Source: Pseudomonadota bacterium
GTDB lineage: Bacteria; Pseudomonadota; Alphaproteobacteria; Acetobacterales; Acetobacteraceae
Assembly: GCA_021845985.1 (NCBI GenBank)
Contig: JAJZES010000042.1
Coordinates: 1-64,000, forward strand
Length of the DNA: 64,000 nt
Direction of reading: 5' to 3'
The position numbers and the translations under genes are program-made. Every line of letters starts with the position of its first letter. Within the stretch, counting starts at the first letter, position 1. Below are positions 1 to 64,000 of this stretch, piece after piece. The notes beneath the pieces were generated by a model that was given only the letters and a program-made list of their open reading frames with translations, searched no databases and was not told the origin of the DNA.

Positions 1-1050
1 CCAAGGCGGACCTTGCCGGCATCGGTGGTGGGCAGGCTCGGGGACATGCCGCCGAGGCGGACCTTGCCGGCATCGGTGGTGGGCAGGCTCGGGGACATGC
101 CGCCGAGGCGGACCTTGCCGGCATCGGTGGTCGGCAGGCTCGGGGACATGCCGCCGAGGCGGACCTTGCCGGCATCGCTGGTCGGCAGGCTCGGGGACAT
201 GCCGCCGAGGCGGACCTTGCCGGCATCGCTGGTGGGCAGGCTCGGGGACATGCCGCCGAGGCGGACCTTGCCGGCGTCGGTGGTGGGCAGGCTGGGGGAC
301 ATGCCGCCGAGGCGGACCTTGCCGGCATCGGTGGTGGGCAGGCTCGGGGACATGCCGCCGAGGCGGACATTGCCGGCGTCGGTGGTCGGCAGGCTGGGGG
401 ACATGCCGCCGAGGCGGACCTTGCCGGCATCGGTGGTGGGCAGGCTCGGGGACATGCCGCCGAGGCGGACCTTGCCGGCATCGCTGGTCGGCAGGCTCGG
501 GGACATGCCGCCGAGGCGGACCTTGCCGGCATCGGTGGTCGGCAGGCTCGGGGACATGCCGCCGAGGCGGACCTTGCCGGCGTCGGTGGTGGGCAGGCTC
601 GGGGACATGCCGCCGAGGCGGACCTTGCCGGCGTCGCTGGTCGGCAGGCTCGGGGACATGCCGCCGAGGCGGACCTTGCCGGCATCGGTGGTCGGCAGGC
701 TGGGGGACATGCCGCCGAGGCGGACCTTGCCGGCATCGGTGGTCGGCAGGCTGGGGGACATGCCGCCGAGGCGGACCTTGCCGGCATCGGTGGTCGGCAG
801 GCTCGGGGACATGCCGCCGAGGCGGACCTTGCCGGCATCGCTGGTCGGCAGGCTGGGGGACATGCCGCCGAGGCGGACCTTGCCGGCGTCGCTGGTCGGC
901 AGGCTCGGGGACATGCCGCCGAGGCGGACCTTGCCGGCATCGGTGGTGGGCAGGCTCGGGGACATGCCGCCGAGGCGGACCTTGCCGGCGTCGGTGGTCG
1001 GCAGGCTCGGGGACATGCCGCCGAGGCGGACCTTGCCGGCGTCGGTGGTG
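1..1050. repeat. 51-bp tandem repeat array, about 20.5 copies
   Basis: An uninterrupted head-to-tail array with a 51-bp period begins before the window and ends near 1050. Copies differ at only a handful of fixed sites: A/G at the Asp codon, G/C at the Thr/Ser codon and at two Pro codons, plus single changes near bases 3 and 369. There are no spacers, so this is a minisatellite-like coding array and not a CRISPR. The near-identity of the copies suggests recent expansion or ongoing homogenisation. Confidence 0.95.
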
Positions 1051-1079
1051 GCGCACGCGCTGATCTTGGAGTCGGTCAT
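1..1079 (-). CDS. 17-residue tandem-repeat protein, partial (3' end outside window)
   Basis: The frame opens at an ATG at 1079, with AGGGGG seven bases upstream, and stays open to the window edge, so about 359 codons are visible. After a short unique start (MTDSKISACA) the protein is about 20 near-identical copies of MSPSLPTTDAGKVRLGG. Fifteen units read TTD and six read TSD; one unit has N for K. Other differences between units are mostly third-base and silent. The repeats carry no aromatic residues and no Cys, and each unit has one Asp, one Lys and one Arg. No family is recognised. A long frame on the other strand is open over the same array, because third positions of the two frames coincide, but it has no ribosome site or unique start and simply runs into flanking DNA. 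The short leader, the repeats and the low complexity could fit a secreted or structural repeat protein, or a multi-core peptide precursor. Function is unknown. Confidence 0.7.
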   Translation of the reverse strand, partial: MTDSKISACATTDAGKVRLGGMSPSLPTTDAGKVRLGGMSPSLPTTDAGKVRLGGMSPSLPTSDAGKVRLGGMSPSLPTSDAGKVRLGGMSPSLPTTDAGKVRLGGMSPSLPTTDAGKVRLGGMSPSLPTTDAGKVRLGGMSPSLPTSDAGKVRLGGMSPSLPTTDAGKVRLGGMSPSLPTTDAGKVRLGGMSPSLPTSDAGKVRLGGMSPSLPTTDAGKVRLGGMSPSLPTTDAGNVRLGGMSPSLPTTDAGKVRLGGMSPSLPTTDAGKVRLGGMSPSLPTSDAGKVRLGGMSPSLPTSDAGKVRLGGMSPSLPTTDAGKVRLGGMSPSLPTTDAGKVRLGGMSPSLPTTDAGKVRL

Positions 1080-1397
1080 CGGGAGTCCCCCTTGGTTGTT
1101 GACGCCTGTTGCGGCGCCGATGTGATGAAGGGAGTTTTGACCGACCAGCGTATATCGCCGTGTTAACGGCGTTAAGACGACGTTAAAACGAACGGGAAAC
1201 GCATATTTCACGTTTCGGCTGCAATTGAGGCTCGGATTGTCGTCGAAAAATGACGGCCTGGGCCGGTTTCGTGCCGCAAAGCTCCGGGAGACTCCGCCAA
1301 GCGGAGCTCCCATCATTTGCGTTGTTTCAACAACGCCGAACAAACAGCGGTATAACGCAAAACGGCAGCGCTTCGCCAGCCCTGTTGCCGCGCCGGA
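1080..1397. other. Intergenic region upstream of the repeat gene
   Basis: No convincing gene lies here. The region holds the ribosome site of the repeat gene (1087-1092). At 1160-1190, read on the minus strand, there are three TTAACG/TTAACA hexamers spaced 11 and 9 bases. A hairpin at 1286-1311 pairs GGGAG with CTCCC and CTCCGC with GCGGAG. A short perfect palindrome, GTTGTT-TC-AACAAC, lies at 1321-1334. The hairpin may end tldD transcription, although no T-run follows it on the minus strand. Confidence 0.5.
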
Positions 1398-2858
1398 TCA
1401 GGCGGCGGTGCCGCCCACCGTCAGCGCGGCGATTTTCAGTGTCGGCTGGCCAACGCCGACCGGCACGCCTTGCCCATTCTTGCCGCAGGTGCCGATGCCG
1501 GGGTCGAGCGCCATGTCGTCGCCAACCATCTCCACCCGCGTCAGCGCGTCCGGCCCGTTGCCGATGATCGTCGCGCCCTTGACCGGGGCGGTGATCCGTC
1601 CGTCCTCGATGAGGAACGCCTCGCTCGCCGAGAAGACAAATTTGCCGGAGGTGATATCAACCTGGCCGCCGCCGAAATTGACCGCATAGAGGCCGCGCCC
1701 CACCGAACGGATCATCTCGTCCTTGGTCTGCGTGCCGTTCATCATCACCGTGTTGGTCATCCGCGGCATCGGCGCGTGGGCGTAGGATTGCCGCCGCCCG
1801 TTGCCGGTGGCGCGCACCCCCATCAGCCGCGCGTTCAGCCGGTCCTGCATGTAGCCGCGCAGGATACCGTCCTCGATCAGCACGGTGCGGCTGGTCGGTG
1901 TGCCCTCATCATCGACCGTCAGGCTGCCGCGCCGGTCAGCCAGCGTGCCGTCATCGACCACGGTGACGCCCGGCGAGGCGATGCGCTGGCCGAGCAGGCC
2001 GGCGAAGGCCGAGGTCTGCTTGCGGTTGAAATCACCCTCCAGCCCATGACCGATTGCTTCATGGAGCAGGATGCCGGGCCAGCCGGGGCCGAGCACCACC
2101 GGCATCTCGCCGGCGGGCGCCGGGCGGCTGTCGAGATTGAGCAGCGCCTGCCGCAATGCCTCCTCGACCGCGGCGCGCCACTGCGCCGGGGTGGTGATGC
2201 GGTCATAGCCGAAGCGTCCGCCGCAGCCGTAACTGCCGGTTTCCCGCCGGCCACCGGCCTCGACCACGACCGAGACATTCAGCCGCACCAGCGGCCGCAG
2301 ATCGGCCACCCGCCGCCCATCGGCGCGGATGATCTGCACCGCCTGCCACTCGCCGCCGAGCGAAGCCATCACCTGGCGAACCCGCGGGTCCAGCCCGCGC
2401 GCATAGGCGTCGATGTCGCCGAGCAGGGCGGTGCGGGCAGCGAACGCCATGCCCGAGAGCGGATTGGCGTCCGAGTAGAGCCGCGCATTGCTCGGCCGCG
2501 GCGGCTCGCCAACGACCCCCGAATGGCCGGCGGTGACGGCGCCGACGGTGGCGGCGGCGCGCTTGAGCGCGTGTTCGGACAATTCGCCCGCATGGGCGTA
2601 GCCGGTGGCCTCGCCGGCGACGGCGCGCAGCCCGAATCCCAGCATGGTGTCGAAGCCGGCGGCGCGGATGCGCCCGTCCTCCAGGCTGGTCTGCTCGCTT
2701 TCGCGATATTCGAGGAACAGCTCGCCGTCATCGGCGCCGTCGAGCGCCGCGGCGGCGAGGCGTTCGGCGTCGTCACGCGCGAGGGTCGCGCCGGGACGCT
2801 CGAAGAACAGCCGGTCGGTCGTGGCCAGCGGCGAGTCGGAGAAAGCAGGTTGGGTCAT
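1398..2858 (-). CDS. tldD: TldD-type metalloprotease
   Basis: The 486-residue protein matches the TldD/PmbA family, zinc proteases whose TldD subunit, partnered by TldE/PmbA, degrades unfolded peptides and in some bacteria matures ribosomal peptides such as microcin B17. The family zinc motif HEAIGHGLEGD lies at about residues 266-276. The C-terminal part contains the Gly-rich stretches GNGRRQSYAHAP and CGKNGQGVPVGVGQP that are typical of TldD. The ATG at 2858 shares four bases (ATGA) with the stop of the upstream heme A synthase gene, so the two are likely translated together. No tldE/pmbA partner is visible. The open frame runs on upstream of this ATG, but that part is the ctaA gene in another frame. 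Confidence 0.93.
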   Translation of the reverse strand: MTQPAFSDSPLATTDRLFFERPGATLARDDAERLAAAALDGADDGELFLEYRESEQTSLEDGRIRAAGFDTMLGFGLRAVAGEATGYAHAGELSEHALKRAAATVGAVTAGHSGVVGEPPRPSNARLYSDANPLSGMAFAARTALLGDIDAYARGLDPRVRQVMASLGGEWQAVQIIRADGRRVADLRPLVRLNVSVVVEAGGRRETGSYGCGGRFGYDRITTPAQWRAAVEEALRQALLNLDSRPAPAGEMPVVLGPGWPGILLHEAIGHGLEGDFNRKQTSAFAGLLGQRIASPGVTVVDDGTLADRRGSLTVDDEGTPTSRTVLIEDGILRGYMQDRLNARLMGVRATGNGRRQSYAHAPMPRMTNTVMMNGTQTKDEMIRSVGRGLYAVNFGGGQVDITSGKFVFSASEAFLIEDGRITAPVKGATIIGNGPDALTRVEMVGDDMALDPGIGTCGKNGQGVPVGVGQPTLKIAALTVGGTAA

Positions 2859-3931
2859 GCAGCGTTCCGGGTCCGGGCGAGGGGGCGGGCGTGGTGGAGC
2901 GCGACGAGGATGGCCGTCAGCAACAGCACCGCCACTGCCTGATGCGCCGTCGCCAGCGCCACCGGCACCACGAACAGCAATGTGGTGACGCCGAGCGCAT
3001 ATTGCACCGCGACGACCGCAGCGAGCGCGAGCAGCGCCCGCCGCAACCCCGCGGCCGGGCGCTGCCACAGGCCGACGACCACCGTGACCAGCACCGTGGC
3101 GGCGGTCAGCGTGGCCAGCAGGCGATGGTCGAACTGCACCGCGGCAAGGTTCTCGGTCAGATTGCGCCAGAACGGATCAAGCTCGACGTAGGACGGCGGC
3201 AGCAGCCGTCCCTCCATCAACGGAAACGTATTGTAGATATATCCGGCATGCAGCCCGGCGGTGAAGCCGCCGGCGATGATGGTCAGCGCCACCAGCAGCG
3301 CCGAGGCGATCAGCAGGCGCCGCGGCGCCGGCACCGCGGCGGCAACCGGCTGCAGCACGGTCAGACCGGTCCAGATCAGGGCCGCATACAGCACCAGCGC
3401 CAGCACCAGATGCACCACCAGGCGATAGGCCGACACGGCGACGCTGTCGGGCAGAAACCCCGATGCGACCATGAACCAGCCGACCGCGCCCTGCAGCCCG
3501 CCGAGGGCGAACAGCAGCGCCAGCCGCGGCACCAGCCGCCGCTCGATCGCGCCACGCGCCCACAGCACCGCCAAGGGTACCAGGAACATCACCCCGAGCA
3601 GCCGACCCCACAGCCGATGGGTCCATTCCAGCCAGAAAATATGCTTGAAGCCGGCGAGGCCGAAGCCGTCATGCAGCAGGGCGTATTGCGGGATCTGCTG
3701 ATAGAGGTGAAACAGGCGTTGCCATTCCGCCTCGCTCAGCGGCGGCAGGGCGCCCATGATCGGCGCCCATTCCATGATCGACAGGCCCGAGCCGGTGAGC
3801 CGGGTCGCGCCGCCCAGCACCACCATGCCGAACACCATGCCGGCGACGCTGAGCAGCCAACCGCCGACAACGCGCCTGTTGCGCTCGGCGGCCTGCACTC
3901 CGGCGGGGAACTGGCGAACATCGAACGGCAT
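2855..3931 (-). CDS. ctaA: Heme A synthase, COX15/CtaA type
   Basis: This 358-residue polytopic membrane protein matches COX15/CtaA, which oxidises heme O to heme A for aa3-type cytochrome oxidases in the inner membrane. The features seen are eight likely hydrophobic helices, the early motif GGATRLTGSGLSIMEW, and the heme-ligand region around H97 and H105 (FKHIFWLEWTHRLWGR), with further His residues in the second half (QFDHR and TAHQA). Length and motifs fit the longer alphaproteobacterial type. The stop overlaps the tldD start as ATGA. No cytochrome oxidase gene is in the window. Confidence 0.93.
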   Translation of the reverse strand: MPFDVRQFPAGVQAAERNRRVVGGWLLSVAGMVFGMVVLGGATRLTGSGLSIMEWAPIMGALPPLSEAEWQRLFHLYQQIPQYALLHDGFGLAGFKHIFWLEWTHRLWGRLLGVMFLVPLAVLWARGAIERRLVPRLALLFALGGLQGAVGWFMVASGFLPDSVAVSAYRLVVHLVLALVLYAALIWTGLTVLQPVAAAVPAPRRLLIASALLVALTIIAGGFTAGLHAGYIYNTFPLMEGRLLPPSYVELDPFWRNLTENLAAVQFDHRLLATLTAATVLVTVVVGLWQRPAAGLRRALLALAAVVAVQYALGVTTLLFVVPVALATAHQAVAVLLLTAILVALHHARPLARTRNAA

Positions 3932-3985
3932 GACCGGGACAGATAGGGTGCAGCGCCGGCGGATGGTAGCCCGCCGGGGCCACGT

Positions 3986-4258
3986 TCAGTGCAGATGGGT
4001 CAATTGCGCCGCCTGCCGCCACTCGCCGGCACTGATCAGCCCGACCGAGGCGACCCGAACGGAATGCAGCCGGCCCTCGATCTCGCGTTCCCAGAACGCC
4101 AGGAAACGATGCAGCATCGGGAAGCGGGGGGCGATGTCGAGCTGCTGCCAGAGAAAGCTCTGCAGCACCGCCGGGTGGTCCGGTAGGTGGTAGAGGATTT
4201 CCGCGGTGGTCAGCCGATAGCCCTGCAATTGCCGCTGCAAATCTGTCGGTCGCTTCAT
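3986..4258 (-). CDS. usg: Usg family protein
   Basis: This 90-residue protein matches Usg, a small conserved alphaproteobacterial protein of unknown biochemical role, originally noted beside tryptophan genes. Recognisable parts are LTTAEILYHLPDHPAVLQ near the start, LAPRFP-like IAPRFPMLHRFLAFWE in the middle, and LHSVRVA near the end. The ATG at 4258 follows GGAGGACC on the minus strand and gives the usual family start (MKRPTDLQ). A longer in-frame start exists as far as 4489 but would lie across the groES promoter and operators. The gene is transcribed away from groESL. Confidence 0.85.
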   Translation of the reverse strand: MKRPTDLQRQLQGYRLTTAEILYHLPDHPAVLQSFLWQQLDIAPRFPMLHRFLAFWEREIEGRLHSVRVASVGLISAGEWRQAAQLTHLH

Positions 4259-4397
4259 CTGGTCCTCCGTCGCTGCTGCTCGGTGCCAGCCGTGTCGTCG
4301 TTCCCCGGGAGACGCCCGCCTCTGTGGCGCGGGTTGGCCCAGCATGGCACGCCGGGCGCGCTGCAATGCAAGTAAAAAATGCAGCGTTGTCAACCGT

Positions 4398-4424
4398 GTG
4401 GCACTCCCGGTGGGCGAGTGCTGC
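4398..4424. promoter_or_regulatory. CIRCE operator 1 (HrcA site), upstream copy
   Basis: The inverted repeat GTGGCACTC, nine bases, GAGTGCTGC matches the CIRCE consensus TTAGCACTC-N9-GAGTGCTAA in its central GCACTC/GAGTGC halves. It lies just upstream of the -35 hexamer of groESL. HrcA repressor binds CIRCE in many bacteria. The outer bases of the repeat are degenerate, so it may be a weaker site than the second copy. Confidence 0.75.
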
Positions 4425-4429
4425 CGGAC

Positions 4430-4458
4430 TTGACATGGCGCCGGGTTGGGCCTAGATC
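4430..4458 (+). promoter_or_regulatory. groESL sigma-70 promoter
   Basis: TTGACA at 4430-4435 and TAGATC at 4453-4458 are separated by 17 bases, and predicted transcription starts near 4465, inside CIRCE copy 2. The promoter is therefore bracketed by the two CIRCE operators. This is the expected arrangement for HrcA repression of a vegetative promoter. No RpoH-type promoter was obvious. Confidence 0.75.
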
Positions 4459-4459
4459 G

Positions 4460-4486
4460 CTGGCACTCCCGGACCGGGAGTGCTAA
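4460..4486. promoter_or_regulatory. CIRCE operator 2 (HrcA site)
   Basis: CTGGCACTC, nine bases, GAGTGCTAA. The right half matches the CIRCE consensus perfectly and the left half matches 7 of 9. The element overlaps the expected transcription start and would form a stem at the 5' end of the groESL mRNA. Confidence 0.93.
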
Positions 4487-4533
4487 CACAGCGCCGGCAG
4501 ACGCGCCGGCGGAAATATCCAGGAGCGATCCGA

Positions 4534-4848
4534 ATGAAGTTCCGTCCCCTGCATGACCGGGTCGTGGTCCGGCGCATCACCGCCGAAGAAAAGACCTCGG
4601 GTGGCATCATCATCCCCGACACCGCCAAGGAAAAGCCGATGGAAGGCGAGATCGTCGCTGCCGGCCCTGGCGCCCGCAATGAGCACGGCGAGCTCGTCGC
4701 GCTGGACGTGAAGGCGGGCGATCGGGTGCTGTTCGGCAAGTGGTCGGGCACCGAGGTCAAGCTCGACGGCGAAGAGCTGCTGATCATGAAAGAGTCCGAC
4801 ATCATGGGCATCATCGAGGGCAGCGCGGCCCAGAAAAAGGCCGCCTGA
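4534..4848 (+). CDS. groES: Co-chaperonin GroES
   Basis: This 104-residue cytosolic co-chaperonin forms the seven-subunit lid of GroEL. It shows the typical start [14 protein letters not shown], the mobile-loop segment [18 protein letters not shown] (about residues 16-33), and the C-terminal [16 protein letters not shown] at 4521-4525 sits eight bases before the ATG. It is the first gene of the groESL operon under the CIRCE-controlled promoter, with groEL 50 bases downstream. Confidence 0.97.
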
Positions 4849-4892
4849 TCCGTCCGACGACGCCCATTATCAAGAGTAAAAGAGAAGGATAG

Positions 4893-6545
<1,653 letters not shown>

Positions 6546-6577
6546 TCCATTCGCCTGGGCTTGCACGCTGATGGAAG

Positions 6578-6603
6578 GGGCGGGCCGCAAGGTCCGCCCT
6601 TTT
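6578..6603 (+). terminator. groESL intrinsic terminator
   Basis: Stem GGGCGGGCC pairs with GGTCCGCCC (one G-T pair) around a GCAA tetraloop and is followed directly by TTTT. It starts 33 bases after the groEL stop codon. Confidence 0.85.
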
Positions 6604-6802
6604 CGTTGGCGGCGACGCCGCCATCATCATGGTTGCGGCCCAATTGACACCGCAGCAGCTTTCTGCCCAACTCACGGCAGCAATCGAATTTTGGCTTGGC
6701 TTGCTGTGCTTCCGTCGTCGGGTGCCCTCAAGACGTCCAAACCCGGTTGTCCGACCCTAAAGCGCTTCCGCCCAGGGGCCACGACGGAGAGTGAGACGAT
6801 CT

Positions 6803-7006
6803 ATGGCTAACGGCACGGTCAAGTGGTTCAACGCGACCAAGGGCTACGGCTTCATCATGCCCGAGGACGGCAGCAAGGACGTTTTCGTCCACATCACGGC
6901 GGTTCAGGCCGCCGGGCTGCGCGGCCTCAATGAGGGCCAGCAGGTCGCATATGAGGTCGTGATGGAGCGTGGCAAGGCCTCCGCGTCCAACCTCAAGCTG
7001 CCCTGA
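6803..7006 (+). CDS. Cold-shock protein, first copy
   Basis: This 67-residue CspA-family protein is a single OB-fold that binds single-stranded RNA or DNA. Both RNA-binding motifs are present: KGYGFI (about residues 14-19) and VFVHIT (about residues 29-34). The start chosen is [10 protein letters not shown], the family norm; an in-frame ATG-like start 12 bases upstream would add four residues. GGAGAGTGAG lies about 10 bases before it. A close paralogue follows 180 bases downstream on the same strand. The 200-base leader before this gene is free of other genes. Confidence 0.95.
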
Positions 7007-7186
7007 GCGCAGTGTCGCCTCCGCCGCGCTGACGATCGAGCGACGATGATCAGCCCCGGCCTCATCCCCCTGCACGTCCAGACCGCCGCCCGGAGCAATG
7101 ATCCGGGTGTCGCGGCGGCGCTGCAGTCGTCACAAATGGCACCGCAATTGGGCGACGGCACCCCGCCCGTTGAAGGAGACTGAGCG

Positions 7187-7396
7187 ATGGCTACCGGCAC
7201 TGTGAAGTGGTTCAACGCGACCAAGGGTTATGGCTTCATCATGCCGCAGGACGGCGGCAAGGACGTCTTCGTCCACATCACCGCAGTCCAGGCCGCCGGC
7301 CTGAACGGGCTGAACGACGGCCAGAAGGTCAGCTACGACGTTGCCATGGAGCGCGGCAAGGCCGCAGCGACCAATCTCCGGCTGGTGACGACCTGA
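7187..7396 (+). CDS. Cold-shock protein, second copy
   Basis: This 69-residue CspA-family protein is near-identical to the preceding copy over the first 40 residues (KGYGFI and VFVHIT conserved) and differs mainly in the last 25. AAGGAGA sits eight bases upstream of the ATG. The pair is a local tandem duplication, and each gene has its own ribosome site. The 180-base gap could hold a separate promoter, but no clear hexamers were seen. Confidence 0.96.
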   Translation: MATGTVKWFNATKGYGFIMPQDGGKDVFVHITAVQAAGLNGLNDGQKVSYDVAMERGKAAATNLRLVTT

Positions 7397-7404
7397 GGGC
7401 GTGC

Positions 7405-7428
7405 GGGCGGCCGGCAACACGGCCGCCC
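7405..7428 (+). terminator. Hairpin after second cold-shock gene
   Basis: GGGCGGCCG pairs perfectly with CGGCCGCCC around a six-base loop, eight bases after the stop codon. No T-run follows, so it may be a weak terminator or an mRNA-stabilising hairpin. It lies between convergent genes. Confidence 0.5.
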
Positions 7429-7513
7429 GACCCATCGTTGCCGCTGCGGCCACATCGGCGGCGGGCGCCGCCACGCCGGGCCTGACCGCGTCGCGGGTCA
7501 GTTCAGGCCGCGG

Positions 7514-7960
7514 TCAGTCGCGCACCAATTCGACCAATTGGTGGCGGGCGCGCGCCCCGCGTTCGATCGCCGCCGTTACCAGCGCGTCGAGATGCAGTTC
7601 CGCCTTGACGAACTCCAGCATCCGCAGACTGTCCTGTTCGGCGAAGCGGTCCGCCGCCACCACCTCGCAGGCCAGCGCGTAAGCGGTTTCCCGCAGTCGC
7701 GGCTCCAGCGCCTCGCGAATCAGCCGCCCGGCATGGGTCAGCCCGTCATCCTCGCGCAGCAACGCCACCGCCGCTTCCGTCGCCGCGTTCAGCCGCTGCG
7801 CGGAAAACGTGTGAAATGCCGGCAGCGTCTGCACCAGGCCCGCCATCACGCCGATTTCGCGGTCGGTGATTCCACCGCCGGCGGCAGCGACCAGGACCAT
7901 TGTGCACACCAGCGCTTCCTGCGCATCCAGCCCGGTGCGGGCAAGCATTGCTCTCTCCAT
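7514..7960 (-). CDS. TerB-like tellurite-resistance family protein
   Basis: The 148-residue, mostly helical protein resembles the TerB/DjlA-N-terminal helical domain, often annotated as tellurite resistance protein TerB. The fold carries conserved acidic metal-binding positions. Visible features are the helix-rich sequence, GGITDREIGVM near residue 28, and ADRFAEQDSLRMLEFVKAEL near the C-terminus. A second ATG 12 bases inside (7948) is a possible start. The gene lies 67 bases downstream of glgX on the same strand. No other ter genes are present, so a role in tellurite resistance is doubtful. Confidence 0.7.
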   Translation of the reverse strand: MERAMLARTGLDAQEALVCTMVLVAAAGGGITDREIGVMAGLVQTLPAFHTFSAQRLNAATEAAVALLREDDGLTHAGRLIREALEPRLRETAYALACEVVAADRFAEQDSLRMLEFVKAELHLDALVTAAIERGARARHQLVELVRD

Positions 7961-8027
7961 CGGCTCCACGCTGCAACGGTGCGTGATGCCGGCGTCGCGA
8001 TCAAGCGTCCGCCTGATTACCTTTCCG

Positions 8028-10154
<2,127 letters not shown>

Positions 10155-10246
10155 GCGCGCCTCCGCTCAATGCGCAAGCTTAAGCGTCGGCGGGCGGGCG
10201 GGTTGCACGGCCGCGCCGGCCGCGCCACTGAATCCTGCGAGCTGGC

Positions 10247-10987
10247 TCAAATCTGCAGCCGCAGGGTGATGCCGATGCGCTCGGCCGGATGGATGTCGCG
10301 CAGCGCGGCGACGGTGCCGCCGCCGCGCTTGCGGAACCGGCGCAGCACGTAAAGGCAGGGGGCGCCGCCGCGGGCGCGCAGATGCCGCGCCTGGGCCGAG
10401 GTCAGCATGCCGGCGGAAATGTCTTCCTCGATCGCCACGATCGACGTGCCAAGCAGCGCCTCCAGCGTCGCCGGGGTGAGGTCCGGCGGCAGATCGAGAT
10501 CGTCGCTGCGCGAGGCCAGCCACACGTCGATGCACGACAGCGGGCCATAGCCGGCATCGCTGGTCAGCCGCAGCCCGGCGAAGTGCAGCCACGCCGACCC
10601 CTCCGCAGCGTCCAGCCGGCGCGCCAGATCGGGGTCGAGGGTGATGCGGCGTGGCCGCTCGGCAGCAAGCCGGGTGCGCCCGGCATAGGCGCCCGGCGCG
10701 TTGCCCACCTGCCCTTCGATCAGGTAGTGCGCGGCAACCTCGGTGGCGATCACCCTGGCGCTGCCGCCGCGGCTGCGCTGCACCAGGCCGAGCGTTTCCA
10801 ACTGGCGCAGCGCCGCGCGCACCGCCGGGCGCGGCATGCCCTCGGCCAAGGCCAGCGCGGCTTCATCGGGCAGCTCACTGCCGATCGGCGTGGTGCCATC
10901 GAGAATGGTCGCGGCCAGCGCGCGGGCCAGACCATCGGCGCGGCTGATGGTGACGGCGCGCGGTGCGGCCCCGACGGCTGGCGGCAT
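10247..10987 (-). CDS. GntR-family regulator with UTRA domain
   Basis: This 246-residue transcription factor has an N-terminal winged helix (about residues 15-85, including GSELPDEAALALAEGMPRPA and LETLGLVQRSRGG) and a C-terminal UTRA-like effector domain of the HutC subfamily. The start at 10987 follows GAGGGGAG on the minus strand; an upstream in-frame ATG at 11038 has no such site. Its place at the edge of the hydroxyacid and sugar-acid genes makes it the likely local regulator, with an organic acid as ligand. This is inference from context. Confidence 0.85.
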   Translation of the reverse strand: MPPAVGAAPRAVTISRADGLARALAATILDGTTPIGSELPDEAALALAEGMPRPAVRAALRQLETLGLVQRSRGGSARVIATEVAAHYLIEGQVGNAPGAYAGRTRLAAERPRRITLDPDLARRLDAAEGSAWLHFAGLRLTSDAGYGPLSCIDVWLASRSDDLDLPPDLTPATLEALLGTSIVAIEEDISAGMLTSAQARHLRARGGAPCLYVLRRFRKRGGGTVAALRDIHPAERIGITLRLQI

Positions 10988-11096
10988 GGCGGTTGGCTCC
11001 CCTCGTTGTGCCGATGACGTTATAACCTGATGCCGCAACAGCCCCGATCAAGACCACCGCCGCCATCGCCGGCGTCGCTGGGCGGCGGCGTTCGGT

Positions 11097-12476
11097 TTAA
11101 TTCAGGAACATTTTGCCGGGATTGAGGATGCCACGCGGGTCGAGCGTCGCCTTCAGCGACCGCATCACCGCCAGTGCCTCGGCGCCGTGTTCGCGCTCGA
11201 GGAACTCGCGCTTGCCGATGCCGACGCCGTGCTCGCCGCTGCATGAGCCGTCGAGATCGAGCGCGCGGGCGACGATCTTGCGGTCGAGCGCCCAGGCGCG
11301 GTCCAGCCCATCCGGCGTGTTCGGCACCAGGATCAGCGCATGGAAATTGCCGTCCCCGACATGGCCGACGATCGGCGCGGTGAGGCCGGACGCCAGGATG
11401 TCCTGCTTGGCGCCGAGCACCGCCTCGGCCAGCCGCGAGATCGGCACGATGGTATCGGTGGAAATCCCCTTGTGGCCGGGCTTGAGCGCCAGCGACGCCC
11501 AGTAGGCGTTGTGCCGCGCCTGCCACAGGCGGGTGCGCTCCTCGGCATCGGTCGCCCAGCGGAAGCCACGCGCGCCGAACCCGGCGGCGATCTCCTCGGC
11601 CTGCTGCGCCTGCTCGGCGACCGCGGCCGGCGTGCCGTGAAACTCGAACAGCAGCGTCGGCGCCGCCTCCAGCCCGTCGAGTTTGGAGAAGGCGATGCTG
11701 GCGCCGGCCTGCACCTCATCGAGCAGCTCGATGCGGGCGACCGGGATGCCGGCCTGGATCACCGCGATCACCGTCTCGACGGCGCCGTCCAGGGTGGCGA
11801 ACTGGCAGGTGGCGGCGCTGCTCGCCTCCGGGATGCCGTGCAGGCGGAGCTGGATTTCGGTGATCACGCCGAGCGTGCCCTCCGAGCCGATGAACAGCCG
11901 GGTCAGGTCATAGCCGGTGGCCGATTTGCGCACCCGCCCGCCGGTGCGGATGATCCGCCCGTCGGCCAGCACGACGGTCAGCCCGAGCACGTTCTCGCGA
12001 ATGGTGCCGTAGCGCACGGCATTGGTGCCGCTGGCGCGGGTCGCGCACATGCCGCCGATGGTGCTCTCGCTGCCCGGATCGACCGGGAAGAACATGCCCT
12101 GGTCGCGCAGATGCAGATTGAGCGCCTGCCGCGTCACCCCGGCCTCGATGCGGCAGTCTAGATCGGCCGGGTTGACCTCCAGCACGCGGGTCATCCGGGT
12201 GAGGTCGAGGCTGATGCCGCCGCGCACCGGCGTCACATGGCCCTCAAGCGAGGTGCCGGCGCCGAACGGCACCACCGGCACGCCGGCGGTGTTGCACAGC
12301 GCCAGGATGCCGGCGACCTCGGCGGTCGTCTCGACATAGGCGACGGCGTCGGGCAGGCGGGGTGGCTGCGTGTCTTCGCCATGCGCGTGCTGCTGGCGCA
12401 GCGCGGCGTTGGTGGTGAGCCGGTCCCCGAGAAGGACGCGGGCATCGGCGATCACGGCATCGAGCGGGCTGGTCAT
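11097..12476 (-). CDS. FAD-linked D-2-hydroxyacid (D-lactate type) dehydrogenase
   Basis: This 459-residue flavoprotein is of the GlcD/Dld (cytochrome or quinone-dependent) family and oxidises D-lactate or related 2-hydroxyacids to 2-oxoacids. The N-terminal FAD_binding_4 domain shows PFGAGTSLEGHV, PGSESTIGGM and SGTNAVRYGT. The C-terminal FAD-oxidase domain shows GHVGDGNFHALI and CSGEHGVGIGKREFL. The length is typical of a single-chain enzyme, with no GlcE/GlcF partner next to it. It is divergent from the aldolase gene at 12570 and could consume the hydroxyacid products of the neighbouring pathways. Confidence 0.9.
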   Translation of the reverse strand: MTSPLDAVIADARVLLGDRLTTNAALRQQHAHGEDTQPPRLPDAVAYVETTAEVAGILALCNTAGVPVVPFGAGTSLEGHVTPVRGGISLDLTRMTRVLEVNPADLDCRIEAGVTRQALNLHLRDQGMFFPVDPGSESTIGGMCATRASGTNAVRYGTIRENVLGLTVVLADGRIIRTGGRVRKSATGYDLTRLFIGSEGTLGVITEIQLRLHGIPEASSAATCQFATLDGAVETVIAVIQAGIPVARIELLDEVQAGASIAFSKLDGLEAAPTLLFEFHGTPAAVAEQAQQAEEIAAGFGARGFRWATDAEERTRLWQARHNAYWASLALKPGHKGISTDTIVPISRLAEAVLGAKQDILASGLTAPIVGHVGDGNFHALILVPNTPDGLDRAWALDRKIVARALDLDGSCSGEHGVGIGKREFLEREHGAEALAVMRSLKATLDPRGILNPGKMFLN

Positions 12477-12506
12477 TCACGGCGTCCCAGGATTGCGCCG
12501 CGCGAA

Positions 12507-12535
12507 TTGACCCCACCCGGACCGGCGCCTAGCGT
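12507..12535 (+). promoter_or_regulatory. Predicted promoter of the aldolase-uxaA-guanine deaminase operon
   Basis: TTGACC at 12507-12512 and TAGCGT at 12530-12535 with a 17-base spacer lie in the 93-base gap between divergent genes. Transcription would start near 12542, only four bases before an ATG at 12546, so the later ATG at 12570 is the more likely start codon. Confidence 0.5.
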
Positions 12536-12569
12536 GGGGCGGCGGATGAAACGGGGAAGCGCGCGGACG

Positions 12570-13346
12570 ATGGCGAACAACGTCAAAGAGATCTGGGCTG
12601 CCGGCAAGGCCGTGGTCAATGGCTGGTTGGCCATCCCGTCCGGTTTCTCGGCCGAGACGATGGCGCAATGCGGGTTTGACTCGGTGACCGTCGATCTGCA
12701 GCACGGGGTGCAGGACTATCTGTCGATGGTGGCCTGCTTCCAGGCGATGCAGGCGCATCCGGTGACGCCGATGGTGCGGGTGCCGTGGAACGAACCCGGC
12801 ATCATCGGCAAAGTGCTGGACGCCGGGGCCTATGGCGTGATCTGCCCGATGGTCAACACGCGCGAGCAGGCGGAGGCGTTCGTCGCCAGCGCCAAATATC
12901 CGCCGCGCGGCACCCGCAGCAACGGCCCGATCCGCCTCGTCAGCTACGGCACGGCGAGCAGCTATCAGACGACGGCGAACGACGAGACGCTGTGCATCCC
13001 GATGATCGAAACGCGCGAGGCGGTGGCCAATCTCGACGCCATTCTCGACGTGCCGGGCATTGCCGGGGTCTATATCGGGCCGTCCGATCTCGGCTTCTCG
13101 CACGGTCTGGTGCCTAAGCTCGACCGTGAGGAGCCGGAAATGCTGGCGATCTTCGATCGCGTCATCGCCGGTTGCGAGCGGCGCGGGCTGCGGGCGGGCA
13201 TCCATACCGGCGGTGCCGCCTATGCCGCGCGGGCCATCGGCATGGGGTTCCGGCTGGTGACCATCGCTAATGATTCATCGCTGATGGCGATGGCCGCGCG
13301 CACCGCCATCGGTCAGGTGCGGCGCGACAGCAACGGCGTAGCGTAA
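12570..13346 (+). CDS. HpcH/HpaI-family class II aldolase
   Basis: This 258-residue metal-dependent aldolase of the HpcH/HpaI (phosphoenolpyruvate/pyruvate aldolase) family cleaves 2-keto-3-deoxy acids to pyruvate plus an aldehyde. Typical segments are GWLAIPSGFSAETMAQCGFD at the start, VDLQHG, MVRVPWNEPGIIGKVLDAGA, the metal-ligand region PMIETREAVANLD, and GVYIGPSDL. The ATG at 12570 gives the usual family start; an in-frame ATG 24 bases upstream is too close to the predicted transcription start. The downstream uxaA-type dehydratase begins 17 bases later, fitting a dehydratase plus aldolase sugar-acid route. Confidence 0.9.
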   Translation: MANNVKEIWAAGKAVVNGWLAIPSGFSAETMAQCGFDSVTVDLQHGVQDYLSMVACFQAMQAHPVTPMVRVPWNEPGIIGKVLDAGAYGVICPMVNTREQAEAFVASAKYPPRGTRSNGPIRLVSYGTASSYQTTANDETLCIPMIETREAVANLDAILDVPGIAGVYIGPSDLGFSHGLVPKLDREEPEMLAIFDRVIAGCERRGLRAGIHTGGAAYAARAIGMGFRLVTIANDSSLMAMAARTAIGQVRRDSNGVA

Positions 13347-13363
13347 CCCCGGGAGAGACTGCG

Positions 13364-14887
13364 ATGACCCCGCCCACCGTGATCCGCCTGCATCCCGATG
13401 ACGGCGTGGTCATTGCCCGCGCCACGCTGTTGCCCGGCGCGCCGGTGGAGGGCGGCGTCATGGCCCAGGGCCGCATCCCCGCCGGGCACAAGGTCGCCGT
13501 GCGGCCGCATGCTTTGGGCGAGCCGATCCGCCGCTATGGCCAGATCATCGGCTTCGCCACCGCGCCGATTGTCGCCGGCGCGCATGTTCATGTGCAGAAT
13601 TGTGGCATGGGCGATTTCGCCAAGGACTACGCCTATGGGGTGGATGCGACGCCGACCGCCTATCTCGACGCGCCGGCCACGTTCATGGGCATCCGCCGGC
13701 CGGACGGGCGGGTCGGCACGCGCAACTACATCGGCATCCTGACCAGCGTGAACTGCTCGGCGCATGTCGCCAGCGTGGTGGCCGATGCGTTCAAGCGCAA
13801 CCCGTTCACCGGCGCCGATCCGCTGGCCGATTTCCCCAATGTCGATGGCGTGGTGGCGCTGACCCACAAGACCGGCTGCGGCATGACCGTCGGCGAGCCG
13901 CTGACCCTGCTGCGCCGCACCCTCGGCGGCTTCGCCCGGCATGTGAACTTCTCCAGCGTCATCGTCCTTGGCCTCGGCTGCGAGGTCAACCAGATCGGCG
14001 GGCTGATGGAGGAGCAGCGGCTGGCCGGGCGGCTGCGCAAGATGGACATTCAGGAGATGGGCGGCAGCCGCAAGACGGTCGCCGCCGGGATCGATTTCGT
14101 CCGTGAGGCGCTGCAGGAGGCGAACCGGGTGCAGCGCGAGCCGGTTGCCGCAAGCGAACTGACGGTGGCGCTGCAATGCGGCGGCTCGGACGGGTATTCC
14201 GGCGTCTCCGCCAACCCGGCGCTGGGTGCGGCGAGTGATCTGGTGGTGCGCCACGGCGGCACCGTCATCCTGAGCGAGACGCCCGAGACCTACGGCGCCG
14301 AGCATCTACTGACCCGCCGGGCGGTGTCGCGCGAGGTCGGCGAAAAGCTGGTCGCGCTGATGCGCTGGTGGGAGGACTACACCCGCCGCGAGGGCGCCGA
14401 GATGAACGCCAACCCCTCGCCCGGCAACAAGGCCGGCGGCCTGACGACGATTCTGGAAAAATCGCTCGGCGCGATGGCCAAATGCGGCAGCACCAATCTG
14501 GTCGATGTGGTGCGCTATGCCGAGGCGGTGACGGCGCGCGGCTTCGTGTTCATGGACACGCCCGGCTACGACCCGGTGGCGGCGACCGGGCAGGTGGCCG
14601 GCGGGGCGAACCTCGTCTGCTTCACCACCGGCCGCGGCAGCGTGTTCGGCTGCAAACCGGCGCCGTCGATCAAGCTCGCCACCAACACGCCGATGTTCAC
14701 CCGCATGGAAGACGACATGGACGTCAATTGCGGCACCATCCTCGATGGCGATGAGACGGTGCAGCAGGCGGGGGCGCGCATCTTCGACCTTATTCTGCGC
14801 GTCGCCTCCGGCGAGCCGACGAAAAGCGAGGCGTTCGACTTCGGCGCGGCGGAGTTTGCGCCGTGGCAGCTTGGCGCGACGATGTGA
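13364..14887 (+). CDS. Altronate/galactarate-type dehydratase (UxaA family)
   Basis: The 507-residue protein joins an N-terminal SAF domain (about residues 1-95, VIRLHPDDGVVIARATL) to a UxaA/GarD C-terminal domain (about 105-500, GYVRPDGRVGTRN-like IRRPDGRVGTRNYIG, KTGCGM, LGLGCE, CGGSDGYSG). Family members dehydrate aldonic or aldaric acids such as altronate, galactarate or sulfolactate with Fe2+, giving 2-keto-3-deoxy acids. GGGAGAGACTGCG precedes the ATG. It follows the aldolase gene closely, and the guanine deaminase start lies inside its 3' end. The exact substrate cannot be read from the sequence. Confidence 0.88.
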   Translation: MTPPTVIRLHPDDGVVIARATLLPGAPVEGGVMAQGRIPAGHKVAVRPHALGEPIRRYGQIIGFATAPIVAGAHVHVQNCGMGDFAKDYAYGVDATPTAYLDAPATFMGIRRPDGRVGTRNYIGILTSVNCSAHVASVVADAFKRNPFTGADPLADFPNVDGVVALTHKTGCGMTVGEPLTLLRRTLGGFARHVNFSSVIVLGLGCEVNQIGGLMEEQRLAGRLRKMDIQEMGGSRKTVAAGIDFVREALQEANRVQREPVAASELTVALQCGGSDGYSGVSANPALGAASDLVVRHGGTVILSETPETYGAEHLLTRRAVSREVGEKLVALMRWWEDYTRREGAEMNANPSPGNKAGGLTTILEKSLGAMAKCGSTNLVDVVRYAEAVTARGFVFMDTPGYDPVAATGQVAGGANLVCFTTGRGSVFGCKPAPSIKLATNTPMFTRMEDDMDVNCGTILDGDETVQQAGARIFDLILRVASGEPTKSEAFDFGAAEFAPWQLGATM

Positions 14888-16266
14888 GGCAGGCAGTTCG
14901 CGGCCGGGCGCTGCACGCGCCGGCCGCGGATCGGCTGGAAGCGTTCGATGATGCGCTGATCGAGGTCGATGCGGCGGGCATGATCGTCGCCGTGCAGGAC
15001 GCCCGCACCGAACAAGGGGCGGCGCGGCTGGCGGCGCTGGCCGACCGGGTGGCGGTGCTGCCACCCGGACAGGTTCTGCTGCCTGGCTTTGTCGATCTGC
15101 ATATTCATGCGCCGCAATGGCCGCAGCGCGGCACCGCGCTCGATCTGCCGCTCGAACACTGGCTTGGCGAATACACATTCCCGCTCGAAGCCCGCTACGC
15201 CGATGCCGATTATGCGGCTCGGGTCTATGACGATCTGGTCGCCGCGCTGCTCGCCAACGGCACCACGACCGCCGTCTATTTCGCCAGTCTGCATCTGCCG
15301 GCGACGCAAATCCTGGCGGAGACGTGTTTGCGCCGCGGGCAACGGGCGCTGGTCGGACGGGTGGCGATGGACCATCCCGAGATCTGCCCGGCCGCGTATC
15401 GCGATGACTCGGCCGAACAGGCGGAGGCGCAGACGCGGGCATTGATCGCGCATATCCGCGCGCTGCCCGGCAACGATCCGCCGCTGGTCTGGCCGGCGAT
15501 CACGCCGCGCTTCATCCCCGCCTGCACCGATGATTTGCTGCACCGCCTCGGCCGCCTCGCCGCCGAAACCGGCTGCCATGTGCAGACCCATGCGAGCGAG
15601 AGCGATTGGGAGCATGGGCATGTCCGCGACCGCTGCGGCATGACCGATGCCGCGGCATTGGGCGGGTTCGGGCTGCTGACCCGGCGCACCGTACTGGCGC
15701 ACGGCAATTTCCTCGATGACGGTGATTTGCGGATCGTGCGTGACGCCGGCGCGGGAATCGCGCATTGCCCGCTGTCGAATGTGTATTTCGCCGACGCGGT
15801 GTTTCCGCTGCGCGCGGCCTTGTCGCGCGCGGTGCATGTCGGTCTCGGCACCGACATCGCCGGGGGCGCCAGCCCGTCGATGCTGGACGCCGCCCGGCAT
15901 GCGGTGGCGATGTCGCGGGCACTGGACAGCGGCGTCGATCCGGCGTTGCCGCGCCAGACGCGCGGACGCGGCGCGGCGCGGATCGGCCCGGTCACCGCAT
16001 TCTGGCTGGCGACGGCGGGCGGTGGGATGGTGCTCGATCTGCCGGTCGGCCTGTTCCGGCCGGGCTATGCGTTCGATGCCGTGGCGATCGACCCGCAGGC
16101 ACCGGGCAGCAATTTTGCGCTGACGCGGGGGGAGAGTGCGGCGCAGGCGCTTGAACGGATCGTGCATCTGGCGACGCGCGCCAATATCGCCCGCGTCTGG
16201 GTGGCGGGGCGGGCGGTGATCTCGCCGCCAGGGTCGCCAGAGGAGGGGTCGCTGTGGCGGGCGTGA
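14863..16266 (+). CDS. guaD: Guanine deaminase
   Basis: This 467-residue amidohydrolase converts guanine to xanthine and ammonia. Zinc ligands are seen as H80 and H82 (GFVDLHIHAPQW), the His in CHVQTHASES, the His in VLAHGNFLDD and the Asp in GLGTDIAGG. The APQW motif after the HxH and the RFIPACTDDLL segment are specific for guanine deaminases. The start chosen is a GTG overlapping the dehydratase gene by 25 bases; a second GTG at 14884 is possible. Its cotranscription with sugar-acid genes is unusual, and no xanthine dehydrogenase is in the window. Confidence 0.92.
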   Translation: MAAWRDDVRQAVRGRALHAPAADRLEAFDDALIEVDAAGMIVAVQDARTEQGAARLAALADRVAVLPPGQVLLPGFVDLHIHAPQWPQRGTALDLPLEHWLGEYTFPLEARYADADYAARVYDDLVAALLANGTTTAVYFASLHLPATQILAETCLRRGQRALVGRVAMDHPEICPAAYRDDSAEQAEAQTRALIAHIRALPGNDPPLVWPAITPRFIPACTDDLLHRLGRLAAETGCHVQTHASESDWEHGHVRDRCGMTDAAALGGFGLLTRRTVLAHGNFLDDGDLRIVRDAGAGIAHCPLSNVYFADAVFPLRAALSRAVHVGLGTDIAGGASPSMLDAARHAVAMSRALDSGVDPALPRQTRGRGAARIGPVTAFWLATAGGGMVLDLPVGLFRPGYAFDAVAIDPQAPGSNFALTRGESAAQALERIVHLATRANIARVWVAGRAVISPPGSPEEGSLWRA

Positions 16267-16279
16267 CCTGTCGCGCAGG

Positions 16280-16582
16280 TCAGGCGGGCAGGCCCTGGTC
16301 GTCATAAAGATCGTCTTCCGTCAGCATTTCCTGGCCCTGCGGCCGCTCTGCGCTGCGACGGCTGATCGCCAGAAGATCGGCCATCAGGGCGGTCGCTGCC
16401 GCATCCGGCCTCTGTGCGTCGCGGCGAACCGGGAAATCGCCATGACTGCGGACATTTTCTTGATCCGCGGGCGGAGCGGATGAGGCGGCGCGGTTCGGTT
16501 TCGATGTCGTGTCAATCGCTGACTCATACCGGCAGTCAGCGCGGCTCTGCAACGGGAAGCCGTATCGGATCTCTCGGTTCAA
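16280..16582 (-). CDS. Small ORF with VapB-antitoxin-like C-terminus, possibly decayed
   Basis: This 100-codon frame is convergent with the guanine deaminase gene. The last 35 residues (LLAISRRSAERPQGQEM, then DDLYDDQGLPA) resemble the tail of Rv0623/PSK-type VapB antitoxins, which end in a toxin-binding D-x-LYD-x-x-GLP motif. The first 60 residues are Pro- and Arg-rich and show no ribbon-helix-helix DNA-binding domain. No VapC toxin follows, because the next gene downstream is on the other strand. It is either a remnant of an antitoxin gene or a chance frame. Confidence 0.35.
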   Translation of the reverse strand: MNREIRYGFPLQSRADCRYESAIDTTSKPNRAASSAPPADQENVRSHGDFPVRRDAQRPDAAATALMADLLAISRRSAERPQGQEMLTEDDLYDDQGLPA

Positions 16583-16661
16583 AAATGTCGGGGTCTCGCG
16601 ATAATCCCGGATTTGATCGCTACAGGCGCCTGCTCACATGGACGACGACCAAGCCGCCCGA

Positions 16662-18092
16662 TCACGCCTCCCCCCGCAACGCCAGCCGATGCCCGAGCAG
16701 CAGAAAAAGCCTGATCCCCGTCCCCCCCGGATGGGTCAACACGATCGGCGGCAGCGCCTCCGTCGCGTCGAAGCGGATGCCCTGCGCCGCCAGCGCCTCG
16801 GCGTCCTGTGGGCGACGGGTGACGATCAGCACGTCGCGGCCCTGAACGGTGTCGGCGGGCGTGTTCAGACCGTATTGGCGCGGGTCGCCGCCGAGGCAGA
16901 TCACCGTCATGCCGCCGCCCAGCCCGTAATCCAGCTTGCCCGCGTCCTGCCACCCGGTCGCCGCCACCACGAGCGCCGGGTCAAACAGCCCGCGCGCCGC
17001 CAGCGCTGGGCGCAGCGCCGTCCAGTCCATCGCCTGCAATCCGGGGTCGGGTCGCAGCAGGCTGTGGCGCAGGTCGATCGCCACCACCAGCAACACCGCC
17101 AGCAGCAGCGCCGCCGTGCCGGCGGCGACCCGCCGCGGCAGCGTTCGGTCCGCCATGCCGGCAATGCCGGCGCCGAGCAACGGGAACAGCATCAGGTAGC
17201 CCGGCGCCGCCCAGTGAAACAGCACATGCCGGCTCCACAGCCCGATCAGCGCGAACAGAACAATGGGCGGGGCGCCCAGGCAGGCCGGGAGCCATGCGCG
17301 CCAGTCGGCGGGGCGTGCCCGCAGCCACACCGCCATCATCGGCAGCCAGATCCACGGCAGCACGAACAGCGCCTCGCCGCCCAGCACCAGCAGCGGGCCG
17401 AACGGGCGCACCTGCTCGGCGCCGGCCCGGCCGCCCTGAAAGGCGAAGCTGGCCCAGTGATGCGTGGCGTTCCACACCACCACCGGCGCGAACAGCGCCG
17501 CCGCGAGCAGCGCCGCGACATAGGGCTGCGGCCGGCGCAGCCAGAGGCGATGCTGCGGTTGCGTGGCGAGATACAGCACGGCACCGGCGAGCGTCAGCAC
17601 GGCGCTGTATTTCGCCAGCAAAGCCAGCCCCATCGCCGCGCCGGCGCCAAGCCACCAGCGCCAGCCACCGGACAGCGCCCGCACCAGACACAGCGCCGCC
17701 GCCAGCAGCGCGCACACCAGCGGCCCGTCCGGCAATACCCAGCCGGCGGTGGTGACGCCGAACACCGGCGACAAGTTGAACGACAGCGCCGCCCACCACC
17801 CGGCGCGCGCGCCGAACAGCGACGCGGCCAGCCGGTACATCAGCCAGCTCGAAACCGCGAACAGCGCAATGAACGGCAGCCGCACCACGATCGGCGCCGC
17901 GCTGCCGAGCAGATCGGCGATGCCGGCGCAGAGCCACCAGGCGAACGGCGGATGGTCGAAATAGCCGAGCCGCAGCGTCCGCCCGGCGGCGACCATATAG
18001 CTTTCGTCGATGCCGAGGCCGCTGGCGCCGGCCATCAGCAGGCGGATGACGGCCCCGGTGACGATGAGGGCGGCGAGCGGCGCCCGGCTCAC
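16662..18092 (-). CDS. GT39-family membrane glycosyltransferase
   Basis: This 476-residue, roughly ten-helix membrane protein is of the PMT/ArnT-like glycosyltransferase 39 family, which transfers sugars from polyprenyl-phosphate donors on the periplasmic side. The acidic catalytic motif DESYM in the first loop, followed by YFDHPPFAWW, is diagnostic. FNLSPVFGVTTAGWVLPDGP and LLAKYSAVL are further family segments. The stop of a 57-codon ORF overlaps its ATG as ATGA. Substrate and donor are unknown, and no lipid A or glycan cluster is adjacent. Confidence 0.88.
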   Translation of the reverse strand: MSRAPLAALIVTGAVIRLLMAGASGLGIDESYMVAAGRTLRLGYFDHPPFAWWLCAGIADLLGSAAPIVVRLPFIALFAVSSWLMYRLAASLFGARAGWWAALSFNLSPVFGVTTAGWVLPDGPLVCALLAAALCLVRALSGGWRWWLGAGAAMGLALLAKYSAVLTLAGAVLYLATQPQHRLWLRRPQPYVAALLAAALFAPVVVWNATHHWASFAFQGGRAGAEQVRPFGPLLVLGGEALFVLPWIWLPMMAVWLRARPADWRAWLPACLGAPPIVLFALIGLWSRHVLFHWAAPGYLMLFPLLGAGIAGMADRTLPRRVAAGTAALLLAVLLVVAIDLRHSLLRPDPGLQAMDWTALRPALAARGLFDPALVVAATGWQDAGKLDYGLGGGMTVICLGGDPRQYGLNTPADTVQGRDVLIVTRRPQDAEALAAQGIRFDATEALPPIVLTHPGGTGIRLFLLLGHRLALRGEA

Positions 18093-18262
18093 CGCGCGAC
18101 GCGCGACAGTGCGACATCGCCGGCCGCCGCCCGGCCGACATAGTCAGAAATGCTGCACCGCGCCAGCCGGCGCCCCGCCGCGGCGACGGTCGATGGCGCC
18201 GGCGTCCGGCAGGGCCGGAGCGGCGGGCCATCGGCCGCGCTGACGACGGGGCGGCGGCTCAT
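18089..18262 (-). CDS. 57-codon ORF with ATGA overlaps at both ends
   Basis: The frame starts at 18262, overlapping the FAH hydrolase stop as ATGA, and its own stop overlaps the glycosyltransferase start as ATGA. The product (MSRRPVVSAADG at the start, CSISDYVGRAAAGDVALSR near the end) is basic and has no signal peptide or membrane helix. No family is recognised. The exact junctions suggest translational coupling of a real small protein, or at least a reading frame kept to couple the flanking genes. Chance cannot be excluded in GC-rich DNA. Confidence 0.45.
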   Translation of the reverse strand: MSRRPVVSAADGPPLRPCRTPAPSTVAAAGRRLARCSISDYVGRAAAGDVALSRVAR

Positions 18263-19104
18263 CCGGCGACCAAGCGCTGCTGCTGCTCGCCCAGCCCGTC
18301 GATGCCCAGCCGCATCACCTGGCCTTCGCGCAGGAAGACCGGCTGCGGCTTCTTGCCCGCGCCGACGCCGGGCGGGGTGCCGGTGCTGATGATGTCGCCC
18401 GGATAGAGGGTGATGAAATGGCTGACATAGCTGACCAGCTTCTGCACGCCGAAGACCATCGTGCGGGTGCTGCCGCTCTGCATGCGCTGGCCATCGACGT
18501 CGAGCCACATCGCGAGCGCCTGCGGGTCGGGTATTTCGTCGCTGGTGACCAGCCACGGGCCGGTCGGGCCGAAGGTCTCGCAGCCCTTGCCCTTGTCCCA
18601 GGTGCCGCCGCGCTCAAGCTGGTATTCCCGCTCGCTCACGTCGTTGACGATGCAGTAGCCGGCGACATGCTTCATCGCCTCGTGCTCGGGCACGTAGGCG
18701 GCGTGGGTGCCGATGACGATGGCGAGTTCCACTTCCCAGTCGGTCTTCTTCGAGCCGCGGGGGATTTTGATATCGTCGTTGGGGCCGCAATAGGCGCTCA
18801 GCGCCTTGAGGAACACCACCGGTTCCTTGGGCAGCGGCATGTTGCTCTCGGCGGCATGGTCGGCATAGTTCAGGCCGATGCAGACGAAATTGACCGGCCG
18901 GGCGACGCAGGGGCCGAGCCGCGGCTGCCCCGGCACCAGCGGCAGGCTGTTCGGATCGAGTGCGGCGAGCCGGGCGAGGCCGGACGGCGAGATCGCCTCC
19001 CCGTCGATGTCGCGGACGATGCCCGACAGGTCGCGCAGCTTGCCGGCGGCATCGAGCAGTCCGGGCTTCTCGGCGCCCGCCTGACCATAGCGCAACAGTT
19101 TCAT
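18259..19104 (-). CDS. FAH-family hydrolase, 2,4-diketo-3-deoxy sugar-acid type
   Basis: The 281-residue fumarylacetoacetate hydrolase family protein resembles 2,4-diketo-3-deoxy-L-fuconate hydrolase (often annotated as ureidoglycolate lyase), which cleaves a diketo acid to pyruvate and lactate. Typical parts are MKLLRYGQAG, CIGLNYADHAAES, the metal-ligand motif KTDWEVELAIVIG, EREYQLERGGTWDKGKGCE and GDIISTGTPPGVG. The ATG at 19104 follows GAGGAGAAC and overlaps the ridA stop as ATGA. The upstream SDR and IlvD-type dehydratase would supply its substrate. Confidence 0.88.
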   Translation of the reverse strand: MKLLRYGQAGAEKPGLLDAAGKLRDLSGIVRDIDGEAISPSGLARLAALDPNSLPLVPGQPRLGPCVARPVNFVCIGLNYADHAAESNMPLPKEPVVFLKALSAYCGPNDDIKIPRGSKKTDWEVELAIVIGTHAAYVPEHEAMKHVAGYCIVNDVSEREYQLERGGTWDKGKGCETFGPTGPWLVTSDEIPDPQALAMWLDVDGQRMQSGSTRTMVFGVQKLVSYVSHFITLYPGDIISTGTPPGVGAGKKPQPVFLREGQVMRLGIDGLGEQQQRLVAG

Positions 19105-19502
19105 CGGCTGTTCTCCTCTGTCGTTTGCGGGCGCCGCGCGGTCACTTCGATTTCGATGCGCATGCGTGGATCGGCCAGCCCGGCGGCGATCATCGTCGCG
19201 GCCGGCGGCGACGCGGCGAAGCAGCGGCGCAGCGCCGGCCAGCAGGCGGGAAAATCCGCGGCGTCGGGCAGGATGTAATGCACCCGCACCACGTCGGCGA
19301 AGCTGCAGCCGGCCTCGGCCAGCACCGCGCCGATATTGGCGAGGCATTGTTCGGTCTGCGCCGCCACGTCGTCGGCGATGGTCATGCGGGTATAGTCGAA
19401 TCCGGTGGTGCCGGAGACGAACACCCAGTCGCCATCGACCACGGCGCGGGCATAGCCGATGTCGCGTTCGAACGTCGAACCCGATGAGATGGCGCGTCGC
19501 AT
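19101..19502 (-). CDS. RidA-family enamine/imine deaminase
   Basis: This 133-residue RidA/YjgF/UK114-family protein is a trimeric hydrolase of reactive enamines and imines, or in sugar-acid operons a possible accessory isomerase. The segments GDWVFVSGTTGFDY, ADVVRVHYILPD (carrying the conserved substrate-binding Arg) and RIEIEVTARRP are typical. The start directly abuts the SDR stop (TAGATG), and its stop overlaps the FAH start as ATGA, so the three genes form one tight operon. Confidence 0.9.
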   Translation of the reverse strand: MRRAISSGSTFERDIGYARAVVDGDWVFVSGTTGFDYTRMTIADDVAAQTEQCLANIGAVLAEAGCSFADVVRVHYILPDAADFPACWPALRRCFAASPPAATMIAAGLADPRMRIEIEVTARRPQTTEENSR

Positions 19503-20252
19503 CTACAGGCTGACGCCGCCGTCGATCACCAGCGCCTGGCCGGTGACGAACTCGCTCTCGTCGCTGGCCAGATAGACCGCCAGCATGGCGATCTCCTCCG
19601 GCGTGCCGAGCCGGCCCATCGCCTGCCGCGCCACGAACGCCGCCCGCGCCGCCTCCACCGATCCGGCGGCGGCGGCGTTGGCGGCGATCCGTTCATCGAG
19701 ACTCGGCGACTGCACCGTGCCCGGACAGATCGCGTTGCAGCGAATCTTCTTGCCGGCGAAATCGGTTGCCACCGCCTTGGTCAAGCCGATCACCGCCGCC
19801 TTGCTGGCGCCATAGATGAAGCGGTTGGCGATGCCCTTCACGCTGCTCGCCACCGAGGCGATGTTGACGATGGAGCCGCCGCCGCGCGCCAGCATGCCGG
19901 GCAGGAACGCCTTGATGCAGCGGAAATGCGAGCGTGCATTGACGTCGAAGGCGCGCGTCCATTCTTCGTCGGTGGCGTCCAGCACGGTGCCCTGATGGAC
20001 GATGCCGGCACAGTTGAACAGGATATCGACGCCGCCGACCTGCCGCGCCGCCGCGATCACCGCGTCGGCGTCGAGCACGTCGAGCTTCATGGTGCGGATC
20101 GACGGCCCGGCGAGTTCGGCGACCTTGGCCTCGTTCAGATCGGTGGCGACCACCATCGCGCCCTCGGCGGCGAACGCCAGGGCGGTGGCGCGGCCGATCC
20201 CCTGAGCCGCCGCGGTACAGAACGCCGTCTTGCCGGCAAGCCTGCCTGCCAT
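19503..20252 (-). CDS. SDR-family dehydrogenase, 2-keto-3-deoxy-L-fuconate dehydrogenase-like
   Basis: This 249-residue NAD(P)-dependent short-chain dehydrogenase has the cofactor motif TAAAQGIGRA (about residues 13-22; the usual first Gly is Ala, as in fuconate-pathway homologues), then DLNEAK for nucleotide binding, NCAG, the catalytic Ser region NIASVASS, and YGASK with Tyr and Lys. The product of the upstream dehydratase, a 2-keto-3-deoxy acid, is the likely substrate, oxidised at C4 to a 2,4-diketo acid. The start at 20252 follows GGGGGCGGAC. Confidence 0.88.
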   Translation of the reverse strand: MAGRLAGKTAFCTAAAQGIGRATALAFAAEGAMVVATDLNEAKVAELAGPSIRTMKLDVLDADAVIAAARQVGGVDILFNCAGIVHQGTVLDATDEEWTRAFDVNARSHFRCIKAFLPGMLARGGGSIVNIASVASSVKGIANRFIYGASKAAVIGLTKAVATDFAGKKIRCNAICPGTVQSPSLDERIAANAAAAGSVEAARAAFVARQAMGRLGTPEEIAMLAVYLASDESEFVTGQALVIDGGVSL

Positions 20253-20262
20253 GTCCGCCCCC

Positions 20263-22059
20263 TCAGTGGTTGTTGCGGCTCTCGCCGCGCGTATCGAGCA
20301 CGTTGAGATAGAGCGTTGCCGGCTCCAGGCAGGCGCCGCTGCCCATCTGGCCGACCATGCTGCGGTAGATCTCTTCCCACGGCGTCTTGTTGACCAGCGC
20401 CGGCGGGGTCCAGGCGGCGCGCCGCGCCTCCAGTTCACCGTCGGGCAGCAGCACATCGACCCGCCGGGTGTTGAGATCGATGCGGATGCGGTCGCCGGTT
20501 TTCAGCAGCGCCAGGCCGCCGCCGACCGCCGCCTCGGGCGAGATGTTGAGAATGGACGGCGAGCCGGAGGTGCCGGACTGCCGCCCGTCGCCCATTGTCG
20601 GCAGCGCGTCGATGCCCTGTTTCAGCAGCCGCGCCGGCGGCTGCATGTTGACCACCTCGGCGCTGCCGGGATAGCCGACCGGGCCGCAATTGCGCACGAT
20701 CAGCACCGATTGTTCCTCGACGCCGAGATCGGGGTCCTCGATGCGGGCATGGTAATCCTCCGGCCCTTCGAAGACGATCGCCTTGCCCTCGAACACGTTC
20801 GGCCGCTCGGGATTGGCGAGGAAGCGGCGGCGGAACGCAGCGTCGATGACGCTGACCTTGATCACCGCGCTGTCGAACAGATTGCCGCCGAGCACCACGT
20901 AGCCGGCATGCTCCTTGAGCGGGCTGGCATAGGCGCGGATCACCTCGCGGTCGGCTGCGGGGGCGCTGGCGAGATTCTCGGCGATGGTCTTGCCGGTAAC
21001 GGTCATTGCGTCGCGGTTCAGTTTGCCGGCGTCGAGCAATTCCTTCATCACCGCCGGCACGCCGCCGCCGCGATGGAACCGCTCGCCGAGGAAGCGCCCG
21101 GCCGGCTGCATATCGACCAGCAGCGGAATGTCCGGGCCGAGCCGCTGCCAGTCGTCCAGCGTGTGCTCCACGCCCATGTGCCGGGCGATGGCGACCATGT
21201 GGATCGGACAGTTGGAGGACGCACCGATCGCCGCCGCCGCGACCACCGCGTTCTCGAACGCCTGCTTGGTCATGATATCGGAGGGCCGCAGATTCTCATG
21301 CACCATGCCGACGATGCGCCGCCCGGTTTCATAGGCCATCTGGCCGCGCTCGCGGTAGGGGCCGGGGATCATGGCGCAGCCGGGCAGCGACATGCCGAGC
21401 GCCTCGGCCAGCGAGTTCATCGAGCTTGCCGTGCCCATGGTGTTGCAATGCCCGACCGAGGGGGCCGAGGAGCACACCATCTCCATGAACTGCTCATAGT
21501 CGAGCTGGCCCTCGGCGTAGAGCTTGCGACCCTCCCAGACGATGGTGCCGGAGCCGGACAGCCGGCCCTTCCACCAGCCATCCAGCATCGGCCCGCCGGA
21601 CAGCACGATGGCGGGAATGTTCACCGTCGCCGCGCCCATCAGGCAGGCCGGCGTGGTCTTGTCGCAGCCGGTGGTCAGCACCACGCCGTCGAGCGGGTAG
21701 CCGTGCAGGACTTCAACCAGACTGAGATAGGCGAGGTTGCGGTCGAGTGCGGCGGTCGGGCGCTTGCCGGTTTCCTGAATCGGGTGGATCGGGAACTCGA
21801 GCGGAATGCCGCCGGCGTCGCGGATGCCGTCGCGCACCCGCGTCGCCAGATCGAGATGGTGGCGGTTGCAGGGCGAGATGTCCGAACCGGTCTGGGCGAT
21901 GCCGATGATCGGCTTGCCGCCCTGCAGCTCCTCGCGGGTCAGGCCGAAATTGAGGTAGCGTTCGATATAAAGGGCGGTCATCGCCGGATCGTGCGGGTCG
22001 TCGAACCAGCGCCGACTGCGCAGGCGGTTGCGGCCATTACCTGAATGGTCCTGCGCCAT
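20263..22059 (-). CDS. IlvD/Edd-family sugar-acid dehydratase
   Basis: The 598-residue Fe-S dehydratase is related to dihydroxy-acid and aldonate dehydratases (L-arabonate, D-xylonate and L-fuconate types). Cluster-ligand Cys regions are visible in DISPCNRHH, VVLTTGCDKTTPAC and SVGHCNTMGTASSMN. The C-terminal domain carries GDGRQSGTSGSPSILNISPEA, where the sugar-acid branch differs from true IlvD. AGGGGGAAA lies before the ATG. It is the first gene of an operon with the SDR, RidA and FAH genes, which argues for a sugar-acid role and against branched-chain amino-acid synthesis. Confidence 0.9.
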   Translation of the reverse strand: MAQDHSGNGRNRLRSRRWFDDPHDPAMTALYIERYLNFGLTREELQGGKPIIGIAQTGSDISPCNRHHLDLATRVRDGIRDAGGIPLEFPIHPIQETGKRPTAALDRNLAYLSLVEVLHGYPLDGVVLTTGCDKTTPACLMGAATVNIPAIVLSGGPMLDGWWKGRLSGSGTIVWEGRKLYAEGQLDYEQFMEMVCSSAPSVGHCNTMGTASSMNSLAEALGMSLPGCAMIPGPYRERGQMAYETGRRIVGMVHENLRPSDIMTKQAFENAVVAAAAIGASSNCPIHMVAIARHMGVEHTLDDWQRLGPDIPLLVDMQPAGRFLGERFHRGGGVPAVMKELLDAGKLNRDAMTVTGKTIAENLASAPAADREVIRAYASPLKEHAGYVVLGGNLFDSAVIKVSVIDAAFRRRFLANPERPNVFEGKAIVFEGPEDYHARIEDPDLGVEEQSVLIVRNCGPVGYPGSAEVVNMQPPARLLKQGIDALPTMGDGRQSGTSGSPSILNISPEAAVGGGLALLKTGDRIRIDLNTRRVDVLLPDGELEARRAAWTPPALVNKTPWEEIYRSMVGQMGSGACLEPATLYLNVLDTRGESRNNH

Positions 22060-22363
22060 GCCCGTTTCCCCCTTATGTCAATCCGGCCTGCCTTTGGCCG
22101 CGCCGCAGCGTGGCGGCGGGCGCCAGGAGTGTCAACGGGGCGACGGAAAAGTCAGACATGTCTCCTGCACGCACCGCCGCGCTGTCGCCCTTGCCGGGAA
22201 TGGCGACTGCCGCGCCGGTCATGCTGGCAATCCTGTCGCGAAGCGCCTAGATCTTGCCCGGGCGCTCCGCGAGAGCGGCGCTATGCTGCCGACCGCGGCA
22301 CGGCTTCGGCCGGAGCATATTGTGGGGTTGCTGGCAGGCCCCATCGGAGCGCCCGTTCCTATT
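22060..22363. other. Intergenic region upstream of the dehydratase operon
   Basis: No gene is supported here. On the minus strand TTGACA at 22135-22130 could be a -35 element, with a poor -10 (CACGCT) 17 bases on, about 50 bases before the dehydratase ATG. The right end of the region carries the possible frame-shifted tail of the phage-type fragment at 22364. Confidence 0.4.
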
Positions 22364-22750
22364 TCACCAAATCGCCGATGGCGCCAAAGAGTGTGGCGTG
22401 CTTGCGCAGCAGCCGTCGCGCGTCGCCTTCACCGCGCCGCGCGTGAGCCGCGCGCCGGCGCGGAGCAGCAGCACCCGGCGTCCCGTCTGGACGATCGCCA
22501 CGTCCGGCGCGCCCACCAGCAGCGGCACCAAAAGATAGTCCTCCGCCGTCACCTCAGGGTGCATGCGCACTTGCTTGCCCATTGTGTCAGCCGACAGCAG
22601 CACCTCATCGGCCGCGCCGCCGGGCGCGGCCTGGACCAGCGCCGGCAGGCGGCCGATCGCAACTGATCCCTGCGGACGCGCGACGAACGAGCGGATCGCG
22701 TCGAGCTGCTTTTCGGTCGGCTGCGGCTGTCGCCTTGTCTCGGGCGACAA
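22364..22750 (-). pseudogene. Fragment resembling the phage-associated nuclease domain of Mu F-like proteins
   Basis: This frame has no ATG in a good place; a TTG at 22750 gives 128 residues. The middle (VLLSADTMGKQVRMHPEV, then EDYLLVPLLV and LLLRAGARLTRGAVKATRDG) resembles the small PBECR-type domain found at the C-terminus of Mu F-like phage head proteins and in polymorphic toxins, as recalled from family patterns. The usual ending after KATRDG is missing and the frame runs into an unrelated tail, as if truncated or frame-shifted. It lies 12 bases downstream of the 2-hydroxyacid dehydrogenase gene and is probably a phage remnant. Confidence 0.4.
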
Positions 22751-22761
22751 AACAGCCGGCG

Positions 22762-23763
22762 CTACGGCGACCCCGGCGCGATCACGTTCTGCGGCCGGTC
22801 GGTCAGCAGCGCCGCCGCCATCGTCTCGGCCGATTTGCGGCGGATGTCGTCCCAGGCCTGCGGCGAGTGGAACGCCGCATGGGGCGTGATGACCAGCCGG
22901 CCGCGCAGCCACGCTTCGCGCGCCCGATACGCGCGCAGCAGCGCCGGCGGCTCGGCCGGCGGTTCGATCGGCAGTACGTCGAGGCCGGCGCCGGCGACAT
23001 GGCCGCAGCGCAGCGCCGCCGCCAGGGCATCGATATCCAGCAGCGGCCCGCGCGCGGTGTTCACCACCACCGCGTCGCGCGGCAGCAGCGCCAGTTCGGC
23101 CGCCCCGATCATGCCGCGCGTCTGCGGCGTCAGCGGTGCGTGGATCGACAGCACGTCGGCGCGGCGCAGCAGCCCGGCCAGCGTCTGTTCGCGGGCGATG
23201 CCGAGCGCCAGATCAACGCCGTTGGGCAGCATCGGGTCGTAAAACGCGACGGTGAAGCCGAGCGCCTTGGCCCGCAGCGCCGCCGCCGTGCCGATGCGCC
23301 CGAGGCCGACGATGCCGAACCCCTGGCCGCCGAGGCGGCGGACCAGCGGATGGGTGATCGGCTCCCACGCCGCCGGCGGGTCGGCGCGCTGCGCCTCGTG
23401 GTGCAGCAGCACGCCGCGGCGCAGCGTCAGCGCCAGCGCGATGGCGTGGTCGGCGACCTCCGTGGTGCCGTAATCGGGCACGTTGCAGACCACGATCTGG
23501 CGCGCCGCGGCGGCGGCGCGGTCGATGCGGTCATAGCCGACGCCCATGCGGACGATGGCGCGCAGGCGCGGGAAGCGGGCGATGTCGTCGGCGCGCGCCC
23601 ACAGGCGGAACAGCATCAGCCCGTCCACCTCGGCGCACGTCGCGGCGTCCAGCTCGGCCAGGGTGGCGGGCGTGCGCAGCAGCAGCCGGACATCGGCGCC
23701 GAACACGTCGCGCTCGACGCTGAGATCGGGGTACATCTCCTCCGAATAGAGAATTGTGGTCAT
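22762..23763 (-). CDS. NAD-dependent D-2-hydroxyacid dehydrogenase
   Basis: This 333-residue oxidoreductase is of the D-isomer-specific 2-hydroxyacid family (C-terminal binding protein/phosphoglycerate dehydrogenase-like). The Rossmann motif GLGRIGTAAALRAKALGF lies in the centre. The catalytic Arg is in VNTARGPLLD, and the Glu and His are in DVLPIEPP and ITPHAAFHSPQ. The N-terminal MGVGYDRIDRAAAAARQI is typical. It is divergent from the ThDP enzyme gene 51 bases away and could reduce or oxidise 2-oxo/2-hydroxy acids of the same catabolic island. The substrate is not determined. Confidence 0.9.
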   Translation of the reverse strand: MTTILYSEEMYPDLSVERDVFGADVRLLLRTPATLAELDAATCAEVDGLMLFRLWARADDIARFPRLRAIVRMGVGYDRIDRAAAAARQIVVCNVPDYGTTEVADHAIALALTLRRGVLLHHEAQRADPPAAWEPITHPLVRRLGGQGFGIVGLGRIGTAAALRAKALGFTVAFYDPMLPNGVDLALGIAREQTLAGLLRRADVLSIHAPLTPQTRGMIGAAELALLPRDAVVVNTARGPLLDIDALAAALRCGHVAGAGLDVLPIEPPAEPPALLRAYRAREAWLRGRLVITPHAAFHSPQAWDDIRRKSAETMAAALLTDRPQNVIAPGSP

Positions 23764-23814
23764 CTTGCCTCCTGCGGGCTAAGGCGGACGGGTCGATATG
23801 GAGTGGACGCGACG

Positions 23815-25350
23815 ATGAACGGTGCGGAAAGTCTGGTGCGCACATTGCTGGCCGCGGGAGTGGACACCTGTTTCGCCAATCCCGGTACCAGCGAGATGCA
23901 TTTTGTCGCGGCGCTGGACCGCATTGCTGGAATGCGTTGCGTGCTCGGCCTGTTCGAGGGGGTGGTGACCGGGGCGGCGGACGGCTACGCGCGGATGGCC
24001 GGCAAGCCGGCGGCGACGCTGCTGCATTGCGGACCGGGGCTGGCCAACGGAATGGCCAATCTGCACAACGCCCGGCGGGCGATGGTGCCGATGGTCAACT
24101 GCGTCGGCGATCAGGCGACCTATCACCGTCCGCTCGACGCGCCGCTGACCGCCGATACCGAGAGCTGGGCGCGCGGCGTCTCGGCCTGGGTGCGCACCGC
24201 GCGACATGCCGCGGAGGTCGGCGCGGACGCCGCCGTCGCGGTGCAGGCGGCGCGCACCGCGCCGGGCCAGATTGCCACCCTGATCCTGCCGAGCGACACC
24301 TGTTGGGACGAGGGCGGCAGCGTTGCCGCGGCATTGCCGGTGCCACCGCCATCGCCGGCGGCGCCGGCCGCGGTTGCGGCGGCGGCGCGGGTGCTGCGCA
24401 GCGGCGAGAGCGCGATGCTGATCCTCGGCGGCGCGGCGCTGCTGGCGGCGCCGCTGGCGGATGCGGCGCGCATTGCCGCGGCGACCGGGGCGCGGCTGCG
24501 TGCGCAGGGGGCGAATGCACGGATCGCCCGCGGCCGTGGCCGTCCGCCGATCGAGCGCATCCCCTATCCGGTGGATGCGGCGCGCGCGGTGCTGGCCGGG
24601 GTCAGGCACCTGATTCTTGTCGGCGCCGCGGCGCCGGTCGGGTTCTTCGCCTATCCGGGCAAACCGGGCCGGCTGTGGCCCGAGGATGCCCAGGTGCACG
24701 TGCTGACCCGCCCGGAGCAGGACGGGCCGGCGGCGCTGGCGGCGCTGGCCGACCTCCTGGAGGCGCCGCCGAGCGCGCCCAGCCTGGCCGAACCGGTGCA
24801 GCCGGCGACCGGGCCGGTGACGCCGGAACACTTCGCCTGCTCGCTCGCCGCCCTGCTGCCCGAAAACGCGGTGGTGGTGGACGAGAGCATCACCTTTGGC
24901 CGGGCGCTGTTCCCCGACACGCACGCCGCCGCGCCGCACGACTGGCTGCAACTGACCGGCGGGGCGATCGGCGACGGGCTGCCGCTGGCGACGGGTGCGG
25001 CGATCGGGGCGCCGGGGCGGCGGGTGGTGACGCTGCAGGCGGACGGCTCGGCGCTCTATACGGTGCAGGCGCTGTGGACGCAGGCGCGCGAGCGGCTGGA
25101 TGTGACGACGGTGGTGTTCAACAACCGCAAATACGCCATCCTGCTCGGCGAACTGGCCGCGGTCGGGGCCAATCCGGGGCGGGTGGCGCTCGACCTGATG
25201 GATCTGGCCAATCCGGCGCTCGACTGGGTGCGGATCGCCGAGGGGTTTGGCGTGCCGGCGGCGCGGGCGGAGACGATGGCGCAGTTCAACGACCTGTTCG
25301 CCCGTTCCTGCGCGACAGCGGGTCCGTTTCTGATCGATCTGGCGACATGA
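23815..25350 (+). CDS. ThDP-dependent enzyme, acetolactate synthase large-subunit-like
   Basis: The 511-residue enzyme is in the acetolactate synthase/benzoylformate decarboxylase superfamily. The N-terminal pyrimidine domain contains CFANPGTSEMHF and the ThDP-activating Glu in LGLFEGVVTGAADGYARM. The C-terminal PP domain contains GGAIGDGLPLATGAAIG and the Mg motif QADGSALYTVQALW ending in VVFNN (the usual GDG is ADG). The middle domain is short and weakly conserved. It is more likely a 2-oxoacid decarboxylase or carboligase of the island than a biosynthetic acetolactate synthase. Its stop overlaps the next gene as ATGA. The frame is open far upstream, over the gene on the other strand, but this ATG begins the conserved domain. 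Confidence 0.88.
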   Translation: MNGAESLVRTLLAAGVDTCFANPGTSEMHFVAALDRIAGMRCVLGLFEGVVTGAADGYARMAGKPAATLLHCGPGLANGMANLHNARRAMVPMVNCVGDQATYHRPLDAPLTADTESWARGVSAWVRTARHAAEVGADAAVAVQAARTAPGQIATLILPSDTCWDEGGSVAAALPVPPPSPAAPAAVAAAARVLRSGESAMLILGGAALLAAPLADAARIAAATGARLRAQGANARIARGRGRPPIERIPYPVDAARAVLAGVRHLILVGAAAPVGFFAYPGKPGRLWPEDAQVHVLTRPEQDGPAALAALADLLEAPPSAPSLAEPVQPATGPVTPEHFACSLAALLPENAVVVDESITFGRALFPDTHAAAPHDWLQLTGGAIGDGLPLATGAAIGAPGRRVVTLQADGSALYTVQALWTQARERLDVTTVVFNNRKYAILLGELAAVGANPGRVALDLMDLANPALDWVRIAEGFGVPAARAETMAQFNDLFARSCATAGPFLIDLAT

Positions 25351-26030
25351 ACGGCGCCAGCGAGGAGGAGATCGCGCGGCTGGCCAACCGGCTGGCGATG
25401 CTGGTCTCCGATGACGGCGAGGCGGACAATGCCGGACGCGCGGTCGGTGCGCTGGCGCGGCGGCTCGGCCTGTCGGGCGGCCAGTTGAAGGCGATTTTCG
25501 TCGCCGGCGCCGAGTCGGCCGGGGTGCAGACGGCGCAACTGGCGGCGCAGTCGTCCCGGATCGGCGCCCTGGAGGCCGAGGTGGCGGCGCTGCGCGAATC
25601 GCTGCGCGTGACCGAGGCGACGGCGCGCGGGGCGATGGCGGAACGCGACGCGCTGCGCCGTGAGGGCGCCGACATGGCGGCGCGGCTGCTGCGGCGGCGG
25701 CGCGGGCGGCTGCTCTCGGTGCTGCTGGTGCTGCTGATCGCGGCGGCGGGCGCGGTCGGCTGGCGCTCCCAGGACTGGCTGCGCGCGCAGCTCGCCGCGG
25801 CGCCGCCGCCGCCGGCCGCGACGCCGGGCTATCGGGAGGCGGTGGTGCACGACGCGGCGGCGGTGCTGCGCGCCGCGCCGGAGGAAACCGCCGCCGCCGT
25901 GGTGCCGCTGCCGGCCGGCACGCGGCTGCTGGTGCGGCGGGTGTTCTGGCACAATCTGGAGCAATGGGTGGAGGTCGAGTTCCAGGGGCGGGACGGTTAC
26001 GTGCCCAGCACCTCGGTCGATCTGTCGTAA
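25347..26030 (+). CDS. Membrane-anchored SH3-domain protein
   Basis: The 227-residue protein has a cytoplasmic helical N-terminus, a likely coiled coil (about residues 69-112), a basic patch RRRRGR, one membrane helix (about 121-139), a Pro-Ala linker, and a C-terminal periplasmic SH3_3-like domain (about 162-225, with VLRAAPEETAAAVVPLPAGT and GYVPSTSVDL). Such bacterial SH3 domains often bind peptidoglycan. It is joined to the ThDP enzyme gene by an ATGA overlap, an odd pairing. Its 3' end overlaps the convergent eutC gene by 34 bases. Confidence 0.8.
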   Translation: MNGASEEEIARLANRLAMLVSDDGEADNAGRAVGALARRLGLSGGQLKAIFVAGAESAGVQTAQLAAQSSRIGALEAEVAALRESLRVTEATARGAMAERDALRREGADMAARLLRRRRGRLLSVLLVLLIAAAGAVGWRSQDWLRAQLAAAPPPPAATPGYREAVVHDAAAVLRAAPEETAAAVVPLPAGTRLLVRRVFWHNLEQWVEVEFQGRDGYVPSTSVDLS

Positions 26031-26728
26031 GGCGTGTCGTCCTTGAGGGCGACGCCGGAGAGGCCGCGACGGCGTATCTCGCCGACCAGCCAGATCAGCC
26101 GGCGCGCCGCCTCCGCGACAGGCATGCCCGCGGGGCGGATATTCGACAGGCAGTTGCGTTCGGCGTCGCTGCGGCCGAGGCGCGGCGCCCAGGTGATATA
26201 GACCCCGAGACTGTCGGCGGCGGAGAGGCCGGGACGCTCGCCGATCAGCACGATGACCGCGGTGGCCGCCAGCGCCGCGCCAATGGCGTCGCCGAGCGCC
26301 ACGCGGGCCTGGGTGGCGATCACGATCGACGCCTGCGGTTCCAGCACCGGCACCACGGCGGCGAGCAGCGCCGGGGCATGGCGCTGCACCGCCACGGCCG
26401 ACAGCCCGTCGCCGACGACGAAGGCAAGGCGGCCGGGCGCCGGCGCGAGGTCGTGGGGCGCAAGCCGGCGGCCGAGATCGGGACGCAGCAGATAGGTGCC
26501 GCGGTCGGGGCACACGCTGCGGACGAGCTGGCTGGCGAGACCATGGCCGGCGAGGTCGCGGCGCAGCCGCTCGACATCGAGCGCCGCATGCACCGCGTCG
26601 CGCGCCGCCGCGTGGTCGGCCTGGAAGGCGAGATGGGCCGAAGTCGGCACGGCATTGCCGACGCGGCCGAGGGCGACCCGGGCCGGCGTGTGGCGGCGCA
26701 GATCCAGCCAGCGCGCCGGCGGGGTCAT
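25997..26728 (-). CDS. eutC: Ethanolamine ammonia-lyase light chain EutC
   Basis: The 243-residue small subunit of the adenosylcobalamin-dependent ethanolamine ammonia-lyase works with EutB to turn ethanolamine into acetaldehyde and ammonia. The cobalamin-contact regions are visible as LRPDLGRRL, VVGDGLSAVAVQRHAP, LIGERPGLSAADSLGVYI and SDAERNCLSNIRPAGM. The N-terminus (WLDLRRHTPARVALGRVG) is typical and short, without a microcompartment targeting extension. Its ATG overlaps the eutB stop as ATGA. The 3' end overlaps the SH3 gene on the other strand. Confidence 0.93.
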   Translation of the reverse strand: MTPPARWLDLRRHTPARVALGRVGNAVPTSAHLAFQADHAAARDAVHAALDVERLRRDLAGHGLASQLVRSVCPDRGTYLLRPDLGRRLAPHDLAPAPGRLAFVVGDGLSAVAVQRHAPALLAAVVPVLEPQASIVIATQARVALGDAIGAALAATAVIVLIGERPGLSAADSLGVYITWAPRLGRSDAERNCLSNIRPAGMPVAEAARRLIWLVGEIRRRGLSGVALKDDTPYDRSTEVLGT

Positions 26729-28089
26729 CCGAGGCCGATCAGCGCCGGCGCCAGCGGCGCCGGGATGGCACCCGCGTTCGGCAGACCCATGCCGTCGAGC
26801 CAGGCGGCGAATTCGGGCGCCGGACGCAGACCGAGCGCGGCCCGCAGATAAAGCGCGTCGTGAAACGAGGTGCTCTGATAGGACAGCATCACATCGTCCG
26901 CCCCCGGTACCCCCATGACATAGGTGACGCCGGCCACCCCGAGCAGGGTGAGCAGCGCATCCATGTCGTCGCTGTCGGCATCGGCATGGTTGGTATAGCA
27001 GACATCGACGCCCATCGGCAGGCCGAGCAGCTTGCCGCACAGATGGTCCTCCAGCCCGGCGCGGGTGATCTGCTTGCCGTTGGCGAGATATTCCGGGCCG
27101 ATGAAGCCGACGACGGTATTGACCAGCAGCGGGTCGAAGGCGCGGGCGACGGCATAGGCGCGTGCCTCGATGGTCTGCTGATCGACGCCGTGATGGGCGT
27201 CGGCCGACAGCGCGCTGCCTTGCCCGGTCTCGAAATACATCACGTTGCCGCCGACGGTGCCCCGCTGCAGCGCCCGTGCGGCGTCATGCGCCTCGGCCAG
27301 CATCGCCAGGTTCACGCCAAAACTGCGGTTGGTCGCCTCACTGCCGCCGATCGACTGGAACACCAGATCGACCGGGGCGCCGCGGGCGATACAGGCCAGC
27401 GTGGTGGTGACATGCGCCAGCACGCAGGTCTGCGTCGGGATGGCGTAGCGCGCGCGCACCTCATCGAGCAGGTGCAGCAGGGTGGCGGTGGCCTCCGGCG
27501 AGTCGGTGGCCGGGTTGACGCCGATCACGGCGTCGCCGGCGCCAAGCAACAGCCCGTCCAGCAGCGCGGCGGCGACCCCGCGCGGATTGTCGGTCGGATG
27601 GTTGGGCTGCAGGCGGACGGCGAGCCGGCCGGGCAGGCCGAGCGTGTTGCGAAAGCCGGTGGTGACGCGGCATTTGGCGGCGACGGCGACGAGGTCCTGC
27701 AGCCGCATCAGCTTGCTGACCGCGGCGGCCATCTCCGGGGTCAGGCCGGGGCGCAGCGCGGCCAGCGCCGGCCCGTCGGCGTCGCCCAGCAGCCAGTCGC
27801 GAAACCCGCCGACGGTCAGGTGGCCGATGGCGGCGAATGCCTGCCGATCATGCGTGTCGAGGATCAGCCGGGTGACATCGTCGGTCTCATAGGGGATCAC
27901 CGCCTCGTCGAGAAAGCGGCACAGCGGCAGGTCGGCGAGCGCCATCTGCGCCGCCACGCGCTCGGCGGCGCTGGCGGCGGCAATGCCGGCCAGGCTGTCG
28001 CCCGAACGCAGCGGCGTGGCCCGCGCGAGCAGGCTGCGCAGATCGGGGAAAACATACCGCGTGCCATGCAGCGTATGGGCGTATGCCAT
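26725..28089 (-). CDS. eutB: Ethanolamine ammonia-lyase heavy chain EutB
   Basis: This 454-residue catalytic subunit forms a TIM-barrel that generates the adenosyl radical and binds ethanolamine. Conserved segments seen are [77 protein letters not shown] and [15 protein letters not shown]. The length is normal (about 450). The start at 28089 ([12 protein letters not shown]) fits the family. No eutA reactivase, aldehyde dehydrogenase or shell proteins are in the window, so this is the stand-alone catabolic type. It is transcribed away from rplK. Confidence 0.95.
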
Positions 28090-28108
28090 GCGGCCCTCGA
28101 CAAATCGC

Positions 28109-28137
28109 TGGACAGAGCGTGACGCATGCTCTAGACG
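28109..28137 (+). promoter_or_regulatory. Predicted promoter of rplK
   Basis: TGGACA at 28109-28114 and TAGACG at 28132-28137 with a 17-base spacer. The spacer GAGCGTG-ACG-CATGCTC is itself an imperfect palindrome. The roughly 90-base leader that would follow contains a perfect seven-base-pair stem, GGCCGCG with CGCGGCC, at 28170-28188, which could be part of the L1-responsive leader of the L11 operon. Confidence 0.45.
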
Positions 28138-28231
28138 CGCCCCCTCATCTGGAACGCGGGAGACCGCCGGGCCGCGCCTGTCGCGGCCGGGTCGCATGCA
28201 CCGCGGTCCCTTGGAGCACAGGACCAGGGAT

Positions 28232-28666
28232 ATGGCAAAGAAGATCGTCGGCTACATCAAGCTGCAAATCCCCGCGGGGAAGGCCAACCCGTCGCCGCCG
28301 GTCGGCCCGGCGCTCGGTCAGCGCGGCTTGAACATCATGGCGTTCGTCAAGGAATTCAATGCGGTGACGGCGCAGATGGAGCCGGGGATGCCGATTCCGG
28401 TGGTCATCACCGCGTTCGGCGACCGCAGCTTCACCTTCATCATGAAGACGCCGCCGAACACCTATTTCCTCAAGCGGGCGGCCGGCATCGACAAGGGCAC
28501 GACGACGCCGGGCAAGGGCGCGCCGGTCGGCCGCGTCACCACCACGCAACTGCGCGAGATTGCCGCCACGAAGATGAAGGACATGAACGCCAACGACGTG
28601 GAGGGAGCGGTGCGCATGCTCGCCGGGTCCGCCCGATCGATGGGCCTTTCGGTGGTGGAGGGCTGA
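28232..28666 (+). CDS. rplK: 50S ribosomal protein L11
   Basis: The 144-residue L11 binds the GTPase-associated region of 23S rRNA. Typical parts are [20 protein letters not shown] with the Pro-rich switch [13 protein letters not shown], and the C-terminal RNA-binding domain ending [14 protein letters not shown]. The start at 28232 follows CAGGGAT. It is the first gene of the L11 operon here; the usual upstream secE-nusG pair is absent and replaced by divergent eutB. Confidence 0.97.
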
Positions 28667-28670
28667 TCCG

Positions 28671-29363
28671 ATGGCGCACAAGAAGCGGCTCGCGGCGGCC
28701 TATAAGGCGGTCGATCGCAGCAAGACCTATGGGCTGCCGGTGGCGATCGAGCTGATCAAGCAGACCGCGCGCGCCAAGTTCGACGAGACGGTCGAGATGG
28801 CGATGAATCTCGGCATCGACCCGCGCCACGCCGACCAGATGGTGCGCGGGCTGGTCAGTCTGCCTAACGGCACCGGCAAGACGTTGCGCATCGCGGTGTT
28901 TGCGCGCGGCGCCAAGGCCGAGGAAGCACAGGCGGCCGGGGCCGATGTGGTCGGCGCCGAGGATCTGGCCGAGCGCGTGCAGGGCGGGCAGATCGAGTTC
29001 GACCGCTGCATCGCCACGCCGGACATGATGGCGCTGGTCGGGCGGCTGGGCAAAATCCTCGGCCCGCGCGGGCTGATGCCGAACCCGCGGCTGGGCACGG
29101 TGACGATGGATGTGCGCGGCGCGATCCAGGCGGCGAAAGCCGGGCAGGTCGAGTTCCGCGCCGAGAAGGCGGGCATCGTCCATGCCGGCATCGGCAAGGC
29201 CAGTTTCTCGGCCGAGCAGTTGCTGGAGAATGCGCGCGCCTTCGCCGACGCGATCGTCAAGGCCAAGCCGGCCGGCGCCAAGGGAACCTATGTGCAGAAG
29301 GTTTCCGTCAGTTCGACCATGGGGCCGGGCGTGCGGGTGGACGTGGCGACGCTGGCCGGCTGA
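28671..29363 (+). CDS. rplA: 50S ribosomal protein L1
   Basis: The 230-residue L1 of the large-subunit stalk also acts as translational repressor of its own operon in many bacteria. Characteristic are [24 protein letters not shown] and [17 protein letters not shown]. It begins four bases after the rplK stop, with GGAGGGC as ribosome site inside rplK. Length and sequence are normal. Confidence 0.97.
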
Positions 29364-29669
29364 ACGAGATACGTCGGCGGCGCGCTCGGTCGAACGAGCG
29401 CGGCGGCGGCGGGCAGGGGGCGCAGGCCCCCGCAACCTGTCCGAGACCGCTCGTCGTCCCTGTCGGGACGTTAAGGGACTTTCGGGTCCGCGCGCGGGAG
29501 ACGGGGAAGCCGAGGATGGCCGCCGAGAGGCGGTGGTTCGTGGCGGTTCCGGCTTGTGGACAGGCGAACCGGGTGCGGCCGGAGCGCCTGCTAAGGCGTT
29601 CGGGCGGCCCAGAGGGCAACCCGGTCGGAAGCGGCGATGCCGGTTCCGGCCACCATGTGGAGACGGGTA
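29364..29669 (+). promoter_or_regulatory. Structured leader of the rplJ-rplL mRNA
   Basis: This 306-base stretch without a gene lies where bacterial L10 mRNA leaders lie. It is rich in potential structure: an eight-base-pair stem with a six-base loop at 29381-29402 (CGCGCTCG/CGAGCGCG), a GGGGGC/GCCCCC hairpin at 29416-29431, and a GTCCC/GGGAC hairpin just after. L10-L12 complex binding to such leaders controls rplJL translation in other bacteria. The specific kink-turn was not verified. Confidence 0.4.
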
Positions 29670-30203
29670 TTGGACCGTACGGAGAAGCACGAGTTCGTCG
29701 CTTCGCTCGCGTCCGTGTTCGCAGAGACGTCGATCGTGGTCGTGACCCGCAATGCCGGGCTCACGGTCGCGGAGGTGACGGAACTGCGGCGGCGGATGCG
29801 CGCGGCTGGGGCGACCTTCAAGGTTGCGAAGAACCGGCTGGCCACCCTCGCCCTGGATGGGACCTCATTCGACGGCATCAAGCCGCTGCTGACGGGGCCG
29901 ACCGCGCTGGCGTGGTCGCGCGATCCGGTGGCAGTGGCGAAAACCGCCGTCGAGTTCGCCAGGACCAACGATAAGTTCGAAGTGCTCGGTGGCGCCATTG
30001 GTGGCCAGACGCTGGATGCGGCTGGGATCAAGGCGTTGTCGGAGCTGCCGTCGCTGGAGACGCTGCGGGCGCGGTTGGTGGGGATGCTGCAGACCCCCGC
30101 CACGCGCATCGCCGCTGTTCTCGCGGCCCCGGCCGGACAGATCGCCCGGGTGCTGGCAGCCCATGCGGAGGCAGAGGGAGCGCCGAGCGCCGACGCAGCC
30201 TGA
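29670..30203 (+). CDS. rplJ: 50S ribosomal protein L10
   Basis: The 177-residue L10 is the base of the L7/L12 stalk. A TTG at 29670 gives the normal family start (LDRTEKHEFVASL, read with initiator Met) and is preceded by GGAG at seven bases. In-frame ATGs at 29637 and 29655 would add 11 or 5 residues and lack this spacing. LVVVTxxxGLTV-like IVVVTRNAGLTVAEVTELRR, GATFKVAKNRLA and the Ala-rich stalk-binding C-terminal helix are present. Confidence 0.93.
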   Translation: MDRTEKHEFVASLASVFAETSIVVVTRNAGLTVAEVTELRRRMRAAGATFKVAKNRLATLALDGTSFDGIKPLLTGPTALAWSRDPVAVAKTAVEFARTNDKFEVLGGAIGGQTLDAAGIKALSELPSLETLRARLVGMLQTPATRIAAVLAAPAGQIARVLAAHAEAEGAPSADAA

Positions 30204-30331
30204 ACGCCCCGCCGGCATGTGCCGGCATGCGTGACGCGCCGGCCTCTCGCCGGCGTGTGCGCGAACGTGATCGCAGGCCCGCATGGGTGGGCTTGCATGG
30301 AACCGACCTCGGACTAGATTAGGGACATATC

Positions 30332-30715
30332 ATGGCCGATCTACAGCGACTGGTTGACGAGCTTTCCACCCTGACGGTGATGGAAGCCGCCGAACTCTCC
30401 AAGCTGCTCGAAGAGAAGTGGGGCGTCAGCGCCGCCGCGCCGGTGGCCGTGGCCGCCGCGCCGGCCGCCGGTGCCGCCGCCGCCGCCGCACCGGTCGAGG
30501 AGCAGACCGAGTTTACCGTCATCCTGGCCAAGGCGGGCGACAAGAAGATCAACGTCATCAAGGAAATCCGCACCATCACCGGCCTCGGGCTGAAGGAAGC
30601 CAAGGATTTGGTTGAGGGCGCCCCGAAGACCGTCAAGGAAGCGGTCAACAAGGACGAGGCGGCGAAGATCAAGAAGGTGCTGGAAGAACAGGGCGCGACT
30701 GTCGAAATCAAGTAG
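30332..30715 (+). CDS. rplL: 50S ribosomal protein L7/L12
   Basis: The 127-residue stalk protein recruits translational GTPases. It has an N-terminal dimerisation domain (residues 1-35), an Ala-rich hinge (about 36-60) and a C-terminal domain with KTEFTVIL-like [20 protein letters not shown], then [24 protein letters not shown] precedes the ATG. Two strong hairpins follow before rpoB. Confidence 0.98.
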
Positions 30716-30726
30716 GCTGAATGCGC

Positions 30727-30786
30727 GCGGCCCGGACGGGCCGCAACCGAGCCTGAAACGGGCGGAAACCCAGTTGGTTTCCGCCC
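30727..30786 (+). terminator. Double hairpin in the rplL-rpoB gap
   Basis: The first hairpin pairs GCGGCCC (30727-30733) with GGGCCGC (30738-30744) around GGAC. The second pairs GGGCGGAAACC (30760-30770) perfectly with GGTTTCCGCCC (30776-30786) around five bases. Neither is followed by a T-run. In other bacteria this gap holds a partial terminator and an RNase III site that set the ratio of ribosomal protein to RNA polymerase; a similar role here is inference. Confidence 0.5.
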
Positions 30787-30951
30787 GCGATCCTGTTGTT
30801 GCACCGCCCCGCCATCGGCCGGGGGCGCGTGCGGCAATCGGGCGGAGGGCAGGGAGGGGGCCGTGATGGGTGCGGCACCGAACCTGTCTGACCGTCACGA
30901 CGACGGCTGGACGATCACCCATCGCTTCACTCACGGGGCAGCAGGACAGGC

Positions 30952-35124
<4,173 letters not shown>

Positions 35125-35195
35125 CATGTTTGCGTGCTGAGTGCGGGCCGGCGGTTTGGCCGGCCCGTCTGTGAACTCCCGCCAGGGGTGTTGCG

Positions 35196-39365
<4,170 letters not shown>

Positions 39366-39394
39366 CCTGCTGGCGATTTTGCGTGCCTGTTGAA

Positions 39395-39423
39395 GGCCGG
39401 CGATGGGTGCATCGCCGGCCTTC
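39395..39423 (+). terminator. rpoC terminator-like hairpin
   Basis: GGCCGGCGATG pairs perfectly with CATCGCCGGCC around GGTG, a stem of 11 base pairs, followed by only two T residues. It is the likely end of the rpoBC transcript, with strength uncertain because the T-run is short. Confidence 0.6.
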
Positions 39424-39464
39424 GTGCTTTGCGGAGCAGATCACGTCGCCAGGGTCGCGCGGGC

Positions 39465-39493
39465 TTGACTCATCGCAGGCGTGACCGTAGGTT
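39465..39493 (+). promoter_or_regulatory. Promoter of the rpsL-rpsG-tuf operon
   Basis: TTGACT at 39465-39470 and TAGGTT at 39488-39493 with a 17-base spacer. A GC-rich stem follows directly at the predicted start. The position between the rpoC hairpin and rpsL supports an independent str operon promoter. Confidence 0.7.
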
Positions 39494-39694
39494 CCGCCCC
39501 CTCGGCCGACCTCAGGGGCGGCTACCGTTTGCAGGCACCAAGGCGTGTGGCGCCGCATCCATCCTCGCATTTGGGGCTGGGTGCTCAGGCCGCATGTCCG
39601 GTCAGACCCCGCAGGGTGGGAGTTTCCCGCCGCCTGTGGGGCTTGTCTGTGGCGGCGGCTGGCCGGGGCCGCGGAGAAGGATGAAAGAGGGTCC

Positions 39695-40066
39695 ATGCCG
39701 ACCATCAACCAGTTGATCGCCAAGGGGCGTGAGCCGCGCAGCGCGCGCAACAAGGTGCCGGCCCTGCAGGGCTGTCCGCAGAAGCGCGGGGTGTGCACGC
39801 GCGTCTATACGACGACGCCGAAAAAGCCGAACTCGGCGCTGCGCAAGGTCGCCAAGGTGCGGCTGACCAACGGCTATGAGGTGGTCAGCTACATCCCCGG
39901 CGAGGGCCATAATCTCCAGGAGCACAGCGTGGTGCTGATCCGCGGCGGTCGCGTAAAGGATCTGCCAGGCGTGCGCTATCACATCCTGCGCGGCGTGCTC
40001 GACACGCAGGGCATTGCCAAGCGCCGCCAGCGGCGTTCGCTGTATGGCGCGAAGCGCCCGAAGTAA
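39695..40066 (+). CDS. rpsL: 30S ribosomal protein S12
   Basis: The 123-residue decoding-centre protein. [34 protein letters not shown]-type sequence and [15 protein letters not shown] are typical. Lys43 and the Lys-Pro region near residue 88-92 are unchanged from streptomycin-sensitive sequences. It is the first gene of the str operon, followed 14 bases later by rpsG. Confidence 0.98.
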
Positions 40067-40080
40067 GAGGACAGAGAGCG

Positions 40081-40557
40081 ATGAGCCGCCGCCGCCGCGC
40101 AATCAAGCGCGAGATCCTGCCGGACGCGAAGTTCGGCGACATTGTCATCACGCGGTTCATGAACGCGCTGATGTATGACGGCAAGAAGTCGGTTGCCGAA
40201 GGCATCGTTTACGGTGCGCTGGATGTGATGAAGCGGCGCGGCGGATCGCAGGCCGATCCGGTGCGGATGTTCCACGAGGCGCTGGACAACGTGAAGCCGG
40301 CGGTGGAAGTCCGCTCCCGCCGGGTGGGCGGCGCCACCTATCAGGTGCCGGTCGAAGTGCGCACGGATCGGCGGCAGGCGCTGGCGATCCGCTGGCTGAT
40401 CGACGCCGCCCGCAAGCGCGGCGAGCACACGATGGAAGACCGGCTTTCCAACGAGCTGATGGACGCGGTCAACAACCGCGGCTCGGCCGTCAAAAAGCGC
40501 GAAGACACGCACCGGATGGCTGAGGCCAACAAGGCCTTCAGCCATTATCGCTGGTAA
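40081..40557 (+). CDS. rpsG: 30S ribosomal protein S7
   Basis: The 158-residue S7 nucleates assembly of the small-subunit head. [15 protein letters not shown], the beta-hairpin region [19 protein letters not shown] and [12 protein letters not shown] are typical. Length is two residues above the usual 156. The next gene is tuf, 44 bases downstream; the expected fusA is not there. Confidence 0.98.
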
Positions 40558-40601
40558 CGACACCCAACCCCGAAGCGTAGAGCGGGCACGGAGACAAGAC
40601 G

Positions 40602-41789
<1,188 letters not shown>

Positions 41790-41829
41790 AGACCACGAAT
41801 CGGCCCCGCGCAGCCTGGAAGATCGAGTG

Positions 41830-42138
41830 ATGGACAACCAGAACATCCGTATCCGCCTGAAGGCGTACGATCACCGCGTGCTCGACAACAGCACCAAGGA
41901 GATCGTGAACACGGCGAAGCGGACGGGCGCACGGGTGCGCGGGCCGATCCCTCTGCCGACGCATATCGAACGGTTCACCGTCAACCGGTCGCCGCATGTG
42001 GACAAGAAAAGCCGCGAGCAGTTCGAGATCCGCACCCATCGGCGCCTGCTCGACATCGTCGAGCCGACGCCGCAGACGGTGGACGCGCTGATGAAGCTCG
42101 ATCTTGCCGCCGGCGTGGACGTCGAGATCAAGCTGTAA
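41830..42138 (+). CDS. rpsJ: 30S ribosomal protein S10
   Basis: The 102-residue S10 (also the NusE antitermination factor) is the first gene of the S10 cluster. [40 protein letters not shown] and [13 protein letters not shown] are typical. It lies 40 bases after tuf with no obvious terminator between, so the str and S10 runs may be cotranscribed. Confidence 0.98.
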
Positions 42139-42196
42139 CTGCCCATTGGCCTAAGGACCGCGGGTTCGGCCCGCCGTCCCTCTGGGGAAGAGATTG

Positions 42197-42883
42197 ATGC
42201 GCACAGGATTGTTGGCAAAAAAGCTGGGCATGTCCCGGCTGTTCAGGGACGACGGGACGCATGTTCCGGTGACCATCCTGCATCTCGATGAGGTGCAGGT
42301 GGTGGCGGCGCGGACCGAAGAGACGGACGGCTACACGGCGGTTCAGCTTGGCTGGGGCCGGGCCAAGGTCAAGAACGTGACCAAGCCGAACAAGGGCCAT
42401 TACGCCCGCGCCAAGGTTGAGCCGAAGGCGAAGCTGGCGGAGTTCCGGGTTGCCGCCGACGCGGTGCTGACGCCCGGCGCGACATTGACCGCGGCGCATT
42501 TCGTGCCCGGTCAGCGCGTCGATGTCTGCGGCACGAGCAAGGGCAAGGGCTTCGCCGGCGCGATGAAGCGCTGGAACTTTTCGGGCCTGGAGGCCAGCCA
42601 CGGCGTGTCGATCAGCCATCGCTCGCACGGCTCCACCGGCAATCGGCAGGATCCGGGCAAGACCTTCAAGAACAAGAAAATGGCCGGACATCTCGGGGTC
42701 GAGCGGGTGACCACGCTCAATCTCGAAGTGGCCGCCGTCGATGTCGCCAAGGGCTTGGTGATGGTCAAGGGCGCGGTGCCGGGCGCGAAGGGCGGCTTTG
42801 TGCTGGTGCGCGACGCGGTGAAGCGGGCGCGACCGGCGGAGGCACCCTATCCGGCGGCGCTGGCCGGCGCGGCGCAGGGCTGA
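42197..42883 (+). CDS. rplC: 50S ribosomal protein L3
   Basis: The 228-residue L3 lies near the peptidyl-transferase centre. [16 protein letters not shown] at the start, then [21 protein letters not shown]-type sequence, [21 protein letters not shown] and GHLGVERVT are typical. A TTG three bases upstream is in frame, but the ATG with GGGGAAGAG upstream fits better. A 20-residue Ala/Pro-rich tail extends the C-terminus slightly. Confidence 0.97.
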
Positions 42884-42895
42884 GGGACGAGCGAC

Positions 42896-43513
42896 ATGCA
42901 GATCGAGATGAAGACGCTCGACAACGGCTCTGCCGGGACGATCGAGTTGCCGGACGAGATTTTCGCCACGACGCCGCGGGCCGACATCATGGCGCGCGTG
43001 GTTCACTGGCAGCAGGCCAAGCGCCGTGCCGGCACGCACCGCACCAAAGGGATGGGCGAGGTGTCCGGCACGACGAAGAAGCCGTACAAGCAGAAGGGCA
43101 CCGGCAACGCGCGGCAAGGCAGCCTGCGGGCGCCGCAGTTTCGCACCGGTGGCGTAGTGCACGGGCCGGTGGTGCGCGACCATGGCTACAAGCTGCCGAA
43201 GAAGGTGCGTCGGCTCGGGCTGATCTCGGCGTTGTCGCAGAAGCAGGCCGAGGGCAAGCTGATCGTGCTCGACGCCGCCAGCGGCGGCAGCGGCAAGACC
43301 AAAGATCTGGTGCAGCAGCTCAAGACGCTCGGCTGGTCGTCGGCGCTGATCATCGACCATGCGGTCGATGCCGGGTTTCTGCGCGCCAGCCGCAACATCA
43401 TCGGCCTTGATGTGCTGCCGACGGTGGGGGCCAATGTCTATGACATCCTGGCGCATGACGTGCTGGCGGTGACTGCTGCCGGCGTTGCGGGTCTGAAGGA
43501 GCGCCTGGCATGA
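42896..43513 (+). CDS. rplD: 50S ribosomal protein L4
   Basis: The 205-residue L4 has its long loop at the polypeptide exit tunnel, visible as [20 protein letters not shown] near residues 61-80. It has the family start and length, and the C-terminal [14 protein letters not shown]. Its stop overlaps the rplW start as ATGA. In other bacteria L4 represses this operon; no evidence for that was sought beyond context. Confidence 0.97.
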
Positions 43514-43839
43514 GCGAGACCGCCAAGCCGCGCGGGCCGCGCATGGCGCGCGAAGCGATGTATGCGGTGATCCGCAGTCCGGTCATCACCGAGAAGGCGA
43601 CGGCGCTGAGCGAGAAGAACACGGTGGCGTTTCGCGTCGCCATCGAGGCCACCAAGCCGCAGATCAAGGCCGCGGTCGAAGGGCTGTTCGGGGTCAGCGT
43701 GACCGCGGTGAACACGCTCGTCACCAAGGGCAAGGCCAAGCGCTTTCGTGGCCGGCCGGGTCAGCGCAGCGATGTGAAAAAGGCCTATGTGACACTGGCG
43801 GCGGGTCAGACGATCGACCTGACCACCGGTCTCGCGTGA
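43510..43839 (+). CDS. rplW: 50S ribosomal protein L23
   Basis: The 109-residue L23 sits at the tunnel exit and docks trigger factor and SRP. The core [20 protein letters not shown], then [20 protein letters not shown] is typical. A 15-residue N-terminal extension ([14 protein letters not shown]) precedes the usual start; the coupling to rplD by ATGA supports this longer form. Confidence 0.96.
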
Positions 43840-43855
43840 CGCAGGAGCCGCAGAG

Positions 43856-44689
43856 ATGGCACTGAAAAGTTTTAACCCGGTCACGCCCAGCCTGCGCGGC
43901 ACCATTCTGGTGGACCGCCGGGAATTGTGGAAGGGCAAGCCAGTCAAGGGTTTGACGATCGGCAAAGCGGCGACCGGCGGGCGCAACAATCACGGCCGTA
44001 TCACCAGCCGGTTCCGCGGTGGCGGACACAAGCAAAGCTATCGGGTGGTCGATTTCAAGCGTCGCAAGTTCGACATGCCGGCGACCGTCGAACGGCTCGA
44101 ATACGATCCCAACCGCTCGGCGTTCATCGCGCTGCTGCGCTATCAGGACGGCGAGCTGGCGTATATTCTGGCGCCGCAGCGGCTGCGCGCGGGCGACGCC
44201 GTGGTGTCGGGCGCGCGCGCCGACATCAAGCCGGGCAACGCGATGCCGCTGGCGGCGATCCCGGTCGGGACGATCGTGCATAATGTCGAGTTGAAGCCGC
44301 AGGCCGGCGGCAAGGTCGCCCGCGCCGCCGGGCAGTATGCCCAGCTCGTCGGCAAGGATGCCGGCTACGCGCAGATCAAGCTGATGTCGGGCGAACTGCG
44401 CATGGTGCGCGGCGAGTGTATGGCGACGATCGGCGCGGTGTCGAACCCGGACAACGCTAATGTGCAGATCGGCAAGGCGGGGCGGCAACGCTGGCTGGGG
44501 CGTCGGCCGCACAACCGCGGCGTAGTGATGAACCCGGTCGATCACCCGCATGGTGGCGGCGAGGGGCGTACCTCCGGCGGCCGGCATCCGGTGACGCCGT
44601 GGGGCAAGCCGACCAAGGGCTACAAGACGCGGGTCAACAAGCGCACCGACCGGCTGATCATCCGCCGCCGCAACAAGGGGAAGGGCTGA
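43856..44689 (+). CDS. rplB: 50S ribosomal protein L2
   Basis: The 277-residue L2 is essential for subunit association. [16 protein letters not shown], the core [20 protein letters not shown] (with the conserved His near residue 229) and the C-terminal [18 protein letters not shown] are typical. GGAGCCGCAGAG precedes the ATG. Two bases separate its stop from the rpsS start. Confidence 0.98.
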
Positions 44690-44691
44690 CC

Positions 44692-44970
44692 ATGACGCGT
44701 TCCGTCTGGAAGGGCCCGTTCGTCGATGGGTACCTGCTGAACAAGGCCGAGGCGGCCAAGGCATCGAGCCGCAACGAGATCATTCGCATCTGGTCGCGCC
44801 GCTCGACGATCCTGCCGCAGTTCGTCGGCCTGACCTTCGGTGTCTATAACGGGCACAAGTTCCTGCCAGTGCAGGTCAATGAGAACATGGTCGGGCACAA
44901 GTTCGGCGAGTTCTCACCGACGCGGACGTTCACCGGGCATTCCGGCGACAAGAAGGCCAAGCGGGGCTGA
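44692..44970 (+). CDS. rpsS: 30S ribosomal protein S19
   Basis: The 92-residue S19 belongs to the head of the 30S subunit. [32 protein letters not shown] and [15 protein letters not shown] are typical. GGGGAAGGG inside the end of rplB serves as ribosome site. rplV starts one base after the stop. Confidence 0.97.
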
Positions 44971-44971
44971 C

Positions 44972-45376
44972 ATGAGCAAGCCGAAGCACGCGCGCGGACT
45001 GGACGAGACGGAGGCGCAGGCGATTCTGCGCAATGTCCGGGTCAGCCCGCGCAAGCTCAATCTGGTGGCCGGGCTGATCCGCAACCGCTCGGCACAGGAT
45101 GCGGTGGCGACACTGACGTTCAGCAAGCGCCGGATCGCCCAGCAGGTGAAGAAGGTGCTGGAAAGCGCCATCGCCAACGCCGAGAACAATCATCAGCTCG
45201 ATGTCGATCGGCTGTACGTGTCACGCGCCGAGGTCGGCCGGGCGATCGTCATGAAGCGGTTCCAGGCGCGTGGCCGTGGCCGCGCGTCGCGGGTCGAGAA
45301 GTGGTTCAGCCATCTGAAGATCGTGGTGGCCGAGCGCGCGCAGAAAGCCGACCAGCCGGCGCAGGAGGCCGCGTAA
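44972..45376 (+). CDS. rplV: 50S ribosomal protein L22
   Basis: The 134-residue L22 lines the exit tunnel. The conserved core [20 protein letters not shown] is followed by the tunnel-loop region [20 protein letters not shown]. An N-terminal extension of about 15 residues and a Gln/Ala tail make it slightly longer than the usual 110. Overlap-free coupling to rpsS. Confidence 0.97.
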
Positions 45377-45379
45377 CCG

Positions 45380-46057
45380 ATGGGTCACAAAGTCAATCCG
45401 GTCGGTTTGCGGCTGGGCATCAACCGCACCTGGGACAGCCGCTGGTTCGCCGGCGCCGATTACAGCAAGCTGCTGCTCGATGATCTGAAGCTGCGCGGGT
45501 ATCTGCGCACCAAGCTGTCGGGTGCCGGCGTCAGTCGGGTGGTGATCGAGCGTCCGGCGAAGAAGCCGCGGGTGACCATCTACGCGGCGCGGCCGGGCGT
45601 GGTGATCGGCAAGAAGGGTCAGGACATCGACGCGCTGCGGCGTGATCTGGCGCGCATGGCGAAGACCGAGGTGTCGCTCAACATCGTCGAAATCCGCAAG
45701 CCGGAGATCGACGCGACGCTGGTGGCCGAGAACATCGCCCAGCAGCTTGAGCGCCGGGTGGCGTTCCGCCGGGCGATGAAGCGGGCGGTGCAGTCGGCGA
45801 TGCGGCTTGGCGCCCAGGGCATCCGCATCAATTGCGGCGGCCGGCTTGGCGGCGCCGAGATCGCGCGGGTCGAGTGGTATCGTGAGGGTCGGGTGCCGCT
45901 GCACACGCTGCGGGCGGATATCGACTTCGGCACCGCGACGGCCAAGACGACCTACGGCACCTGCGGCGTCAAGGTGTGGATTTTCAAGGGCGAGATCCTG
46001 GCTCAGGATCCGATGGCGCAGGACCGCCGCGCCGCCGAACAGGCGCCGCAGCGGTAA
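45380..46057 (+). CDS. rpsC: 30S ribosomal protein S3
   Basis: The 225-residue S3 lies at the mRNA entry tunnel. [20 protein letters not shown], the KH-domain [11 protein letters not shown] near residue 75, and [20 protein letters not shown] in the C-terminal domain are typical. It begins three bases after the rplV stop. Confidence 0.98.
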
Positions 46058-46069
46058 GGAACGGGTACG

Positions 46070-46486
46070 ATGCTTTCGCCAAAGCGAACGAAATACCGCA
46101 AGGCCCACAAGGGCCGCATCCACGGCAACGCGAAGGGCGGCACCGCGCTCAACTTCGGCACCTTCGGCTTGAAGGCGCTGGAGCCGGAGCGGGTGACGGC
46201 GCGGCAGATCGAGGCGGCACGGCGCGCCATCACGCGCGCCATGAAGCGCGCCGGGCGGGTGTGGATTCGCATTTTCCCGGACGTTCCGGTGTCGATCAAG
46301 CCGGCCGAGGTGCGCATGGGCTCCGGCAAGGGCAGCCCGGAGTTCTGGGTCTGCCGCGTCAAGCCGGGGCGGATCATGTTCGAGATCGACGGTGTGGCGC
46401 CGGAACTGGCGCGCGAGGCGCTGACGCTCGGCGCGGCAAAACTGCCGATCCGCACCAAGCTCGTTGCCCGCATCGGGGATGCCTGA
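46070..46486 (+). CDS. rplP: 50S ribosomal protein L16
   Basis: The 138-residue L16 lies near the tRNA A- and P-sites. [39 protein letters not shown] and [20 protein letters not shown] are typical. AAGGAACGGGTACG precedes the ATG. rpmC starts three bases after the stop. Confidence 0.98.
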
Positions 46487-46489
46487 GAG

Positions 46490-46705
46490 ATGGCCAAGGA
46501 CACCAAGGCGGCGGACATCCGCGCCAAGACGCCGGACGAGCTGGATACGCTGCTGCTCACTCTGCGCAAGGAGCAGTTCAACCTGCGGTTCCAGCGCGCC
46601 ACCGGCCAGCTTGAGGGCGTGGCGCGGGTGCGTCAGGTGCGCCGGGACATCGCGCGCGTGAAAACCATTCTGGCGGAGAAACACGTCTCCGCCGGCCAGG
46701 CCTGA
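46490..46705 (+). CDS. rpmC: 50S ribosomal protein L29
   Basis: The 71-residue helical hairpin protein sits near the tunnel exit. [20 protein letters not shown] followed by [17 protein letters not shown] is typical. GAGAG just before the ATG lies in the end of rplP. Length is in the normal range for alphaproteobacteria. Confidence 0.96.
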
Positions 46706-46719
46706 GAAGGAGTGGGGCG

Positions 46720-47019
46720 ATGCCGAGGCGCGTCCTGACGGGGCGAGTGACCAGCGACAAGATGGACAAGACCGTCACGGTTCTTGTCGATCGGCGCGTC
46801 ATGCATCCGTTGTACAAGAAGTTCATCCGGCGTTCCAAGAAATACGCGGCGCACGACGAGGCGAACACCTGCAAGGTGGGCGACATGGTGCGCATCGAGG
46901 AATGTCCGCCGATCAGCAAGCGCAAGGCGTGGCTGGTGGTCGAGCGCAACGGCGACAGCATGCGTCCGGCCGATCCCGCCGCGGAGCCGCAGACGGCCGC
47001 GGCGCCGGCGCAGGCGTGA
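46720..47019 (+). CDS. rpsQ: 30S ribosomal protein S17
   Basis: The 99-residue S17 binds 16S rRNA as an OB-fold. [36 protein letters not shown] and [17 protein letters not shown] are typical. The last 18 residues ([18 protein letters not shown]) are an acidic-to-Ala/Pro-rich tail beyond the usual end. AAGGAGTGGGGCG precedes the ATG. Confidence 0.97.
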
Positions 47020-47029
47020 GGAGCGGCAG

Positions 47030-47398
47030 ATGATTTCGGTTGAGAGCAACCTCGACGTTGCCGACAATTCGGGCGCGCGCCGGGTGCAGTGCATCAAGGT
47101 GCTGGGCGGCTCGAAGCGCAAGACTGCGTCGGTCGGCGACGTGATCGTGGTGTCGATCAAGGAGGCAATTCCGCGCGGCAAGGTCAAGAAGGGCGACGTG
47201 CATCAGGCGGTGATCGTGCGCACGGCGTTTCCGGTGCGCCGCGCCGACGGCAGCGCCATTCGCTTCGACCGCAATGCGGCGGTGTTGATCAACAAGCAGA
47301 TGGAGCCGATCGGGACCCGTATCTTTGGCCCGGTCGTGCGTGAACTGCGGGCGCGCAAGTTCATGAAGATCATCTCGCTGGCGCCGGAGGTGCTGTGA
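47030..47398 (+). CDS. rplN: 50S ribosomal protein L14
   Basis: The 122-residue L14 forms an intersubunit bridge. [40 protein letters not shown] and [19 protein letters not shown] are typical. GAGGAGCGG precedes the ATG. The last base of its stop codon is the first base of the rplX start. Confidence 0.98.
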
Positions 47399-47718
47399 TG
47401 GCCGCGCGCATCCGCAAGGGCGACACCGTCGTTGTCACCACCGGCTCGGACAAGGGCAAGCGCGGCGAGGTGCTGCAGGTGCTGCCGCGCGACGGCCGCG
47501 CGGTGGTGCAGGGCGTCAATATCGCCAAGCGTCACACCAAGCCGGGCGGCGCCGGCCAGCCGGGCGGGATCATCGAACGCGAGGCGACCATTCATCTGTC
47601 CAACCTGATGCTGATCGACGGCAAGACCGACAAGCCGACGCGGGTCGGCTTCCGGGTGCTGGAAGGCGGACGGAAGGTGCGCGTTGCCAAGGCGACCGGC
47701 AACGTGATCGAAAGCTGA
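47398..47718 (+). CDS. rplX: 50S ribosomal protein L24
   Basis: The 106-residue L24 is an assembly initiator of the 50S subunit. The KOW motif [20 protein letters not shown] is at residues 5-24, and NIAKRHTKP follows. The ATG at 47398 overlaps the rplN stop; a GTG three bases earlier is in frame. Confidence 0.97.
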
Positions 47719-47728
47719 GGATGCTGCG

Positions 47729-48511
47729 ATGAGCGGTTCGAACAAGGGCGGCAAGGGCGGCCCGGCAAAAGGCGGCACCGCCAAGGGCGGTTCGGCCAAG
47801 AGCAATCCGGCCAAGAGCGGCGGCAAGTCGGCAGCGTCAAAGGGTGCCGCCGGGCGCGGCGCCCAGGGTGCGGCGGCGGCGGCGAAGGGCGGCAAGGCCG
47901 GCGGCGGCGATCAGTCGTCGGTGCAGGCGGTGACGATTGCGGCACAGGCGCAGGCCTCGCCGCGTGAGACGCCGCGCATGCAGCGCCGCTATACCGAAGT
48001 GGTGCGCGGCGCGCTGCAGAAAGAGTTCGGCTACACCAACCCGATGCAGGTGCCGAAGCTGGAGAAGATCGTCATCAACATGGGCGTCGGCGAGGCCGCG
48101 GGCGACCAGAAGAAGCTTGATGCGGCGGTTGCCGAGCTGGCGCTGATCAGCGGTCAGCGGCCGGTCAAGACGCTGGCCAAGAAGGCGATCGCTGGCTTCA
48201 AGATCCGCAAGGGTCTGGCGATCGGCTGCAAGGTGACGTTGCGGCGGGCGAGGATGTACGAGTTTCTCGATCGTCTGGTGACCATCGCGCTGCCGCGGGT
48301 GCGCGACTTTCGCGGCATCCCCGGCAACAAGGGGTTCGACGGGCGCGGCAACTTCGCCATGGGGCTGAAGGAGCAGATCGTGTTCCCGGAGATCGTCTAT
48401 GACCGGGTCGATCAGATTCGCGGCATGGACATCGTCTTCGTGACCACGGCGCGCAACGATGCCGAGGCCAAGGCGCTGCTCAAGCAGTTCGATATCCCGT
48501 TCGCCGGCTGA
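47729..48511 (+). CDS. rplE: 50S ribosomal protein L5 with long basic N-terminal tail
   Basis: The 260-residue protein is far longer than normal L5 (about 180). Residues 84-260 are an ordinary L5: [43 protein letters not shown]-type [20 protein letters not shown] and [20 protein letters not shown]. Residues 1 to about 80 are a disordered-looking Gly/Lys/Ala/Ser-rich tail with repeated AKGG, AKSG and AKSN motifs. GAGGATGCTGCG before the ATG at 47729 is a fair ribosome site, while the internal ATG before the core (codon 84) has none, so the tail is probably translated. Confidence 0.93.
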
Positions 48512-48590
48512 CGGCGGCGGATTCTGAAGCACGACGGATTGTGGAATACCGCGGCGGCAACGCCGGCCGGTTCCGGAGGGTGAAGACAGG

Positions 48591-48896
48591 ATGGCCAAGA
48601 AATCTTCGGTCAACCGCAACAGCATGCGGGAACGGATGGGCAAGCGCGACAAGTCCAAGCGGGCGGCGCTGAAGGCGATCGTGATGGACCGCTCGCTGCC
48701 GGTCGAGGACCGCTTCAATGCGACGCTGAAGCTGGCGCAACTGCCGCGCAACGGCGCCGCGGTGCGGGTGCGCCTGCGCTGTGCGTTGACCGGCCGGCCG
48801 CGCGGCAACTACCGCAAGTTCAAGCTCAGCCGCATCATGTTGCGGGACCTCGCCAGCAGCGGCGAGATCCCCGGCATGGTCAAGGCGAGCTGGTAA
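48591..48896 (+). CDS. rpsN: 30S ribosomal protein S14
   Basis: The 101-residue S14 is of the zinc-free (C-minus) type, with a single Cys. [16 protein letters not shown], then [20 protein letters not shown] and [11 protein letters not shown] are typical. It follows rplE after a 79-base gap with GGAGGGTGAAGACAGG before the start. Confidence 0.98.
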
Positions 48897-48908
48897 GGGA
48901 CGCCCGGA

Positions 48909-49307
48909 ATGAGCTTGTCCGATCCGCTCGGCGACATGCTGACACGCATCCGCAACGCGCAGCGTGCGCGGCATGCGATGTGCCTCTCCCCGGCATCCCG
49001 ACTGCGCGCCAACGTGCTCGATGTGCTCAAGCGCGAGGGCTTCATCCGCGGCTTCAGCGCCGAGGAACTGCGCCCGGGCATCGCCCAGTTGCGCATCGAG
49101 CTGAAATACAACGAGGGAGAGCCGGTGATCAAAGAGATCCACCGGGTCTCCAAGCCCGGCCGCCGCGTCTATTCCAAGATCAAGGAACTGCCGCGGGTCT
49201 ATGCCGGCCTCGGTGTGTCCATTCTGTCCACGCCCCGCGGGGTTTTGAGCGATGCCGAGGCGCGCGCTGCCAATGTTGGCGGCGAAGTCCTCTGCCGCGT
49301 GTTCTGA
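48909..49307 (+). CDS. rpsH: 30S ribosomal protein S8
   Basis: The 132-residue S8 binds the central domain of 16S rRNA, and in other bacteria represses the spc operon. [20 protein letters not shown], the central [18 protein letters not shown] and the C-terminal [16 protein letters not shown] and GGEVLCRVF are typical. Confidence 0.98.
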
Positions 49308-49320
49308 GGAGGCGCGGAGC

Positions 49321-49854
49321 ATGTCCCGCGTAGGGAAATATCCGGTGCCGCTGCCGGCCGGTGTCCAGGTGGCGATTGCCGACCAGACGCTGACGGCAAG
49401 CGGCAAGTTGGGCGCGCTGTCGCTGCGGTTGACCGACAACATCGAGGCCAAGGTGGAGGATGGTCGGGTGGCGATTGCGCCGCGCGGCAATTCGGCACCG
49501 GCGCGGATGATGTGGGGCACCACGCGGGCGCTGGTCGCCAACATGGTGCGCGGCGTCTCGGTCGGTTACACCAAGTCGATGGAGATCACCGGCACCGGCT
49601 TCCGCGCCTCGGTGCAGGGCGGCAACCTGGTGATCAATCTCGGCTTCTCGCATGACGTGGTGTATCCGGTGCCGGCTGGCATCAAGATTACCTGCGAGCG
49701 ACCGACGGCGATCAAGGTCGAAGGCATGGACAAGCGGCAGGTCGGCCAGGTCGCCGCCGAAATCCGCGCCTACCGTCCGCCTGAGCCGTACAAGGGCAAG
49801 GGCGTGAAGTTCGAGGGCGAGGCGATCCGCCGCAAGGAAGGCAAGAAGAAGTGA
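49321..49854 (+). CDS. rplF: 50S ribosomal protein L6
   Basis: The 177-residue L6 is a double-domain protein near the GTPase centre. [38 protein letters not shown]-type sequence, the [20 protein letters not shown] motif and a Lys-rich end are typical. GAGGAGGCGCGGAGC precedes the ATG. The last base of its stop is the first base of the rplR ATG. Confidence 0.98.
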
Positions 49855-50216
49855 TGAGCGCGAACCAGGAATTGCGGGAGCGTCGGCGGGATCGCCTGCG
49901 CTTCGCACTGCGCCGCAAGGCTGGCGGTAGGCCGCGCCTGTCGGTGTTCCGCTCCGGCAAGCAGATGTATGCCCAGGTGATCGACGACGCCGCCGGGCAT
50001 ACGCTGGCCGCCGCTTCGACGCTGGATGCGAGTTTGCGCGAGGCGCTGCGGACCGGCGCCGACAAGGCAGCGGCGGCGGCGGTCGGCAAGTTGATTGCCG
50101 AGCGGGCGCTGGCCGCCGGCATCACTGCGGTGGTGTTCGATCGCGGCGCCTATCTCTACCACGGCCGGGTGAAAGCCCTGGCGGATGCCGCCCGCGAAGG
50201 CGGGTTGGCCTTCTGA
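49854..50216 (+). CDS. rplR: 50S ribosomal protein L18
   Basis: The 120-residue L18 binds 5S r[21 protein letters not shown], then [20 protein letters not shown] and [20 protein letters not shown] are typical. The ATG at 49854 is favoured over an in-frame GTG at 49851; both overlap the rplF stop. Confidence 0.97.
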
Positions 50217-50227
50217 GGGGAAGCAGC

Positions 50228-50830
50228 ATGGCACGGGAACCCAGGGACGGCGGTGGGCGCGGTCGCGACCGCGAGCGCGACCGGGACGGCGACGAACTGA
50301 TCGACAAGCTGGTCACCATCAATCGCGTCGCCAAAGTGGTCAAGGGTGGCCGGCGCTTCGCCTTTGCCGCGCTGGTCGTCGTTGGCGATCAGAAGGGCCG
50401 CGTCGGCTACGGCGCCGGCAAGGCGCGCGAAGTGCCGGAGGCGATCCGCAAGGCCACCGATCGCGCCAAGCGGGCGATGATCCGGGTGCCGATGAAGGAA
50501 GGCCGCACGCTGCACCATGACGTGCAGGGGCATTACGGCGCCGGCTCGGTGGTGCTGCGCTCGGCGACGGCGGGCACCGGGATCATTGCCGGCGGCCCGA
50601 TGCGCGCGGTGTTCGAGACGCTGGGCATCGGCGACGTGGTGGCCAAGAGTCTTGGCAGTCGCAATCCGCACAACATGGTCAAGGCGACGTTCGACGCGCT
50701 GACCCGCTGCGCCAGCCCGCGTTCGGTGGCGTCGCGGCGCGGCAAGAAGGTGTCGGACCTGCTCGGTCGGCGCGAGTCGGCACCGGCGGCGGCGCCGGCA
50801 GCGGCGGCCCAGGAGGCGGTCGATGGTTGA
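50228..50830 (+). CDS. rpsE: 30S ribosomal protein S5
   Basis: The 200-residue S5 takes part in decoding accuracy. The N-terminus carries an Arg/Asp-rich extension ([17 protein letters not shown], about residues 7-23). The double-stranded RNA-binding domain follows: [20 protein letters not shown], then [18 protein letters not shown]. It ends with an Ala/Pro-rich tail. Its 3' end overlaps rpmD by 8 bases. Confidence 0.98.
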
Positions 50831-51038
50831 TGCGGCGAGCGCCGGGCAGAGCGCCGGCAAGCGCGTCCGGGTGACGCAGATCGCGTCCGGCAACGGGCGC
50901 AAGCCCGGCCAGCAGGCGACGCTGGTCGGACTCGGGCTGAACAAGATCCGCCGGTCGCGCGACCTGGAGGATACGCCGTCGGTGCGCGGCATGATCCGCA
51001 AGGTCGCGCATCTGGTGTCGGTCGAGGACCTGGCCTGA
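50823..51038 (+). CDS. rpmD: 50S ribosomal protein L30
   Basis: The 71-residue L30 shows the typical [40 protein letters not shown] and [11 protein letters not shown] 13-residue N-terminal extension ([13 protein letters not shown]) is present and its ATG overlaps rpsE, supporting translational coupling. Confidence 0.97.
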
Positions 51039-51057
51039 TCGGCCGAGGGGAAAGACG

Positions 51058-51549
51058 ATGAAGCTTAATCAGTTGCGCGATAATCCGGGGGCCCGCCCGA
51101 CGTCCAAGCGGTTGGGGCGCGGCATCGGCTCGGGCAAGGGCAAGACCAGCGGCAAGGGCGTCAAGGGTCAGAAGGCGCGCGAGGGCGTGGCGCTGAACGG
51201 GTTCGAGGGCGGTCAGCTCCCGATCTACCGTCGGTTGCCCAAGCGTGGCTTCACCAACCTGTTCCGCAAGGACTATGCGCCGCTAAACCTCGGCGTGCTG
51301 GCCAAGGCGATCCAGGCCGGGCGGATCGACGCGGCGCAGCCGATTACCGAGGCGATGCTGCGCGATGCCGGTCTGGTGCGCGGTGGCAAGGTCGCCGGCG
51401 TGCGGCTGCTGGCTGAGGGCGAGATCGGCCGGGCCATCACCATCACCGTGTCGGGCGCCTCGGCGGCGGCGGTGGCGGCGGTCGAACAGGCCGGTGGCAC
51501 GGTGACGACGACGGTGGCCAAGCGGGAAGCCCCGGCCGCGGCCGCCTGA
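51058..51549 (+). CDS. rplO: 50S ribosomal protein L15
   Basis: The 163-residue L15 is a late-assembly protein of the 50S subunit. [20 protein letters not shown], the Gly/Lys-rich [20 protein letters not shown] and [18 protein letters not shown] are typical. GAGGGGAAAGACG precedes the ATG. A strong hairpin lies between this gene and secY. Confidence 0.98.
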
Positions 51550-51566
51550 TCCGACCACGCTTGCGC

Positions 51567-51648
51567 CCGCCGCCCCGGCGGCGGCACAATGGCTGCATCG
51601 AGCGGCGCCCCCGGGAGACCTCCTCGGCCCTCCCGGCGGCGCCGCTTT
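51567..51648 (+). terminator. Hairpins in the rplO-secY gap
   Basis: A small stem CCGCCG/CGGCGG (51567-51581) is followed by a large hairpin. There AGCGGCGCC (51601-51609) pairs with GGCGCCGCT (51638-51646), and after one C-C mismatch CCGGGAG (51611-51617) pairs with CTCCCGG (51630-51636). TTTC follows. The large hairpin ends 17 bases before the secY ATG, so it could attenuate transcription or shield secY from upstream mRNA decay. Confidence 0.55.
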
Positions 51649-51665
51649 CGTGAACGGAGTAGCCT

Positions 51666-53021
51666 ATGGCCTCGGCGGCCGAGCAGCTTGCTGCCAATCT
51701 CAGCCTCGGAACGCTGTCCAAGGCGACCGAGCTCAAGAAGCGCATCTGGTTCACCCTGGGTGCGCTGCTGGTCTATCGTGTCGGCACCTACATCCCGGTG
51801 CCCGGCGTCGATGCCTCGGTGCTCGGCGAATTGCTGCAAAGCCGCGGCGGCGGCGGCATCCTTGGCATGTTCAACATGTTCAGCGGCGGCGCGCTCGGCC
51901 GCATGACCGTGTTTGCGCTCAACATCATGCCCTATATCAGCGCCAGCATCATCATCCAGTTGTTGTCCGCCGCCGTGCCGACGCTGGAGAGCCTCAAGAA
52001 AGAGGGTGAGAGCGGGCGCAAGAAGCTCAACCAGTACACCCGCTACCTGACCGTCATCATCGCCATGTTCCAGTCCTATGGCATCGCCGTCGGGCTGGAG
52101 GGGATGCACGGCAGTTTCGGCGCCGCGGTGGTCGATCCCGGCGCGTTCTTCCGCCTGTCCTGCGTCGTCTCGCTGGTCGGCGGCACGATGTTCCTGATGT
52201 GGCTTGGCGAGCAGATCACCGCGCGCGGGATCGGCAACGGGATTTCGCTGATCATCTTCTCCGGCATCGTCGCCAATGTGCCGCATGCCCTGGCGACGCT
52301 CTTGGAACTCGGCCGCACCGGCGCGCTCAGCCCGATTTTCATCCTCGCCTTCATCGTCATCGCCTTCGCCGTCATCGCCTTCATCGTCTTCATGGAGCGG
52401 GCACAGCGGCGCGTCGTCATCCAGTATCCGAAGCGTCAGGTCGGCACCCGGATGTTCGGCGGCGATGCCACCCACATGCCGCTCAAGGTCAACACCTCGG
52501 GCGTCATTCCGCCGATTTTCGCCAGTTCGATCCTGCTCATCCCGGCCACCATCGCCGGGTTTTCCGGCCGCGTCGGCGGCACGGGGGGCGGCATTCTCGG
52601 CACCATCGGCAACGCGCTCGGCCACGGCCAGCCGGCGTACATGATCGCCTATGCGGCGATGATCGTGTTCTTCAGCTATTTCTACACCGCCGTCGTGTTC
52701 AACCCGCAGGAGACGGCGGATAACCTGAAGAAATACGGCGGCTTCATTCCCGGCATCCGGCCGGGCACTGCCACCGCCGACTATTTCGATTATGTGCTGA
52801 CCCGGCTGACCACGATCGGGGCGATCTATCTCGTCGTCGTCTGCCTGCTGCCGGAGATTCTGATCAGCAACTATGGCGTACCGTTCTATTTCGGCGGCAC
52901 CAGCATCATGATCGTCGTCTCGGTGACCATGGACACGGTGACGCAAATCCAGTCCCATCTGCTCGCACACCAATATGAGGGCTTGATTCGCAAGGCCAGG
53001 GTGCGGGGGAGGGGACGGTGA
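51666..53021 (+). CDS. secY: Protein translocase subunit SecY
   Basis: The 451-residue channel subunit of the SecYEG translocon shows about ten membrane helices. The plug-region [21 protein letters not shown]-type sequence, the cytoplasmic loop segment [20 protein letters not shown] and the conserved loop [20 protein letters not shown] (about 255-275) are present. GGAGTAGCCT precedes the ATG. Its stop overlaps the GTG start of adk. Confidence 0.97.
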
Positions 53022-53701
53022 ATCTGATCCTGCTGGGGCCTCCGGGCGCCGGGAAGGGGACCCAGGCAAAGCGTCTGGAAGCGCGTTTCGGCATCGTGCA
53101 GATCTCGACCGGCGACATGCTGCGCGCCGAGGTCGCCGCCGGCTCGGCGGTCGGGCGCGAGGCCAATGCGGTGATGGAGGCCGGGCATCTGGTGTCCGAC
53201 GACATCCTGATCCGCATGCTCGGCCAGCGCATCGAGCGGGCCGATTGCGTGCGCGGCTTCGTGCTCGACGGGTTTCCGCGCACCGTGCCGCAGGCCGAGG
53301 CGCTGGGCGTGCTGCTGGCGGGGCGCAACCAGACCCTCGACGCGGTGGTTGAGTTGCAGGTCGATGCCCCGGCGCTGGTCGAGCGGATCGCCGGACGCTT
53401 CACCTGCGCCAAATGTGGCGTCGGCTACCACGACAGCTTCAAGCGACCGCTGCTGGACGGCGTCTGTGATGTCTGCGGCAGTCACGATTTCGTCCGCCGG
53501 GCCGACGACAACCGCGAGACGGTGCAGGCGCGGCTGGCCGCCTACCAGCGCCAGACGGCGCCGATCCTGCCGCACTATGCCGCCGCCGGGTTGCTGCACC
53601 GGGTGGACGGCATGGCCGATATCGACGTGGTGACGCAGCAGATCATGGCGGTGCTGGACCATTTGCCGGCGGCCTCGGCAGCAAGAGGGGTTTCACCGTG
53701 A
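53018..53701 (+). CDS. adk: Adenylate kinase, zinc-LID type
   Basis: The 227-residue kinase interconverts ATP plus AMP and two ADP. The P-loop [10 protein letters not shown] is at residues 7-16, and [13 protein letters not shown] follows. The LID domain has four Cys (C130, C133, C150, C153) spaced as a zinc site, in contrast to the Cys-free enterobacterial form. The start is GTG, overlapping the secY stop. The location between secY and rpsM is typical of many alphaproteobacteria. Confidence 0.97.
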
Positions 53702-53716
53702 CGTGACCGCCATGCG

Positions 53717-53744
53717 TTGACAGCGCGGCGCGCGCGGGTATAGT
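53717..53744 (+). promoter_or_regulatory. Internal promoter before rpsM
   Basis: TTGACA at 53717-53722 and TATAGT at 53739-53744 with a 16-base spacer lie just after adk. These hexamers are close to consensus in otherwise GC-rich DNA. A leader of about 130 bases leads to rpsM. This would drive rpsM-rpsK-rpoA-rplQ independently of the upstream S10-spc run. Confidence 0.75.
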
Positions 53745-53884
53745 GCGCGCCCTCGGCGCCGCCCTGGTGGACGGTGCCGATTGACGTTTTCCGAACCTGA
53801 TCCGTTGCCAACCGCTGGTCCAGGCGGCTGTCGCGGCGGGGCGGGCGAAGCCCGGGGCGATCCCGGAACGAAGGAGTTGAGGGC

Positions 53885-54262
<378 letters not shown>

Positions 54263-54337
54263 GCGTCTCCGCCGCTTTCCGCATGATGCATCCGCGCGCC
54301 CGGCAAGGGTGCGGCGGCGACAAGGACAGGATCGAAG

Positions 54338-54736
54338 ATGGCGAAGCAAGCGAACGCCGGTGCGCGCACCCGCAAGAAGGAGCGCAAGAATATCTCCTCC
54401 GGCGTTGCCCATGTGGCGGCGACGTTCAACAACACCATGATCACCATCACCGACGCGCAGGGCAACGCCATCGCCTGGTCGTCCTCGGGCAGCCAGGGCT
54501 TCAAGGGCAGCCGCAAATCGACCCCCTATGCCGCGCAGGTCGCCGCGGAGGATGCCGGCCGCAAGGCCCGCGAGCATGGCATGGAGACGCTGGAGATCGA
54601 GGTCAGCGGCCCCGGTTCGGGCCGTGAAAGCGCGCTGCGTGCGCTGCAGACGGTCGGCTTCTCGATCACCGCGATCCGCGACATGACGCCGATCCCGCAT
54701 AATGGCTGCCGTCCGCGCAAGCGCCGGCGGGTCTGA
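54338..54736 (+). CDS. rpsK: 30S ribosomal protein S11
   Basis: The 132-residue S11 belongs to the platform of the 30S subunit. [40 protein letters not shown] and the C-terminal [16 protein letters not shown] are typical. ACAGGATCGAAG precedes the ATG. Confidence 0.98.
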
Positions 54737-54845
54737 TTGCCATCGGCTACGGGCATGACGCCGGCGCGCTGTTTGGGCGCCGGCCCCGCAAGGCCCCGCA
54801 AGGGGAACGGCGCGCCGCCAAACCCATGACCGCATGAGGCTTAGC

Positions 54846-55865
54846 GTGGTCCTGCAAAAGAACTGGCAATCCCTGATCAAGCCGGAAAAGCTCGATGTCG
54901 AGCCCGGCTCCGATCCGTCGCGCGTGGCGACCGTTGTTGCCGAACCGCTGGAGCGCGGTTTCGGCATGACGCTCGGCAACGCCCTGCGCCGCATCCTGCT
55001 GTCGTCGCTGCAGGGCGCCGCGGTCACCGCGCTGCAGATCGACGGCGTGCTGCACGAGTTCAGCAGCGTGCCCGGCGTGCGCGAGGACGTCACCGACATC
55101 GTGCTCAACGTCAAGCAACTGGCGCTGCGCATGCACGGTGACGGGCCGAAGCGGATGACGCTGACGGCGACCGGCCCCGGCGAAGTGCGGGCAGGCCAGA
55201 TCCAGGCCGGGCACGACATCGACATCATGAACCCCGATCTGATCATCTGCACCCTCGACGAGGGGGTCAGGCTCGGCATGGAGTTCACCGTGCAGAGCAG
55301 CAAGGGATACTGGCCGGCCAGCGTCAATCGGCCGGAAGATGCGCCGATCGGGCTGATCCCGGTCGATGCCATCTACTCGCCGGTGCGCCGCTGCTCCTAC
55401 AAGGTCGAGCCGACCCGGGTTGGTCAGGTCACCGATTACGACAAGCTGCTGCTGACGGTGGAGACCAATGGCGCGGTGACGCCCGAGGATGCGGTGGCGC
55501 TGGCCGCGCGCATTCTGCAGGACCAGCTCCAGTTGTTCATCAACTTCGATGAGCCGCAGCAGGTCCGCGCCGAGGAGCATCAGGACGATCTGCCGTTCAA
55601 CCGCAATCTGCTGCGCAAGGTCGATGAACTCGAATTGTCGGTGCGCAGCGCCAATTGCCTGAAGAACGACAACATCGTCTATATCGGCGATCTGGTGCAG
55701 AAGTCGGAGCAGGAGATGCTGCGGACCCCGAACTTTGGCCGCAAGTCGCTCAATGAGATCAAGGAAGTGCTGACGGCGATGGGCCTGACGCTGGGCATGA
55801 GCGTGTCCGGCTGGCCGCCGGAGAATATCGAGGATCTGGCGAAGCGGCTGGAAGAGCCGTTCTGA
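54846..55865 (+). CDS. rpoA: RNA polymerase alpha subunit
   Basis: The 339-residue alpha subunit. A GTG at 54846 gives the conserved family start [16 protein letters not shown] and has GAGG six bases upstream; an in-frame ATG at 54834 would add four residues and lacks a ribosome site. The N-terminal assembly domain has [20 protein letters not shown]. The linker follows near 235, and the C-terminal DNA- and activator-binding domain runs from about 250 ([33 protein letters not shown]). Confidence 0.97.
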
Positions 55866-55887
55866 GCCGCGAAAAGGGACCGCATCG

Positions 55888-56310
55888 ATGCGTCACGGAA
55901 TGGCCGGCCGCAAGCTCGGCGTCACCTCAACCCATCGCGCCGCCATGTTCCGCAACATGGCGCACGCACTGCTCAAGCACGAGCAGATCACCACCACGCT
56001 GCCCAAGGCGAAGGAGCTGCGGCCGGTGGCGGAGAAGCTGATCACGCTCGGCAAGCGCGGCGGGCTGCACGCGCGTCGGCAGGCGTATGCGCAGTTGCGT
56101 GACGATGTCATGGTCAACAAGCTGTTCAGCACTCTGGCCGAACGCTATCGCGGCCGCGCCGGCGGCTATACGCGGGTGCTCAAGGCCGGCATGCGCTACG
56201 GCGATGCGGCGAGCATGGCGGTGATCGAGCTGGTCGATCGCGACCCGTCGGCCAAGGGGCAGGACAGCGGCCCCAAGCCGGAGCGCGCCGAGGACTCCGA
56301 GAGCGAATAG
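55888..56310 (+). CDS. rplQ: 50S ribosomal protein L17
   Basis: The 140-residue L17 is the last gene of the alpha operon. [39 protein letters not shown] and [20 protein letters not shown] are typical. An acidic tail (EDSESE) ends the protein. A terminator follows directly. Confidence 0.98.
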
Positions 56311-56340
56311 CCCGCGGTCCGCGCCTGCCGCGCGGGCTTT
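56310..56340 (+). terminator. Terminator of the rpsM-rplQ operon
   Basis: GCCCGCG pairs with CGCGGGC around a 14-base loop region and is followed by TTT, starting at the last base of the rplQ stop codon. A second perfect hairpin, CGCCGGCGCA with TGCGCCGGCG around GCAA, follows at 56355-56378. Confidence 0.65.
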
Positions 56341-56511
56341 GGCGGTGTGTATGGCGCCGGCGCAGCAATGCGCCGGCGTTGCTGCGTCTGGCGCTGCCCG
56401 CGTGCCTCGCCGTCGCGTTACTGGCTGCATTTGAGGCGGAGCAGGCTTGTCAGCCTCGCATGACCGGGCCATGCTGCGCCGCGCCGCCGCTACGCGGCCC
56501 CCAGGGGGAGA

Positions 56512-57753
56512 ATGTTTGCCATGAAGAGCCGACGTCGCGTACTGCTCGCCGCTTCCGCGCTGGCCGGATTGCTGTTGGCCCGTCCGGGGCTGGCCGCCGA
56601 CCAGGTGGTCAAGATCGGTATCGATGCCTCGCTGACCGGCGGCGACGCGCAGTCGGCGTTGCTGGTGAAGAACGGCGCGGTCATGGCGATCGACGAGGCG
56701 AACGCCAAGCATGAGGTGCCGGGCGTCAAGTTCGAGGCGATGGTGCTCGACGACGGCACCGCCACCGCCGGCCAGTACGATCCGGCGCAGGGCGCGATCA
56801 ATGCCCGCAAGATGGTCGCCGACCGCGCCGTGGTCGGCGCCGTCGGGCCGCAAATGTCGGGCGTCGGCAAGGCGATGGCACCGATCCTGAGCTGGGGCGA
56901 TCTGGCCATCATCACCCCGTCCTCGACCAATCCCGATTTGACCGATCCGAAATTCGCCCAGCAATATCGCCCGGCCGGCAAACCGATCTACTTCCGCACC
57001 GTGGCCACGGACGCCTATCAGGGTCCGAACATGGCCAACTACTACGCCGATACGCTGAAGGTGAAGACGCTCTACATCCTCGACGACACCGGCGCCTATG
57101 GCGAGGGCCTGTCGAACGCCTTCCAGGCGCAGGCGGAGAAGAAAGGCGTCAAAATCCTCGGCCACGACAAGATCGACCCCAAGGCCGCCGACTACGCCGC
57201 GGTGCTGACCAAGATCAAGCAGCTCAACCCGGATGGTCTCTACTATGGCGGCGTGATGCAGGCCGGCGTCAAGCTGGTCAAACAGGCCTATGAAATCCTG
57301 CCGCACAGCATGCCGAAGGGCGGCGGCGACGGATTGATCACCCCGGAGATGCTGACCGCCGCCGGCTTCCCCGCCGCCGAAGGCTGGTACTGCACCAATG
57401 CCTCGCCGCACGTCACCGAAGATCCCGCGGCCCAGGCCTGGGTGACCGCCTACAAGGCCAAGTTCAACGTCCTGCCCGACGACTACGCCATCACCTCGTA
57501 CGATGCGTCGCTGGTCATCATCGACGCGGTGAAGACGGTGGCGGCGACCGGCAAGAAGGTCACCCGCGACGCCGTGCGCGACGCCATCCAGGCGGGCAAG
57601 GTCAAGACGCTGCAGGGCGTCGTCTCGTTCGACGCCAATGGCGACATCGAGGACCGCGTCATCTCGATCTTCCAGGTGCATTACGACAAGGCGTTCCCGC
57701 AGGACGACATGATCCATCAGTTCAAATACGTCGGCGTGGCGCCGCAGTCCTGA
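56512..57753 (+). CDS. ABC transporter substrate-binding protein, branched-chain amino-acid type
   Basis: The 413-residue periplasmic binding protein of the LivK/Peripla_BP_6 family is the first gene of a liv-type operon. The N-terminal signal peptide has basic KSRRR, a hydrophobic run near residues 11-24 and the cleavage region GLAA-D. The core begins VVKIGIDASLTGGDAQSALL. Two start codons are possible: the ATG at 56512 and, nine bases on, one giving MKSRRR; the GGGGGAG ribosome site could serve either. The ligand may be leucine-type amino acids or another small amide or urea, which the sequence does not settle. Confidence 0.92.
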   Translation: MFAMKSRRRVLLAASALAGLLLARPGLAADQVVKIGIDASLTGGDAQSALLVKNGAVMAIDEANAKHEVPGVKFEAMVLDDGTATAGQYDPAQGAINARKMVADRAVVGAVGPQMSGVGKAMAPILSWGDLAIITPSSTNPDLTDPKFAQQYRPAGKPIYFRTVATDAYQGPNMANYYADTLKVKTLYILDDTGAYGEGLSNAFQAQAEKKGVKILGHDKIDPKAADYAAVLTKIKQLNPDGLYYGGVMQAGVKLVKQAYEILPHSMPKGGGDGLITPEMLTAAGFPAAEGWYCTNASPHVTEDPAAQAWVTAYKAKFNVLPDDYAITSYDASLVIIDAVKTVAATGKKVTRDAVRDAIQAGKVKTLQGVVSFDANGDIEDRVISIFQVHYDKAFPQDDMIHQFKYVGVAPQS

Positions 57754-57781
57754 GCGGCGCGGCGAAGCAGGCGCGCGGCGC

Positions 57782-58711
57782 ATGACCACCGCCGACGTCT
57801 ATCTCCAGCAGTGCATCAACGGCCTCAGTCTGGGTGCCATGTATGCGCTGCTGGCCCTCGGCTTTACGCTGGTTTACGGCATCCTGGAGCTGATCAACTT
57901 CGCCCATTTCAACGTCTTCATGGTCGGCTCCTTCGTCGGCCTCGGCACGCTCTCCCTGTTCGGGGTGGTGCCGGGGGCGGCGAGCCTCTCGGGCTTCATG
58001 CTGGCCGCAGTGCTGCTCGGCACGCTGCTGGTGACCATGGTGACGTCCGGTGCGCTCGGTGTCGCCATCGAGCGGATCGCGCTGCGGCCGTTGCGTGACG
58101 TGCGCGGGCCGGCGGCGATGATCACCACCATCGGCGTCTCCTACGTGCTGTTCAACCTCGTGCTGCTGGTCCTCGGCGCCGACAGCAAGAACTTCCCGAC
58201 CCCGCTGCCGTCGGTCAGCTTCGCCATCGGCGGGGCGGTGCTGCGGTTGCGCGAAATCCTCATCTGGGCGGTCTCGCTGGTGCTGATGGGGCTGCTGACC
58301 TGGTTCGTGCAGTTCACCCGCATGGGCCGCGCCATGCGCGCCACCGCGCAGGACCCGGAAGCGGCGCGGATGATGGGGGTCGAGGTCGATCGCGTCATCA
58401 TCATGGCGTTCTTCCTCGGCTCGGCGCTGGCCGGCGCCGGCGGCCTGATGTTCGGCCTCTACTACAACTTTACCAGCTACATCATCGGCTTCACCGCCGG
58501 GCTGCGGGCGTTCACCGCGGCGGTGCTGGGCGGCATCGGCAACGTGCCGGGGGCGATGCTCGGCGGTCTGATCATCGGTCTGGTGGAGGCGATGGGCGGC
58601 CAGTTGATTTCCGCCTCCTGGGCGGACGTCATCATCTTCTCGATCCTCGTGCTCGTCCTCGTCTTCCGACCCTCCGGCCTGCTCGGCCGGGTGGCGCCGA
58701 ACAAGTCATGA
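57782..58711 (+). CDS. livH: ABC transporter permease, LivH type
   Basis: The 309-residue inner-membrane permease has about eight helices. Family segments are INGLSLGAMYALLALGFTLVYG at the start, then MGRAMRATAQDPEAARMMGV (the EAA-like cytoplasmic loop, about residues 180-200) and FTAAVLGGIGNVPGAMLGG. Its stop overlaps the next gene as ATGA, so it is coupled to the permease-ATPase fusion. Confidence 0.92.
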   Translation: MTTADVYLQQCINGLSLGAMYALLALGFTLVYGILELINFAHFNVFMVGSFVGLGTLSLFGVVPGAASLSGFMLAAVLLGTLLVTMVTSGALGVAIERIALRPLRDVRGPAAMITTIGVSYVLFNLVLLVLGADSKNFPTPLPSVSFAIGGAVLRLREILIWAVSLVLMGLLTWFVQFTRMGRAMRATAQDPEAARMMGVEVDRVIIMAFFLGSALAGAGGLMFGLYYNFTSYIIGFTAGLRAFTAAVLGGIGNVPGAMLGGLIIGLVEAMGGQLISASWADVIIFSILVLVLVFRPSGLLGRVAPNKS

Positions 58712-60696
58712 AGGGCCTGTTCGCCCGCCCGGCGGCGCGCCGCGCCGGCCTCGCGCTGCTGATCCTCGGCCTGCTGGCCTTCCCCTATGCCGAGGGCAAC
58801 GACGCCGACATCGACAGCATGGCCAATGCGGCGTGCTACGCGGCGCTGGCGCTCGGCCTCAACATCGTGGTCGGCTTCGCCGGCCTGCTCGACCTCGGCT
58901 ACGCCGCATTCTTCGCCATCGGCGCCTATTTCTACGGCGTGTTCACCGCGTTTCAGGTGATGCCGCACTGGTCGTCGTTCTGGCAGCCGTTCGCCATGCT
59001 GCATCTGGTGGAAAAGCTCAATCAGGGCAGCGGCGACGTGGTCCACTTCACCCTGTCGTTCTGGCTGGCGCTGCCGCTGGCGGCGCTGGTCGCCGCCGGC
59101 TGCGGGGTGCTGTTCGGCGCCCCGACGCTGCGCCTGCGCGGCGACTATCTGGCCATCGTCACCCTCGGTTTTGGCGAGATCGTGCCGATCGTCGCGCGCA
59201 ACACGCCGAGCGTGACCAACGGCGCCGCCGGGCTGAACGGCGTGCAGGCCCCGAGCCTGTTCGGCTACAACTTCAACGTCCAGGCGATTCCTTACTACTA
59301 TGTCGGGCTGGCGCTGGTGGCGCTGCTGATGTTCGTCAGTATCCGCCTGCGCGACAGCCGCATCGGCCGCGCCTGGATGGCGATCCGCGAGGACGAGACG
59401 GCGGCCTCGGCGATGGGCGTCGATCGCACCCGGCTCAAACTGCTGGCCTTCGCCATCGGAGCCGCCTTCGCCGGCGCCTCCGGCGTGTTCTACATCGCCA
59501 AGCTGCAGACGGCGACGCCGGACATGTTCGGCTTCCCGGTCTCGGTGATGATCCTGGTGATGGTCGTGCTCGGCGGCATGGGCAGCGTCTGGGGCGTGGT
59601 GGTCGGCGCGGTGCTGCTGACCTTGCTGCAATCGTGGTTCCTGCCCGATCTCACCGACTGGACGCATGCGCTGGGCGAGCAGATCGGCAGCCAATGGTTG
59701 CAGCAGATTGATTTCGCCCGCTCGACCGAACTGATCTTCGGCGTGCTGCTGGTGCTGATGATGCTGTTCCGCCGCGACGGGCTGATCCCGGCGGCGCGCG
59801 GCAGCGCGGCGCTGAGTTTCGAGCAGCAGAACGTCGCCGGCGTGCAGCGCGGCGGCTTCGCCTCGACCGAGGCGGCGGAGGTGCTCGGCTTCGCCGCGCC
59901 GGGCGTGGGCAATCTGCTGGAGGTGCGCGGCGTCACCGTCCGCTTCGGCGGGCTGACAGCGCTGAACAAGGTCGATCTCGTCGTGCCGGCGGGCGGCGTG
60001 GTTGCCGTCATCGGGCCGAACGGCTCGGGCAAATCGACGCTGTTCAACGTCATCACCGGGCTGGTCGCCGCCGAGTCCGGCAGCATCCGCTTCAACGGCG
60101 CCGAAATCCTCGGCCTGCCGCCGCACACGATCCTGGCGCGCGGCCTCGCCCGGACCTTCCAGAACATCCGCCTGTTCGCCAATCTGCCGGTGCTGGACAA
60201 CATCCTTATCGGCCAGCATGCACGGCTGCGGACCGGGCCGATCGGCGCGGTGCTGCGCGGGCCGGGCACCCGCGGCGAGGAACGCGCGGCGCTGCTGCGC
60301 GCCCGCGGCATCGCCGGGCTGTTCGGCAACCGGCTGACGCCGCGGCTGCAACAGACCGTATCGCATCTCTCCTACGCCAATCGCCGCCGCGTCGAGATTG
60401 CCCGCGCGCTGGCTTCGCGCCCGCGTCTGCTGCTGCTCGACGAACCGACCGCCGGGATGAATCCGGCCGAGACACTGGAACTCGCCGAGCAGATCCGCAG
60501 CCTGCACAAGCTCGGCCTGACCGTACTGCTGATCGAGCACAAGCTCGACGTGGTCACCCAACTCGCCGATACCGTGGTGGTGCTCGATCACGGCGACAAG
60601 CTGGCCGAGGGCCGGCCCGATGAGGTCCGCCGCAATGAGGAGGTGCTGCGCGCCTATCTCGGCCGCGCGGCGCGGGAGGCGCTCGATGCAGCGTGA
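58708..60696 (+). CDS. LivM-LivG fusion: permease and ATPase in one chain
   Basis: The 662-residue protein combines two components that are usually separate. Residues 1 to about 355 are a LivM permease (ALGLNIVVGFAGLLDLGYAAF, DSRIGRAWMAIREDETAASA, VVLGGMGSVWGVVVGAV). A linker near 360-405 leads to a LivG ATPase with Walker A GPNGSGKST at about 436-444, Q-loop ARTFQNIRLF, signature LSYANRRRVEIARAL and Walker B LLLLDEPTAGMNPAE. There is one continuous frame with no stop or frameshift between the parts. It pairs with LivH and LivF to form the importer. Confidence 0.93.
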   Translation: MKGLFARPAARRAGLALLILGLLAFPYAEGNDADIDSMANAACYAALALGLNIVVGFAGLLDLGYAAFFAIGAYFYGVFTAFQVMPHWSSFWQPFAMLHLVEKLNQGSGDVVHFTLSFWLALPLAALVAAGCGVLFGAPTLRLRGDYLAIVTLGFGEIVPIVARNTPSVTNGAAGLNGVQAPSLFGYNFNVQAIPYYYVGLALVALLMFVSIRLRDSRIGRAWMAIREDETAASAMGVDRTRLKLLAFAIGAAFAGASGVFYIAKLQTATPDMFGFPVSVMILVMVVLGGMGSVWGVVVGAVLLTLLQSWFLPDLTDWTHALGEQIGSQWLQQIDFARSTELIFGVLLVLMMLFRRDGLIPAARGSAALSFEQQNVAGVQRGGFASTEAAEVLGFAAPGVGNLLEVRGVTVRFGGLTALNKVDLVVPAGGVVAVIGPNGSGKSTLFNVITGLVAAESGSIRFNGAEILGLPPHTILARGLARTFQNIRLFANLPVLDNILIGQHARLRTGPIGAVLRGPGTRGEERAALLRARGIAGLFGNRLTPRLQQTVSHLSYANRRRVEIARALASRPRLLLLDEPTAGMNPAETLELAEQIRSLHKLGLTVLLIEHKLDVVTQLADTVVVLDHGDKLAEGRPDEVRRNEEVLRAYLGRAAREALDAA

Positions 60697-61432
60697 GGCC
60701 GGCGAGCTGCTGGAGTTCCGTGATGTCAACACGCATTACGGCGACCTGCATGTGCTGAAGAACGTCAACTATGCGATCGGCCGGGGCGAGATCGTGGCGC
60801 TGCTCGGCGGCAATGCCTGCGGCAAATCGACGACGATGAAGACCATCATGGGCGTCGTCCGCCCGACCACCGGCAGCGTGCTGTTCGACGGCGCCGCCAT
60901 CGAGCGGCTGCCCACCGCCGAGCGGGTGCGCCGCGGCATCGCCCCAGTGCTGGAGGCGCGGCGCCTGTTTCCGCGCATGACGGTGCTGGAGAATCTGGAG
61001 ATGGGCGCCTACACGCGCAAGCGCGGCGCCGACCTCGCCGCCGATCTCGACCGGGTCTATGAACTGTTCCCGCGCGTCAAGGAACGGCGGACGCAGCTTG
61101 CCGGCACGCTGTCCGGCGGTGAGCAGCAGATGGTGGCGATCGGCCGCGCGCTGATGGCGCATCCGCGGCTGATCTGCATGGACGAGCCGTCGATGGGCCT
61201 GTCACCGCTGTATGTCGAGCAGGTGTTCGACATCATCCAGCAGATCAACCGCCAGGGCACGACGATCTTCATGGTCGAGCAGAACGCCGCAATGGCGCTC
61301 AGCATCGCCCATCGCGCCTACGTGCTGCAGACCGGTCAGGTGGTGCTGTCCGGCGGCGCCGCCGAACTGCGCGAAAACCCGGCGATCCGAGAAGCCTATC
61401 TCGGCGAGCTGCAGGTCGCGCCGACCGCCTGA
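60686..61432 (+). CDS. livF: ABC transporter ATP-binding protein, LivF type
   Basis: The 248-residue ATPase has Walker A GGNACGKST at residues 41-49 (Asn-Ala-Cys where Asn-Gly-Ala is usual), Q-loop PVLEARRLFPRM, signature LSGGEQQM and Walker B LICMDEPSMGLSP, plus the switch His region MVEQNAAMALSIAHRAY. The ATG at 60686 overlaps the fusion gene by 11 bases and has CGGGAGGCG before it. It ends 10 bases from the convergent amidase gene. Confidence 0.93.
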   Translation: MQREAGELLEFRDVNTHYGDLHVLKNVNYAIGRGEIVALLGGNACGKSTTMKTIMGVVRPTTGSVLFDGAAIERLPTAERVRRGIAPVLEARRLFPRMTVLENLEMGAYTRKRGADLAADLDRVYELFPRVKERRTQLAGTLSGGEQQMVAIGRALMAHPRLICMDEPSMGLSPLYVEQVFDIIQQINRQGTTIFMVEQNAAMALSIAHRAYVLQTGQVVLSGGAAELRENPAIREAYLGELQVAPTA

Positions 61433-61442
61433 GCGGCGCGCC

Positions 61443-61943
61443 TCACGCCGTCAGCAGCAGCGCCAGCGCCTGCAGCACCGTCGCCCGCCGCACCGCCGCG
61501 CGGTCGCCGGGAAACACCTCGCTGGCGGTGCGGATGCCGCCGCCGCGCCGGGCCACGCCGAACCAGACGAGGCCCACCGGCTTGCCCGGTCCGCCGCCGC
61601 CCGGCCCGGCAATACCGGTCACCGCGACGCTCAGCGCCGCCGGGGAGCGTTGCAGCGCGCCCTCGGCCATGGCCCGTGCCACCGGCTCGCTGACCGCGCC
61701 GACCGCAGCGATCAGCGGCGCCGGCACGCCGAGCATGTCGCTCTTGGCGGCGTTGGCATAGGTGACGAAGCCGCGCTCCATCACCTCGGAACTGCCGGCG
61801 ATGGCGGTCAGCGCGGCGGCGATCAGCCCGCCGGTGCAGCTTTCCGCCGTCGCCACCGTCAGCCCCTCGGCACGGCAGGCGGCGAGCACCGCCTCCGCCG
61901 CCGCCAGCATCTCTGCATCCAGCATCGCCGCCCTCCCGCTCAT
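61443..61943 (-). CDS. pncC: CinA-family nicotinamide-nucleotide amidohydrolase
   Basis: The 166-residue stand-alone CinA C-terminal domain deamidates nicotinamide mononucleotide in NAD salvage. [20 protein letters not shown] (with the catalytic Ser region), [16 protein letters not shown] and [20 protein letters not shown] are diagnostic. Its ATG overlaps the pgpA stop as ATGA. The neighbouring pgpA is a common arrangement in alphaproteobacteria. Confidence 0.92.
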
Positions 61944-62392
61944 TCCAGCGCCGCGCCCGCGCCCAGCAGCAGCGCGGCGCCGATCATGCCTGCAATCACG
62001 TCGTCCGCCATCACCCAGACGGCACCATGGCGGCGGTCGGCCCAGCCGACCGGCCCCGGCTTGGTGATGTCGAGCAGGCGGAACAGCACGAAGGCGGCGG
62101 CCAGCCATGGCAGGGTGACGCGCGGCACGGCAAGCAGCGTGATCCACTGCCCCGCCACCTCGTCGATCACCACCCAGCCCGGATCGCCGGTCGCCCCGGC
62201 GGCGCGGATCGCCCAGACGCCGCCCAGCGTCGCCAGCACCGCCGCCGCCGCCAGCAGTGCCCATGGTGCAGCCAGCAGCGCCGCGGCGCCGACCAGCACG
62301 GCGGCGAACGAGGCGACGGTGCCCGGCGCCCGCGGCGCCCGGCCCAGCCCGCAGCCGCCGGCGATCAGCCGCGCCGCGCTCAGTGCAGCCAT
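61940..62392 (-). CDS. pgpA: Phosphatidylglycerophosphatase A
   Basis: The 150-residue membrane phosphatase converts phosphatidylglycerophosphate to phosphatidylglycerol. Typical motifs are [14 protein letters not shown] near residue 15, the metal-binding [10 protein letters not shown] near 73, and [18 protein letters not shown], with hydrophobic helices between them. The start at 62392 lies 13 bases inside the upstream lytic transglycosylase gene. Confidence 0.92.
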
Positions 62393-64000
62393 GGCGCCAG
62401 CGGATGTGGCCGCACCTCGCCGGCGCGGGCGCGGTACACCACCTCGTTCTCGATCACTCGCTGCACATAGTTGCGCGTCTCGCCGAACGGGATCAGCTCG
62501 ATCCAGTCGAGCATCGCCACCCCGCTCTGGCGCGGATCGCCGTAGCTGGCGAGCCATTCGGCGACCCGCGCCGGGCCGGCATTATAGGCGGCGACGGCGA
62601 GCGGCGTGCAGGCATCGTACTGCGCCATCAGCCTGTGCAGATAGGCCGCGCCGAGCCGGACATTGAGCGCCGCATCGGCGGTCAGGCTCGGCAGCGGCGT
62701 CGCCACGCCGATCTCGCGTGCCACCTGCGCCGCCGTCCCCGGCATCAGCTGCATCAGCCCGAGCGCCCCGACCGGCGAGATGGTGGCGCTGTCGAAGCTG
62801 CTTTCCTGACGGATGATGCCGAGCGCCAGCGCCGCTTCGACACCCGTGCCGGCCGGCACCGCCACCGGCGCCGGCCAGCCGGCATCGAGCAGCACCACCC
62901 CCTGCTGGCCGGCGCGGCGCGCCACCGCGATGGCGGTTTCCGGCATGCCGAAGCCGGCGGCCAGCCGCCCGGCGATCGAACGATCGACCGCATCGGGCAC
63001 GATGTCCGACAGCCGCAGCAGGAACGCCTGCGCCCGCTGCCGCTCGCCCCAGCCGACCAGATAGGCGCTGGCGCGCGCCAGTTCCCGCCCGGCAAAGGCC
63101 AGCGCCTGGCCGGGGTTCCAGGCGGGATCATGCAGCGCCGCGATGCGATGGTTCAGCCCGGCCGGACCGTCACCCAGCGCCAGCGCGGCGAGTTGGCCGT
63201 AGAACGTCTCGGGCCACGCCGCAGCGCGGGCGTATTCGGCCTCCGCCTCAGCCTCTGAGGCGGCGGCGCGGGCCAGCCAGTAATGCGCCCGCGCCTCGGT
63301 GATCGCCGCCTTCGATCCGGCGGCGAGGCGGGCGAAGAACGGCCGCGCCCGCGCCGGGTCGTCGAGTTTGCGCAGCGCGATGAAGCCGGCGAGAAACGCC
63401 GCATCCGCCGCCGGCTCGGGCGCCGTCTGGGCGGCGCCGGCGGCGAGTGCGAAGGCGCCGGCGGCGTCGCCGTCGCGCAATCGGTGGCGGGCGAGGATGT
63501 TGCGCTCGTCCCAATAGGCGGCGCGTGCGGCGGCGGGGGCGGCGCGTTCCGCCGCGCCGCCGTCGGCGAGCCACAGCGCCAGCGCCTCCGCATCGCGATT
63601 GGCGCGGCGCAGATAGCGCGCTGCATCGAGCAGCAAGTCGCGCTGCTCGGCCGGCGGCAGCGCCGCGACCAGCGCCATCGCCTGCGGGTCGTCATGGCGC
63701 AGCGCCAGCAGCGCCGCCCCGCGCGGCCGATCCGCCGGGTCCAGCCGCGCCGCCTGCCGCGCCGCGCCGCCGGGCGGCAGACGCAGCAGCCGCTGCCACT
63801 GCGCCGCCCGGTCGAGCATGCCGCCCCAGGTGGCGAGGAAGCGGGTTTCGTCGGCCGCATCGGCCGGCAGGGCGATCCAGGCCCGCCGCGCGAAACCGGG
63901 CTCGGCCGGGCGCAGCACGGCGCAGCGTTGCAGCGCCGTCTCCGACTGTGCCTCGTCGTGGTCGCAGGCGGCGCCGGCCACCGCCGGGTCCGGCTCGCCC
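62380..64000 (-). CDS. Slt-type lytic transglycosylase, partial (5' end outside window)
   Basis: At least 539 residues are visible and the frame is open to the window edge. The N-terminal two thirds are Ala- and Leu-rich helical repeats like the Slt70 superhelical U and L domains ([28 protein letters not shown]). The C-terminal SLT domain has the catalytic Glu in [20 protein letters not shown], then [17 protein letters not shown] and [11 protein letters not shown]. The enzyme cleaves peptidoglycan to anhydromuropeptides in the periplasm. The signal peptide, if present, lies beyond the window. Confidence 0.92.

Follow-up and report, generated by a model that had tools for sequence, protein, structure and literature searches.

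A short-motif repeat array and a DUF6065-group partner form a two-gene system, hitherto undescribed, that is common in Acetobacteraceae

Introduction

Among the described systems that come close to the locus reported here are the algal Rubisco linkers EPYC1 and PYCO1 (PMC6265248, PMC10288592), the latter of which cross-links Rubisco (PMC10288592). The likeness is one of analogy and lies in repeated short motifs through which an oligomeric partner may be docked in many copies; sequence, motif, and partner are all unrelated. Multi-core precursors of RiPPs, graspetides included, likewise have a small ORF in which a short unit is repeated, but the array family differs from them in that several members have no leader and in the lack of a conserved tailoring enzyme, protease, exporter, or set of donor/acceptor residues. 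The gene that accompanies the array encodes a protein of the DUF6065 group (PF19541) with a predicted dUTPase fold. We know of no described function for DUF6065, and the classical loci of this family that we examined show no such repeats adjoining, unlike those of the clade to which the partner belongs.

Results

A 17-residue repeat gene truncated by the contig end

The window, that is, the whole 64,000-nucleotide stretch analysed here, belongs to a contig (C16) that breaks inside a repeat array, so that the repeat gene is incomplete in it (Table 1). The first-pass annotation of this DNA had described a near-perfect 17-residue repeat behind a tiny unique start, and both TRF and our reading of the minus strand confirm that description. 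The 51-bp period recurs in 20.5 copies with 96% matches and zero indels (TRF score 1903), and the recent expansion also proposed at that stage is supported. The ORF starts at an ATG at position 1079 of the minus strand and remains open up to the contig start, with only ten unique residues (MTDSKISACA) ahead of the array, whose first, partial unit (TTDAGKVRLGG) follows directly. No signal peptide was apparent by eye at this N-terminus.

Six columns vary among the 24 complete units that could be read, 19 in the window and five on a second contig of the same genome (C18). Three of these columns hold silent third-base changes (Pro, Pro, Asp), and the other three alter the residue (Thr/Ser at 13:11, Pro to Gln once, and Lys to Asn once), much as had been noted from the window, where copies were said to differ mostly by silent third bases and a Thr/Ser switch. 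Pairwise pS and pN among these units were 0.090 and 0.019, respectively. The copies of an array are products of duplication and not independent of one another, so that a single array is weak evidence of selection; the selection on the peptide that had been deduced from this pattern is shown by conservation across genera and not by the silent changes seen here. Similarly, all six frames are open through the GC-rich array, so that the open minus frame proves nothing by itself, and it is the conservation across genera with diverged DNA that establishes the minus frame.

The array continues on a second contig and is followed by the partner gene

A search of the same genome placed the other end of the array at the start of contig C18, outside the window, where it reads ...MSQSLPTSDAGKVRLGGMRPSV-stop. 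The end of the gene and its downstream neighbours were thus recovered. The partner gene, whose product has 269 residues, starts 102 bp past the array stop, and a BTAD-TPR regulator gene lies convergent with it, about eleven bases beyond the partner stop. Repeat and partner are both missing from two sister genomes (G002 and G004), in which the gap between tldD and the BTAD gene is 16 and 30 bp. The joining of C16, which carries tldD, to C18, which carries the BTAD gene, through the array rests on this empty-site comparison, which supports it and further shows that array and partner are gained or lost as one unit.

Table 1. Coordinates of the repeat gene and its neighbours. Positions refer to the window unless a contig or locus is named.
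Feature	Location	Strand	Description
Repeat gene, first part	1..1079	-	MTDSKISACA, partial unit, 19 complete 17-residue units, and a cut unit
Unique N-terminus	1046..1079	-	MTDSKISACA, 10 residues, before the first (partial) unit
Tandem array	4..1049	-	Period 51 bp (TRF)
tldD	1398..2858	-	Upstream neighbour, same direction; PmbA_TldD domains
ctaA (COX15), groES, groEL	2855-6545		Housekeeping neighbours
Other end of the array	C18:1-291 (L009)		Start of contig C18
BTAD-TPR regulator gene	L009:1215-3320 (contig C18)		Convergent downstream of the pair

Distribution and anatomy of the array family

The partner was matched at E <= 0.001 in 127 of 397 Acetobacteraceae genomes, a few of these being weak matches to classical DUF6065, and the pair is present in about a third of the family genomes sampled. 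Among the relatives that carry a name are Rhodopila globiformis, Elioraea tepidiphila, Roseomonas rosea, R. populi, R. harenae, Acidisphaera, and Limobrevibacterium. Two further alphaproteobacterial families also have close partners accompanied by arrays (L242-L245). The phylum sample yielded no strong relatives outside the class, a result of little weight because the genomes listed there all belong to that same class.

At least one unit was found upstream of the partner in 70 of the 76 named loci with readable upstream sequence. Among the six exceptions, L160, L185, and L189 had no unit nearby, and L137, L147, and L157 map by their coordinates to G061, G221, and G184, all genomes from one genus. 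The array lies elsewhere in G061 and G221, with the partner absent from the ~8.4 kb fetched around it, indicating that the two genes can separate and both persist.

Unit number ranges from one (L187, L197, L199) to at least 19 (L146), and the spacing between units from 9 to 49 residues. The most constant feature of the unit is V/I-x-x-G-small, which the search pattern itself imposes in part. In the home clade, the motif reads x-V-R-[LM]-G-[GA]-hydrophobic-[SA]-P-x-L and the unit extends to DxGKVRLGG(M/F/Y)(S/A)P(S/T)L, while units from other clades read GRVSTGGLQRAI, GTVRTGAGMRTP, VDVEMGGLSPLF, GKVRLGNMSPAF, and SKVKLGMMAPAF; divergence is accordingly wide, as exemplified by KVRLGGMSPSL, VSTGGLQRAI, VRTGAGMRTP, and VEMGGLSPLF. 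Composite arrays were seen upstream of the partner in L127 and L130, where a full unit alternates with a short VRLGAMSP (spacing 9 and 17), which shows that the core can repeat without its linker. Several arrays begin at residue 2-4 (MTKVRIGMMAP, MTTTVRLGAM, MTTVMMGGLSP) and finish at the stop, and hence have neither leader nor follower. Some array proteins reach only 30 residues.

A contig end falls within 1.3 kb upstream of the partner in 38 of 80 named loci, and within 1.3 kb downstream in five of the 80. This clustering indicates that the array breaks assemblies and that array length is generally underestimated. Runs of N were also observed inside arrays of draft genomes (L055/L122, L114, L144, L154, L180), suggesting that gap-filled scaffolds hide further array copies.

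In agreement with the initial impression that the repeat fits no known family, none was found that describes it in Pfam, NCBIfam, or PHROGs, an absence that is not in itself proof of novelty, and no diverse member of the repeat family matched a Pfam or NCBIfam family over cut-off. The matches that did appear in these two databases, Hep_core_N and PRK15460 among them, were fragments only, with unrelated names, and were discarded as low-complexity noise. Our search of the literature on the partner family (DUF6065/PF19541), on the repeat, and on RiPPs of Acetobacteraceae found no relevant description.

Co-occurrence and correlated divergence of repeat and partner

Of 299 family genomes, 63 carry both repeat and partner, five the repeat only, 33 the partner only, and 198 neither (Fisher p 7e-34); the test takes no account of phylogeny, the composition of the 299-genome set is inferred, and the repeat profile sees mainly home-clade repeats. 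Distances between motifs correlate with distances between partners (Mantel r 0.63, 0 of 5000 permutations), a correlation that stems in part from shared ancestry. Paralogous pairs within one genome bear different motifs (L096, L097). The repeat and partner genes make up a two-gene system that is common in Acetobacteraceae and has gone undescribed.

The partner has a predicted dUTPase fold

The partner scored 52.1 bits against the Pfam DUF6065 profile (PF19541; cut-off 26.6) and is therefore a DUF6065 protein, albeit of a distinct clade that matches mainly profile positions 84-166. An AlphaFold2 model derived from 52 sequences (pLDDT 85.7) grouped with dUTPases (Foldseek, VIA), with 3ecy_A at E 2.2e-5, Z 12.1, and rmsd 2.9 over 119 residues. 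Sequence homology to dUTPases was rejected, as hhalign gave a non-significant P of 0.068, yet this alignment runs in register with motifs 2-4. According to it, weak as it is, PRSG of dUTPase motif 2 falls on PCAN in the partner, IDADYRG corresponds to a motif-3-like IETDRWFG, and the motif-4 Gln is retained. The C-terminal motif 5 arm (GGFGSTG) is absent from the partner sequence (P0003), and the model has extra C-terminal helices with respect to the dUTPase fold. What the partner shares with the dUTPase / dCTP deaminase group is thus the predicted fold (Z about 12), the Gln, and the motif-3-like stretch, and it is set apart by motif 2, the arm, and the added helices. A separate dUTPase is encoded in the same genome. 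The partner therefore probably binds something through a dUTPase-like pocket or surface and would not hydrolyse dUTP.

No convincing match was obtained when solved structures were searched by sequence. PADLOC assigned no toxin or defence family to the partner, and recognised neither partner nor regulator. A weak match to PHROG 7084 was recorded, and classical DUF6065 had no match in phage records. Some classical DUF6065 proteins (L045, L046, L048, and L256) occupy open frames of 570-580 residues, a length that suggests a C-terminal extension of ~300 residues, and an M20-like amidohydrolase ORF was observed upstream of the classical gene in L253, L254, and L255.

Neighbouring genes

The only neighbours that recur beside the pair are the BTAD gene and tldD/ctaA, the flanking genes of this genome being housekeeping. 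The tldD family processes some bacterial peptides. A role of tldD as a maturation protease was considered and rejected in favour of a positional association, as the gene is also present in sister genomes devoid of the pair; it is probably a landmark of the site, outside the system. tldD and ctaA occur together next to many home-clade arrays. The regulator gene on C18 encodes a BTAD domain (PF03704, 41.2 bits vs 22.1) and is the sole match of its kind in this genome. BTAD-TPR genes adjoin the pair in two ways, convergent downstream in the home clade and divergent upstream in other clades. The case for the BTAD gene as a strict third member is nonetheless weakened by its persistence in genomes without the pair.

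The proposal that the units might be graspetide cores, prompted by the Thr, Asp, and Lys in each, found no support, as other members of the family do not keep these residues (ETSKVRLG, GKSKVKLG, VDVEMGG, GRVSTGG). Nor did the neighbouring genes of the pair include any conserved RiPP enzyme, ATP-grasp, radical SAM, protease, or export gene.

Discussion

Our favoured reading, to which we assign a probability of roughly 0.4 and which is therefore tentative, is that the repeat gene encodes an intracellular array of short linear motifs, each docking the partner, and that the array probably binds this protein. The first gene product would probably be intracellular and consist mostly of a string of such motifs joined by linkers of variable length; the second would be the DUF6065-group protein, with its predicted dUTPase fold devoid of catalytic motif 2 and of the motif 5 arm. 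Each motif would most likely serve as the docking site for one partner protomer. Proteins of the dUTPase fold are usually trimers, and an oligomeric partner of this kind would be cross-linked or clustered by a multi-motif chain, by analogy with EPYC1 or PYCO1 and Rubisco, with copy number tuning avidity. Docking is the simplest reading because the partner is gained, lost, and diversified alongside the array, and independent motifs would account for unit counts that run from one to at least 19 and for spacings that vary between 9 and 49 residues. Clustering cannot be the whole role, as single-motif members are unable to cross-link. The pairing and the correlated divergence are observations, whereas direct binding, clustering, a trimeric partner, a ligand of any sort, and the physiological role are all inferred. 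Doubtful in our view is a more ambitious form of the proposal, namely that an array of tunable valency, as a bacterial counterpart of the algal Rubisco linkers, gathers catalytically dead trimers of the dUTPase fold into a lattice or condensate, and that throughout Acetobacteraceae motif and partner evolve as matched pairs.

A small repeat ORF lying directly upstream of a conserved gene without an assigned activity, and made of units that differ between lineages, could also be that of a multi-core RiPP-like precursor. Its units would then be core peptides that the partner, or else an unlinked enzyme, modifies and that are excised and released. The first-pass annotation had raised this possibility, which survives here only as an unlikely rival: tldD does adjoin the array in many home-clade loci, but it stays where the pair is absent, several members lack both leader and follower, the neighbouring genes include no conserved RiPP enzyme, protease, or exporter, and the predicted fold of the partner, with dUTPase motif 2 missing, is unlike known RiPP enzymes. 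The order of the genes, their joint gain or loss, and the single-unit members would suit a titrating or inhibitory regulator, in which the array fills the partner pocket or replaces the missing C-terminal arm and thereby controls ligand binding or signalling, in the extreme as a toxin-antitoxin-like pair. The arm that the partner lacks is the one that closes the dUTPase site, and some units (RMGGFAPT) are faintly similar, by eye only, to the dUTPase arm RGxGGFGST; this resemblance is lost, however, in other clades (GNM, GMM, GTM), the partner matched no toxin or defence family, and inhibition does not need high copy number, so that we deem such a regulator quite unlikely.

Very unlikely is a structural or surface protein in which the 17-residue units stack into a beta-solenoid. 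A single-sequence AlphaFold2 model of the array did reach a pLDDT of 88.4, with regular strands every 17 residues, but the other four models scored 70-75, and AlphaFold2 gives confident but unrealistic solenoids for perfect repeats (PMC11795689), an artefact on account of which the model was rejected. Moreover, members with one or two units cannot form a solenoid, unit length varies within and between arrays instead of staying constant over many units, and no export signal is apparent. The surface, ice-, or mineral-binding array contemplated at the outset is unlikely on similar grounds, namely the lack of a signal peptide by eye and the existence of single-unit members.

The gene pair belongs to no known kind that we could identify, and what is new is the pair, not a proven mechanism. 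It stayed hidden because the array looks like low complexity, breaks assemblies, and sometimes amounts to only 30 residues. The pair would extend the dUTPase fold to a probable non-dUTPase role, a possibility that can be tested with two small proteins. The family also amounts to a naturally occurring set of matched motifs and partners, with motif counts from one to at least 19, in which the dependence of binding or clustering on valency and motif sequence can be examined.
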